From Solicoccozyma terricola (lineage: Eukaryota; Basidiomycota; Tremellomycetes; Filobasidiales; Piskurozymaceae): DNA of 64,000 nucleotides. The stretch is from positions 177,133-241,132 of the forward strand of contig BCLD01000023.1 in the NCBI GenBank assembly GCA_001600875.1, in the 5' to 3' direction. This document shows, one piece after another, positions 1 through 64,000 of this stretch (positions within the stretch are counted from its first letter, which is position 1; each line of letters begins with the position of its first letter). Below the pieces are notes generated by a model. The model saw only the letters and a list, made by a program, of their open reading frames with translations, did no database searches and was not told the DNA's origin. The position numbers and the translations under genes are program-made.

Positions 1-3000
1 CCCCCCCCCCCACGCCCGAGCATAGCAATCATCATCGACCCAACCTCCTTCATCTCCTCATTCCTAACCACTAGTTCCCTCACCAACCCCTCCTTCCTCC
101 GTCCTTGCACATCCAACTCCCTCATCACCATCTCCAACCTCCGATATCTATCAAACAACCCTTGGATGAACACGGTGTAATGAGAATTAACGAGGTGGAT
201 GGTTTGAACCTTGGTCTCGTCCCGGGCGTTGATAACATCGACAGCATTTGACGATCGGATGGTGGATATCTCTTCGTTGGTGACATTGAGAGTTTGTTGT
301 AATCGTTGGATCGTCAAACATGATTCCGAGATGACGGTATCTTGATCTCCCTTGGTCCGAATATGTTCATCGATCGAATTCACCTGGTCCTCGATCGTAC
401 GTCGATATCCATCCATCATATCCAATTGAACTCGGATCGTACGTCCACACACCTCCAACTCGTCACGTAACACCCGTCCTCGTTCTTCACATATCCTCTT
501 TTCTTCCTCCAACTCACTTTCAAGGCGTCGTCGGATGGTCGATACAGCGACGTTCATCCTCTCGAGATGATCGGCTTCAAGCTGGGTTCGGGAATCAACA
601 TCGTCCAGTCGAGTCGCACCAAGTTCAAGGACGAGGTTTGCAATTCGAACATCACGAGAGGAAACGGCATCGAGCATCTCCAGAGTAACACGGTCAACTT
701 GCCCTTCAAGGTCGTGGATGCGGTCATCCCGAGATGACAGACCCTCACGCATTTCAACAGTGACTTGCTCAACTTGCCCCTCGAGGTCATGGATACGGCC
801 ATCTCGAGATGACTGCCCCTCACGCATCTCAGCAGCAACCTGACCAACTTGCCCCTCGAGGTTTGCAATTCGACGATCCCGGGCTTCGACGGTATCACGC
901 ATCTCGACCGTAACTTGGCAAACTTCTCCTTGCAGCTTGGCGCGAGCTTCAACGCTATCACTCATATCCTGCGTAGCTCGTCGAGCTTGGTCTTCAAGGT
1001 TGATGACTTGGAGATCTCGAGCCTTGATCGTTTCTCGCATCCCGACAGCCGCTCCTTGACACTGCTGGAGTTCGTCCTCGAGGCGCGCAATGTGACTCAC
1101 GCGAGACTGCATGCTTTCATGCATACCGAGTTGGGACTGCACATGCAGCGCAACCTCAGATTGAAGGTTGGCGACTTGGCGATCCCGAGCTTCGATGGTT
1201 TCACGCATATCAAACTGGGATTGTCCAAGCATCGCAACCTCTGATTGGAGTTTGGCAACTTCACAATCCCGAGCTGCGATGGTTTGCCGCATATCGAGCT
1301 GCGATTTTACATGACTCATGACCTCTGATTGGAGTTTGGCCACTTCATGATCCCGAGCTTCGATGGTTTCACGCATTTCGAGCTGCGATTGTCCAAGCAC
1401 CGCAACCTCTGATTGGAGTTTGGCGACTTCACAATCCCGAGCTGCGATGGTTTCGCGCAAGTCGAGCTGCGATTGTCCAAGCACCGCAACCTCTGATTGA
1501 AGTTTGGCGACTTCACGATTCTGAATTTCGATCCTTCCACTCATAACAAGACCATTCGCTTCAACCGCTCTTTCAAGTTCCGAAATGTGCAAGCGCATCG
1601 CAGTGTCGACCACGCTTCCAGCTACGAGTTGATCCTCCAATACCTTGACTCGTCCGTTCCGGAGATTGAGGTCGCCCAACAGCCGCTGGTCATCTTGAAC
1701 TCGAAGGTCGAGCACTTGAATTTGACGATCCCGTTCCTCGATATCTCCTCGCAAGCCTGCTTCGGTGATTTTCGAGGTGGAGCGTAGACGTTCCACCTCA
1801 AGATCACGATTCTTCACGGTCATCTCTAAATCACGTCTTCTACCTTCCAACTGTTGGATGTGCGAATCTCGAGCTTGGACCAACTCCGCAGACATCGATT
1901 CTTGTTGAGCGGTCATCTCCACTAAAGCTTCCACTGCTTTTCGATGGTCCATCTCGGCAGCTTGGAGTTTTGATCGGCATTCGACTAATTCCCCCTCCGT
2001 TCGTTGTAGATTCGTTCGAGAATCAAACAACTCCTTCATCGTCGCATCCACCGCGGATCGCGCGAGAGTGGTCTCCTGCAATGAGTGAAGGCGCAAGGAC
2101 GTCGCAGCCGCCAGATCCCTTTGACATTGAGCATTGGATCGTTCGAATTCGGCGTGCTTTGATTTCGCTTCATCGAGTGCGGAAAGTAACGCTGCGCGAT
2201 GTTCCGCTGACGCGTTGGCGAGAGATACCGACGCTGTCGACTTGGCAACGCCCAGGGCGGTCTGATATTCCCTTTCACGATCCTCGAGAGTTTGCGCGTG
2301 TTGTTGAGCGGCATTCCTTAGCAGCCGTTCATGACTGGCGCTCGCTTCAATAGCATTGGTTCGAGCTTGGCGAAGTTGATCCACCAGTGTATCGTTGGAA
2401 GATTGAAGCTCTTGCATTTGGAGCTGAATAGGTGATGGTTTATTCGCAGCGATGTGCGGGGGTATGTCGATGGTGGTAGATACGGGTGGAGCATCGTCAT
2501 TGGACGGTAACGTGACAACTTGTTCCTCTGGCTCTTCTCGGATATCTTTTGAGCGCAAAGGAAAGGAGGAGAAGGGGGTCGTGCGTTAGCAAGATCGATC
2601 GATGGGTCCGTGGACACGCGGGTAAAACGGTCGCTAACACTTACTCTGTTCTTGCCTCCGTAAATCAGCCAAAACACCACCTTTCGATTTCTGCAGTTTC
2701 AACCACTCGTACCAATCGCCCTGGCGAGACCGGAGAACCAGGCCACCGATCGCAAAGTAAGAGAAAAGAAAGAAGAAAAGAGAATCAGTATATGATGACG
2801 ACGACTGATCTTTCCTCTTCCCGTCTTCGTTAGAAACCGGCCAACCCGGACCGACATCACCCACGAACTCACCTCTTTTGATTGAAACAACGGAGTGAAA
2901 ACGACATCGACATCTCTAGGTGGGAAAACGGACCTAGGAACGTACGGCCAATTGATCACACCTCTACCTGTAAAACCCGCTTGAATCCTATCTTGAGCCA

Positions 3001-4433
3001 GATAAAACGACCGAGCGGAGACGTTAAAGTGATTACGAAAGACTTCTAAAACGCGAGGTATCATTGTGAAGTGATGTGAGTGGAGGATTCGAGTCGTGTG
3101 GTGGGTGAAAAGCCCGACAACGACGATCAAATCGAGCGATATTACCATGTTGTGGAGCTGTTTGAGCAAGATAGATAGATCGTTGAAAAGGAAGACAATC
3201 AGTGACGACGACGACGACGACGATGATGACGAACACCTTGAAATGGTGCGCGTCCGCGACACCCACTAAATTCAAACATTCCTTCATATCCCTCGGTGGA
3301 TCATGATTCCACAATTTCGGAAACTCGACCAGCGAGATTTTCGATTGGAATGATGTCGCCGTCGAGGAGGAAGAAGATCGTTGATTCGATTCGAATGCAG
3401 GTAGAGAGGTGAATACTTGATCTATATCTTTGAGTAGAGCTGGAAGGGCGTTGGGGTACGTTGGGTGGGTTGGAGGAAGGGACGGGACGGACGGGACAGG
3501 GAAGCAGAGGAATTGGTTGGGTGGTGGGAGAAATCGTCGAGAAAGAATGACGTCGTCAGAATTACATACGGACTTGGGGTGACCGGTGCGCACTCACGAT
3601 CGGTGTGCTTTGTTCGTTTCTTGTTGGTTGATGATGATGAAAGGTCTATCGGAAAGAAATGAACCCGTGTCCCCTCGTTCAGCATTTCTGATGAGAACCG
3701 AAACCCATATCCACACATCGCGAGGACCCTGACGATCGACTGACTCACCATCAATCCCAACCCTGGATGAGTCCAAATTGTACACGATCGGCCAACCATC
3801 ATCATCATCCTCCATCCCAATCACATATCCGGCCGCTATTTTCCTAGCTTTCAAAACATCACTGGAAGAATCTTCTAGGTCGACCATACGTCCGAGTTCC
3901 ATCACGGTTTTCATGATCGGTTCGAGGTCACTTGCGTTTGTTCCTGGTTGATGAAGGAGATGAATGGTATCTTTGGTCGGGTCGAAGAAGACGGCAGCGG
4001 AAGATGTTTTACCGGATGTTGAGGTGAAAATGTGTCTCATCTGGATGGAGGGGAGGAGTGAAGAGTCGAGAGAGGAGAGGGAGAATCCTCGAAAAGGGTA
4101 TCAGCCAATCGACGTACTGTTCACTATGTGAGCGGCCGAGAGAGCTCGTTTCACACCCCTTGCCCTCCCTCTCTCTCTCTCTCTCGCTCGCTCGCAACTC
4201 TGCAAACTCACCAACATGGCTATCGAATTGTTATTCATCTTTCCAATCGCACCATCCACCTCCCGCAACCCAGCAAACAACTTGATCTTATCCTTCGCAC
4301 TCGCTTGTTTGAGTGGTTTGAAGCGTAATCCATATTGATCGTTGAGTTGTGGGAATGGATTGATAGGGGGGGGGGATTTAAGTTGGTCGTCACACGCAAG
4401 GAGCGGAAAGGAGTTAATCCCTCGCCAGATCAC
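1..4433 (-). CDS. Large coiled-coil protein gene, 3' end off the window
   Basis: I do not recognise the family. The minus strand stays open from 2545 to base 1 and leaves the window. Translation gives a heptad-type coiled coil rich in Q, E, L, R and A, with repeated units about 28 residues long (84-base spacing, 1200-1500) and 25 residues long (75-base spacing, 690-860). Upstream exons that keep frame are 2720-2645, about 3157-2873, about 3439-3237, an exon near 3660-3590 encoding EMLNEGTRVHFFPIDL, about 4040-3730, and about 4330-4213. Together they form a globular N-terminal part of roughly 350 residues with no recognised domain, then the rod. The 3236 donor is weak (GTGTTC). The start codon is unresolved; the ATG at 4433 is only the furthest upstream in frame. 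Such architecture is common in cytoskeletal or spindle-associated proteins, but nothing here proves that role. Confidence 0.7.
600..1540 (-). repeat. Internal coiled-coil coding repeats (75 and 84 bases)
   Basis: Within the coiled-coil gene, the plus-strand string CAACTTGCCC recurs at about 695, 770 and 845 (75-base period). TCGAGCTGCGAT recurs at about 1293, 1377 and 1461 (84-base period), with a diverged copy near 1208. The periods equal 25 and 28 codons, so the repeats preserve the frame. 28 residues is four heptads. They look like unequal-crossover expansions of the rod. Confidence 0.75.
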
Positions 4434-4927
4434 ATCCTGATCTATACCTGGCGTTTCCAGCCTAAAATCGGGTCGCTCCAGATGTCTTTAGTGGATACTT
4501 GGAACGATCGGTCATCACGTACTCGATCAGTAACGAGGTGCAGGAGTCGAGAGTCCCAGAAGGGATCGTTCTCAGTGCCGTGAAGGGCAAGTTGGTCAAA
4601 AACGCCTGGACCCCACTTGCCCAGACCTCAACGCCGTCAAGTTGGTGGTTACGATCGACAACGCTCGATCAGTTTACTTCGATGCACTACGCTTACAACC
4701 AAATTACACTACAAACAGTTAGTTTGTTGCGATTAAATAATAATTCGTGTAGGATCCTTCGTGTAAAGATCATTGATAAAGTTCTTAATTCTCACTCAGG
4801 GAAAAAGAGAAAGTTTCGATCCCTATAGAGTCGTTTCGATCCCTATAGAGTCTACAAACGAGAGCAAAACTTGGTGAAAACTTGAGGATAGGTACCCTGT
4901 ACCCTGTAGTCTGTACCCATCCCTTTC
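4434..4927. other. Interval with ambiguous open stretches and a 19-base tandem repeat
   Basis: Between 4450 and 4690 both strands are open. The plus strand reads VPEGIVLSAVKGKLVKNAW and the minus strand reads LPFTALRTIPSGTLDSC before a stop. Neither could be joined to an exon, so no gene is called. A 19-base unit (TTTCGATCCCTATAGAGTC) is tandemly duplicated at about 4814-4852. Confidence 0.4.
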
Positions 4928-5298
4928 TGTAAGGATACGACCTTTCTCAGGCCACCTCCTCACCGTTCCGTGGTTCCCCGTTCCACGGATATTCGTCCAC
5001 CATCGACGTACCAACGCATCAACGGCCGCCTCAGCACCATCCACCCGTCCTCACGTCCTTCAACCAGTTAATGTAGATACCGCTTAGGACTCATGCTCCG
5101 ACGGACACCACCCAGTCACTCTCGTGTTCCATCTCTTCTCTCTTTTTTCTCTTTTTCTCTCTTTCTATCTCGCTACGTGATATCCATGCGAGTATATATA
5201 CGGGAGCCCTGCCCTTTTGGTAGATGGCCTTTTCCCTTCTCTTCACCCTGTATTAGACCTAGTTCTGTGGAGAATACATTGTCTATCTGTGCATAACA
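4928..5298 (+). mobile_element. Probable solo LTR or retroelement relic
   Basis: The segment starts TGTAAGGATACGACC and ends near TCTATCTGTGCATAACA, giving a TG...CA outline of about 370 bases. Inside are a TATA-like ATATATACGGGAGC and a CT-rich tract. The first ~100 bases recur at 43343-43440 with the same TGTAAGGATA start, which argues for a real element end. I saw no convincing target-site duplication, and no coding region is attached, so the ends are provisional. Confidence 0.45.
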
Positions 5299-5629
5299 AT
5301 TCACCCTATTGACCAACCATCCTGAGATTAGCTACCTCTTCATGCCCCAATCCATTCTCTCTCTTTTCACCCCCTCAATCACTCCATCTCTTTCCAGCCA
5401 CCGATCCATCATCGCCGTATCCCTCACTCTCTCCCTCCCTCGTCGTCTTCATCTCTTCGTTCACCTTTAATGGCGGATCTGAATTTAACTACGAGAAGGC
5501 CAAGTGTGAGGTGCCTGGTCTTTGTCTTTTCTTCGTAGACTTTGGCGGGCTTTATTTGCAAACCCGCGGTAGGGTTGGTTTTTCCGATGGGTTGGAGACT
5601 AAGTCTACTGAGTAATCCGACTGTGAACG

Positions 5630-5734
5630 ATAAAGAGACACCCAGATGAATGAGCCTAACGATGGATAGGTACTACTTCTGTCGCTTGAACGTCTATTTC
5701 CTCGGTACTAACCTCCCGCTTGGTGTCTCTTTAT
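5630..5734. mobile_element. 105-bp inverted-repeat (MITE-like) element
   Basis: A perfect 13-base inverted repeat (ATAAAGAGACACC at 5630, GGTGTCTCTTTAT at 5722) encloses about 79 bases with no coding sense. It could be a miniature foldback element or a structured RNA. Only the two arms are firm. It lies just upstream of the Zn2Cys6 gene, so a regulatory role cannot be excluded. Confidence 0.4.
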
Positions 5735-5839
5735 GACGTGTCATCGGATGACCCCCCCCCCCCCGGCCCGNCAGTGATCCATCTCTCGTCTGGAAACGGG
5801 TAGGTCAACACCATCACAAGCATCCATGCAGCCACAACC

Positions 5840-8800
5840 ATGTCCGAGTCCTATGATCACTCTGAAGATGGTCAACCAGATACACAGCCTGTCGCGTCAG
5901 GTAGTCGAGGTCCAACACCCAAGACTCCACACCGGGTATACCGTAAGTTAACTTGCTTGCTACAACTCCAAACCCAATCCACTCACCGATCTCCTCCAAC
6001 CATCTTAAGGAGCATGCAACCCATGTCGAAGGGTCAAGATGAAGTGCGACTTGGGAGAGAGCAATGAAGCACCTTGTAGGAGATGTCAAACTAATGGACA
6101 TGACTGCGTGTTGGAGAAGGGCCCGGCGAGTATCCGAGTCAGACCAGAGCGGGCTGAGAATCAGTGAGTCGTTCGTTAATGAATGAATGAGAATGAGAAT
6201 GACAAAAAACCAAAGCTTACCTTTCTGTACCCTTTTTTTTTGCGAGTAGACGCATAGGTAAACTCGAATCCCAGATGACGGATATGCAACGTACATTGTC
6301 AGAGTTGACATCGTTCCTCAAATCACAAAGCAATACTACAAGGCAACCTAGCTCGGTCGATCATTCACCATCAAGCAACGAAGGGTCTCGGGGAATTCAT
6401 CGTATGCCTCCGAACGAATCTCATCATCTCGCTGAATCGAGTATGTTAGGCTCAGTCCCAAATACCTCAGACTCTCACCAAAGACCGACATCGCTCCACC
6501 GAACGGATCGACCTCCACACGGGCCTCAGCCTAACGACACATCATCCGCTACCCGCTCCCATCGACGACGGGGCGAATCACCAATCGACATCCAAGCCAT
6601 CGAAGCAATGGATACCCTCCTTCAAGCCTCCGCTGTCAACATCGACGGCGTCTCCTCTTCCCCGTTCAACATGGCTCTTCACGGTGGACTAGGACCCGCC
6701 GTGGTACTCGAAACTAGTACATCACCACTTTCACCTCATGCATTACCATTTGAGGAGACTGAGGAGGAGGAGAACCCGGAATCCGCGGGGTATATGATCA
6801 TGGCTCCGTTGAGGATGATTAAGAGGCTCGATAGAGTGGTTACTCCGAGTGCGAGTCGAGCGGTTAATCGCGGGGAGGGGTCGAGCACCACCACTACCAC
6901 CACCACCACCACGAGGCCACCGGTGGAAGCTCGAGTCGAAGCTCGGATGTTCAAGAGGCGTAGAACATCACACGATGACGACTTGTCATACCAGGCACGC
7001 TCGGAAACACCTTCTCAAACCTCACGAACTGGCGGAGAATTCTGGCGAACTTACCCAGATCTAGTTGCACTCGGTTTCATCTCCAAACTCCAAGCCCAAC
7101 TCTTCTTCAACCAATACTTCACCACAAGTCACATTTTTATCCCAGTATACGATAAATTATTCGATACCTGGGAATCTCTACGTGTCCGATCACCATTCTC
7201 GATATCCACGATCCTCTCCGTGGCTGCGAGAGCGAATGACGGGGGAGGGCCGATGAGTGAACATCAAAGGCATTGTTTGGAGCATGCGAGGAAGGTTTCA
7301 CTGGGTACGATATACCATCCAATCAACCGAGTCGAGGCGGTGCAGGCAATGTTGTTACTCGCGGCGTTCAATGATGACGGATGGTTGATAGGTGGACATG
7401 CTTGTAGAATGGCAATGGATATGGGTTTGGATCAAGCTTTCAGGAAACTCCTAAAGACAGGAATGGGAAGGAACAAAGTCGGTAAAGAATTGGAAGCAGA
7501 TAGACTCCTCGTCATTGGCGCACGAACTTATTTCGCGCTATACCTCTTTGAACATCAAATGTCTTACGGAAACGGTAGGCAAACTATCCTTCGAGAAGAC
7601 GATACCATCCATCGTTGTCGATCGTTCCTCGATCATCCTCTTACAAACATCTGCGACATCTCCCTCATCTCCTCGGTCGAACTCATGGCCCTACGTTCCC
7701 CTCTACACACCGCTCTCACTTCCTCCGCCGGGGATCCAATCGACTACCGAATGATCAAAGACATCCAAGCCGCCACCAATACCTTCGAAGATTGGAATAC
7801 AGAATGGTCTCAACTCTTCCCTCCCGGTGAGGAAGGTGATTTCTATCGCGAATCACTCATCTTACAAAGATCATACTCCTGCCTATTCATAAACTCCCAA
7901 GTCCTTCGGAACGTTCCCGGACCAGCTGGGGTCAAACGAATGAGTCCGGATGAAAAAGGTTTGGCATTGAGGGCTGTGGGGAATGCACAGATGTGTTTGA
8001 GTTTCTTTTTGGGAGGTGGGTGAGGTTGGTGGTTTAGGGGATGAGCGGGGGGTCGAGGGAGGCTGACATTGGCTGGTTTTGTAGGCGCGAGTGGTAGACC
8101 TGGGAGCTATGCGAGCAAGTTGAGATATGGTTAGTACCACGGCTTCGGGAAAGACAATTTGGTCAGTGGCTCACAACTACCCCTCGTCTAGCCGATCAAC
8201 ATACTCGTCAGTCGTTCACACACTACGAACTTTAATACCCGAACTCAACATCCTCTCCAACCACAGACGTATGCCTCGCTTTCGCCGCCAATTTCCTCAT
8301 CAGAATCGCTAGAATGTTCCCACTCGAACTAGATATACAAAGGACAGGAAAGGACGTAGCAGCGATTGCTGATATCTTGTCAGAGAGTACGTGTGTTCCC
8401 GATTCTCCGACATACAGTGAGCTGACGTGACGATACCTCGCAGTTCCTGCTGGTCGATACGCAAGATCTTTGAGGCTCCTACTGCAAAGAGCTGGATTAC
8501 TACCCCGATCCGGCACACAGACACCTTTATTATCTGCTCCAATAGGAGAACCGACCCAACAACCAATCAACCACAGCGACTTGATCGATTCCCTGGGAGG
8601 TGTGGATGACTCGGGGTTTAGGATGCCTCGCGTCAATCCGCTGGCAGGTGGTTCGACGGGACCCTTGTACCAGCCTAACAGCTATATGCCGGATGCTCAA
8701 GTCATTGACCGGGAAGCTCAGCTGCCTCTGTGGGTTCTAGGACAACTTCCCAAAGGACGTAGCTAATGTATGGTTTTCATCAGTTTCATGAACTCGCTCG

Positions 8801-9049
8801 GCCAAATCCAGTCGACTCTGCCAAATTTCGGAATGGAAAGCTACTTTATGCCGGTCGGTGAGTGGGCTCATGGACACCCCAAGCACGCACAAACACTAAC
8901 AACTCACCACTGCAGACCTCGACATGAGACTAGCGAGCCGTCAAGCCAGTTATCAACCAGAATACATGCCTCAATTCGATAATCGCGGGGTTGATTACTC
9001 GGGAAGAACGAATATGGGAATGCTGCCAGATAATTGGTGGGCGATGTGA
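5840..9049 (+). CDS. Zn2Cys6 transcription factor, pathway regulator candidate
   Basis: Spliced model: 5840-5942, 6010-6163, 6250-8015, 8085-8129, 8192-8206, 8267-8386, 8444-8729, 8784-8857, 8916-9049 (898 codons, all junctions in frame). Near residues 36-66 is a fungal binuclear zinc cluster: ACNPCRRVKMKC, then CRRC, then a final Cys. A short linker and coiled coil follow (KLESQMTDMQRTLSEL). The middle region (FFNQYFTTSHIFIPVYDKLF to THVCLAFAANFLIRIARMFP) looks like the regulatory domain of Gal4-type activators. The 15-base microexon at 8192-8206 restores the A-D-Q-H-T-H stretch. Homologues bind CGG triplets as nuclear dimers. It lies next to, and reads in the same direction as, the reductase gene, with permease and GH88 genes beyond. 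Control of that set is an inference. An Asp/Asn-rich tail ends in NWWAM. Confidence 0.92.
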
Positions 9050-9990
9050 CGAGGAGGAAGTTGTACTAGCGTACATACTTAAGCGGTACCTAGTAAGCGA
9101 GCGCCTCTGGACGTCTGCCAGCGCCTCACGATGTACAAACTGCTATGCATCGTTTGGAAGGTTGGAGCATTTTGGGAATGAGAAGGATTTTGTCTCGAGG
9201 ATTGGCGAGTAAGTTGGAGCTGTTCCATTGCGAGGCAACCTCATGAGATTACCTCGACGTTAAAGGCGTCCTCGCGTTCACCTCCAAAAAGGAATGCAAA
9301 CAAATAGCAGCTGAAAGCACCGTTCCCGGGATCGAAGTCAGACGAGTGTCCCTGAGGCCGGGGCGAGTGGTCATTTGCTATCCCCCGAGTGGTCATTTGC
9401 TTTTGAGCCATTAGTGAGTCGCATGTCCCTCGATTGCGATGAGCCGAAGCTGACACGCGGAACAGTCTGAAAGCATGTGAATCGTTCGGAATAGCAAGTT
9501 GGTTGGGTACCTGGGTGGGAAAATGCAGGAACGGGGTCTGTGTGGAGACATGTTCCGGGTCCCGGTTGTAATGTCAAACCTCATGATAATTCGCCCACAT
9601 TACCGGAAGGGCGCTCCGGTGGGTGGCGGATCGCAATGGACGATGAATCGCGGCCGGTTTCACAACCCATACTTGGAATGCTGCAGTACCGGAGCGAGCA
9701 GTAGTCAAGATGCGAATGCGAAGGGCGACAACGGCTGGACCGGCCCACCAAAGCGAGCGATTCGTAACCGGTTCGGTACGGTCTTTTTCCGAGGGTCAAC
9801 AACGAGTCTTTTGGGGACCGGCCCTTACTCTGTTCCGATCGTGTCCTGAGGTTCCCGGACTGGTGTCAACCAATGGAACGGTCCAGGAGCTGTCACTTGC
9901 CGGGCCGTAGTCCGTTTGCACCAGATCAACATGATGCCCTGAAGATCAGGGGTTCTCCAGCTCGTCGCAGTTCAACATATCGACAACACA
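9050..9990 (+). promoter_or_regulatory. Upstream region of the reductase gene with repeated motifs
   Basis: No gene could be read here. The motif GTCATTTGC occurs twice, at 9370-9378 and 9392-9400, each preceded by CGAGTG; GGCCGGTTTC lies at 9652-9661. CCGG cores are frequent from 9600 to 9850. The same two longer motifs recur in the divergent permease/GH88 promoter (14256 and 14158), so they are candidate sites for a shared regulator. Confidence 0.45.
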
Positions 9991-11276
9991 ATGTCTCCCA
10001 AAATCCCCACCCTCCTTTTGGGCTGTGCCAATATAGGCCCAGACGTCCCAAGCACCCTCTACACCTACAACACCAAAGCAAAAGTCGATGTCATTCTGGA
10101 TTCCTGGTACGCGCTGGGCGGACGAAGACTCGATACCGCACGATATTATGGACTGTCGGATGAGCACGGATTGGGCGGATCGGAGAGAGGGTTGCGCGAG
10201 GTTGGGGATTCGTTGAAGAGGTTTGAAGTCGATACCAAGGTGTGTTGGGTGTGCCGGCAGATTAACCCTTAACTGATCTCTCTTGCTCCTCAGATATATG
10301 GCTTTGCCGGTGGCTCTCACGCAGACGGCAAAATCAGAGAGTCGCTCGAGCACTCCTTGGCCGATTTGGGAGTTGCTTCGGTAAGTCCATGACATGAGGC
10401 TAAGGTTGCCCCGTTCTGACTTCCATTCATCAGGTCAACACTCTTTACCTTCATTGGCCTGACCGCGAGACTCCTTTTCTCAGCGTTCTGAGGGACCTGG
10501 ATGAGCTGCACAAGGAGGGCAAATGCGAGACTATAGGAATCTCAAACTTCTCAGCGGACGAGGTTGATCAAATGTGTAACGTGAGTGCCCCTGTCACAGA
10601 ATGAACGAAACAAGATCACAAACGTCGCCGTACCAGCTTGCCACCGAGCATAATCTCATCTCGCCAACGGTATATCAAGGCCAATACTCCGCTCTCTGCC
10701 GGGGCGGAGACACACAACTGTTCCCGACCCTTCGTAAACATGGAATCGCATTCCGTGCGTATTCTCCTCTAGCCATGGGAATGTTGTCTGGAGGTGAACA
10801 AAAGGAGTCACTGGAGGCTGCACGGACTTTACCACCAGGTAGTCGGTGGGTGATCATTGCCCGTTGGGCTCATATTCTTTCACTGACCGTTGCGCTCGCA
10901 GCTTTCATCCCGATTCCCGGAAATCATCGGTCTTCCAAGGGGAATGGTTCAAGCCCAAAATCTTTGATGCCATCAAGTCACTGAATCGCATATCTGCAGA
11001 GACAGGAATATCACCCACGGAATTGAGCTTGAGATGGATTGCCAATGTACGTCAGCGAAGTGAAACCCTGGCACAACCACCACTAACACAATCCTCACAC
11101 AGCACTCTGCGCTCAAGGCGGAACTCGGCGATGGAATTATTCTCGGAGCTTCATCGACGAAACAGCTGGAGGAGACAGTGGCTGCACTTGAAGCCGGCCC
11201 CCTGTCTGACGATGCGGCTTCTGCCATGAGTAATCTTTGGGAGATATGTAAAGATGTAGCGCCGCGATATTGTTGA
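9991..11276 (+). CDS. Aldo-keto reductase (AKR7/aflatoxin-aldehyde-reductase-like)
   Basis: Exons 9991-10239, 10294-10380, 10434-10580, 10637-10845, 10902-11046 and 11103-11276 splice in frame. The protein has an (alpha/beta)8 NADPH-dependent oxidoreductase pattern: LLLGCANIG near the start, then the catalytic tetrad Asp48 (RRLDTARYYG), Tyr53, Lys83 (VDTK) and His119 (LYLHWPD). Further family marks are GISNF, the exon with YQGQYSALCRGG, the PPGSRF loop and a C-terminal GASSTKQLEETV for cofactor binding. Length is typical for AKR7-type enzymes. The enzyme probably reduces an aldehyde or keto group of a sugar-derived metabolite in the cytosol. Next to a GH88 gene, a 5-keto-4-deoxyuronate product is an attractive but unproven substrate. 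It is convergent with the permease gene. Confidence 0.93.
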
Positions 11277-11810
11277 TGAATTATCCACGTCCGGAAGGTA
11301 ACGCTTGGTCATGATGTTGACAGTATTAGGAGTCTCAGCGTGAACCAGCGCAGTCATCGTTGTGGCATAAATCAATGCATGCAAACAATGGGTATTGCGG
11401 CAACCTCAACCGAAGACGAACCTGGTGCACTACTTGGAGGCAGTGACAAAGTGCAAGTGGTGTGCAACAGACCTTCACCCGTAATTCATAACATTCGTGA
11501 CCAAATCGCCAAGCTCCTTGTGCTACCGCGATTGATGGAGCCCTGCTCTTTATCGCACTCATTGAAAGCCTGCAGTGATATTCGATTACAGCGCTGTGGC
11601 TTGTGACGCTAGTGTCGCTATCAGGGAAGATTTGAGAGCTCGAAGCTGGGGATGTCTTGAAAGTGCATTCCATTAAAATCAAAACTGATACAGATCAACT
11701 GATATAGATCCTCCCAGCCCAATAAGCTCCTCAATCTGGCACGACCAACTCAGATACAGTCTGCGTGGGTCAATAAGTCAGAATGTGTTCCTGGACAACA
11801 GGTAAGTCCT
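11277..11810. other. Intergenic region between convergent genes
   Basis: About 530 bases between the reductase stop and the permease stop. Only short open stretches without family resemblance are present, and no repeat or RNA gene was recognised. Confidence 0.6.
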
Positions 11811-13906
11811 TCACTCACATCTGAAATCAGGGTTCTCCCTGTCAGTCAAGTCAGCAAACGCATGAGAGTGCTTGTTCACAGCCGCTTCGCCATCGACAAC
11901 CATTTGACCAGCTTCCTTGGCGATATTGCGTCTGATGAGATATTGACGGGTAACAAGGCACATTATGATGAAGGACCCGTAGAGCGCGCAGTGAATGTAA
12001 AGGGTGTTCAAGTATCGATGTGCCCATTGAGCTTGGAAGAGTTCTGTGGTGGATTGTAATTAGCTTTCGGAAATGTTGGCTCTGCTCGATTACTCACGAG
12101 GAGCAACGACATTTCCTCCAGCCCAGGCAACGAAGATGATGGCGTAGGCAAACGTCTTCTTGGTTTGACCGGCGACATTTCCTGGAGAGGTGGAATGTCA
12201 GCAGAAGTCCAAAAAGGATTGCCCTGAAGACTCACGGGATAGTAACGTGAACAACATTGGATTCGAGGCTTGAAAGAACTGCATGATGTAGAAGCTAAAG
12301 ATGATGATTGTCAGCGATGTAACCGATATTCAAGGTCATCACAACCCGACTCACGCAACAACCAATCCACCCTTAGTCGAAGGACTGCTCTGCACGACAA
12401 TCAACACGATCGTCCCGATGATATTTGGAAAGGTGAAGGCCATGAGAACCAAGAACGTCTGTTGCGTCTTGGTCACGAGCCATGCTGATAGGAAGTACTG
12501 TGGGGCAAGGAAAGGATCAGTCAAGGTCAAATGGACAGAGTAGGTTGTGCCTCACTGTCAGAACTGTCATGACACCGAGTGGGATCCCGAGTAATTGAGA
12601 TTGTAGCGTGGTGAAGCCGAAGTTGGTTTTTATCAATATGCCAGAGAAAGTGCCGAGACCACCAACGACCTGTAAAGAAGATCATCAGTATCAGGTCATT
12701 TGGGGTCGAAGGCGTCGTATGACATACAAGAGCACTGAAAAGATCGGCACATTAGTCAGAGAACGGCATCTTTGTATGAAACGCTTGACTCACTACATGA
12801 TCATCAACGAGAACAACATCCAAACGAAAGGATCGGTAAGCGCCTCAATGGCTTGATTCCTCTTGAAGGTCTTGTTCTTGATACCTTGATCGTTACCTCT
12901 AACCCTTTCAACGAAGAGGATTTTGTCGGCATCACTGTAGCACTTGGCTTTCGGTGGCGAGTCTGGCATGAATATACCAACCAAGACACCAGAGACCATG
13001 GAGAGAACCGCGACGCAGATAAACATATATTGCCATCCTTTTAGAGCGGATCCGGTGACGAAGTAGAATCCGTAGCCAAGGAGTGAAGAGAGGATTCCGG
13101 ACATTCCCAGCATACTCTGGTAGCAGGCCAAGATGAAAGGTTGTTCGCTCTTCTTATACCTACCAACGTGGGTTTTTTCAGTGGCCGCACCGCACAAGGA
13201 ATGACAGAATACTCACCACATGACGGAAACGCTCAACAGAATGGGTCCGACGACTGACTCAGCAAGCCCTAAGGCGAATCGGAGTCCCCAGATTGCCTTG
13301 TAGTCGTTCATAAAAGCGGTAATGATGAGGATCTGATGTAAGTTATAGTCAGCATCGATCTACTTTTCCGGGAAACTGCCAATTACTCACAATACCCCAC
13401 AAAATCAAAGCACCGGAAAGCAATTTGGCAACAGGTAACATCTGGACGATTCGGTTGGCTGGAAGTTCGCCGACAATGACACCACACCACAAGAAGGTGG
13501 AAGTCAGAGCATAGTCTTGTCCCACCATGTTGGTGTCGGCCAGAAGCCCCATAATACTGGCGGTACCAGTGGTCGACTTGTCCATGGCTTGCATTAGATA
13601 AGCCAAGGTCATCAAAGGCAGGATTCTGTGGGGGCAGCGTGTCAGATTAAGTGCCATCTCGTATAGCAACCCAAGGACCAACCTCATGTTAATCATCCTT
13701 CTCAAACGCTTGTTGGTCGCGTCATCGATAACGACCGAGGCATCCGTAAAGCCAGCGGCATCGGTGTCCTCCATCTCCTCTGAGAGAGTCTCCCTGTTGG
13801 GGTTGTATTCATTGTGCCCTGTTGCGGCTTTGTCGTCGTCGCCATAGCTGGTTGTCGATTCCATCTTATTGAGATTAAGCGCTGCGTCGTTGGTAGTCGG
13901 AGACAT
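11811..13906 (-). CDS. Dal5-type MFS permease (anion:cation symporter family)
   Basis: Minus-strand exons 13906-13683, 13625-13391, 13332-13217, 13159-12794, 12734-12728, 12669-12556, 12497-12355, 12294-12236, 12181-12098 and 12043-11811 give 526 codons. All phases fit only if the 7-base exon at 12734-12728 (encoding part of YAL) is used. The hydrophilic N-terminus (~70 residues) precedes about 12 membrane segments. Family marks are AYLMQAMDKST in TM1, RFALGLAES, WYKKSEQ, GNVAGQTKKTF plus AGGNVVAPQLF in the second half, and a C-terminal DLTDRENPDFR. Fungal members carry allantoate, nicotinate, vitamins and organic anions; bacterial relatives include hexuronate carriers. It is divergently paired with GH88, so uptake of an unsaturated uronide is plausible. 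Substrate is inferred from context only. Confidence 0.92.
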
Positions 13907-14501
13907 GTTGAGCTGTTGAGTGTGGTGAATGGCAAAGGGAACGATGATTCAAGAACGGCTTCAACATACTCTTCTTATAGGGATCGCGGCAGACTCAAAA
14001 AGCATGAAGGTCGGGCCTCCGATCCCTCACAAAGCTTACATGGAGTAGTTCCATGGGGCCCACCGGGGCCGTTAAAACCATCCCGAACCCCCAAGTTACG
14101 AAGATCAATCTCAGTCGGTACGTGGTGGTTCCGGCCGAGTGGCTGTTTATGCAGCTGGGCCGGTTTCGCTCCGGTGAATTTAAATGCAGCCACTCCAGAC
14201 TACTCCCGAGTGTTGTATACTGAAACTAAGCAAGCTGGGCGGATGAAAGGGCAAAGTCATTTGCAAACAAGCCCATGGAACAAGCGGCCCGAGTGTAGGA
14301 GCTATCATGAGGAGGAGCGCGGCTCGATGAATCCCTACAGCATCGGTCCGGGCTGATCATCAAGTTGAGGAGTTTGTTGCCAAGCTGGACCCCGGAAATG
14401 CTCGAATGTGAAAGTCGTGGAGTCAAGAGCTGTTTTAATGCCAACGACACTTAGACTCGCTTAGACTCCAGTAGGATAATACACCACTTCACCACTCAAA
14501 A
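13907..14501. promoter_or_regulatory. Shared divergent promoter of permease and GH88 genes
   Basis: 595 bases lie between two divergent start codons. They contain GGCCGGTTTC (14158-14167) and GTCATTTGC (14256-14264), both also found upstream of the reductase gene, several CCGAGTG strings (14133, 14206, 14286) and CGG/CCG triplets such as GGTTCCGGCCGAG near 14128. This arrangement suits joint control by a Zn2Cys6 factor. Confidence 0.5.
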
Positions 14502-16341
14502 ATGATTTCACCTTCACCCAGCCGCTCCTCGAGTATCATGTCAGCTATCCTCTCAGAATCTACACTTGCAAAGTTCTATGATGTCGCATCCCCTATCCTT
14601 GACTCCGTAAGTCAGCAGTTCCATGTCCAAATCTGTAGCTGATCCTTCATTTCCAGGGGGAGAATGCAATGATCTATCCGGAGCACACTCATCCGGCATC
14701 ACCCATTGAACCGCTTCCTACTTCGCCACCGGGCTTACAGATCGGCACCTACATAAAGACCGAACGCAACTTCTGGACAAGTGGATACTTCCCTGGAAGT
14801 CTTTGGCTTCTTGTAGAAGCGAGCAGATTAGGAAATGGTAGAGCACCTGTTTCCGAAGAAGAATGGACACTTCTAGCAAGGCGCTGGGAGCGAGGTTTGG
14901 AAGAGCAATGCTCAAGGACCGACACTCGTGAGTACCTCGCAAAGTGTGGGCAGATCGTGAGCTGAGTATTGATATCATAAGATGACATTGGTATCCTCAT
15001 ATCCCCAACCTACGGCGCCGACTGCCGCTTAACATCTTCAAAAATTGCATCCAAGCACGTCATCAAAGCTGCCGAGAGTCTCGGGTCCAGGTTCAACGAG
15101 AAAGTCGGTTGCTTGAGAAGTTGGGATATGGTGAAGACTTGCGTGTATAGCTATGGCCCCGCGGAATTGGAGACAGACTTTCGTGAGTAAGATTGTCATC
15201 AACCATATTTCCCTATTACTGATTGTTTCAACTATAGTCGTAATCATCGACAACATGATAAGTAAGTAATCCGTTTTCTCGTCCCAGCAGTTCTTGAAAC
15301 TCATCCTGCATCCCTGAACAGACCTTGACCTGCTGTTCCAGGCAGCCCATTTGAGCCCCGACCTTTCATATCTGAGGGATATCGCGATCAGACATGCCAG
15401 AACAACAGCGCGCAATGTAAGTCTATCTCTCGCGGAGTAATGTTAGTCTTACTTATATGACACTCTCAGCACTTCCGAGCCGACTCGTCCACCTACCACG
15501 TGTTGTCTTATTCACCAACGACTGGCGAAGTCCAGAAACGATTCGCGCATCAAGGTTATAGCGACGACTCTTGTTGGTCTAGGGGTCAAGTCAGTTCACT
15601 TGACGATTATTTCAATGCCCGTGATAGCTGATCATTTGCGCAGGCTTGGGCAATCCACGGGTTCTCGAATACCGCTGCTTGGATGGAACGAGAGGGCATG
15701 CTCGAAGAACGGGACGAGTTCATACATGTAGCCCAACGAGCTGGGAATTACTTTCTGTCACAACTAGATCAGGGTAATGGCGAGGTTCCGCCATGGTGAG
15801 CTCCATATTAGGCTGGATAAAATCATCTATCCTGACAGATTGCCTTCAACAGGGACTTTGATGCGCCGAAACCCACATTCACTGACTCTTCAGCTGCTAC
15901 TTGCGCAGCGTCTGGTTTGATCGTAAGCAAAGTCTCGTCGCGTTATCAATCACAACGACCCCTAACCCCTGATGGCGGATCATTCAGACACTTCATCAAC
16001 TCATCGGTAAACAGTCACCGTACCTCGAAGCGGCGATGACACTCTTAGAAGCTACCCTTCGCGAATGTTCAGCCCCGGGGGAGGCGGAGTTCATCGTTGA
16101 TTACAAGGGCAACAAGGCAGTCAAACTTGGAGAAGGAGGTTGGCAAACAGTATTGACCGGAGCAGTCATTTCATACTACCAATATGCGAGAAGACAGTGG
16201 GCCGACCATGGTTTGTGAGTCAATCCGCATGAAGAAGATGGCGAGACGGGTCATTGATATTGAGTTTGATTCAGGGTCTACGGGGACTTCTATCTGCTGG
16301 AATGCGCCGTCAAGCTTCGGCAGCTGGATGTCGAGCTCTGA
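14502..16341 (+). CDS. GH88 unsaturated glucuronyl hydrolase
   Basis: Exons 14502-14606, 14657-14927, 14982-15182, 15238-15261, 15322-15416, 15470-15589, 15644-15795, 15853-15922, 15988-16214 and 16275-16341 give 443 codons, close to the family's usual length. There is no obvious signal peptide, so a cytosolic enzyme is likely. Both catalytic Asp regions of the family are visible: IIDNMINLDLLF, and the GYSDDSCWSRGQAWAIHGF block that follows DSSTYHVLSY. The (alpha/alpha)6 barrel continues through DSSAATCAASGL and ends with a YGDFYLLECAVKL motif. GH88 enzymes hydrate the 4,5 double bond left by polysaccharide lyases on terminal unsaturated uronic acids, which releases the sugar as a 5-keto-4-deoxyuronate. 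The divergent permease and nearby reductase and regulator fit uptake and use of such oligosaccharides. Exon 4 is only 24 bases. Confidence 0.95.
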
Positions 16342-16758
16342 GGGGTAGATGACTGTTACCACCAGTCGATCCTGTATCATTATCGTTGCTGTTGTACCAC
16401 AGGTAGCTCCGAAACAATTTCCATCAATGCAGCTGAACTGCTCAACCATCCCTACTCGCTACCGCCTTCGAACCCACCACTAACAGCTGCAACTGTAAAT
16501 CAAAATTCGGGGTGATATCATCACAAGCATCCCTGATTCTTCTGCCTTCTTCTAGATGGAGTGTACCTCGGAATGGCTAATCGCTCAGCGTACCAACGAT
16601 GATTTGGATCAGCACATCATCCACGCGAGTTGTGCCCCCTTGGCCAGTTCGAGTAATTGTGCCGCCCAATGTGACCTAACTTCTTGTGTTCATTCTCCCA
16701 GGGGGGTTTTGATCTCGATAACCGCGGTGGATGCGGGAGCATGGAAGATGTTCATGCT
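16342..16758. other. Non-coding stretch after GH88
   Basis: About 400 bases with no supported gene. The sequence runs into the Copia relic. Confidence 0.5.
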
Positions 16759-16965
16759 TTAGGCAAGGGTGTGGGATGCTTTCCAAATGCCTCCATCTCG
16801 GGAGAGGGTGAGTGAAGCCTTTCCCTTCTTGATGTATGCACCCAATGGTGTCAACGTTACATCCCATCCGTTTGTTACCATCCGGTGTGTTGATAGAAGG
16901 TTGACCCGGGACTCGGGTAGGTAGTGAACGTCTCTGATGATCAAGCTCTTCGCTTCCCGTCTTAT
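16759..16965 (-). pseudogene. Ty1/Copia gag-pol fragment (pre-integrase region)
   Basis: The minus strand encodes about 65 residues including DVHYLPESRVNLLSTHRM, GWDVTLTPLGAYIKKGK and GGIWKAS. This matches the stretch between protease and GAG-pre-integrase in Copia polyproteins (V.Y.P....NLLS..R). A stop lies just upstream near 16965 and another at 16759. No LTR, integrase or reverse transcriptase adjoins it, so it is a dead scrap. Confidence 0.7.
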
Positions 16966-17172
16966 AGACTAACCTTACCTCTCCTATCTCTCTGGACTCC
17001 TGGTTGCCCTAGAAAGTGAGTGGGACCTTGGAATTGCGACTAAAAGCAGCTGTGAAGACAGTTTGCCTCTGATGCAAGCACTGCTGTGGACCAGAGAAGG
17101 TATTTTGAGCATTGTAGATTGAGTATAGGAGTGGAAGGGATCGAAAAAGAAATGTAATGATTCACAGTCACT

Positions 17173-17306
17173 AAACTACACTACATTTCAGCTAACAGTG
17201 TTAGTGAAGTGTAGTGATCTCTGGAGTGTAGTGTAGTGATGGTCAACCACACTACAAAATCACTACAATACACTACACTACTACACACTACAGTGTAGTG
17301 TAGTTT
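17173..17306. mobile_element. 134-bp foldback element built on ACTACAC
   Basis: Perfect 13-base terminal inverted repeats (AAACTACACTACA at 17173, TGTAGTGTAGTTT at 17294) enclose a segment full of further ACTACA / TGTAGT copies in both orientations. It can fold into nested hairpins. Most likely a miniature inverted-repeat transposon; no coding capacity. Confidence 0.6.
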
Positions 17307-18292
17307 GTGGGTCGTAGCTCCCCAGCTCCCGTCCCGCCGAATTGCTCACACCGTAGGAAATCGCTACCACTCCTCCCGCGCCGACGAATGTTGCAATTCA
17401 ACTCGGCGAGCTGTTACAGAACGGCACCTTTGTCCCCGCGAAGGCATAATACAGAACTCAACCGCTCGTGCCGTCCCCCCCCCCCCCCCCCCCCCGGTTT
17501 GATCTTGCATTGATATTGATAGCTCGTAGCTGACAGTGACACAGCATCCTACATTGAGGTTTCGCACCGGCACATCGATGGATCTACGAGGAAGGGGTGG
17601 GAGGGGTGGTCGAGGAAGGGCTGGTGTCTGTTCTGCGGAGATACAGCTCGTGGTGGGAGGAGATCATGATTTGCCCAGTTCCCCCATCCATGGTAGCCCC
17701 GACACACAAGAGCTGAAAGGTAGTAGTCAACCTAAACTGCAACGCAACACCCGATGGAGTGATCTGTGTTTACTGCACGGCCAAGAAACCTTTTGGGGAA
17801 TGATAACACGGGGGCTGATCAGAACTGTTCATAGTGGGAGTTGAAGAGCAGGAAGACGTAGGTGATTGAAGACGAAAACGTCTCAAACTACACGGAGACC
17901 CGTTCTAGGGCCTGCCTGCCATGCGGCCACAGTCACCAATACTTACTCATGATAGCCCGGCCCGCCGAGCAGCAAGTCTTGTTCGATTTGAGACACGATG
18001 TTGTCACGTTTTCGATTCAATTTTAATCTCGATCGAACTCGATCTCCGCCCGCCCCGTGGCGGGAAAGGAAAGCCAAGTCCATCGGTGACAGTGAGTACC
18101 ACGTCAACAAAGGAATTCTCAACAAGATGCTTGGCGATTAGATTTCTTTCGGGACAGGACCAGGACAGGCAGGACCGACGGTTATGTACTCGATCGACTG
18201 CCATTCGTATTAAAGCGTCTGCAACGCAGAACTTCTTGCAGACCCAGCTATAGCTCATCGACCACTTCCATTCCTCCCGATCGTCTCTTGCA
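17307..18292. other. Interval with poly-C run, no supported gene
   Basis: Contains a run of about 20 C (17475-17494) and some open stretches, one starting at 17578 with a G/R-rich sequence. None shows a domain or a consistent exon chain. The last 150 bases should hold the promoter of the RTA1-family gene. Confidence 0.5.
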
Positions 18293-19588
18293 ATGCCTTA
18301 CAGTGGTCCCAGAAACCCCGACCCAGGCCCAGGTGAATCCTTCATCACAATCTACGGATATGTGCCTTCCCTGGCATTCGGGATCATCGCGATGATTTGT
18401 TTCCTCACCGCCTTAGCGGTCCACACTTTCTGGCTCGTGAGGAGCAAACGCACGAGGTGGTTCCAGGGACTGATGATCGTCGGTTGTGTGAGAGCAGATA
18501 TGTTGTTGCTGGGAACCTGGGTACACGGCTAATTGACCCATCCATCGATCCTTATGGCCAGACAATGGAAAGCGTCGGGTACATCTTTCGAATCCTATCT
18601 CACTACCATCCGTTCAAGGTTGTCTATTTCGTCATTCAGTATTTTATGATCGTCTGCGTGAGTGATTGGTTAGGATGTCTTGCCGCCTTTTGTTGCTTTA
18701 GCTGACTCGTGCTTCATCCATCCAACACAGGCGCCAATCGCATTCTCTGCTGCTTTCTATCTTGCTGTACAATACGGTCTGGCCGCGCGCACTCGAGAAT
18801 CGCAGGTGTTGCCTTTCCGACCGAGAGTCTTGGTCATCAGTAAGGGGGTTTTTCGAGTGGCTTTCAGCCCCTTCACGTTTATCTGCTGATGTATCCCCCC
18901 CCCCCCCCCCNCGGTATCCTCTCCAGCTTTCATTACTATCGACGTCATCACTACTATCATACAAGTCGCAGGAGCTGCTTTGATCGGCGTGTCCGAGTCT
19001 GCACAGGGTAGGGGTGAATCCTCCGCTGTTACCCCGGCACAAGCGAACGATATCCTTCTGGCGGGTTTGGCATTCCAGGTGCGTGAATCCGTAGTGCGTA
19101 GGACGGTTTGACGATCGATGCTGACTGACTGCGAAACATGGTCTGGTTCACAGTGTGCTAGCTTTCTCGTTTACCTTGGTATACTCACCTTCATCATCGT
19201 CCGAAGCAACACCTTGCGCAAGTCCGGGACCAAAGTCACCTCTTCTCCCTCACAAAGCAGCAATAAATCCTTCTGGATCCTGCTCTATATATCTTCTGGA
19301 CTCGTGTTCACCAGGACCCTATTCAGATTAGCGGAAACAGCTGAAGGTGAGTTGCAGGCTCAATCGTGAAAGCGCGCGCTCGGGGAAAGGCATGATCACT
19401 GAGTATCTTGGAATATCACCGACTCCCTCTACACCCCAGGTCTTTTCAGCTTCGCAAGCACTAACGAGAGCTTGTTCGGCGTGTTTGAATTCGCACCTGT
19501 CATCATCGCAGTGGGGTTATGGGCCGTTTGGCCAATCGAGCTCGAGATGAAGAAGATGAATGAGTTGGGCGAGGAGGAGAAGGTGTAG
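18293..19588 (+). CDS. RTA1-family seven-helix membrane protein
   Basis: Exons 18293-18487, 18562-18657, 18731-18839, 18927-19078, 19154-19346 and 19440-19588 give 297 codons in frame. Seven hydrophobic segments follow a short N-terminus (GYVPSLAFGIIAMICFLTAL is the first). The pattern fits RTA1/RSB1 fungal proteins: helix 3 with VVYFVIQYFMIV, helix 4 with APIAFSAAFYLAVQYG, FITIDVITTIIQVAGAAL in helix 5, then a positively charged loop, FWILLYISSGLVFTRTLFRL and a last helix ending IAVGLWAVWP. Members sit in the plasma membrane and are linked to resistance to toxic amphiphiles or export of sphingoid bases. The exact substrate is unknown here. Intron 3 contains a poly-C run with an N, so its length is unreliable. 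Confidence 0.9.
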
Positions 19589-20500
19589 AGACACAACCGG
19601 GAGATGGGGCAGCTCGTGAATCTTCATCAAACGTAGAGTAGACCATGTTGTAGGTACGCGGGGCATGCCAAGAGTCCTTCCACTTCCTCTGCCAAACACT
19701 CCAGCTGAGAACTGTTCGAGCTCACAGGATTGCATGTTGTGTTTTTTTTTCGAGCTGCGCCACTGTTGCCGGTCGGGTCGGGTTTCATCCTTACCTTCTC
19801 AGGCAGCCGTAACGGGTGTTTCAAAACTATCTGTGTTATAAAGCGAGAAGGCATATACTTCACACTTGCGTTGCAAGATGACCCTCCCCTCGCAAAGCAC
19901 TGAGGCGTATTCAGGAGTGCTACTGACTTTGAAAGCGGAAACGCCAACTCCTCAAGTTACTCGTCTGATGAGGCGTCTGATGAGGCGTGATATTGAAGGA
20001 CCGGAGACACTGATTGCGACGGTATATGGCAAGCGGGAGACGGAGACGCATCTCACTAGACTAGACTTCTCAGGAGCAGCTCCGCCACTTACCGACTATT
20101 AATCAAGCCAGAAATTACGTCCTCCTCCTCCCCAAGCAAAGTCTTTGTTCGCAAGAGACGCTAACAAACGCTGCTTGACGAGTTGGACTGCTGGAACTTT
20201 GGTTCAGTCTAATTTCATTTCGTTCTTCAACGTACACAGGATAGTTATCTTTCATTACATATCAGACAAACCCCTCGATTTGTCCCGGATCGCAGGTAAG
20301 AGTTTCAGGTGGCCGTCTTTCTAAGGGGATTGGTGCTGTTCGTCCTCCGCCCATACTGATAAGGTCGAGATCTCTAGTTTCTCCACGTTCAGCACAAGAA
20401 TGAGCGCAGATCCGGTTTCCTTTCGTGGCTGGGCTGACGGGTTGCAGGAACAGACCCACAGCTGTGCTCCCAACGAGGCCAAAGCAGTCCACCGACTCGA
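19589..20500. other. Intergenic, no supported gene
   Basis: About 900 bases. A short direct duplication (TCTGATGAGGCG twice) lies near 19970. Open stretches on either strand lack family features. Confidence 0.5.
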
Positions 20501-20544
20501 CCATCTGTTGCTGTGATAGTGAGACAGTCTGACTTGGACTTGTG

Positions 20545-21240
20545 CCATCGAAGCACCCAAACTTGAATGGACGGCCAGGCAATTCAGGGGAACTGTTTGG
20601 CGGTCCATCCAACCTAGCCGAATGTCTGCTTTTCCGAGGTCGAGGGTCAAAACCTCTTCCCGATTCGGACCCGCCAGGCGAGCGGGTGGGCGATCCGCTC
20701 TATACGAACGGGTACTAGAACGTATACCACCCGGACACTGGCGTCCTTCTACCGCTGCCTTCTGAGTACCGTACCGCTCGTAACCCAGCCCCACATCCAT
20801 CCCGTATTGTGGCCATCGCATTCTCTCTCAACCTTCCGAGCTTGGACTGGGATGAGGTATGGGATGATGTTCCGCACGACGAGACGCGGGACGATGGTGT
20901 ACAGAGGGCGAGTGATGATGGTGCCGAGGCCTGGGAGGGTGAAGGGAAGTCAGTGTGGGGGGGGGGGGGGGGTTGCAGATTTTGAGAAGAACTAACACAT
21001 CTTGATTTCCGTTTGGTACTTGCTGTAGAGCTGAGCTATCCACCGTTTCAAAACTTGATAATCTCATCCTGGAAATCATCGAGACATCAGATGGAAGTTT
21101 CGTCCAAGTATGAAACCTACTCTTACCTACTCCCAATTCTCCATCATTTTCAAAAAACTTATTCCACACCATCAGCTCATTCATACTCCGTCTCCTCCAG
21201 CACTCTCGCCCACGATATCAATATCCTGCTGGACCTGTGA
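20545..21240 (+). pseudogene. Broken multi-exon gene of unknown family
   Basis: A continuous reading frame from about 20545 (LNGRPGNSGELFGGPSNLAE, ...DPPGERVGDPLYTNGY) is interrupted by TAG at 20716-20718. It then resumes in the same frame (YHPDTGVLLPLPSEYRTARN, IVAIAFSLNLPSLDWDEVWD) to a donor near 20951, next to a poly-G run. Plausible further exons are about 21030-21105 (ELSTVSKLDNLILEIIETSD) and about 21175-21240. The amino-acid composition looks like real coding sequence. Either the TAG is a disabling mutation or sequence error, or the true splicing differs. I do not recognise a domain. Confidence 0.4.
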
Positions 21241-21660
21241 AACTCATTCATAGATTGATCCGAACGGTAGTAGCGAGTACCAATGCTACCCCGTCGCAAC
21301 GCTCGAAAGTCAGCTTGTGAAAACTGAACCTCCGCCGCGACGGCGACTGTGTCCCCCGTCAACCCTCAAAGTCTATAGATTGCTTCAGCTTCGTCGGGTT
21401 CGAGATTCTTTGCGTCAGTCCAAACGTTACAATATCCTATTGGACCTGTGAAACTCACACATAGATTGATCCGAACGGTAGGATCGAGTACCAATGCTAC
21501 CCCGTCGCGACCTCGAAAGTCAGCTTGTGAAAACTGAACCTCCGCCGCGACGGCGACGGCGACTGTGTCCCCCACCCCCCCCGCCAACCCTCAAAGTCCA
21601 TGGATTGCTTAGCGTCGGCGGGTTCGAGGATACTTTGCGTCAGTCCGAAAGTTCCACCTC
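21217..21660. repeat. Two direct copies of a ~213-bp unit
   Basis: The string from AATATCCTGCTGGACCTGTG (21217) through GATTGATCCGAACGGTA, GTCAGCTTGTGAAAACTG and CCTCCGCCGCGACGGCGAC to TTTGCGTCAGTCC is repeated starting near 21430 with about 10% divergence and small indels. The first copy carries the end of the broken gene upstream, so the duplication may have helped to break it. Confidence 0.75.
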
Positions 21661-21830
21661 CAGAGTGCGACATCATAGCCTCGGCGCCACCTCGGTGCCA
21701 CCTCGGTGCCACCTTCCACACGTCTTCAATAACAGGAGGTGTCCATCGATGTATCATGATTTAGTAGCCAAAGGAAAAATGCTTCGTCGATCCAGAGTGT
21801 TACGATCCAGAGTGTTAGGGGGTTACGAGT

Positions 21831-23225
21831 TTAACCTTGTTTCATGGGTACAGCATTACGCCATAAATCATACGCGAAAAGTTCCAACAGATACCTTTCT
21901 CGATCTTTGAAATGTTTCGTTGCAAACGTTTCAAGGAACTCATTTGCCTTTGTACAGAATTCCATGGGATCTTGATCAGCTGCCTTTTTGAGATTGTCGA
22001 TGGTAACGATGACTTGTTCCATATCGATGTTGATAATCTTTGCAGCTTGACTTGGATCTTGAAGAATCCATTCGGAAAAGTTGTTGAACAAGTCGTTTTC
22101 GATGATGAATTGGATAATTGAGGATACGGAATTAAGATTCATGATGGTGTCTGGGGGTGATTGATGTAACATGAACGCCTGGTGAACCTGTATGACATAG
22201 TTTAAATCTTCCACGTTGGCACTGAGTTTTGTCGATCGGATATTATCCAGTATCGGACGATGATACCCGATTCTTGTCCTCGAATGAAAATTGACAAAGA
22301 TCGATGAAAGGATACAAGGGATTAAAAGAACATATCCCCACCATTTCGTCGCGGAGATGATGGATGATGCACCTTCAGCAAGACCAGTGATACCTGAGAG
22401 CAAAGCGTGTAATCGGATTCGGTCACATCGAAGTTGTAGTAGTTTCTGGAACGGAGCGATGGTGGGTGTTTTCGCGTTGGCGTCGGCAGCGACGACGACG
22501 ACGGCGGCGGCATGCCTACGAAAACGAATCCACAAATAACCAGACCAGACCGCATTCAGTACACCGAACATTGCAACGAGTGAATTTCCAATATATCCTG
22601 ATAAGAGATTACTTGCTTGAAATACCGCGTGATTAGCTCCTCCGATTGCCATCAACGTTCCCACACCGACTAAGATACCACCTACGCCTAGGATGATATC
22701 CATCAATACTCGATCTATGAATTCGGAACCAACCTCGCGAAAGTTAACGCCTAGCCTGTTGTCTAGAGTCCGATGGAGCTCCTTGTTTAACGGGGTATAC
22801 TGCCGCTTGAGTTGGTGGATATACTTTCGTTCATCTCGAAGTAATCGGACGTTTTTCCAACTCCGACGAGCATCTCTAAACGCTTCCAGTGACATCAAGA
22901 TGGCTATGGAACCTCCTACTGCCATTAGGACAATCGCAAATGTTGGGATGGGCGTTTGATTCCATATATTAGCGGGAAAATCGAGAGCGTTGGCTAATTG
23001 TAAGAATCCAACAGTTGGGAGTAGATTATTTTCAAGTTGTAGTGGTTGTTGAACTAGGTGATATCTGTCTTTGTTCTCCTTGTTCGTCTTCTTGTTCTTG
23101 TTCTTGATGAGGATAGTTGGTCCTACCGACGAGCTTAACACGACCTGGGTCAGGTCGCTATCTTCCCGCAACAGCCTCCTCGCTTGTCGCAGGGTAAAAT
23201 CAAGATGGTCGAGTTCAGTCTGCAT
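21831..23225 (-). CDS. Multi-pass membrane protein, unknown function
   Basis: One uninterrupted frame of 464 residues. The N-terminal ~85 residues are hydrophilic with an Asn/Lys-rich patch. Hydrophobic segments lie near residues 95-115, 170-197, 205-235 and 295-315. A conserved-looking soluble C-terminal half begins after SILVNF-like sequence and contains VHQAFMLHQSP, a predicted helical region and a Lys-rich tail. Uncharacterised fungal integral membrane proteins with this general layout exist, but I cannot name a Pfam family. The start may lie further upstream: an acceptor CATGCAG overlaps the chosen ATG, so an upstream exon is possible. Confidence 0.75.
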   Translation of the reverse strand: MQTELDHLDFTLRQARRLLREDSDLTQVVLSSSVGPTILIKNKNKKTNKENKDRYHLVQQPLQLENNLLPTVGFLQLANALDFPANIWNQTPIPTFAIVLMAVGGSIAILMSLEAFRDARRSWKNVRLLRDERKYIHQLKRQYTPLNKELHRTLDNRLGVNFREVGSEFIDRVLMDIILGVGGILVGVGTLMAIGGANHAVFQASNLLSGYIGNSLVAMFGVLNAVWSGYLWIRFRRHAAAVVVVAADANAKTPTIAPFQKLLQLRCDRIRLHALLSGITGLAEGASSIISATKWWGYVLLIPCILSSIFVNFHSRTRIGYHRPILDNIRSTKLSANVEDLNYVIQVHQAFMLHQSPPDTIMNLNSVSSIIQFIIENDLFNNFSEWILQDPSQAAKIINIDMEQVIVTIDNLKKAADQDPMEFCTKANEFLETFATKHFKDRERYLLELFAYDLWRNAVPMKQG

Positions 23226-23282
23226 GATTGTCCTGGAGTTGGCTCGTTCGAGCGAGGAATTGGATGGCCGATACGTCCCAAC

Positions 23283-23313
23283 GAGAGCATGAGCATGAGC
23301 ATGAGCATGAGCA
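23283..23313. repeat. (GAGCAT)n microsatellite
   Basis: Five consecutive GAGCAT-type units upstream of the membrane-protein gene. Confidence 0.85.
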
Positions 23314-23415
23314 TGAACGCTACGACGTGGAAGCTACCAGGTAACCAGGACCAGCACCTCCCGCCGAGCTGCCTCCGTCCGTGCACAATGACGTGTCGAG
23401 GCAGCAGCAGGGCTG

Positions 23416-24180
23416 CTATGTGGATAGTTTGTGACCAGTTTGACTGGACTCGTATTGGAAAGTAGGCCCTAAACAAAGGATTCCGATGATGACGGCCGCC
23501 ACGGTGATGCCGGTCGCTACTATCGTCCAAGCAAGCTTTGCCGTGCCTATGCCCCAGACGTATGCCGAGGTCTCGTATATGGCCGTGATGGTGACATGAA
23601 GCGACGGAAGCTCAGGAAGATCGGAACTGCGACTGTCTTCTGCCGAGCCTGAACACTTTCGTCATTCCCCGCCAGTACCCCTCCCGTGTTCGAGGATGCC
23701 GTGGGAATTGACAATTTGTCCCGTTGCTCCGCATCTATCATGCTCGGGCGGCCACCACCACCCCTGCGTCAAATACGGCTTTAACAACACTGGTTGATCT
23801 TTGGGATATCGGCAGCCTGAAGATCGCTGAGCAGGACCCTCGGCAGCATGCCCATTATGTCGCCACCGTTCTCCCACATGTAGGCCAACCAACACCGAGT
23901 TCGATCTGCCAAGGTCGAATCCTGTAATTACCACAGGATCTCCGCATGGTCTTGCAACTGTTACTGAGGCTCAGTCTGAGCCATACGCTCAAGAGAACGT
24001 AATGTTGTGAGGGGTGTCTATCGCGGTAATCCATTCCCTCATTCTCGTCGTCTCCATCTCCTCGCTCTGTCTTAGCGGCTAGATCTGAATCCACGAGACC
24101 TCGAAAGACCGGCGGCACCTGACAGAGGTCGGTCCGGTCGTAACAGTGTAAGAACTTGATGTAAGAACTTGACCACCACA
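23416..24180 (-). pseudogene. Decayed or poorly resolved membrane-protein gene
   Basis: The most convincing part is an exon-like stretch from 23648 to a stop at 23416. It encodes about 76 residues with one strong membrane segment (LAWTIVATGITVAAVIIGIL) preceded by ITAIYETSAYVWGIG, and it follows a possible acceptor. Upstream minus-strand pieces look coding (for example near 23880-23800, with MLPRVLLSDLQAADIPKINQ) but cannot be joined without stops. I cannot tell a degraded gene from a gene with missed introns. Confidence 0.35.
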
Positions 24181-24445
24181 CCAGCTTAACTCAGTCACTC
24201 CAGCCACCTGAGGATGATCTAAAGACATGGGTGGAAAGGGACAGAGACAGGGTGCCTACCCTGACTGTTTACCCCGACTTTTGCTAGTCTTTTTGGTAGG
24301 GTTCTGGTCCGACCGTCACTTGACTGATTACATAATCGCCACCCAACACCAACCAACCAACCAACCACCACCACCTCATATCGTTCACCATCGTCGTCGA
24401 CATCCATCAACCCCGTCGTCCACATCCAGCGTTCGCAGCAGAAGC

Positions 24446-26652
24446 ATGACCGCCGCCGCCGCCGCCGCATCGTCTGCGTCGGACTCTGGAAGAAGCCCAG
24501 TATCGGCAAAGCAACAGCTGAAGAATGAGCAGCTCCAGATTGGCAAGGCAGGGCTGTTGAAAACCGACCGCATGGGGCTGAAAGAGGTCGCGAGCAAGCG
24601 ACTTCCGAGAGTTGCGTGGATTCCCCGGACCCTTTGGATGGATAGGGATCAAGCGGATTTCGATATGGTCGTGAGAGCACACTTGAAGTTGAGCGACGGT
24701 GTGAGTCGGGGTGGACTGGCTGGCGTCAACCTATCGCCGATCGCCCCTTCCTTGCTATGTGGCATCCCATTTCCTGACCCTTTCCTCTACTTTCTGCGTT
24801 CACACACACAAACACACACAAACACACACATCCCGCTCCTCCTACCCACCCACCCACCCATCAGACCTCCTCGGAACCCGTTCAATACCACTTCAGCGAA
24901 GACATCATCGTCGATTCCCAATACCTCGTCGTCTCCGGCCTTCCATCCGAGCTCCTCAGTACCATCTCCCACATCTCAAACAACACACATCGACGAATTC
25001 AAAATTTAGCAAACTCTGGTATTGAAGCTACGACGAAGGGTCAATGGAAGAGGGTGGTGACGAGAGCGATTGAATTATTGGTCTTTGAGATAGATAGAGA
25101 ACAGCTATTGATGACACAGTGAGTTTTTTCAAGACGGTCGTGGTCGTGGGTGGTTTCAATGCGCCGGATTTAATCCCCATTTCCTCGCTCACCCTCACAC
25201 CGTCCGCCCGTCCGTCCGTCCACCATTCATCCCGCTCCCCGCCCCCCGCACCCCGACCCGCACCCTTCAACCAGAGACAACCCACGAAGCGACCCATCCG
25301 CACGATGGACCCTCAAATTGACAGACCTACCGATACTCAAAGCGGACGGTGCGATCGGGATCGACTTGAACAGCCTCGATATTCAAGGTCTTCCATCTTA
25401 TTTAGACTCTGTTGGATTCCTGTATGGGCTGATTGGGAGCGTGTGTTTCGGGCCTTCAGATTGTACGCGCTTTTCCTTGCTTTACTCAGGGAGAATTCTC
25501 AACACTCTTCATTGTTAGCTGATCATGCACGTTGCACCTCACCCCACCCTTAACAGTCGGCGACTCCCCTCCGTTTCCATTCTTCATCAGCGAAGTGAAA
25601 CCTCCGAACGGCGACCCTGTACATGGGAAAAATCAGATGGTTACTCTGATGATGTTGTCTCTGGAAGCGTGGGTGTACACCAAGGAGAGGGTGAAGATGG
25701 CGAGGGATGGTGGAATTGACCGAGAGGAGACCGCGGCGGACGCGATAACAGAAGAATATCCAGCAGTGGTTGATGGATTGACGGCGGCTCTCAATCCGGC
25801 GTCAACAATGCAGGCGTCGACATCATTTCAGAGACCTTCCTCTCAGGTGCAATCCTCAAGGCGTTCAACGCCGGCGCTCGTTGAAGACTCGGTTGGAATC
25901 GACACGCCTTCCATGGTGTATGGATTGTTGGCGCACGGTGAGAAATGGACTTTTTATGCAATGTCTAGAGAGAACGTGGAACAGGAAAGGTCTTTTGTGA
26001 GTGATATAACCCCCGGTCAGAGATTTTAAGCGAGAACCGGTGAGAACTGACGACGAGCCATTTTCTAACCGCTCACCGCTCTTGCCGTTCACCCCCCCCC
26101 CCCCTCCCTTCACCCACACGTTCCAAAAATCAGTACTGCGTCGAGATCGGGACACACATAGTATCCACTTCAAAAGGATACTACGAAGCGCTCGTCGTCC
26201 TTGCTGGGATCATCAAGATCGGCCTCGCTTACCGTGACACAATACGTAACCTCTTGTCAACTGTTGCGGCCGACCAACGAATTCAAGCCAACTTGAGATC
26301 GCTTGGAGCCGGGGGTGGGTCCAGTTTACCAGTCGATGCTGGAGTCGGTGGTGGTACTGGCGGCGATGGAGGAAGAGGAAACGAGCCAGGTGGCCGCGGG
26401 GGCGGAGGCAGCATCCGCGGTCAGAAGCGACCTCGTGATAACAGCGATCAAGATCAGTACTACTCTCGACCTCCTCCCTCGCGCTCTGCGACAAGTCACC
26501 CGGCTCCTCGGGATCATAATGGCAATGGCGAGTCATCAGGCAACCTCGTTTTCGAGTTCGAAGAGGGGTCAGATGAGGTGTGGGAACCCTCGGATAGGAT
26601 CAGCCAGTGGTTGGCTGCCGACCGCGACCCGTCGTCTGTAGCCGAGGGATGA
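24446..26652 (+). CDS. PD-(D/E)XK nuclease-like protein (PDDEXK_12-type), copy 1
   Basis: Exons 24446-24700, 24865-25118, 25275-25462, 25557-25996 and 26134-26652 give 551 codons in frame. An Ala/Ser-rich N-terminus is followed by a helical region. The nuclease-like core comes next: Asp194 in ILKADGAIGI, then the E-x-K signature Glu244/Lys246 in FPFFISEVK, a GKNQM motif, and beta strands MVYGLLAHGEKWTFYAM and YCVEIGTHIVS before GYYEALVVLAGIIKI. The tail is Gly/Arg-rich and low in complexity. These features match the fungal PD-(D/E)XK nuclease-like family. Proteins of this type are multicopy in many fungi, and their DNase activity is mostly unproven. A second copy with the same order of motifs is encoded at 39393-42199. 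Role in this cell is unknown. Confidence 0.82.
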
Positions 26653-26880
26653 ACCGCCGCATGCAGCCGATGATACATCATCCATCCATCTACCATAGGA
26701 GCAGCCATCTGCAGCCGAGGGATGCACCGCCGCATGCCGCCGATGATACATTAACCATCCATCTACCATAGGAGCCATCTACCATAGGAGCAGCCATCTG
26801 CAGCCGAGGGATGCACCGCCGCATGCCGCCGATGATACATCATCCATCCATCTACCACAGGAGCAGCACATCGACGAGGA
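26637..26880. repeat. Three tandem copies of a ~73-90 bp unit
   Basis: A unit containing GCAGCCGAGGGATG, CCGCCGCATGC, CGCCGATGATACAT and CCATCCATCTACCA is repeated three times directly after the nuclease-gene stop codon. The first copy includes that stop, so array expansion may have changed the C-terminus. Confidence 0.8.
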
Positions 26881-27162
26881 CGCTACGGCCTAGTCAGTGG
26901 GACCTCGAGTCGTCCCTACATCTACGCTGGACTGTTGCTCCCGGCCGAGTTCCGCGAACCCGTTTATGTTGCAGAGGAAACCGAGTGGTGTGGTCTGGAA
27001 TATCCTTTAGGACGTGTCGACAGTGATGGGAAAGGTACGCTGTGCATCTATTCACGATTGGCATTGATCATTGACCGTCCCTTACTGTCACTTGCGATAG
27101 GACCACATGCGCACACAACATGGCGCGAACCTCTCGACATCTTACGGACATCTACTACGTAG
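26860..27162 (+). CDS. Two exon-like blocks of an unidentified gene 3' end
   Basis: Downstream of the tandem array, 26873-27034 reads RGRYGLVSGTSSRPYIYAGL, LLPAEFREPVYVAEETEWCG and ends at a donor. After an intron, about 27101-27162 reads GPHAHTTWREPLDIL to a TAG. The composition looks coding. The 5' part cannot be connected because the array carries stops in this frame. It may be a separate gene or a tail severed from the nuclease gene by the repeat. No family recognised. Confidence 0.4.
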   Translation, partial: GAAHRRGRYGLVSGTSSRPYIYAGLLLPAEFREPVYVAEETEWCGLEYPLGRVDSDGKGTLCIYSRLALIIDRPLLSLAIGPHAHTTWREPLDILRTSTT

Positions 27163-27531
27163 AGCCGTTCACGACGCTCGCTTTCCTTTCACCTTTCCTC
27201 TTCCTACACCACGAGATTCTTCCTTTTACCGGCCGATGACGACAATAACGCATTCAGACTCCGAGGGTGTCACGACTTGGTAGTTTGGTAGGGTCGTAAC
27301 AGAGAGAATGCTTAAAGCAGTCAGATACGACGGGGACCACCTCCTCTATCATCCTCAGTGTAATATGTGGCGGCGACACGAGAGACAATGACATGACGAC
27401 ATTTACGGTTGAAGCGGTCCCGATGAGACACAACAACTAATTGGAACAAGAACATCATTTGACCATCTACATTACGCCAACGCCCTTTACATATTTAGCC
27501 GGGGGCCACTAACATATACATCCCACTATTG

Positions 27532-27660
27532 AGAGTCACATGTGTCCACAAAGCAAACATCATGAAGCTCGGTGATGGTCTTTTCATCAACACTTGCAAG
27601 GCTGTCTCTGAAGAGTACAAGTTGAGCGGTATCGCATTTGATAGTATGATCGTTGACAAC
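27532..27660 (+). pseudogene. Single-exon relic of mitochondrial NAD-isocitrate dehydrogenase
   Basis: 43 codons beginning [18 protein letters not shown] and ending [11 protein letters not shown] match the strongly conserved isocitrate-binding and metal-binding stretch of NAD-dependent isocitrate dehydrogenase subunits ([15 protein letters not shown], ..MIVDN). Immediately before and after, similarity stops, and no other exon of the enzyme lies nearby. This is a displaced fragment of a housekeeping gene, not a working enzyme. Confidence 0.75.
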
Positions 27661-29165
27661 TGGCGGCCATGGTCAGCCCCATTACCTTCCACCAGACGAA
27701 TGCCAACGACCCGATTCGATCAATGTAAAGTTTCATGCTCCACCTACGGGACGCCTCGACCGAAGAGCTTTTCTCAACGTATGCCTGGATCTTGCTCAAA
27801 CTTACTGCCAGATCTGCGCCGCGACTTTGTAGCCGCGCGGGGGCAGGTTTCGGTTTCGGTGTCGATGACGGACGACGTGTGAGCGCTGACTGATGATAGC
27901 AAGTCGACGTGCGTGTGCGTGCGCGTTGAATAATCCCAGAGACATCTTCGATTGCGATGGGAAAGTTTTTTTGGTCGGGAAGATGGGGAAGTATGATCAC
28001 TGTTGTCAGTGACATGAAAAATGCCGCCTGGCGTCTGCACTCACTATTGCTCAGTGAATGAAACCGACCCTGCCGTGCATTATGTAGAGTAGGCTGGTAG
28101 GTACTCTTGGCCTACCGTCCAACTTATTCCGGTAACATCTTGGATTCAAACGGGTGTGAATGCGACGACTGGGTGAAGCAGGGTTGGGATTTACGGAATC
28201 GCCAACCGCCCACCAAAAATGGTGATGAAACCAGTCCGGGGGAAACTTGCATGGACGGTGGAGCTGTCAAAGTGCGTCGCAAGAGTCAGTTGCATATCTC
28301 ACATTGGAAATTCCACGCTTGAACTCACTCCAGCGCGGACCCTGCCTATACCTCGCGTTGCGTTTAAGCGAAGGGGATGGACGCCAAGTGGAGGGGTTAC
28401 GAAAAAACCTATGTCGATTCCGTGACGACAGTTGGGCATCAGCATCAGATGAATTAACTGCGTGCGTTTTTCGGAGCGGCGAGTGTTTGTTGCCTGTTCT
28501 TTTGTCTCGATTGTTTTGGGGTTGCAATGGCATAACACATGGCGTTTGCCAGCAACGTCTCCCCGATATCAGATGAGAGACCGTCGATAGGAAAGAAGTA
28601 TCTGCGGAGATGTGTTAGTTCGGTGTAGATCTGCAAAGGCATGTCATCGATATAGCGACAGCGACGTGTCCAGATTTGCCACTGCCAGTCAAAAGGTTGG
28701 GGGTGGATAAGAGGACGGCAGCGACGCAGACTCGGGAACACAAGGGCCAGGGAGGGAGGGGCGACATCAGCTGCGACAGTCGATGTGAGTGGCGGCGAGT
28801 CGTGGTATGGTAAGCTTCTAGCAATCCTCGTCCTCGCGGCCAATCATACACACCTTACATTGAACCAGTGATAGGCGTCGTACAGCGTCGAGCTGGCTCA
28901 ATGCATTATCCCCGATTGGCTAGTCCACCCGTCCTCCACCCGTCCTCCACTCTCTCTGATCATCACGATTCCCTCCCTCCCTATCATACTTTATCACAAA
29001 GTTTCCGCAGAGGAATGTTGAGACATCAAGNNGGGGGGGGGGGGGGGGGGGGGGGGGGTNGGCATTCGTTACTCGTAGGTAGCTCGTAAGCCTCGGCGGG
29101 TTAGTCACCCCGCCCCCGGTCGCCGTTGGGATCCGCGGTGCAGAGGGGGTGGACGGTCATTGTTT
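27661..29165. other. Gene-poor stretch
   Basis: No convincing gene. A minus-strand stretch at 28620-28460 (HLRRYFFPIDGLSSDIGETL) looks coding but stands alone. A long poly-G tract with flanking Ns lies at 29031-29060. A trinucleotide-poor, CT-rich region precedes it. Confidence 0.4.
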
Positions 29166-29295
29166 GAAAATCACGTGATCCAGCTCGCCCCGACAATGGG
29201 GAACTCTTGCTCTCTCTCTCTCTCGCTTGGTTTTGGCTCCACGACATGCATAGCATCTGGGGAACAGGTGTCTGTATCTGTGGGACATGGTTCGT
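29165..29295 (+). repeat. Dispersed ~130-bp repeat, copy 1
   Basis: Contains TTGAAAATCACGTGAT, CAGCTCGCCC, GACAAT, ATAGCATCTGG, GAACAGGTGTCTGTA and CTGTGGGACATGGTT. The same ordered blocks recur at 42208-42325. Copy 1 has an extra CT-rich insertion. It may be a remnant of a mobile element or a shared promoter module. Confidence 0.65.
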
Positions 29296-29449
29296 TCTAT
29301 CATTAGTTCCCCCCTCTTTCGTTTAAGAGGTAGACAATTATGGCCCGCTATTCAGACAGACGTACATACATACATAAAAGTAGCAAGGAAGAAGCCAGGC
29401 GAAGACTTGGATGAGAAGGTGTGCTTGCCTGCTTGGAATGTGATTACAG

Positions 29450-29486
29450 GGTGCGGGGTGCGGGGTACGGGGTGCGGGGTGCGGTA
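29450..29486. repeat. GTGCGGG-type minisatellite
   Basis: About five units of GGTGCGGG/GGTACGGG in a row. Confidence 0.8.
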
Positions 29487-30009
29487 CAAAGAGGAGAAGA
29501 GGCGCGTCAAGGGGCTTTCTGACTTTCTCTCATGTAGGTAAACGACTAGCCAGACCGAGAACAATAGAGAAGCTAGACGTCTGGAGTCGTTAGAGAGCCA
29601 GAGGCATGATATGTAGCTAGCTAGCTACGCTGGAGTGATGCGGAGACAAGTCCGAGCGAGAGCCGGACCTAGAGATATTGGATGTCCGTCAAGTGTATCT
29701 TTGGTGACCCGGTAGGTGTCAGTCAACAAGGTCACTTTTTCCACGTTGCATAGACCTTTTACATCCCAAGGATCCCAAGGCACCCGACATCATCTGTGAA
29801 CCCCCCCCCCCCCCTCCTCTCCAGGACATGCTGTTGTTGTGTACGTACCCTCACCTTTTCCTAAGTGTTGAGCCCGGCGGCTCTCATATCGGTCACGTGC
29901 GCAAGTCAGGTCCGGGTCGGGGTGGTTCAACTCGGCGGCCATCCATCCATCCATCCATCACCAACAACGTCTCTCACCGTCCTCGTTTCCCAACCGTTTC
30001 TCACCCGTC

Positions 30010-31393
30010 ATGTCTCGTCGTCTTCGTTCCAGTACTACGAGCACTTCAGCTGCTGCGGCGAACACTAGTCGTGTTGGTCGCAAGTACCTCAAAACGATCG
30101 ATTCGGACTGGGGTAATAACGTCGCTACCATTCGGGTCAAGGAAGAAAGGCATGGCCTTGATCTCGCTGTCGTTCCGGAAGAGTTCATGAGAGATTCCGG
30201 AGATGATACTTGGTCGTACATCTACAAGGTCCTCCAAATGGTGACCGAATGCGATGGGAATGGGATGGTGTATGGTGCGGACGGCACGGCGTATCCGAGG
30301 ACGAGCGAGGCCGTCCCGTTGGCAGGCATGTATGTGCTCAGAATGACAGGTGGGTGGGATGAAAAAAACAAAAATGTCCACCGTTCCAACTCGATTCAAT
30401 GCCATCCTCTATTTTTACAACTCTGTTTCCTTGTTGCTTGCCAACAAAGACGATGACAACGAAAACATCGACGTCCCGATCTCTAAAGGTCCCGCCAACA
30501 AACGAGGAAAGCTGCTCGGCGCTCCTAACCTTGATGATGAGTCGGAGAGCACGGTCAGCGGATCCTCAACGTCAAGCGTCGGTCAAGTGAGTTCTTCCGG
30601 GGTGACGATACGCACACTCTTCCCCGGCCGAATGGCTGACAATATGCCCCGCTGGCCACCGCTCCCCCTCCCAAAACTCGCTTATCAAGTCCAACCTGAA
30701 AACGCTTCTCCTGATTCGGGAACACGGAAAGTGCTTCGTTAGTGATGAATGGTACGAAGCTTGCACCATTGCACACATCGTACCGTTCAGCAGACAGGAC
30801 GTAAGTCGCTGCTATCGCCGCCGCCGCCGCGCCTCCACCATCGATTCCGCTGTAGCCAGCTTTTGACGGTAGCATCCGGATGACTCTCATGTTTCGGTGC
30901 CGGCTTCTTCCTTTTTCCCTTTCTACGGGCTCTTGGTGGTCAGATCTATGAGGAGATCTACGGCTCAAACTACGATAGTCAGCTGTTCAAACCGTCGTCT
31001 GCCCTCCTGCTCAGAGATGACCTCCATCGAGCATATGACCGGTTTGAGTGGTCGATATATTGCCATGACGTGAGTGTTTCTCCGGCCGGTTGCACTAGGC
31101 GGCTCAACGATCTGGCTAACGGATCACCCGGCGATCGCCAATAAAACACATACACCCAGGACGGCGCGTTCTATGTCCACATGTTCTACTACACTGTCCC
31201 ACATTACCGTCAATATCACGGAAAAAGGATCGATCCAGACACGAGGCTCTCATACAAAGACTCGGCGCGCAGGACGGAAACGCCGGATCGTGACCTGCTC
31301 CGATGGCACTACAAGCAATGCGTTCAAGCAAGGGTACGCGGATACGCTTACGATATGAACCTCAACCGGCAGGGCGGTGAACAGCTCTCGTAG
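30010..31393 (+). CDS. HNH endonuclease-domain protein (HNH_2-type)
   Basis: Exons 30010-30349, 30450-30586, 30690-30800, 30944-31069 and 31160-31393 give 315 codons. The first ~115 residues form an uncharacterised N-terminal module, followed by an acidic/Ser-rich linker. The nuclease-like part follows: LLLIREHGKCFVSD, then the first His in CTIAHIVPFSRQD, then SSALLLRDDLHRAYDRFEWS with the second conserved His, and beta strands DGAFYVHMFYYT. The C-terminus (LLRWHYKQCVQARVRGY) is typical of fungal HNH_2 proteins, which are lineage-expanded in basidiomycetes. The two usual zinc-binding Cys pairs are not evident, so activity is uncertain. It lies between two PD-(D/E)XK-like genes in the accessory region. 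Confidence 0.85.
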
Positions 31394-31600
31394 TTTTCAG
31401 CCGGGTGCCACCCGCGTCGTGCCATCACTCCACCGTCGGGTTCGCCCTTCTCACACACACTTCGCCTCTTGCAAACGCCATAAACGTGTGGCGATGGTGT
31501 CACGCCATGGTGTCACGCCATGGGTCGGTCATCCCTCTCCTCACCACCCTTGTCTTCACCTTATGATCGCCCTTCCACCTAGACTACTACCTGGGTGACT

Positions 31601-32149
31601 TCAATGCATGGCATACAGACGTTGTACGAATCGTTTCCCATTGAGAAACTCGCCTCCATATTGTGCAACGATTTTCGAAAACACAGGGCCGATACCTCCG
31701 CCTCTTTCGTACTGGACACAGTGCTGCAGTTCGTGCAGAATGGTGAGGAGATCATTGTAGTCCACGTTGGGACCTTGAATATGGATGGTGCCCTTGATGA
31801 AGATATTATAGCCGATGGTGATTGCATATTGTTCTATGTGCGAGTTCTCATGGTATGATACTTTGGTGAGATCAATATGATCGTACATGTGCTGGTCCTG
31901 TAGCACGATCCTGAGCCACAACGGTAGTGCCCTGTGAGATGGGGCGTCGAGGAAGAGCGCCGCAAAGTAGGCAGCAGCCAAAGGTCCCACTGTCGGGATA
32001 CCGGTGAAGGCGACGAGCAATGCATCTTTTTCGAGCGGCTGAACGACATGCTTATCGAGATTACGAAGATTGGTTCCCAGCACACCGTTCTTGTTCGTCG
32101 GATCGAGATCCTTCCACTGCGCTTCCTTGATGGCGTTGAACCAACCCAT
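31601..32149 (-). CDS. HELxH metallopeptidase-like protein (DUF4157-like), intronless
   Basis: A single exon of 182 residues, unusual among these intron-rich genes. A hydrophobic stretch near residues 43-68 (PTVGPLAAAYFAALFLDAP) is followed by a domain with an ordered strand (YAITIGYNIFIKG) and then HELQH at residues 139-143 within LLTILHELQHCVQYERGG. The HExxH-like signature, the following VQYE(R) and the terminal Tyr-rich segment resemble bacterial DUF4157-type zinc peptidase-like domains (HEL.HV.QY). The second residue pair gives a HELxH rather than a gluzincin with a distant Glu that I could identify. No signal peptide. The gene is convergent with the HNH gene, 207 bases apart. Horizontal acquisition from bacteria is possible; catalytic activity is unproven. 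Confidence 0.75.
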   Translation of the reverse strand: MGWFNAIKEAQWKDLDPTNKNGVLGTNLRNLDKHVVQPLEKDALLVAFTGIPTVGPLAAAYFAALFLDAPSHRALPLWLRIVLQDQHMYDHIDLTKVSYHENSHIEQYAITIGYNIFIKGTIHIQGPNVDYNDLLTILHELQHCVQYERGGGIGPVFSKIVAQYGGEFLNGKRFVQRLYAMH

Positions 32150-33005
32150 GTGAGGTGATCAAGGTGGTGTGTGTGTGAGCGGGTAGTGTTCCACTTTGCT
32201 GTGCGGTGTAATGTATATTGCTGAGAATAAATTGTAGGCAAAAAGAGGAAGATTGTCGCGTGGCGAGAGTGCTCTATCTGTAGCTCTATATACGCCCAGT
32301 CTGGTGAAGCTCTTTGTCGATCACCCTTCGTTCCACCGGCTTGCTTCCTGTTGTGAACGGATAAATCTGACCTGAGACCACCGGGCGTAACTTGCAGACA
32401 GTCAATGCCTGATGGATCAGCTGTCTCCGTGTCTCGGCTCCGGCGACCTTCCCGTCACCTTCATCTCCACACTATCATCGTCGTCCCGCCTCAAGGTGTA
32501 GATCTGAATCTAACAGCGAGGGATCCCGAAATCTGTCATCGCTCATCTGTCAAGCCTTCACCTCGTGCCGATAGTTGGCTCGACGGTAAGCTGTCACGGT
32601 TGGACGAGCAATTCCTTCTCACTCTTGCTAACCCTCAACCCATCCTTTGGCTTGGATGTCATACGAACCGTAACTGTCGCTTTCGCAGTCTTTGAGAGCC
32701 AGAGGCGTAATTCGAGCCCGAAGGCATTGTCTCTAGAGGTGGTCTCGAAATTATGGAAGAAGACTACATAGAGTATAGAGGGCGTGCTCGAGGTCATCAA
32801 AGCTGAGCCGGAAGATGAGGTTGCCAGCGATAGTCAGGTACTCGAACTTGAAGCTATCAAAGGTGGTGATCCAGCCACCTCTTTCCCTCTCAGCTAGCAT
32901 CGGTAATGCGAGTGGAATCGTAATAATGAAGTGACATGCTTTTTAACTAAATTGAGTGGAGCTCAGTTGAAGGTAGACAATGAAGAGGCTCATGGCCGCA
33001 GTATG
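32150..33005. other. Intergenic, no supported gene
   Basis: About 850 bases. A TATA-like TGTAGCTCTATATACGC lies near 32280, suiting a promoter for the minus-strand peptidase-like gene. Other open stretches have no family features. Confidence 0.45.
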
Positions 33006-33633
33006 TTACAAATCAAGAATCAGAGTCTGTTCCATGTCTGGGGTCGCCTCAAAGGATATCCGACCCGCAGGTAGAAAAACGAGAGCCACCAAAGCTCCAC
33101 CACGGACTTGAGGATAGTGATGGGTACCCGGTCCAGGGCATGTCCACCCATCGCCCTGCCACCCGTGCATGCCCATCAGCTCTGCTGTCGGATCAAGCCG
33201 CACGATGCAGTTGATCTCCCCGTAGGGATGAGCGTGGTACTGCCCACAGTACTCCTCCATGCTGTTCATATACACGGCGGTGATGCTGAAATAGTGCGTC
33301 TCCGAACTGGGCAAAGCGATCTTGCCTCTTCGGTATTTGTGGCCATCGAGCTCAGTCTCTGCCACCCAGCCTTCCTCCAGTCCCTGTCGTATGTACTTGC
33401 AGAAGTCCTCATAGTACGGATTACCCGGGCCGTACTCCGTATTTAATTTCTTCTCCAGTTCCTTTCCCGGGGTCCTGGAAAAAGATGTCAAACCACAGAG
33501 ACAGATACCTCGAGGAAATATGAGCTCACAAATTTTTGATCTCATCGAAGAACTCGAGGCATTTTGCAAGGCATTTTTGCGCACTGGGGTACTTGGACAC
33601 GTCTAGTACAGAGGCTGGGTCATGTCCGGCCAT
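33006..33633 (-). CDS. DUF4863 protein, 4-hydroxylaminobenzoate lyase-like
   Basis: Exons 33633-33530 and 33474-33006 give 190 codons; the first ATG (MAGHDPASVLDV) is used. After a helical N-terminus come YYEDFCKYIRQGLEEGW, the cupin-like core with KYRRGKIALP, VYMNSMEEYCGQYHAHPYGE (two His likely to bind a metal), GMHGWQGDGWTCPGPGTHHY and ALVALVFLPAGRISFE. This order matches bacterial DUF4863 proteins such as PnbB, which converts 4-hydroxylaminobenzoate to protocatechuate in nitrobenzoate degradation. Whether the fungal protein has that activity is unknown. A second protein of aromatic-hydroxylamine chemistry, a HabA-like membrane protein, is encoded 11 kb away. Confidence 0.85.
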
Positions 33634-35348
33634 GCTGGGTATGATGTGGTCGCCGTTGGAAACGAGGCAATAGGAGTGATGCCACTCGAAGAGGAATAGC
33701 AATAGAGCTTTGAGTTGAATATAGGAGACAGGTTATGGAGTCATCTTGGGCAGATGTGGGGAGGCTGCTACTTAAAGCAGAGTGTCCTCTGTCCTTATTC
33801 AGCAACCAGGTTAGGCTGGTNGGGGGGGGGGGGGGGCAGCCTTCTTACATCCAACGTTTGGGAAAATGACTAAATGTCGATGATTTACTGGAAGACCATA
33901 CAGCAATTTGCTCAGCAACTTGCCGATGCCCGATGGAAACGCAACAACTTTTCGTACCTAACCAGCTCGTAAACCCTGATCTGGTCGAAGTTTTCTTCAG
34001 GCTGTAGCTCCCATATATGCACCTCGTGGGTCCCGCTCCTTGTAGTGCTCCCGGCCTTCGCCGGCAAGATCCGCCGATTGTGCCGCGTACAGTGGCAAGT
34101 AGTAGAGTCCAGTATGCGAATCTGACTGCCATAGTTGTGCACGATGGCCGAAAAGCTAAAAGTGGGCGTCTTGCCGATGTGTCACGATGTGGCTTAGGAC
34201 ACATCGACACCACATTAAGTTCCATGGAAAGCTGGCAGACGGGCCGTTCACGTTTTTGTACTGGCAGGGGGAGACTGGCAGTAGGCGGCAATCGCGGCGT
34301 GGCAATATAACAATGCTTTTGCTCTTGATTCACAAAATAGCTTACTTTGACCTTCACACCTCGTATCTCAGCTGGGCCGCTTCACGAATCCAACCTTCCG
34401 GGTGCACGCTGCTATGTCTCGAAACCTTCATATTCCCTGCTGTCCATATGATGGCGTGTCGCGTTTTCTTTTGAGGGAAGGAAGGTACTTCCAGGCCCAG
34501 CAACTGCTTTGTCCTTCACCAACAACCCGTGACGTACTACGGAAAACATGCTGGAAGGAAGCCGGGTTCAAGCAGCGCATCGTTCCATCGGACTCGAACC
34601 GGACTTCCAAAATCCTTGGCAGGGGGGGGGCAGGGGGCGGACTGTCGAATTTCAGTTTTTGTGCATACCGGAATTGAGGACCTGACATTCTGGAACCTCT
34701 CGGAGGCGCTCGACAGAGGGTTGCAGCATCTTCAGGACAGACAGTTGGTCTGGAACACCATATGCATCCGTCTGGCTGCAGCCCTCTCTCCCGAGCTATC
34801 GAAATGCAACAGGTGAAGGTGATGCAACGTGTTGACCAGGATAAAGAGGACAGAGGGGATGTGTCTGCGCTTGCTGGACGACAAATCCCAATCAATAAGA
34901 TGCATAATTGCAGGCTCTTGATGGAGGTATGGATCGCGAGAACAATTCGTATGGCCTGTTCACTTCCCTCCCCATGCATGACAGCGAATCGCAATTTACC
35001 AACGCTGCTCCTAAGATTTGTATTCAGTTGCTCTTGATACAGCTGTGTTGATTTCTCGTCACATACGTGACTGAGAAGTGGCCCACGTACAACGTTGGGC
35101 CCAGAGTCGATGTTGTGGTGCCCTTGTGGCTCGACATCACCTCGCTCGCTGCGACATGAAAAAAAAATACCGCACCGTCACTTTTTTTTTGCCTCGATGA
35201 TGACGTAATCAGAATCGAAAGTCGTGGTTGAGTGATATTCCATCGTTTCATTTCTCATCGACGTCTTCAACACACTCTCTCCCATCTCTACCACCCTCAT
35301 CTCATCGTCGGACGGTGCAACACATCCACCGTACGCCTCGGCGTCACG
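33634..35348. other. Long interval without supported genes
   Basis: 1.7 kb. Holds a poly-G run with an N (33821-33836) and CT/GA-rich stretches. A GGACTCGAACCGG string near 34593 imitates a tRNA B box but has no arms. AT-rich spacers near 35160 and a long A-tract precede the next gene. Confidence 0.5.
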
Positions 35349-37905
35349 ATGCCACCTCAGCTAAATCCCTCCCTCCTTCTCATCGCCGACCAGACGGCGG
35401 CGGTATCCTCCTCCTCCTCACCGGATCAGCCTGTCAAATACGGATGTGTCGTTTACGTTGGTGACGAGGGAGGAGGCGAGTACATGATACCAATCGAGGC
35501 ATTCAGAGTCAAATGGGTGGATCAAGTCAACTGGTTGAGGGTATGTCGCCGACCGCCGCATTGTATTCGAGCCTAAGGTGAAGAGTCGACCTCACTACCT
35601 TCCGCCGGCTAACAGTCCCGTGGAGGCACCGTCGTCCTCAGCTGGGTCGCTTGCTTATCTTCGTATTGCCTACCGACTACCCTCGATGTCCTAGCCGTGG
35701 GTGTCCATGACCATGTGTGGTTCCCGATGTGTGGTACCGGCGGTCGCGTGAGTGGTAGTTGACATCAGCAGCTGGATGAATGGATGCCGCGACTAACATG
35801 GGACACCTTCAACATCTCTCTCTCTCTTTCTCTCCCTCTCGTGTTACTTCTCGCAATACTCTCTCTACATATAGGACCCTCTCCAACGCGTGACATGGCG
35901 CAAAGTCGACCCCCTCACGTTCGCTTTCTTCGGTGGTCCGGGTGCTGCAAACGGCAGCGGCGGCGGTGCAGGAGGAGGAGGAGGAGGAGGAGGAGGAGGA
36001 GGAGGAGGAGGAGATGAGTATCAAGAGCAGATAACGTCAAATCATCTCGCAATAACCAATCAACACAATCGCCAGAGCTCTCTTCCACCACCGCGGCAGC
36101 CATCGTTGGGTGCGCCGATTCGCCACCACGACGTACCCTCGAGAGGTGAGAACGGGAAGAGGGTCGAGGGATATGTTGGCCAACTTGTGGGATACGCGGT
36201 CTCCGATGAATGGCGGGGCGGGTATGGCAAAAGGAACGGAAGCGATAACCACGACCCGGTTGCTCATCCTTCCGCCGCATACCATTCGATCTCCCCTAAA
36301 CGAATGCGAATCGCGGGACAGCGTCATCGCCTTGAACCTCCTGCGCAGCGACAGCGACAGCCCCAACGTCGATCTCGATCCCCTTCTGTCGATGACCCAA
36401 TCGAGCTACCCCACCATCCCCCATACCGACATCGCACTGCCTCTGCACAACCCGGTCAGATACCACGCGCACGACTTGCTCCTCTCAGAACATCTCGCGA
36501 CCCTTATATCCCCCGTAAAGAGCACGAAGAAACGTTTGCAGGTGGATCAGTTCAGGATGATTGGAACGGCGAGGATCATGCGAGGTCGGACGCAGAGGAA
36601 TCGGTCGAGATGCCAAGGCGTGCGCCTCATCGCGAGTCCATCAACTCACCCGTGTTCTCATCTCTCCGCACGACGAAGTTCAATCGACTCAAGCCACTGG
36701 CGGAGGAATATCAGTATGACAACGAGTTGGACAATCGATCCATTCGGAGCGCCGGCGGTGCTGACACAAAATTCGATACTCCCATCTTCGACCTGAGCGA
36801 TGAAGATCAAAATACGAACGAACTTACAGTGGGGATAGAACGCGGTTGTCAGAATAAGCATGTTGGTATCTCGATCCCCTCCACCGAAGCTGAGGCGGCG
36901 AACCAGAAATGCCGAGCTCCATCTGCTCAACCTCCACGTCTCGCCTCAAGGACAGCTCTACCTTCGCGACCGGCGGCAAAATCATCTTCTACCGGGAACC
37001 AGCAACGTCCAGTCGTCGACGAGGGTGGCGGTATCGCTACTCGACTCACGCGAGCTCGCTCAACGGCGCTGCCTACTCGAGGCAACGCTGTACACAACAA
37101 AAACACAATCGGCCGGGAACGCGATCGTTCAACTGTCATCGCCTCCCAACAAGATCAACCTGAAGAACCCTCGGTCGATGAGGATACCGGCTTACAGCAG
37201 ATGGAAACCAGCGCCAGCGAGAGGGACGACGACGTGGAAGATGACAACGAGGACGACAACGAGGATGACGACAAGGATGACGACAAGGATGACGACAAGG
37301 ATGACGACCAGCATGTCGACTCGGGAGACCAAGTCGCTGATAGACCAGTAAAGATCACGATCAAGGTGAGTCTTCTCCTGATCTCCGCCACATGTTCGAG
37401 ACTAATGCGCTATCCGCTTTCTCACCAGAGCAAGGACGGTAACGACACCATGTGGATCACTCCACATCCATGCAGACGTTGCTCCAAGAAGAAACTTCGC
37501 TGTCTCACCAAACAGGCTCATGGTTCTACGATCTGCAGCGAATGTTCCCACAGCAAACTGCGCAACTGCTCCATCGCCAAGGATGAGCGGTCCAAGCGAC
37601 AACAAATGGTCGATGGCCTCGTCGCTATGCCAACTCAGTTTCTCTCCGAAACCATGCAAGACCTCATCTGCCTCGTTCCGCACTGTGATGATAAAGAACA
37701 TTTGGAATCGTTTGCAGAGCAACTACACGGTCGCTTGAAACAATATAGCGACAAGGTGGACGAGGTACTGACTCATATGCTACCGACGCTGATGGGTCAA
37801 CAGGCAAGCCTCCAGCTCGACAAAGACGATGACGCACCTCTCCTGGTTCGGTACAACCGTCTGTCAAAGCAGAGGAAGAGCAAGCGAAATGGAACGGTGG
37901 AATGA
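35349..37905 (+). CDS. Large protein with C-terminal Zn2Cys6 cluster, copy 1
   Basis: Exons 35349-35540, 35616-35747, 35875-37365 and 37429-37905 give 763 codons. The last intron (63 bases) is also open, so retention would add 21 residues in frame. Residues 1-150 form a beta-rich N-terminal module (YGCVVYVGDEGGGEYMIPIE, WRKVDPLTFAFFGG). A poly-Gly run, a long disordered middle with many Arg/Ser/Pro, and an acidic DDDKDDD tract follow. Near residue 620 is a cysteine cluster with spacing C-x2-C-x6-C-x10-C-x2-C-x7-C (CRRC, then SKKKLRC, then CSEC), as in Zn2Cys6 DNA-binding domains. Here it lies near the C-terminus instead of the N-terminus. A helical tail follows. The gene at 50280-53526 has the same layout and spacing. 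A nuclear role is suspected; function unknown. Confidence 0.85.
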
Positions 37906-39392
37906 AATAACTCGGGTTGTATGTTTGTTAATTTCCGGTGTTCTATTGGAATCGTATCAGAAGGCAAATAATCAGAGGTCTTTGAACATCGTGCGATGGA
38001 CAGATGCGGACGAGGTGATGGAAGGAACGTCATGACAATACGCAACGAATATCTCAACCTGAACAAGTCACGGTGGGTTGCCGCTGCAATAAGACTTGTC
38101 CGACTTGTAGACGATGCAGGTCGTCTACGATGACCCACCAAACGATTCCTTCCCATCCCACCGATCGTCAGTCTTTCGAGAAAGCGTCTCGGCGGGAAAC
38201 AATTCAGTCGCACCTGATGACGAGCATAATAAGAGATTTTGTGCTTGGCTTTCGTGGTCTCTGTTCTCTTCGTCGTCCCCTGGAGTATTCCCCGGTCACT
38301 TCTTCGGTAACTTTCTTTCTCTCCCATGCCTTGCACGTTCTTCACTATGATAGCAGTACACGCCGTGCAAATCAGTATGGGGAATGTCGTATCGGTGTAT
38401 TGGCGCTGATATAATGCGAGTGATACCTTGCCAGATATGAGATGTGACAGACAGATTGTCGTGAGCGGTAGGCATGCTATGGCGGTGATACGCTTAAACA
38501 ACGTTCACGAACCGTTCACTCTTCCGCCAGTACAACCAAACACGCCGTACGGACGCCCTACGGACATCTTCCCAAGTGAGAACCACATCGTATCGACAAG
38601 GTGAAGTACTGGTAAGCTTCGAAAGCCGCTGCTAAAGGACAGACTTGTTCCCTGATATTATCCGGACCCCTAGTGTTGAGTTCTGTTTGCCGACGCTATA
38701 ACTGTGACACTGCACCGATTTCCTTCGGATGACTCCTGGTCATCAGTCAACCTACTATTTGAGACGCAACCACCCCCGGCCCCACCCTCATGGGAATGCT
38801 TGGATCAACTCGTCCCTACGGAGTGATACGAGGCAAGGGACGCCAGGCGACGAGCGAGGCCGCTACCGCTGCCAATCGTGGAGCAGCCGGATTAGTAGAC
38901 ACATCCGCCCGCCCAACCTAAGGATGTCCTAGGCGATGATGCATCCCAAGGCCAGCGCCACCGGTGAGGCAGGGCAATATGATGCACTTGGATGGACCTA
39001 CAGCAGGATGAGAGGCAAGTCATCTAGAAAATGGGGTCGGGTCGTTGTTGTCGAGATCGTCCGCGGGGGGCATGTGTCAAGCTTCAGTGGAGAGGGGAGG
39101 GGGCCCTTGAAGCTGATCACGACCAGGAGAACTACTAGTGGAAATCATGAAATTGTCCCGCTGCGAGATCGCCAAGTGCGACGCCGTGCATTTCGAACAA
39201 CTACAAGCAATCGTTCATTAAATTTTCGTTTCTGGCGTAGGTAGTATATTCGTTGATGGGTCGTTAGAGAACGGAGGGGACGTAAGGCATAAGAGAAGGA
39301 GATGACGACGTGGGATATGGGGAGCAGTGAAATCAGGGAAGAGGCCGTTGACATTGAGAACTTGAGAAAGGTTTGTGGTGATTGGTGGCGGT
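37906..39392. other. Interval between two accessory genes
   Basis: Contains a minus-strand open stretch (about 38501-38050) starting MFKRITAIACLPLTTICLSH with a hydrophobic N-terminus that could be a signal anchor. It overlaps the end of the upstream gene and is not convincing. Nothing else recognised. Confidence 0.4.
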
Positions 39393-42199
39393 TTAAGCTT
39401 GTCGGGACATCCTACGTAACGTAGTTGATATTTGTGGTTTGTCATGCACGGCATATCGCGCGCCAGTGGAAGGGCAAGTCGATACCAAGGTTGGTCTACC
39501 TTGTCCATCGACTGGAAATATTCCCGACGAGTCGCTGTCGTCACTCCCATTGCCAACGTAGACCTTGACGTGGGACTGGAGGGATTTTCCGACGTCGTTG
39601 AGAGAGGTTGAGCATACGGGTGACACTAGGTTGAGTGCGGGTGTTGGCTGAGTGTGAGGCTGGAGACGAGGCATCGCCGACTGGGATACGTCCGAAGGAT
39701 CTGTTGCGTACGAGAGGGAGTCTGTTGTCAGGTAATGAACACGCTTATACTCGACAGTAAGCGAAGGTCACTCACCTCGGTTTGTACGCTGTTCGGTTGG
39801 TTTGGTGACGGTGTGGACTGCGGAATGTGAGCGCGAGGAATCGAGGGCGATATTGACGACACTTTCGACGTCGCCATTGAGGTCGTTGGGGACTGTGTGT
39901 GTGATAGAGGAGAGGAGAGGACGACAATCGTGGGTGTGAGCGACGTCGCCGCCCAAGTCCGGAAACGACACCTACCTCGATCGACGTCCATTTCCACAGG
40001 ACCAGTCGGATGCTGCGGATGCTCGATGACCACTTGGTTCCTCCATCGAAGGATCCGCCAAAGGTTGTCCAAGTGTTTTTCGGAGAACGACATACTCGTC
40101 TGCCGGTATTGATGTGCGATATTGGATTCATTGAGGAATGGCGGAGCCGTGACGATGGATCGAGAACGAGTCGATTTTGATGGTCCGGATCCCTGGTCTT
40201 CTGGCTCGTTGTCCTCGTAATCGTCACCATGATCGTCCTCCGCCGTACCACCACCCCGACTACTACCCTGTGCTTTTCGAGTCGTCATCAAAAGCGTCGG
40301 TGCATTTACACAAAGAGACGCAAGACGGATCCAAGTGCTGATTTTTTTGTGATATGAGTGAGCGATTCGAATGATTCGATAGTAGATGAACATTGCTTCG
40401 TAAGATTGTTCTCGTATGTTTAGATCGCCTGTCCAGAATTCGTGAGTGACCTATGGGGGTGGGGGTGGGGTGGGGGGGAGTGTTAGTCGACCGGAGGGAG
40501 GGAACTGACGCCGCCGACGCCGCTGACGCCGCTGACTCCGCTAACGCCGGATTGAGTCTGAGTCAACCTACGACTCACGAAAATACGACGATTCTCAGAA
40601 TACACCAACTGCATGACTGTATATGTCCATCGTTTACCAACAGCCACCAAACCATAAATATAACCCAAATCATTCATCGTAGCCTCCGGATCGTCGAGCC
40701 ATTGAAACGCTTCCAATATCACATCGTTACCCAGCTCATCACGAACCATTCGGAGCATCTTGTCAACGCCAGAAGCTGAAACCATCATCGTCGATCGAGA
40801 TTGGTTGTTTCCGCGAAGTTGTGGTTTGCCGTCTATTTTGACTTCGAGGATGAAGAATGGATGAAGAGGACTATCGGCGTCTGGGGAAAGAGTTGGGGGT
40901 TTGGTGGACGAAAGCGTGGTTCATGAGAACAAAGGGCGAGGACGTGGGAGAAGCGGGTGCGAACAATCATTTCCATCAGCATTGATTGCAATCAAGGCCC
41001 GGCCCGCCCGGACAAACCGCCTCCATCCGCATATTCCCTCCCCACCCAACTCACTTTGCGCAGGTCCAATCGGAATCCTCTCTCCAACTCTCGCACACAA
41101 CTTTACTCTTTCCTGTCTCGTCAAATCTGGAATATCAAGTAGACCAGAATAATATCCTAGTGCCCAATCAGGTTGATAAACGGGTAAAGATTCGAGATTG
41201 AGAAGACGGAGGACGTTTGATTTCGTCGTGATCTGGTGGCTTTTGAGACGACGACGACGATGTGGGCGAGGGAGGGGTGGGGAGGGGGTGCGGAGGAGTG
41301 GTTGATGGAGAGAGAAGCGTTGTTAATACCCGGAGCACGGAGGTATAACATGCACACGCCGCCTCCGCCGACGCCGACGACGAAAGAGACCAAACCACTC
41401 ACACCGCTCTAAACGCTTCTTGACGTCTTTGCACATCGTTAAACCCCGTCGTCAAAACCTCATGATAGAAACTCTCATTGAATGGTCCGGCTGCGTCTGC
41501 AATATCTGAGTAAACGCGGGAAGATGTGTCGAGGACGTGGGTTGGTATGGTATTCGTCTCGGATGGTGAGGGGTTTGTTGGGATCAAAAGGGGGTGAGTT
41601 GGGTGTCTGTGGAGAAGATGGGGGTGGGTGGGGGGGGGGGGGGGGGGGGGGGGGGGAGTGGAGTGGAGTGGGAACACGGATTCATCAATCAGCGAGGAGA
41701 ACGATTCAAGGTTTGTACGGGGAGGACGAGCCAGCATCCCATACCACGACCACGACCCATGACTGACTCACTTCATGTATCGCCAACCAGTCCGGTTCAG
41801 AGATAGATCAAAGTTGATCAACGTCCGAGCATGCTCGACTAGTTGATCGTGTATCATCGTGACCTGTCGTTGTTGATATTCCGTTGGAGGTGGTGGTGAT
41901 GATGGCGTCGATTGACGACTCTGCATCCGCTGTTCATCCCATAAACCATGTCGTATCAACCGATGCCTGTTCACCGACTCTGCATTCGATGAAGAGTTGC
42001 TCGATCCACAACTGCTGGACGTCGACGTCTTTGAACGAGAGCTCGAGCTGTTGGAGCGCGAGGTATGCAGCGGTGGTTCAAGATGTCGAGGTCGGGTCGT
42101 TTCCAGTCCGTTGACCGACCGGGACCGGGACCCGGCTTTGGGCATCGGTGACGATGAGCGGGACGATGAGCGGGACGACGACGACGATGAGGGTGACAT
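39393..42199 (-). CDS. PD-(D/E)XK nuclease-like protein, copy 2
   Basis: Minus exons in frame: 42199-41772, 41557-41405, 41232-41055, 40880-40579, 40450-39976, 39892-39776 and 39700-39393. The junction between the first two needs one more base (mod 3), so a small exon or different splice is missing in the poly-G region 41625-41657. A Ser/Arg-rich N-terminus precedes a helical part (THVLDTSSRVYSDIADAAG). The nuclease-like core then shows YQPDWALGY (putative Asp) and PFFILEVK (E-x-K), the YIYGLVAVGKRWTYTVM strands and YEAMFIYYRIIRIAHS, each aligning with copy 1 at 24446-26652. The long tail is low in complexity. Same family and same doubts about activity as copy 1; identity between copies is low, so the duplication is old. 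Confidence 0.8.
41625..41657. repeat. Poly-G tract inside an intron
   Basis: A run of about 25 G (shifted by single bases) within the second PD-(D/E)XK gene's first intron. It is the most likely site of assembly error in that gene. Confidence 0.7.
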
Positions 42200-42207
42200 G
42201 GTCTCAT

Positions 42208-42325
42208 GTTGAAAATCACGTGATTTCAGCTCGCCCCTCATATTCTCAGCTCGCCCGACAATAGGATAGCATCTGGAAGATAGCATCTGGAACAGGTCTC
42301 TGTACCTGTGGGACATGGTTGCTCT
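42208..42325 (-). repeat. Dispersed repeat, copy 2
   Basis: Shares ordered blocks with 29165-29295: TTGAAAATCACGTGAT, CAGCTCGCCC, GACAATAGG, ATAGCATCTGGA, ACAGGTCTCTGTA and CTGTGGGACATGGTT. It lies directly upstream of the second PD-(D/E)XK gene's start and may serve as its promoter. The ATAGCATCTGGAA block is itself tandemly doubled here. Confidence 0.65.
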
Positions 42326-43240
42326 TCGGGCGATATGTGGTATTGGGACTTCTAAGTGTGTCCATCTTGCATTTGGTCGAGTCTGGTGGGGCTGGTGAGA
42401 CCAACGCCGTCGCCTTCTATTGGGATCGACATCTTGGCCAAGATCAGCCCTCATACCGCTCTTGCTCAGTCATTCCTACATGCTGAGAGCTCCTGGTGTG
42501 CTAGAGAAGAAACATCATCTGGGTTTCAGAGGCCAAGACAATAGAGTCAGTAAGGAGACTGGCAATCCATAACCCATAACCAGATTTCTGAAAGGGAGGC
42601 TTGTTATTTTCTGAATATTCTCACAGGTCACCTGTTTTGACTAGTCCTCCTTTTTGTGCTCATTGAGTCAGATGGCAATGCTTGACCCCTTCAGATGTTT
42701 CACATGGAGCATGATTGTAAAATGCAGTTGGTTTCATTGGATATTTTCCTTGCAAGTACAGCAACACCCCCATTTGCATCATCAAGTGCAATGTCGCCCA
42801 CATCTACATCAACATCATCAAGCTCAATCTCAACCATCCCCTCATCAACATCCACATCCACATCCACATCCACATCCACATCCACACACACATCTATATT
42901 AGCATCACCGACCTCAATTTCCATTTCCATCTACACATCCGACTTGGCAATTACAACTGCAGCACCGGTGGAACCCAGCTGCAGATGCCGCGCACATCAA
43001 TGCTACGGCCATGGGGGGTGCATGTGTGTGAAAACGATTTGTACATGATGCTGGAAGGATACTGTCATTGCTGGTCGTTCTTCATAAGACTTAGTGGCTT
43101 TCGGACTACTTGTATCATGTAGTAGGACTAAAAGGCTAATGTGGAGAGGACTGCTGTGTCACGGGAATTCCTCGGAACATGCTATAATCCCCTATCACCA
43201 TCGCCCTAGGAGATTAGCTAGGAGCGACATGTCATTCACA
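42326..43240. other. Low-complexity region, possible small Ser/Thr-rich protein
   Basis: From 42695 a plus frame of 117 residues starts MFHMEHDCKMQLVSLDIFLA. It is Ser/Thr/Pro-rich, then Thr-Ser repeats from a CATCCA-type microsatellite, and ends in a Cys-rich tail (CRCRAHQCYGHGGCMC). It could be a small secreted or wall-like protein, but splice sites and promoter are not clear. The stretch has no other gene. Confidence 0.35.
42838..42895. repeat. (CATCCA)n microsatellite
   Basis: About seven to eight hexamer units in a row. Confidence 0.85.
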
Positions 43241-43243
43241 TGA

Positions 43244-43440
43244 CTCTCACACGTTATCATCATCTTTCACCTGACCCGAACTGAGCTCATACACCCGCAC
43301 CCATTGTTTAATGGTCAATGGGCATATGCCAGGTCTACGGCCCGATGTAAGGATAGACCTTTCTCAGGCCTCCTCCTTACCGTTCCGCGGTGCCACGCTC
43401 CACGGATATTCGTCCACCATCGACACATCAACGTACCAAT
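43244..43440. repeat. Composite dispersed repeat (retroelement-like)
   Basis: The first half (CACGTTATCATCATC, CACCTGACCCGA, TACGGCCCGA) recurs at 58676-58776. The second half, starting TGTAAGGATA at 43343, recurs at 4928. The join at 43343 marks either the internal/LTR border of a retroelement or a chimera of two repeats. Only fragments remain. Confidence 0.5.
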
Positions 43441-44775
43441 TGTCAGGTGCTAGGCTTTCAGATTCCGTGGGAACGGTGGTCGAAGAAGCGTTGGCAGATG
43501 ACGAATGATCGGGCCTCTCGCAGTTAGATTCAGAACCGCTGTTAAGGTGAACGAAGTGACGTTGACGACAAGAGAGAGAGAGAATCGGCGACGCTGGATC
43601 GGTGGCCGAAAGAGATGAAGTAATTGAGGGTCGAAGGTGAGAGAAGAGATCGTGGTCCGAAAGGTAGCTAATCCAAGGACGATCGATCGCAAGCGACCTT
43701 GTCTATCCTCGGGTGTGACGATCGTCTTTAGATCGTTAAATGCTGTGACAATATTCGGGAACTCACACAAGTTAGTTTCAGATCTACCTTCATACTCACC
43801 TAGTGTATACTATATACAATCGTGATATGTATCCAAATGTAGTATCGATGTGTTTGAGATAGCAAACCTAAGTTGATGGCACAATTGGATGGATGAGATG
43901 CGAGTGGTAAATGTAGAGTCATGGAATGATGAACATTAACAGGGTGAGTTACCAAGAGGGAAAAAAAGGCAATAAGGGCTCCATCTTTATAGTTGAAGTA
44001 AGTGGTGAAACAAAAGAGAAGTCGCAAAGAGAGTAGAAGAGTTGCTAGAGAGTGAAGTAGGTGTGAGAGGAGGAAAATACTCTGTATCGAGGTAGTGTAG
44101 ATACATCGTTCCGATGTCCACACACCAAACCGATGCAGCAACACCGTTTCGATGTAGCTACGTCAGACCGATACAGGTACACCGTTCCGATGTAGGTGCG
44201 AAGGATGTGATGGCGTGTATTGCGAGTAAGGTTCGATCCAGGTCTGTACGATTACGTGTCCGTGATGTAAAATGTGTGTGGAGTGATTGAGCGCTCTAAA
44301 TACACAGTTATTTCAACACCAACTGGGCTTTCTGGTCAGATGTTTGTTGCCAAGCTGATTCTTGCTCCAAGATGTTGGCTAATTTGTCTTGCACCGTTGC
44401 ATCACATCGTATCGCTTGATAGTGTGGTGTAGTCATGCCGGACCTAGATCGATGCTCAACGTATCAATTCGCCACATTGACAGGACCAATTCTTACTAGA
44501 TAGACTAAAAGAGCTTGCTCTGCCGTGCCTTGGGTCCATCGACGAGACCAGAATCAAGGTCAACCCGATTGAGCGAGTCGTCGGATCACATGTTTAGCGC
44601 GAATCTGCATCCTGGATCTGAGGTCTCGGGTAATTAGATCAGAGCTGAGCGCCTTTCCCGAGCGGAGGCGACTTGTTACTTGGATCCTGCAAACGGACCC
44701 CTATCAAAATGCAAGAGCTACAGAAGAGTCCTCTGTCCTTTATCTTGGAACTCATTTCTCAGTCCTCTTCACAAC
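43441..44775. other. Intergenic, no supported gene
   Basis: About 1.3 kb. Short repeated strings (CCGATGTAG, ACACCGTTCCGATG) recur around 44095-44200. No gene recognised. The last ~100 bases should hold the promoter of the HabA-like gene. Confidence 0.45.
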
Positions 44776-45339
44776 ATGTCTAGCTCCCACGACCACGCAG
44801 CTTCGCAATTCACCACCGCTCACTCCGTCATCCGCTCCGGGCTCTCTCTTCAGCTTTTTGGCCTCTGTTGGGGGTTCGCCGTGCAGGCAACACCATACCC
44901 CCGTCTCGCGCTGACCGCGCATATCAATCTAATGGCTGGCGGGGCCATGGTCCTACTGGTTGGGATTGTGCTGTTACACCCTTCACTCATCCAGCTTAGC
45001 ACTCTACAGAGCAGGATCGTGTACTGGGGACTGGGAGGTATATGGCTTCCTATGGCAGCGCAGTGTGCGAATGCTTTCTGGGGGACAAATCAGATGCTTC
45101 CCATCGTGAGTTGGCGCTCAAACGAACCTGTCGAACTTTTTGGGACAGGAATTAGAATGTGATTTTGCTGACCACATGTTGGATAGGCTGCCATGCAGGC
45201 GGGCGCGAAGGGTGGCCTTGCCTATCAAGAACAACTGGTGAAACTAATGCATATGGTACCTGCGGTGGGACTGACTTGCGCCTTGGGGGTGCTTGTTTAT
45301 GAGTCATTTGCCAGGAAGAAGGATAGCAAGAGTAATTGA
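44776..45339 (+). CDS. Hydroxylaminobenzene-mutase-like membrane protein (HabA-like)
   Basis: Exons 44776-45105 and 45187-45339 give 160 codons. Four hydrophobic helices can be seen: GLSLQLFGLCWGFAVQA, HINLMAGGAMVLLVGIVLLH, IVYWGLGGIWLPMAAQCANA and MVPAVGLTCALGVLVYES. Between them are the family-type PRLALTAHINLMAGG loop and FWGTNQMLPI followed by AAMQAGAKGG. Bacterial HabA and HabB isomerise hydroxylaminobenzene to 2-aminophenol in nitrobenzene breakdown; fungi carry uncharacterised relatives. With the DUF4863 gene at 33.0 kb this makes two aromatic-hydroxylamine-related genes in one accessory region. Activity is unproven; the protein probably sits in an internal or plasma membrane. Confidence 0.8.
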
Positions 45340-46775
45340 AGGGTGGCAAGAGGCGCAATAATAATCAAAGAGCGAAGAGAGAAATGTAGAAACATTGGAG
45401 GCAACGTTCATGACTTCATCCGTGCTAGCCCATGAGTTGCTTTGCCGAGGAGGTAGGCCTTTCTCACTAGAATTGTGTCCTTGGTTCCACTCCCGACAGT
45501 CAATTACCGCGCTAAGCACTACATGACGGTTAGCGTAACGACGAGGAGAAGAGCACACGGTGAAGCTTTAGAGGCAGGGGTCCAAGTCTGCGATGCTGGT
45601 ACCCGAATCTTTGTCAAGTCGTGATCGTCGCCCAAATGGCCACTACTGAGGCCCCAATGGCTCTGATGCAGTCTAGAGGTAATGAATAGAATCAAAGGGG
45701 TGTCTGTGCAGCGTACGAGGTGTAGGGACCGATAGCAGCTGCCACTATCAGCGTACAAGTTGTCTTTCTTAGTATAGGTGATACTAAGTTATCATATTAT
45801 TGCTCCATACAAGTTCTCTGGGATGAATTCGAGCACTCTCTTCGAATCTAATACCCCCTCCAGTCCAGCGCTACCTCCTAGCAGATCCTAGCGGATCTTA
45901 TGGCCATCTAGGAGGGTCTTGTGACCATCATTCGTCATCTTCTCGTACGAAAGAACCATGTTGTTTCGAAATTTGGTTCATGACAATCTTGTCACACATT
46001 GGACGATGGAATTATCGCGCTCCACCTGGCTAGCATTCGTCAACCGTCCAGCACCACGTTTCCCACCTATGCGAGTAGCTACCAGGCTATATAACAGTCA
46101 AAACTTCCCTCTTCAGCCTTACATGAAGATTCAAGGACATTATCAAGAACCTCATCAAGGACCTGATTCATACATTATTTGCCACAAAGGTCGTATGCTT
46201 GCAACTATATAGCTGTGTGTCCCCCCAGCTTGAGCCCAGCTACCCAACTACCCAGTTCACCAGTATAACCGCGATCTCACCAGGATGAGGGTCCATGCCT
46301 AGGCAGAAGCCATTCAAGGTGGAGGCATTTAAGAAGCCTTCGGTCATGTAGTGACTGTATTGTCAGCAATATCTGTTTCATCTTGCCACTGATATACTCA
46401 TCCTCGTGTCGGAGCTTTCAAGATGTGGCGGGGGAAAAGGGGGGGGGGGGGGGGCAGATGGGTAGCGATTCCACCGACATGATATATTCCTCGAGGAAAC
46501 AACGTTCATCGAGAGGAGAGGAGTACGGGCATCCATATGAACAACCGTTAGATCTCCACCAGCAGATGACGGTGGCCACTACTCGAATGCAACATTCCGA
46601 TCGATCTCAGGGCGCAGTAGGTCTTACGGAGTGATTATACGGACGCCCGCTAAATAATTATGCAGTAAGTTAGATGACTGCCAAAGACAGCGTCATTATC
46701 CTGTGAAGAGACCTCTTGTGGTACCGAAACTAAACTGGGCGTTTCTGTGGCGACGAGACCGAACCCAAGTAAGGT
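45340..46775. other. Interval without supported gene
   Basis: Contains an 84-residue plus frame from 45958 (MLFRNLVHDNLVTHWTMELS) and a Gly-rich frame near 46383 crossing a poly-G run (46441-46454). Neither has family features. Confidence 0.45.
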
Positions 46776-47258
46776 CTAAAGTAGCAGGAGCCTTTTTGCT
46801 ATCTCGCGGACACTTACAGTCACCAAGGCTCGACTCACTACGTTGCGTGGTGTATCCCGTCCCACACGTCCCTTAGTAGGGGAGTTGGTCGGGGTGATGT
46901 AGAAGCGAACCCTCTGAAATGTGATGAGAAGAAGCAGGTAGAGTAGGGGACGAGGAGAAGGAGGGTTCGGCCGGTGAGGATAGGATGGACGCTTTAGCGA
47001 TTTCAGTACCAGTTCAAGATTTGATTTCGCACAGCTAATCGTACTCACCCGAACACTTGTTATTGTCTCCTTTTGGGTTTCTTCCTCTTCCCTCTCATCG
47101 AACCAGATGGCCACCCCATGCTTCGTCTCATCCTCATATTCGTACGCCTTTAAAACCTCGAGTTTATCTTCGTCTCCGTCCTCCTCATCCCACACCTCAT
47201 CCTCTATCCTCATGATCTCCAATCCCTTCAGCCTCAACGTTCTTCGCTCTTCTGCCAT
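46776..47258 (-). CDS. Small acidic hypothetical protein
   Basis: Exons 47258-47049 and 46913-46776 join in frame to 115 codons. The first exon (MAEERRTLRLKGLEIMRIED, then a run of D/E) is strongly acidic and ends ITSVR before a GTGAGT donor. The second begins RVRFYITPTNSPTKGRVGRD. The second exon has another possible donor (GTAGTGAG), so the tail could be shorter. No domain recognised. Confidence 0.5.
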   Translation of the reverse strand: MAEERRTLRLKGLEIMRIEDEVWDEEDGDEDKLEVLKAYEYEDETKHGVAIWFDEREEEETQKETITSVRVSTISCAKSNLELVLKSLKRPSYPHRPNPPSPRPLLYLLLLITFQRVRFYITPTNSPTKGRVGRDTPRNVVSRALVTVSVREIAKRLLLL

Positions 47259-48311
47259 GGTGGGCGAAGGAGGGTGGGTGTGGACGTGAGATTGGTTTGA
47301 TGTGTCTTCTTTAAGGTGACTGAATCCCTGGTATTGCAGGATCAATGTCAGTTATTCCATCTCCCACCCAGGAAGCTGAGGGCGGGGTTGGTTGCCGATC
47401 GATCTCTTCAAGCTCACTTTTACTCTGTTAACATCGACCTTTGGATGAACGGGAGCGTTCATAGCAGGTATTGTTTGCACGGAAGCGTTTCGTTTGAGGT
47501 TGAATGGAACGCATGCGGCTGGTTTGATCACATGGTGGTCAACTAGGATAGGCGACCAAGTTGAACAACCATCCCTTCACCCCGTTCGTTCGAAAGTTCG
47601 GCGGGGACGGGGTGCGAATATAACGATCAGACTTGGTCACTCACCGTTGTTCCTACGAAGCAACGGAACCATCGTCCCGGGACGAACACTTGCGGTGATT
47701 CGTGCAAAGGTCGTTCTGGGCATGAAAGCCGCGGTGGGTCGTGGTTTGCTTGACTATGAGGGAGCAGGGTGGAGAGAGGAGGGGAGGGGAGGTGGATGAT
47801 TCGGTGGAGTCGGTGGGAGGCGGACCCGGATAGGAGGTGTAGGTTATGGGTTAGGGATATATGATGGAGGCGGCGAGTGCATCGAGAGACTCACCATTAT
47901 ATGATGTAACAGGAAAATATTGACCAAGGTAAAAAAAAAAAAAAATGAGTTGGAAAGGGGGATGCTCAGGACTTGAATCCATCGACCTGGTGTATATATC
48001 CACTTTGCCCTGCTTCCCAGGTGGCCGAGGTATTTCCAACGGGAGACCGGACACGGGTGTGCATATCGGGTGGGACAATGCTCTGGGCAGTCAAGCCATG
48101 TCCTAGGTGTGCTAGCCGATGCTCCTTGGAGCTCTCCCGTCCTACACCTTCACTTCCGAGCACCTCCTATCCCGTATTCTCCTATTCCTCGCCACTCAGC
48201 CGACCCGCGTGTGGGTCGCCCGAAACTGGTTTGGTGTGGTGTGCAAGGATTGACATGTTCGATCAGACCAAGGCTGCGTGGTAAGTCCCCTGTGGTCTTT
48301 GTACATCAACG
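47259..48311. other. Spacer with an isolated open stretch
   Basis: From 47540 to 47799 a plus frame reads VRSKVRRGRGANITIRLGHS and TLAVIRAKVVLGMKAAVGRG. It looks coding but could not be joined to a start or to the next gene. A 14-A tract lies at 47931-47944. Confidence 0.35.
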
Positions 48312-50078
48312 ATGTCTGTCTCCTGCTCAACACCTGGTGCTCTCGACTTGGAAGAATGGATGATCGTCAATCTGCCCGATACAGAGTCGGTCGAGGTACA
48401 ACGTGACGCCAAGTTCAAGGGGAGGTTCTTGAAGAGGATCAAGTCGTTACCCTTGTTATTTGGTAGCAGAGGGGAGAAGGTGAGTATCGGACGTTTGTCA
48501 ATAGAAACTCAGCACCTAACTCACTGATCCTTACCTCCCAATTTCCAGTCCTTGACATCGCCGCTCTCAATTCCCACTGCCTCGCCCGAACGTACATCTC
48601 CTTCCCCACCAACCTCACCCTCCTGGCGCGCACTCGATCCAACCTTCCAGTGGACGGCTGAGTATGATGACTTTGTCTTGGATATCCCACGATCCGGAGA
48701 GTACTTCGATGTATCCCAGTTTCAAGGCTTGACGTCGACTCCGAGGAGAGAAGGGGACACGCGGATTAAGAATCGACGTGCTGGTCTTTACATAGGAGAA
48801 CAGCCATCCAAAGGACCACAAGAAAATCCATGTAAAATCCCCCCCAACCGACCGTATCCACCTACACCGACCTCCATCCATATCACCCCGACTCGGTTCT
48901 ATGATGCGAAGGGGTCAATGGGAAGTCCCTGCGTTGGACGCGCCCCGCCGTTGGTTGGGTCGGGGAAGGTGGTGTTGGAGAGGGAGAGGCGATGGGCGGG
49001 TGATTTGATGGGCGTAGTCGAAGGCCAAAGGGTATCGCGAAGAGATAGTATGTGTAAGAACGTCCGCTTCGGTCCGTACGTTGGAAGCGATCATCAAGGT
49101 ATGTCTCCCAGCTGGTTTCAGAGGCGTGTCACCGATAACACTTTGAAAACGTCGGATAGACAATGTAGACGGTCGCGCCGTCACAGGTGTGTACACATGC
49201 TGTCCGGTCCTCTTGAGCTACCAGTCTGACCTCGCTTGATCATCTCAGAGCTACCGGAAAGAAGGAAACCATCCGTGTACGCCAATCGTGGATCCAGTGA
49301 GTACTGATGGCAACTGTCGGTGGGTGTTACCGAGTATGCCAACTGTCGCCACCCCTTTGACCCCGCAGACCACGTCCCAGTCCAGTCTGTGCGCGACTTC
49401 CCACCCCGTACGTCGACAGTGCCTGCTCACCCCCTCGTTGCACCTGATGGGGAGCCTACATTTCATCCTCCGTCTGTCACGATCTCGGTCTCGATCGAAC
49501 CCGGTGGCACGAGGACAGGGATGGGTGTCGTCTCGTGGACGATTGTATCGAACACGAGTGGATATCCGAATGGAGGGATGGTTTCGTTGGAGGATGGGAG
49601 CTTGACTAGGACCGCCGCAGGAACCACCAGTGCTACACCCGCTAGTACAGCCGCTGACACTCGCACCGACTCTGACAACGGGAATCCACCTCCAACATCC
49701 ACCAATCCTTCCGCCGCCACCCGCCACCTCCCCCTCTTTCAAATCAGCGAATCAAGCAATGTACCTGTGGGAACAATGCCGCTGGTGATCAGGAAACAAA
49801 ACCATCATACTTCGCCCACGAGGGTACGGCCGTACACTACGTTCCCCCCGATCACGCCTGCACGCGCACGAACGCCGCTGGCGAACACCATGACTCCCAT
49901 CAGAGCTCATATGTCAGAGTTGCTCGATATGTGGAGGGAACCTGTGCCGACGACAATGACCTCACAGGTAAAACACCTGCAGTACCCAGCTCGACCACAA
50001 CCTCAAGTCCCGACCACCATCATGGTAATCCACCCCTCACCCTCGCCGACCTCGGTGAACAGCACGGCAGGCGGGTGA
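48312..50078 (+). CDS. Hypothetical Ser/Thr/Pro-rich protein
   Basis: Exons 48312-48479, 48549-49098, 49249-49296 and 49369-50078 give 491 codons with consistent phases. The N-terminal exon (LEEWMIVNLPDTESVEVQRD, GRFLKRIKSLPLLFGSRG) looks like a small structured segment. The remainder is low in complexity with scattered short conserved-looking pieces (ERRWAGDLMGVVEGQ, CKNVRFGPYVGSDH, ITISVSIEPGGTRTG-like). A second frame continues past the stop to 50155, so an alternative last exon is possible. No family recognised. It is convergent with the large Zn2Cys6-bearing gene, 201 bases away. Confidence 0.6.
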
Positions 50079-50279
50079 ACATCAGCGTAATAGTCGGTCG
50101 GTCCGGTGCGCGCAACCTAGACAAATTCTCTTCTCCATCCGATAATGTACATTAAATCTCGATTCATCGATCAACGATATCATAATTCGTAAACTAATGG
50201 TACATGCTCATTACTGGCAATGCCATTCAAACCGACCCCATGTATTCCTGTCAACGGCCGCGAGATCTGGACCCCCTCG

Positions 50280-53200
50280 TTAATTTCCCCCCATCTCGCC
50301 GCCTTCCATACACTTCTCCGAGACGCCGCAGGCCTCTCCCGCTTCGATCGCAGCTTGTACTCCTTTCACGGCCTGATGCCGATCAGTCATCCCAGCCCAA
50401 AAGTACTCTCCCACGAGCTCGAGAGTTTCAGCATAATCCATTGCCACGGCCTCGAGTGTTTTCTGCGCTGACTTGAGGTCCACCTTGCCACTTTCTAGGT
50501 CCCTGATAAGGGATTGGCTGGTGCGGAGTAGAGATACAGGACCTTGGAGAAGTTCACCAAGGATCTGAGCTCGTCTAGCCTTCTCCCTCTCACGGAATGA
50601 ACACGTACGACTGGGTCGATGGCTGCAAGCCGCACAGATATTCGCACCAAAGGGTTTCTTGACTAGGCATGGCAGTTCGTGCATTCGGCAATAGGCGCAT
50701 TTGTCCAGTCGAGTGATGATGAAGAGCTCGAAGCTACCCACGAGTGGCGTCCTAGCGAGTTCGATCTAACGGAATGGTGTATGGATTCAGTCGGGATGCA
50801 GGACGTGGCATAGGAATAGCAGGCAATCTTAACTTACCTTGAGATCTTCGAGCTTGAACTCGCGCGGAATCGGGGATGGTCTGGCCGTATCGTTCGCCGC
50901 TCCGGTCGTGGTTTTCTTCTGCTTCTTATTGGTCGTGGTGGTTTGCTTCGTATTGGTCGTGGTCGTGGTCGTGGTCGTGGTATCGCCAACTTCTGCGATC
51001 GCAGCATCTGAGGGAATCTCGGCGGAGACGTCCTCCCCCGTCTGATCCATGACTGCGGGCGTTGCATCCTCCTCTGTTGATGCGACGCTTTGCCCTCTTT
51101 TACGCTTTTGCGGTCCACGCGGAGGTCGTTTTCGCAGTACTCGTTTGCTCCCCGGAGCGTCTTCTATCGGTGGCGTAGGCAGATCGAGTACAGTCGATGA
51201 TACCACGGGAGGGGCGGCAGTTTGTTCGCCTCCTTTACGCCGTTTATTCGATTGCTTTTTCAAAGGCTGTATCGGGAACATTGGATCTACGATGAGTTGA
51301 AGCTTTTGATGGAGCCAGAGGGTGTTCGTGGAGACTGCGGGGTCGTTCGTATCGACCATGTCCACGACGGCGTGGTGGAGTGAACTTTCGAGTGGAGTAT
51401 GGGCCGGCGCCGTCGGTGTCGGTGTTGGATCTGGGGATCGATCGTGAGCTGGTACCACCGCTTGATGAGGGGAGTGAGGTGTATCCGGATCCTCTTCGGT
51501 GTAATCAACGTGGTCGTGGTGGAAGTCTTCCTCTGGATAATCCATACTAGCCACAACGTCGACTGAGCCTCCTCGCCGTGCTGAATACTCGACTCGTGGC
51601 CACGTCGTGTCTTCGGCCACAGGCACAACCCCGCCGTTGCCGTCGCCGTCGTGGTCGATGCTGCTAGGATTACGAATCCCCCAACGTGACCCTGTTTCAT
51701 CGACGTCAAACGACCGTCGTCGACCAGAAAAGTCAGCCAACACCTCTGCAGCTGCTGCAACTGAGAACGATGACGGACTTGCTGGTCGTCGTGGCGGCGG
51801 TGGTGGCTGTAACGCAGAGCGTGTTGACTCCACTGGTCGTAGACTAGGTGCGAGGTAAGCGAAAGGTGACGTTGGTTCGTGACGACGAGCGGATGGTGGG
51901 ACAGGCGTTACAGGTGGCCACGACGGGGTTGATGGTGGTATGATCGAGTACGTCAACGCGGTCGAGTGATTTGATCGAGCTGGTGGTAGACGAGTAGATG
52001 ATGATCGTGTTCTTGAGTGTATTGTCGTACGATCGTCGTATCGTGGGTGGTGGTGATGATGGCTGGACGTGGTTGCGGGGTCGGACGTGGACGCGGTTCC
52101 AACGACTTGCATCAGATTGGATTGGGTGGGCGATGGTTCGCAAAAGTCATCTGATCGATGCGGTACACGACGAGATGATCGTAGCGAGCGTGACGTTGAC
52201 GGACTATATGAGTATCCATCATCGTCCTGCGTGGCCAACACACGACTAGACGACGTGGATGGTACCTTTGGTATTTCCCATCCATGGTTTCGACCTCCCA
52301 ATGATCCTGGTGAATGATTGACGGGCCCCAACAACCTCGTCCTCGTCATCCCATCATCAACTATCATCTCTGACGACGTTGAACACCTCGCAACCACCGT
52401 CGGCACGGACGGCACCGTCTCCATCCGGTGTAAACCTTCATCCTCGATGACGCTGGCGCTGGCGCTGGGGTCCTTGACGATGATTCGAAGCTCTGAATGC
52501 AAAATGACCGGATTGAACGTCTTGTCTCGTCTCTCCAGATCGCATTTGAAAAACCGCTGTGGGCGGCGTGGTCGATGCGACGTGGTACGACGTGGTACGA
52601 AGTATGCAAGACGAACGGACGGAGGAAAAGACCATTTGGAAAAAAAGCAAACACCCAACATCAGCTCACGTCGTTCCCCCCGTAAAATCTCTTCCCCCAA
52701 CTCACCACATCATCCTGAACAAAAACCGGAAAAAACACCCCAACATCCTCACTCCTCCTCATCCTCATCCTCCTCATCCTCCTCATCTTCCTCGACGTTT
52801 TTCCCGACACCACAACCCCATGACGAGACATTTCCTCTGAATCGAGTAAAGTTGATGCTTTTGTGATTTCAATTCGTTCATTCGGTCTAATGGATGTGCT
52901 TGTGCTTGGGATGAGGACGCAGTAGGTTTGACATAGGTCAGACCAGTAGAGGTTGCGAGGTGTTTCTGGGGGTGATTTCTGGGGTAAGAGAGGTGAGGTC
53001 GGAGAGGTGCGGTGGAAGAGGTGAGGTGGGAGAGGTGAGGTGGAAGAGGTGCGTTGGAAGAGGTACGGTGAAGAAATTGCATTCGCGGCCAGGAGTGACG
53101 AACGGAATCAACGTTGTTGAGAAGTATTACGACCAGATGGTGATGTATCCAGCGTCGTACGGTGCATACGATGGTGGATTTGAGGATACAGGGCAACGCG

Positions 53201-53526
53201 ATATCATCAGCTTCTGCTGATTTGAAACGAACAACCTGAACATCCTCCTCGTCCCCGACCCCCAACCCCCAACCCCCAACCCCCGAACTCACCCAAATCC
53301 CATCCACCACTTCCTCCCACCTCTCCTCAAACAACCTCCTGGTGTCATAATACGCCTCATGAACCACCAACCTCTCCACCGTGTCATCATCACCATCCTC
53401 TACCACCGGTGTCACCAATAAAAACGGCCAACAGTCTTCTAGAGCTTCAAAATCAGCGACGTGACGGAGGAGATTGTCGCGCCATGTGTACCATCTAGGT
53501 GGGAGGGGGGGACGGGGGGTGGCCAT
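50280..53526 (-). CDS. Large protein with C-terminal Zn2Cys6 cluster, copy 2
   Basis: Secure minus exons: 53526-53293 (MATPRPPLPPRWYTWRDNLL ... EEVVDGIW), 52556-50838 and 50765-50280. A likely exon is 53216-53131 (SNPPSYAPYDAGYITIW). The junction before 52556 is unresolved. The N-terminal module (CWPFLLVTPVVEDG, then RFFKCDLERRDKTFNPVIL) parallels copy 1. A long Ser/Pro/Arg-r disordered middle, a Lys-rich patch (KKQSNKRRKGG) and a poly-Thr run follow. Near the C-terminus is the cysteine cluster C-x2-C-x6-C-x10-C-x2-C-x7-C (CAYC, CAAC), identical in spacing to copy 1 at 35349-37905. The basic residues usual between Cys2 and Cys3 are replaced here by RMHELP, so DNA binding is doubtful. A helical tail ends the protein. 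Confidence 0.75.
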
Positions 53527-54720
53527 GATGGTGGTGGGGCAGTGAGGTGGAATGCGGGATGGTGCTGGTGCTGTTCGGTGTATACCTTCGGTGTTGAAGT
53601 TGGTCTGGTTGATCAAGGTCACGTGAGGAAACGAGGGGAGGTATAGGAGAAAAGAAGGGGAGGGGGGGGGTTTCGGTCAAGGCATCGGGTGGATCGCAGG
53701 GAGGGCATCGGGGCCGGATAGGCAAGGCAGAGTGGACAGGATAAATGGCGACGAGGTATGCAGTCTGGCGACATAGTATGTCATCAAACGAGTAAACGTA
53801 CGAGAAGGGCCAAAGCATCATCCATCCTCTTTTTGGGAAGCGAAGCAGACGGAAGCGGCCTGCCAACAGCGAGAAAGCGAAGCAAGGTGATCTCGCTGAC
53901 ACCGACCACGACCACGAACTATCACACACACACACACACACACACAGCTCCAACGAAGACCGCGGCAAAAGAACACGGTCTCGCCGTCGAACACGAACCA
54001 TCGTATCCGATCCCGCACATCCAAACCACACACACACACACACACCGTCGATCGCTCTTCTCATCATCATCATCGTCATCGTCATTACCATCACCATCGC
54101 ACGTCTCCCGGGAACCATCAACGCATCTCAGAAGAACAAGGGTGAAAAGAAACGGCAACGCACACGCAGACGCAAGCACACGCATCGAACCTGGGATACA
54201 CAATCAGCATGGGGGGAAAGAAGACGGTTTCCGTACCGTTACCTAACCGAACCTCGATGGAACGAAAAGGTTATTCAACGGTCGGTTATTATCTGTCTTT
54301 ATTCACACATCCCGAGTTCGCATGAAAGTGCAGGTTTTTTTCAAAACGCATTGCGCAGAACGTAACATGCCCGCGCGCGCACGTTTCTTTTCGGTTTTGT
54401 TTCTTCGCACTCGATGCGGAGGAAAACAAGATACGAAACGAAAGAAGAAGGAAAAATGACGAACGACGACAATGACAAAACTCCCAAACCCACAGAAGTA
54501 GATCAAAGACAGTGGAAGTCCGACTTGTCCATCCCCGGAGGGTAGGATAGGAGGAACTTGACTTCGTCTCGCTGGTACTGTGGAGGAAAAAGAAAAACGA
54601 CGAGGATGAGGATGAGGGTGAGGATGAGGATGAGGATGAGGACCTGCTGGTGGAGGAGACGTGGGAGTGGATGGGTTGACGACGAATAAGCGTTCCAAGT
54701 ACAAGGGAGACAAACAACGG
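53527..54720. repeat. Upstream spacer with CA and TCATCA microsatellites
   Basis: (CA)n runs at about 53924-53946 and 54026-54044, and a (TCATCA)n-like run at 54060-54095. A GAGGATGAGG-type array lies at 54602-54645. No supported gene; open frames here come from the repeats. Confidence 0.6.
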
Positions 54721-55632
54721 CCAGAGAATAACGGTGCTTACCTTGTGTGCGGGCTGTGTGGATAATCCGACGAAAGACGAAACAACCCGACGAGTGGTGC
54801 GCTACAACGTGTTGATGTTGGAGCATCGATTGATTATTGATATCGAACTACGAGCTGTAGAGATGAGACATATTATTCTGAATTCAGCTATGATTTACGT
54901 TGGCAAAAACCAGACAGTCCAACTCATGTATAGCAGGGTGGATGGTACGCACCAGAGTATGTCGGGAAGAGATATCGCACGGCCCCAAAGGTTTCCGAAT
55001 GATGTCGGGTATACGATCGAAAGAATGTGTTTGTTGTTCATGGTTTGATTGAGACGAACTGAAGCGGGGGTTTAGATCTGCTAATGGACAGAAGTTAGAA
55101 CCGAGGACGACAGAAGGCTTGAGCTCGACGGATAGGCAGTGGACCGACGTGGAAAGTTTTTCGATCGGACTTACGACTTGGCTGGATGCATGACAGCGGA
55201 CATGACAGACCCCATCACGGTATGAAGTTGATATCTGTTGATCGTCTACGAAGCGAGGTTTCGCGAGGATGTTGAACGTATTTCAGTGTCAAATTGAGGA
55301 CGAGGAACCAACCATAGGATGCGTAGAACACGAACACGAAGAAGGGAAGAGAAAGGAAAGATGAAAGTGAAGAAGGTAAGAGACGGACCAAGACGACTCA
55401 CGGTTGTCGGTGGCGGATTGCGGAGAAACTTGTTACTTGTTATCTAGGACGGCTCGGCGTTGACTCGGCATGGCATCGGTGATCGATCGGCCTGGCGGAG
55501 GGATGATGATGATGTCACCATGTGTCAGCATGTCCAGCGTGTGAAAGAGGAAACCGAGAGGGAACCACGTGTACTTTTGTTCCATGGCTTTGGAATGGGT
55601 TTATGCGGGGTTTAGGCCGCGGGTTAGGCCGC
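54721..55632. other. Unassigned stretch
   Basis: A plus frame from 54734 reads VVRYNVLMLEHRLIIDIELR and FPNDVGYTIERMCLLFMV to a stop at 55048. The minus strand is partly open too. Neither could be extended. The remainder up to the gap is G/A-rich without coding signs. Confidence 0.35.
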
Positions 55633-55722
55633 GGCAGGAGAGGATGGCGGGCGATGGTGGGTGAGGGTGAACCTTGTTTCGAAAAGGGTTAGAGTTAAAA
55701 AGGGGGGAGGGGGATGGGAAGG
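55633..55722. repeat. 90-bp direct copy left of the scaffold gap
   Basis: Starts GGCAGGAGAGGATGGCGGGC and ends at the first N. It is identical over 90 bases to 55823-55912, on the other side of the gap. Probable unmerged contig overlap. Confidence 0.9.
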
Positions 55723-55822
55723 NNNNNNNNNNNNNNNNNNNNNNNNNNNNNNNNNNNNNNNNNNNNNNNNNNNNNNNNNNNNNNNNNNNNNNNNNNNNNN
55801 NNNNNNNNNNNNNNNNNNNNNN
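55723..55822. other. Scaffold gap of exactly 100 N
   Basis: A run of 100 N of conventional length, not a measured gap. Confidence 0.98.
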
Positions 55823-55912
55823 GGCAGGAGAGGATGGCGGGCGATGGTGGGTGAGGGTGAACCTTGTTTCGAAAAGGGTTAGAGTTAAAAAGGGGGGAGG
55901 GGGATGGGAAGG
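55823..55912. repeat. 90-bp direct copy right of the scaffold gap
   Basis: Base-for-base repeat of 55633-55722. If the contigs overlap, the real sequence has one copy and no gap. Confidence 0.9.
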
Positions 55913-56147
55913 GGGAGGGGTGGAGGGGGGGGGAAGGCAATAAGCCGAGTCAGTATCATCCCATCGTCGCGCAGAAGGGAGACGCAGAGGGAACAGGAGC
56001 GCAAGGAGTTACAGAACAAGGGGTACAGTGGTAACGGAGACGAGAGCGAAGAGACCCAGCAGAGGGAGAGGGGAAGGGAGGCGGAGAGGGGGAAACAGAC
56101 GGAAGAACAAACGACTCACTGGAATTGAATGTAAAAGCAACCAAAAT

Positions 56148-56350
56148 AGGTGTGGAATGTGTGGAATGTGTGGAATGTTGTGGATGTATTGGAATGTTGG
56201 ATCATGTCGGAATGTTCAACCTCTCCTCGCCTTTTTGATCTAAAACGGCCTGGGGCTGCACGTGATGCCACGTATATTCCCCCTCCGGCCGCGTCGTTAT
56301 CGCCGATGGGTGGTTATCGCCGATGCCTGCTTATCGCCGATGAGCCGATG
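56148..56350. repeat. Short tandem motifs TGTGGAATG and TTATCGCCGATG
   Basis: TGTGGAATG recurs about four times near 56151-56180. TTATCGCCGATG occurs three times at about 56298-56342. Neither is coding; both flank a CG-rich promoter-like region. Confidence 0.65.
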
Positions 56351-56875
56351 GGAACGCGGCGAGGTCCGGGGAGGTTATAAAGTCACGTGAGCAGTGGCGA
56401 CTCGGGTGGCGGTGGCGGATGGCTATTGTCACGGGCGGTTGGACGGGTGCGGTTCGAGTTTGAAGGAATACAAGTGAAGAGAGAGAGACTGTCAAGGGCC
56501 CGATAGAGAGTCACATACTCGGTATTACATGTTTCAGGTATACGTAGTACGAGGTCCAAGGTCGACCGAGGTTGTCAATATAGCACCAAATCGAACCCCT
56601 CGTGTTCTTTATCAACGTTGTGATTGTGTATATGCGGTCGTGGTCCTGTCGTCGATGTCGCTCAAAGAGTATTCGTCCCCAGTTAATGATACGTTTTACA
56701 GTTTGAATCTTCTTCTCTCCACACACGGGTTTGATATGGATATTATTTTTTTTACAAGGGGATACGGGGAGGAGACGGGTTCTGTTCTTTGTTTCTTTAT
56801 CCTTCGTTTTTTTTTTTTTGGTATGGAGGTAGGTATCGTTGTACGTTTCGCACGCAGAACTAGCAGTCATCTTTT
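56351..56875. other. Unassigned stretch before the repeat field
   Basis: A plus frame from 56529 reads MFQVYVVRGPRSTEVVNIAP but crosses poly-T runs and has no family features. No gene is called. Confidence 0.4.
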
Positions 56876-58615
56876 CGCTCCGAAGAAGACCCATTCTCTC
56901 ATCAGAGATCTCCCAGCGAGCACACCTCGCAGGGGGAAGGAGCAATGCTTTGTCTACTCGACCACGCTAACGTCAGACAGCTATAATTTTCTACGAGCGT
57001 GGCTAGGACTCGTCTTATCCTCTTCACCCACCAGAAGGCTAAGCGTTCATATGTGCCCAGTGGAGTGCAGCAAGGAAGCATCTCATAGCGAGAGGAACGG
57101 GAATATCATCTCGTCTTCTTGACGAGCAGTACTAGCATTCATCTCTTCTTCGTTATTTCTTCATGTGGCGTGTACTTCTCTCGGAGGGAAGGATCATATC
57201 TTTGCAAACGAAGTGAGCATGTGTTTTCTTTCCCTTCCTTCTTCCCTGGTAGAGCGAGCGAATCCAGCATTTCATCTCTTCTCCTCGTCTCCTCAGGCGG
57301 GTGGCGAAACCTACCTGTCTCCCAGAGCAGTGCCAAGCGAGAGTACGTATTTCCCTCATACTTCTTGACGAACAGTGTCAGCGTTCGAACTATGAGCATT
57401 CCTCCTTAGTCCCCGCGATCGAATCCTCTCCTCAGGCGTGAACCCAGCATTTCATCTCTTCCTTTTCACGATCAGAGCTATCTTTCGTCACTTCGTTAAA
57501 GCGATGACTGCTGTTTGAACGAAGAGAAATCAGATGCCACCGCCACCGAAGCAAGCACACGGAGCATGCGAGCACTCATATTCTCTCGCAGAGAAGACCA
57601 TGCTCCCGTCAGCCTGCTCTTCTTCCGTCAGCGTGTCGAGCACACATCTCTTTGCGCAGCGAAGACTACTGCCTTCTTCAGCCAATCCCTGACGAATCTC
57701 TTCGCGAGCTGAACCCGAGCATTCATTTCTCCGTCTCCTTCGCAAGCGAAGTGAGCAGTAACTTGCCACCGAGATGGGAATTTCACCTCTTCTCCTCGAG
57801 CAGACCGAGCATTCATGTCTTCGGAAAAGGTGCGCAGGGGTCATCGTGTAATGGAGGGTAACTGAAAAGTATTAATCACTAACCGGACCTCCTACCACTA
57901 GCGCAAAAAAGGTCCACCATTCCAGACCCAGAAGTGGAATTGCATTCGCAGTCATCCATAAATGAAACACCACTTAAGATCAGTCATATTAATGGTGACA
58001 GAACTCGGGGTATTCCTGAATCATCCCTTCGCGAGCTGAATTGACCATTGATCTGTTCCTCTCCCTTCTTCGCCGATAGAGCAAGCGGGCGCTCATCGCG
58101 AACGAATCAGCCATTCATCTCTTGGCTTAGCGAAGACGGCTAACTGCAAACGAACACGAGCACTCACCGCAAGACAAGGAAAGCGTCTGTCCCTTTCCGC
58201 AGCGAAAACTAACTGTCTTCCTGAGCAGGGGTAACGATTCATCGCTTCGTTAGTGACTCAAGCACTCATGTCTTCACCTTCGTCACGAGCAGAGGGACCT
58301 TTCATTTCTGCCTCCAGCGAAACCTACTGTCTTCCTGAGCGGCGTGCGGAATCATCTCAATGCGAGTGAAGCCAGCATTTCATCTTCGCTCAGCGAATAC
58401 TGCTGTTGAAGCGAAGAATCATCCGTTCGGAAGCGAAGGAAGCTTTCATTTCTTCCTCTTAACAAGCCGACCGAGCATTCAGATATTGATCCATCTCTGC
58501 CTCTGCTGCCTGCTAAACGAGCAGGCCGAGCATTCATCTCCTCGCACAACTAATACTACTCTCTTCTTGAAAGGAGCGAAGAATCATCTTGCTCACAACC
58601 ACCCAGACACGATCA
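56876..58615. repeat. Field of degenerate short repeats (GAGCATTCATCTCTTC type)
   Basis: About 15 imperfect copies of CGAGCATTCATCTCTTC occur at irregular 60-110-base spacing (for example near 57131, 57263, 57441, 57567, 57628, 57713, 57804, 58108, 58262, 58372, 58470 and 58524). They alternate with AGCGAAGACTACTG / CTTCCTGAGC-type blocks. CTTCGC and GCGAAG are abundant on the same strand, so local hairpins are likely. Open frames here are short and follow the repeats. It is not LTR-like. Origin unknown; decayed satellite or arrayed element are options. Confidence 0.6.
57880..57965 (+). repeat. Shared motif block, copy A
   Basis: TCACTAACCGGACCTCCTAC, CTAGCGCAAAAA and AATTGCATTCGCAGT occur in the same order as at 62770-62845. 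The remainder differs. It interrupts the degenerate repeat field. Confidence 0.55.
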
Positions 58616-58675
58616 TCTAACATCTATACTTTAGATCAAGACATAGTCAACTCTCTAGTCGAGGATTCACTCGAG

Positions 58676-58776
58676 TCTCGCACGTTATCATCTTCATTCA
58701 CCTGACCCGATCTAAGCTCGTACATCCATATACTTTGTTCGATAGAGACAATAGGCATACACCATGGTTACGGCCC
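58676..58776. repeat. Dispersed repeat shared with 43244
   Basis: GCACGTTATCATC, TTCACCTGACCCGA, TAAGCTCGTACA and TACGGCCCGA match the first half of the composite repeat at 43244-43343 at roughly 75-80%. It leads directly into the gypsy fragment. Confidence 0.55.
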
Positions 58777-58926
58777 GACGACCTTCCACGACGGATAAAT
58801 GAACTTATTTCTGCGGCCTCCGACCAGATGACACCTTTTGATATAAACTTTGGATACAACAACCATTGCAGATCGAAACCGATGCTTCTGCATCACTTGG
58901 AGTTGACTCCTGCACCATACAAATGA
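58735..58926 (+). pseudogene. Ty3/gypsy integrase C-terminal scrap
   Basis: 63 codons end with ELISAASDQMTPFDINFGYN, matching the S...TPFEI.YGY region of gypsy integrases. A stop follows at 58924. Nothing before it keeps the integrase frame, so this is a dead remnant. Confidence 0.6.
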
Positions 58927-60884
58927 AACAATATGTCAGACGTGCGGATAATTGAAGTCTGACAGTTCTGATGTAATATCAGCAGATGTCTGACCTGTCT
59001 TAACTGCAGTGTTGATGCAGCAACTGCGATTCCACTTCCACCCATGCAAGACATGATAGCCCGAGGAATGGCCTTCCTTGAACCAGTTGAGGATTAATTG
59101 AATAAATCAGGTATGCTGATTATTTCCAGTCTTTCGATCCAGACGGAATTTCACCGTAGGAACATGTCTTGTTGGACCTATTATGATATATAGTATGACT
59201 ATCGAGTCTTGACCGTTGGAGGTATTTCCCATCTGAATGTCTTCACTCACATTGAGGCAACCTTGAGGCAATATCCAGAAATGGTTTAATCCGCAGACAA
59301 TTCGAATTTGTAGATTCAGGCAATACAAGCATGTCTCTTCGGAATGCAAACGCGCAATGTATGCCTGCCAGCTGTGCCGAAAAGCCTCTATGATTTCGAA
59401 CACATGCATTCCTTTTACCTCATGAGTCCTCCATGCTCCACAGGTAATGAAATTTTTCCATGGCCGACAGTAGATGCACCAGAATTATATTTTGTTATAT
59501 TCGAACACGCGCATGGCGTATGACAAGTCTCGTTTGTCATCCGAGAGAGCTGTTGCCCTTCTCAGCCAATGTATCCATGTGTAAGCTATGTGAAAAGTCT
59601 GCAATGAGTTTTATCTGTGGAGTTCAAACGAGCAGTTGTTGATTTCTGGCCAGAGGCAAACGCAGATAATATTGCCACAATATGTGCGCGTGAGTGAGTG
59701 AGTGCTAGTTAAAGTTGGTCCTATGCATTCGAAATCATCTTGGTCAATGAAGTCAATGTGTTGACCAGGGATCGCATGATTCGTTTTCTTCGACTGCACG
59801 GATGAGACCTACTCAGATCAGCTCTCTGATCAAGGGCGAATGTTGACCACGAGCTTGCCGTCGTTAAATTGGTAGAGGACTTCCATTCGTGATATTGGTG
59901 ACAGGGAACTTCATTAAACCCACTCAGTATTTGTCCCCGTCAGCATCTTCCCTGTCGGTACCGTGGACGCGGATCGGCATTGGGATTCGCTATGTTTATT
60001 GTGGTCCCTATGGATCACAACGGGGTCTTGAATGTAAACTAACCGCGTGTATTCCCGGAAAGCAAATCCCGCGAATCTGACCTTTGTGATCTGTGTCGTC
60101 AAGAGTTTCATTGTTTGAATACAGGGAATATCGCGCCCTACCCAAGTAACCTAACGACTCTTTCTTGCATATCCTTTTTATTCAGAGAATGCCATTTTCC
60201 ACAATAGTCAACTGAATGAGCCGGATCGAATGCACTTGATGTTCACTCTTCCGGGGAAGGATAATCTCCACATATGACAGTGGCAAGCATTGTCGTAGCA
60301 ACAACGAGCTGGTAATAACGTACCGATTCCTTCACGGATGGCGCATGCGTTCAACACAATTTGTGAGCAGGCTGAAAACTATCCTTTACCGGGCTTTCCG
60401 GTATTGACGTGAGTATCAAACCATCGGCATTTCTGCAGGGTCTGTGTGGGACTGTGTCCTCGTATGGGAGCTCGTCTCCGCAGTTGGCCCCGATGTCACT
60501 GAGAAGGGATATAGCTACGTCCTTTCGAGCGACGAGGAAGATATTGGCAAGTGAAGACTGATAATGGCTTAGTGCTGGTGGTCTGCTGTTCGACCATGAT
60601 AATATAGCCAAAGGAAATCGACCGGTCTGAGACACGTATGTCAGGCAACCGTTTTCAGCTGGGGTAACCAATCGTTCCAATAACAAGCGAACGGAAAAAA
60701 AAGAACGAGTTGCCTGATTTAGATAAATGGTTATGAACATTACCTATGCATCAGTCCGTCAGGAAATCCATTGTGCAATGGACAAATATCGTATCTCGCT
60801 GCAATAGTATGGCAGGTTTCACGCTGTCAGGGTCGGGAGCTTGTAGGGAATGCCTGTGATGTTGTCGAAGCGTTCGGAAAAGAC

Positions 60885-60935
60885 CATCGTTGCAAGTCCT
60901 CTAGAGAAAGGTCCTCTAGAGAAAGGAAGGAGATC
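60885..60935. repeat. Tandem 15-bp duplication
   Basis: GTCCTCTAGAGAAAG occurs twice in direct succession. Confidence 0.8.
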
Positions 60936-61661
60936 TCGGAAAATGCTCTCAGAAAAATCCCCGCGAGGCTTGTATGTAGGATTGTGAACGAGTCCAAATG
61001 AGCATCCAGAAAGACAAACTTTGGCTTCCGGTATATGACAAGGACCATCCCAGATAAGGGGTCTGCAGGATCAATGTTTATCTTGCATATGGTATGAAAT
61101 AGAGAGCACGATGTACCCCATTGTCTGTTGGCTAGCTGAAGGGGAGGGAGTACGGGCTGGCATACTTGGCATGAAGTTGAAGGCGTCCAGGAAAATAATA
61201 ATTAAGCCCAGGTGTTGCTAGATCCTGTCTGGTTTTGGACCGTGATATTGAATCAAATGAGGTATACTTTCGTTTTGCCTAAAGTGAACTTGATAGGTAA
61301 CCTCAATCTAATCCTGCTATGGAAACAAAGAGCGTTTTAACGGCAAGAATATACTGGCAACACTGCTCTGACACCCTGTAAGGGTCAGTAAGCCGAGTGA
61401 TTGTACAGAGGTAAGATTGATACAATATCGCCGCATATATAGTATTGCTGAAGGTGACTAAATTTTGGTACATTTCATATCAGATTATTTCCACCAGATA
61501 TACATAAAAAAAGAGAAAGGCCTGAGTTGCGGTCTGTCTTGTAGTGTAGACGCAGTCTGAGATAATATCAATTTTTATCTTTCAGAAAAGCCAACGGTTG
61601 TCACTGTAGAAGGACAGTCACACTCGCAACCTCATTCTTCTCCAATGTTACGTTATAGTCC

Positions 61662-61821
61662 GAGTAGAGGGGTGCGGAAAGGTATCTTCCCGCACCTAAC
61701 GTATGTATAGTGGTGATAAGATCCCACAAGCGAGAGTAAGGGAGTAGAGGGGTGCGAAAACGTATTTTCCCGCACCTAACGTATGTATAGTGGTGATAAG
61801 ATCCCACAGGCGAGAGTAAGG
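61662..61821. repeat. Two tandem 80-bp copies
   Basis: GAGTAGAGGGGTGCGGAAA through CCCGCACCTAACGTATGTAT and GATAAGATCCCACAAGCGAG is repeated immediately with only a few differences (period 80 bases, 61662 and 61742). Young duplication inside old, decayed sequence. Confidence 0.85.
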
Positions 61822-62769
61822 GAAGCTGTTGGTCAAGGAACATGATTAGCACATTCTATTTGATCCACAGTGGGTTCGTAGCGTCAACTGGCAAGCCTAC
61901 ACCGTCGTCTCTAGTGGCGATTTCACTGCCAAATATCTGCTAATGAATAAACGGGGAAGAAGCAGATATTATATCGATTACAGGATTTGTAAAGAACGCA
62001 AGGACTTGCGAGGTGTGGACAGATGGCCTGACTAGTGTTGTGGCCGTGTACCCGCACCCACAACAGCCCATGGTGCTTGACAGATCGATAGGTACATTAG
62101 CGGATGATAAAACCGGTGTAACAACACAGATTGCACCAGTCGATTTTGAAGACCAGACTTATCTGCGAAGTTTCCACTTGAGAAAAAAGCTTGTTGTTAG
62201 AAGCGCAAACACAATTGAATTGTCTGCATGACCATTACGCGGCCTTGAGCGACACCCGTCATGGTCTTGCGGATAGGATGTTATGTGCGGCTGGCGAAGG
62301 ATCTTTCGCGGTAGTCACTGTGAAGGATACAATCAGGCAGAGTGGACTAATGCTGCGTAAAAGAGAGGGTGGTTTGTTCTGGAATGCGTAAGGCGGTCAA
62401 GTAATTGTCGATAATGAGGGCCTGATCTTTGAGTTATGCCTCTTATCAATGACCGTCAAAAGCATGTGTGTAATGGTGCTGCACATCTTTACACTATATG
62501 GTTATTGGGACAGTTGTGTATTTTCGAGTACACATCGCTGTGTATTCTTTTCGAACAGCTTGTTGTGCCAGCGAACAGGCCAGAGGCCAGTTTTCAAACC
62601 AACTCGAGTGAACCCCGCTGATGCATTCATCCGTGCTGTATTGACGCGATGTCAAACCGTCGATGGACACTATTAGCGGGAGCCGTTGTTCGGTGAAAGA
62701 AGGAAAGAAAAGGTGGAATGAAGCATGCAGATAAATCTTCAATGAATGTTCATTGTAAGTGCGTAAGTA

Positions 62770-62845
62770 GCTAACAATCAATAACGGGATCTCCTACCGC
62801 TAGGGCGAAAAACTATCAATCTCAATTGCATTTCGCAGTTGTATA
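62770..62845 (+). repeat. Shared motif block, copy B
   Basis: AACGGGATCTCCTACCGCTAG, GCGAAAAAC and CAATTGCATTTCGCAGT match the ordered blocks at 57880-57965. The surrounding sequence differs. Confidence 0.55.
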
Positions 62846-63256
62846 TAAACCAAACTCTCCCCCGGATTAGTTCCCTATATTTCCTGTTAACACGGATCAA
62901 TAGGAGCCGTGTTGCCACCGCGTACACCGAATGGCTGTTCCAATCTGCTGCTCGATTGTGATTTCTGGCGGGCATTAAAATTGAAAGGGTACAAGCCAGC
63001 AGTAGCAAGTGTCTCCTGCAGTCTTCCAACGCAGCGCCCCGGATATGCATTCCACGATTTATTCTGAATGATGATATGATATGGCTGCGTCGGGGGTTTC
63101 CTACGTTTGTTTACATTCTTTCCGCGGTTTGTTAATTCAAATCATACCGATCTACCGATCTTGACTTGACATGTTCATCGCAACGTCGCCCAACAAACCC
63201 GTACTACCAGCAACTTGACGACCTCTAGCCGAGCCGTCAACCAATAATGGCTACTA

Positions 63257-64000
63257 GTGTTACGTCCAGTGCACGCTGATCCCATACGTGCTGGCACAAT
63301 TTCCCGCTCGCGTCGAAGAAACAGTAGAGAATATATCAACTGGGGAGAAGGGTATTATGGGCGTGTAGAGCTCGCATCCGTGGTCGTTTCAACGTTCTCA
63401 CTTGAATGGTTCGGACGCATAGGTAAATGTGGGTCAATCGCGAATGGGAGAAGATCCTGTTTCGACGTCTTGGAACTGATGTTGGAGCTGAATCATCGTC
63501 ATCCGACCACGCCGGCGGTGTCATTTACAGCAATCCCTACCAGCTCTTTCGATGCGACCGACTTCAAACTCGTCAACGCTTCTCGATTACTGGCAGCTGT
63601 GACAAGCGTAGCATCTGATCAACGAAGACCGCCGAGGACGATGAGGTATAATCCAAGTCACCAGCTTTGATGGAGGGGGTGTCCTGGTTGGTAATGGCCT
63701 GTTCAGCTCTGCGTGGGCATTACAAAGCGTGTCCTACTCGTTCATCCGACCTAATGTCTGTCTGTCTCTCCACTCTGCTTTCACAGTTTCCAGAGTCCTC
63801 CATGCGTTCAATTACGATTCCCATGGTTGTTCTCCTCAATGGTGATGCTCGACCTGCTTTCGATCTGTATACTATCTGGCGACGTTCAACATGCAGGGGT
63901 GGGGTGGACTCAAGCAAAGCGACGACCTGAGAGGGATCATTGAGAACCAGTGGGTGAGTTGTGAACTCTGGACGAGGGACTTGCATTGATCAATATCCCT
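63257..64000 (+). other. Possible 5' part of a gene running off the right edge
   Basis: Several stretches look coding: 63285-63352 (PYVLAQFPARVEETVENIST), 63427-63618 (VNREWEKILFRRLGTDVGAE, YSNPYQLFRCDRLQTRQRFS) and 63700-63840 (SAWALQSVSYSFIRPNVCLS). They lie in different frames, as in a multi-exon gene, but no splice chain could be fixed and no domain recognised. Confidence 0.35.

Follow-up and report, generated by a model that had tools for sequence, protein, structure and literature searches.

A candidate catabolic gene cluster for lyase-made unsaturated uronides in the basidiomycete Solicoccozyma terricola

What could a regulator, a reductase, a permease and a hydrolase encoded side by side do together in a basidiomycete? 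The window considered here, a stretch of 64,000 nucleotides from contig BCLD01000023.1 of Solicoccozyma terricola, carries at positions 5840-16341 the genes for a Zn2Cys6 regulator, an AKR7-like reductase, an MFS permease of the sugar-acid type and a GH88 hydrolase (Table 1), which a first-pass annotation had read as a catabolic cluster for unsaturated uronides. That interpretation was partly supported by our analysis: the whole may be a small fungal catabolic cluster, a known kind in a new variant, and for its proposed role in the use of lyase-made unsaturated uronides we consider the chances evenly balanced.

Table 1. Features of the four-gene region (positions are those of the window)
Feature	Positions	Strand	Extent or basis	Exons
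Zn2Cys6 regulator	5840..9049	+	8 exons, 893 aa	5840-5942, 6010-6163, 6250-8015, 8085-8129, 8267-8386, 8444-8729, 8784-8857, 8916-9049
CCGG-rich candidate regulatory stretch, upstream of AKR gene	9050..9990		CCGG count	
AKR7-like aldo-keto reductase	9991..11276	+	6 exons, 336 aa	9991-10239, 10294-10380, 10434-10580, 10637-10845, 10902-11046, 11103-11276
MFS permease, probably of the anion:cation symporter / Dal5 / D-galactonate carrier type	11811..13906	-	10 exons, 526 aa	13683-13906, 13391-13625, 13217-13332, 12794-13159, 12728-12734, 12556-12669, 12355-12497, 12236-12294, 12098-12181, 11811-12043
Divergent intergenic region common to permease and GH88	13907..14501		595 bases	
GH88, putative unsaturated uronyl hydrolase	14502..16341	+	10 exons, 443 aa	14502-14606, 14657-14927, 14982-15182, 15238-15261, 15322-15416, 15470-15589, 15644-15795, 15853-15922, 15988-16214, 16275-16341

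All four genes are complete and multi-exon, as had been annotated: their spliced models contained no internal stops, and the introns of the four genes together were GT..AG in 30/30 cases, with lengths of 50 to 137 bases. Likewise, the divergent promoter proposed for the permease (minus strand) and GH88 (plus strand) was confirmed as a 595-base divergent gap (13907-14501), and the assigned identities of all four genes were borne out by Pfam and PDB matches and by conserved active-site residues. The genes stand side by side and may serve in one pathway.

The GH88 protein matched eight distinct PDB sequences, best of all 3wiw ('Glycosyl hydrolase family 88', 2.3e-42, residues 71-386), and over residues 67-436 also 2zzr (2.9e-31); it is related over the catalytic domain to solved unsaturated glucuronyl hydrolases. 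Three of the eight matches are entered as uncharacterized gbs1889. D127 was conserved in 120/121 and D197 in 121/121 aligned sequences, and these we take to be the two catalytic aspartates, as in the bacterial enzymes. Pfam PF07470 gave no match at 0.01 on the protein and none at the gene in the genome scan. Since this model was absent from the nine best database relatives as well, the miss is taken as a limit of the model and not of the gene; the CAZy family GH88 is not defined by PF07470. Homologues are widespread: of 7996 candidates scored, 2200 matched, with E-values to 4.7e-98, and the named ones among the 120 listed were fungal. On visual reading no signal peptide was seen, on which basis the hydrolase is presumably cytosolic, and its family relationships suggest that it would act on unsaturated uronides.

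The permease matched PF07690 (MFS_1) with 105.5 bits, and its best NCBIfam model, TIGR00893 (D-galactonate transporter), scored 160 bits, short of the cut-off of 395. Several of its relatives bear the name allantoate permease or 2-ketogluconate transporter, the best named ones being from Mycena (55-58%), and the earlier label 'Dal5-type' was right in kind. The pathway's substrate would be carried by this protein. Elsewhere in the genome a relative of the permease (39%) stands on one contig after a galactonate dehydratase, which scored 409 bits against a cut-off of 311, and a DHDPS-family protein. The reductase matched PF00248 (Aldo_ket_red) with 179.4 bits and was nearest to AKR7A, with an E-value of 2.7e-49 for 2clp, aflatoxin B1 aldehyde reductase member 3, versus 3.2e-18 for the next kind, IolS. 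Its residues D48, Y53, K83 and H119, presumably the catalytic tetrad Asp-Tyr-Lys-His, are all present. The regulator carries the six-cysteine Zn cluster of Zn2Cys6 proteins according to PF00172 (Zn_clus, 29.6 bits, cut-off 21, first 673 of 893 aa scanned).

As to a neighbourhood kept in relatives, contig sharing was seen for one pair in some species and, among the matches listed, not for the AKR with GH88. GH88 and permease homologues occurred on the same contig, irrespective of distance, in 3/11 species common to both lists of top matches, namely Mycena latifolia (contig of 1,516,117 bases), Elsinoe ampelina (1,005,423) and Penicillium rolfsii (808,999), which belong to two phyla; in the other 8/11 they were on different contigs. 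Each linked pair came from one species, all six entries were single-member and single-contig, and the three linked permeases did not form one clade. AKR and GH88 homologues shared no contig among the matches listed, and the three nearest AKR relatives were from Microbotryomycetes that the listed GH88 matches do not include. By this comparison of homologues, GH88 and the permease appear to be the best supported core of the cluster.

The stretch upstream of the AKR gene (9050-9990) contains 13 CCGG in 941 bases, a count reached by 12/3962 sliding windows (about 208 kb, region itself included), and with 11 CCGG the 600 bases upstream of AKR ranked 1 of 48 predicted upstream regions. Between permease and GH88 there are 6 CCGG, a number reached by 66/4039 sliding windows and matched elsewhere upstream of genes, including one that by eye reads as seryl-tRNA synthetase; the regulator's own upstream region is CCGG-poor (1 in 900 bases). 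The word ACCGGAGCG is common to the AKR upstream region and the permease/GH88 intergenic region, and three of its four occurrences in 208 kb fall within these two regions. Sharing of ten-base words between these two regions is not unusual (4 vs a mean of 4.7, with 182/1500 random pairs reaching 4). The CCGG-rich words common to both are only suggestive, and CCGG density, tried as a regulon mark on other upstream regions, separated poorly.

In the remainder of the genome, gene models were rough (codon-usage gene finder) and one fused C23 model was split by eye before scanning. A single PL8 lyase match (9.1e-51) was found outside the cluster, its model aligning over residues 21-753 with 7r2x, 'Mannuronic acid specific lyase' (6.6e-188); this enzyme could make the substrate of GH88. 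The bacterial isomerase route was not seen, since the genome search for KduI detected none, with 6/14 controls detected. PL3 and PL4-type models gave no match, and as their controls were silent too this is no proof of absence. A search with the GH88 protein returned, besides the window gene itself, a second GH88, matched more weakly, on contig C1, where no permease match was found among the 45 listed; on C5 a permease gene and a GH105-like gene form another divergent pair. A KduD-like SDR on C8 (kduD score 269.2, under the cut-off of 338.85) was rejected as partner of the PF07470 gene there, ribosomal-protein-like and retrotransposon-like frames lying between them (by eye).

Altogether, the cluster reading has direct backing in the gene structures, families, conserved residues and divergent layout, in the PL8 gene and in the fact that KduI was not detectable. 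The permease relative behind the galactonate dehydratase, the second divergent pair on C5 and the PL8 relatives in some prokaryote GH88 loci also count in its favour; against it stand the location of PL8 outside the cluster, the 8/11 species with the two homologues on different contigs and the scarcity of this carrier type in the prokaryote loci (2/80, weak matches). In the order of steps that we infer, the PL8 lyase encoded elsewhere would cut an acidic polysaccharide outside the cell into dimers and monomers that end in a 4,5-unsaturated uronyl unit, and the permease would import the acidic dimers, perhaps the monomers too. Inside the cell GH88 would act on the unsaturated ring and free the second sugar, after which the released uronate would open to 4-deoxy-5-hexosulose uronate (DEH). 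The AKR may then reduce DEH to 2-keto-3-deoxygluconate, which an aldolase could split, and the Zn2Cys6 protein would turn the genes on via CCG/CGG sites. According to the available text of PMC8778563, the DEH reductases known to date from eukaryotes belong to the AKRs. With KduI not detectable, a reductive route through an AKR would be sensible, and the undetected isomerase makes that route a clean prediction.

A smaller unit is a real, if lesser, possibility: GH88 and the permease alone would form the functional pair, with AKR and regulator as chance neighbours and the AKR as a general aldehyde detoxifier. The linkage in other fungi, seen for that pair alone, speaks for this reading, as do the names of the AKR's nearest solved relatives, aflatoxin B1 aldehyde reductases being enzymes of broad use, and an AKR paralogue, 54% identical, on contig C4 of the same genome. 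It also fits the few CCGG upstream of the regulator, whose membership in the cluster is suggested by adjacency only. It is weakened by the AKR upstream region, the most CCGG-rich of 48 and with words in common with the permease/GH88 promoter, and by the undetected KduI, so that some other enzyme must handle DEH.

Two other substrates have to be weighed. For pectin breakdown, with GH88 acting on unsaturated galacturonyl products, one may cite GH28, matched at five sites spread over four contigs, and the PF07470 hits located on C5 and C8; however, GH28 products are saturated and no PL1 was found in the genome (2 controls detected), which makes this source of substrate unlikely. Use of glycosaminoglycans (hyaluronan, chondroitin) we regard as very improbable. 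It is hinted at by the names of GH88's PDB relatives (unsaturated glucuronyl hydrolase, once unsaturated chondroitin disaccharide hydrolase) and by the PL8 family, which includes chondroitin and hyaluronan lyases, but the genome's PL8 is far nearer to the fungal mannuronate lyase than to chondroitinase AC (629.3 against 75.6 bits), and the fungal PL8 PsMan8A was inactive on chondroitin and hyaluronan under the conditions used (PMC7911691, available part). A glucuronan- or polymannuronan-like substrate seems more likely than either.

Returning to the uronide cluster, we tentatively propose, as a rather doubtful extension, that fungi of two phyla share a module of GH88 and an ACS-type permease under one divergent promoter, which would import unsaturated uronide dimers and open them intracellularly. 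Here it would be joined by an AKR replacing bacterial KduI/KduD and by its own Zn2Cys6 regulator, making up a so far undescribed pathway by which fungi would use glucuronan- or polymannuronan-like polymers from other microbes. In the literature searched, as far as its text was available, no paper turned up on GH88's uptake partner in fungi or on the fate, in GH88-bearing fungi, of the DEH expected from it. The arrangement suggests a small route for feeding on acidic polysaccharides in a basidiomycete and, if true, would tie known fungal lyases to uptake and metabolism not yet known.

Bacterial GH88/PL8 utilisation loci likewise combine GH88 with lyases for unsaturated uronides. They were compared using 80 of 543 confirmed prokaryote GH88 loci (frames of at least 150 codons), with profiles built from 54/120 permease and 59/120 AKR relatives. 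A PL8 relative was present in 5/80, once with PL8 (169-552) and GH88 (746-1026) in a single open frame of 1076 residues (locus L071). A carrier of the window permease's type was matched weakly in only 2/80 and an AKR7-like gene in none of the 80. The idea of a layout copied from bacteria was therefore rejected, no matching arrangement occurring in these loci. Among fungi, the glucuronan lyase system of Trichoderma parareesei (Pilgaard 2022) is alike in that lyases act on an acidic polymer, which, as far as the available text of PMC10512326 goes, they bring to dimers and monomers; on the side of difference, PL20 had no match in the present genome (one control detected, below cut-off) and PL7 none either (control silent). 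The DEH-reducing aldo-keto reductases of abalone (HdRed) and a brown alga (PMC8778563, in part) are a parallel in enzyme family, whereas the window enzyme is nearest to AKR7A. PsMan8A of Paradendryphiella salina, a fungal PL8 with polymannuronate specificity, is the kind of enzyme that this genome's PL8 resembles, but it is extracellular and from a marine ascomycete, and the available text of PMC7911691 contains no occurrence of GH88 and calls the dimer carrier unknown. DHT1 of Asteromyces cruciatus, a DEH carrier, offers a possible parallel to the window permease, being a fungal carrier for a lyase-made uronide, but is described as homologous to GAT-1 and quinate permeases and is not of the Dal5/ACS type (PMC5482797 and PMC3933009, in part). 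Beside these systems, the permease/GH88 pair names a candidate carrier.

The four genes are real: all spliced models are complete, with many short introns per gene, and the permease and GH88 genes face outward from starts 595 bases apart. In both respects the first-pass annotation, which had described four complete genes and a divergent permease/GH88 arrangement, was borne out. A run of 13 C with one N lies at 5752-5771, just 5' of the regulator start; 100 of the 106 N in the window fall at 55723-55822. According to rough models, the next gene 3' of GH88 encodes an RTA1-like membrane protein (18473-19588, plus strand, 139.7 bits). A strong match to PnbB, 4-hydroxylaminobenzoate lyase (PF16155, 222.5 bits), unexpected in such a fungus, was seen at 33009-33602 on the minus strand.

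Positions of the four genes in the window
Gene	Position	Orientation	Gene model
Zn2Cys6 regulator	5840-9049		complete
AKR	9991-11276		complete
Permease	13906-11811	opposite strand to GH88	complete
GH88	14502-16341		complete

The regulator carries a Zn2Cys6 domain (29.6 bits, Pfam cut-off 21). Among solved structures the AKR was closest to AKR7A enzymes (2.7e-49), and D48, Y53, K83 and H119, corresponding to the Asp-Tyr-Lys-His tetrad of such enzymes, are all kept; the closest named relative among the matches listed came from Pseudohyphozyma bogoriensis (Microbotryomycetes, 59%). Pfam places the permease in the MFS (105.5 bits), and its top NCBIfam model is a D-galactonate transporter (160 bits, below the cut-off of 395). 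It matched no solved structure in a sequence search at 0.001, and in the tree its closest named relative among the homologues listed was that of Phenoliferia psychrophenolica (Microbotryomycetes, 97/94). Together with the abundance of short introns, these AKR and permease relatives suggest that the host is a basidiomycete, perhaps a member of the Microbotryomycetes. GH88 matched eight distinct solved sequences, with 3wiw on top. Of the 7996 candidates scored in the database search 2200 were matches, the best from Mycena vulgaris (44%); two aspartates of GH88, presumably catalytic, are conserved in 120/121 and 121/121 aligned sequences. The PF07470 model gave no match to the window GH88.

Recurrence in other fungi was studied among the best 120 GH88 and 120 permease homologues listed, where absence from either list means little; homologues of one species on equally sized contigs were taken to share a contig. 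Exactly three GH88/permease pairs did so, each within one species (Mycena latifolia, Elsinoe ampelina, Penicillium rolfsii), and all six were single-member, single-contig entries. These contigs measured 0.8 to 1.5 Mb, a sharing that does not imply any gene-to-gene distance. The Mycena latifolia homologues ranked second in both lists, and the linked permeases of the three species were scattered over three places in the tree. By hand count 11 species occurred in both lists, and the two contigs differed in eight: Phialocephala subalpina, Aaosphaeria arxii, Coniochaeta sp. 2T2.1, Bisporella sp. PMI_857, Xylogone sp. PMI_703, Aspergillus puulaauensis, and Penicillium malachiteum and P. herquei, for which the GH88 and permease entries possibly stem from different strains. 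No contig was common to GH88 and AKR among the homologues listed. Because three contigs were common to GH88 and permease and none to GH88 and AKR, a recurring association is supported, at contig level and among these homologues, for GH88 with the permease and not for the AKR with GH88. Altogether, GH88 and permease are likely a pair, and the four-gene cluster is plausible. A permease-AKR pair on 9,948-base contigs (a Pseudogymnoascus entry and an unnamed entry) was taken for chance.

Between the region upstream of the AKR (9050-9990) and that separating permease and GH88 (13907-14501), 92 seven-base words were shared; random pairs averaged 65.9 and reached at least 92 in 24/1500 cases, and with one region fixed and the other random 92 was reached in 2/1500 and 3/1500. 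Eight-base words in common numbered 36 (reached in 26/1500 random pairs, and in 7 and 6/1500 with one region fixed), and the four ten-base words in common were not unusual (182/1500; 133 and 76/1500 with one fixed). The word ACCGGAGCG occurred four times in 208 kb, three times in the AKR-upstream and permease/GH88 regions. Of 48 predicted upstream regions, that of the AKR ranked first in CCGG density, with 11 in 600 bases. The permease/GH88 region has 6, a number equalled by the PL8 region (entered once for each of its two flanking genes), by the region of a permease relative on contig C2 and by that before a gene reading as seryl-tRNA synthetase. As the words were chosen post hoc, the upstream similarity is a lead towards possible common regulation, not proof of a regulon.

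Elsewhere in the host genome (23.9 Mb in 33 contigs), a second divergent pair laid out like that in the window lies at C5:632584-637186, with a permease 25% identical to the window permease and a PF07470-matching gene that we take to be GH105-like. On the window's own contig, C23:98415-105036 holds, in this order, a galactonate dehydratase (409 bits against a cut-off of 311), a DHDPS-family protein (75.6 bits against 22.1) and a permease relative (102724-105036, 39% identical), neighbours consistent with sugar-acid transport. Of two further permease relatives, the one on C15 shows 50% and the one on C2 53% identity, and a second GH88-like gene (C1:1256347-1257905, rough model) is about 27% identical to the window GH88.

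The genome contains one PL8 match (C9:447923-445244), a 755-aa model with an N-terminal stretch that by eye looks signal-like. Over residues 21-753 it matched 7r2x, 'Mannuronic acid specific lyase', at 6.6e-188; its match to chondroitinase AC was far weaker (2e-20). We take 7r2x to be the published PsMan8A. PsMan8A is described as an exo-acting polymannuronate lyase that yields dimers and monosaccharides, was inactive towards both chondroitin and hyaluronan in the conditions of that study, and belongs to a clade otherwise made up of uncharacterised terrestrial-fungus enzymes (PMC7911691). For the basidiomycete Bjerkandera adusta, a published table gives one GH88 and one PL8, the latter increasing late during attack on cyanobacteria (PMC7424253). 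Genome profile searches gave no PL1 (two positive controls detected) and no PL20 (one control detected, below its cut-off); PL4-type, PL7 and PL3 gave no match either, but their controls were also silent, so absence of these lyases is not established. GH28 is present. KduI, the bacterial isomerase of the route through 4-deoxy-5-hexosulose uronate (DEH), was not found in the genome, with 6 of 14 controls detected, 5 above cut-off. A KduD-like short-chain dehydrogenase, below the NCBIfam cut-off, lies at C8:297789-298985 in this genome without a KduI match.

From the families, residues and layout observed we infer every reaction of the following pathway, the most likely way for these genes to work. 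Extracellular PL8 would release unsaturated dimers and monomers, which the permease would import; GH88 would open the imported dimer, whereby DEH would arise, the AKR would reduce DEH and an aldolase would complete the route. The AKR is assigned to DEH reduction because every eukaryotic DEH reductase so far described belongs to the AKRs (PMC8778563). The polymer is a guess based on the PL8 resemblance; glucuronan is present in fungi, e.g. Agaricus bisporus (PMC10512326).

Such a cluster was not found in the literature on fungal GH88 clusters, carriers, glucuronan and basidiomycete yeasts, as covered by titles and the beginnings of abstracts, with subscription papers mostly outside. For comparison, 80 prokaryote GH88 loci were kept, most of them titled Bacteroidota. 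A PL8 relative occurred in 5/80, a weak match to the window-type carrier in 2/80 and an AKR7-like gene in 0/80. In locus L071, from an uncultured Bacteroidales, one 1076-residue open frame (5808-9035) joins PL8-like residues 169-552 to GH88 residues 746-1026 and, judged from this frame, is a natural lyase-hydrolase fusion. GH88 and PL8 do associate in nature, and among the 80 loci kept the fungal layout is its own, distinct from that of the bacterial GH88 loci.
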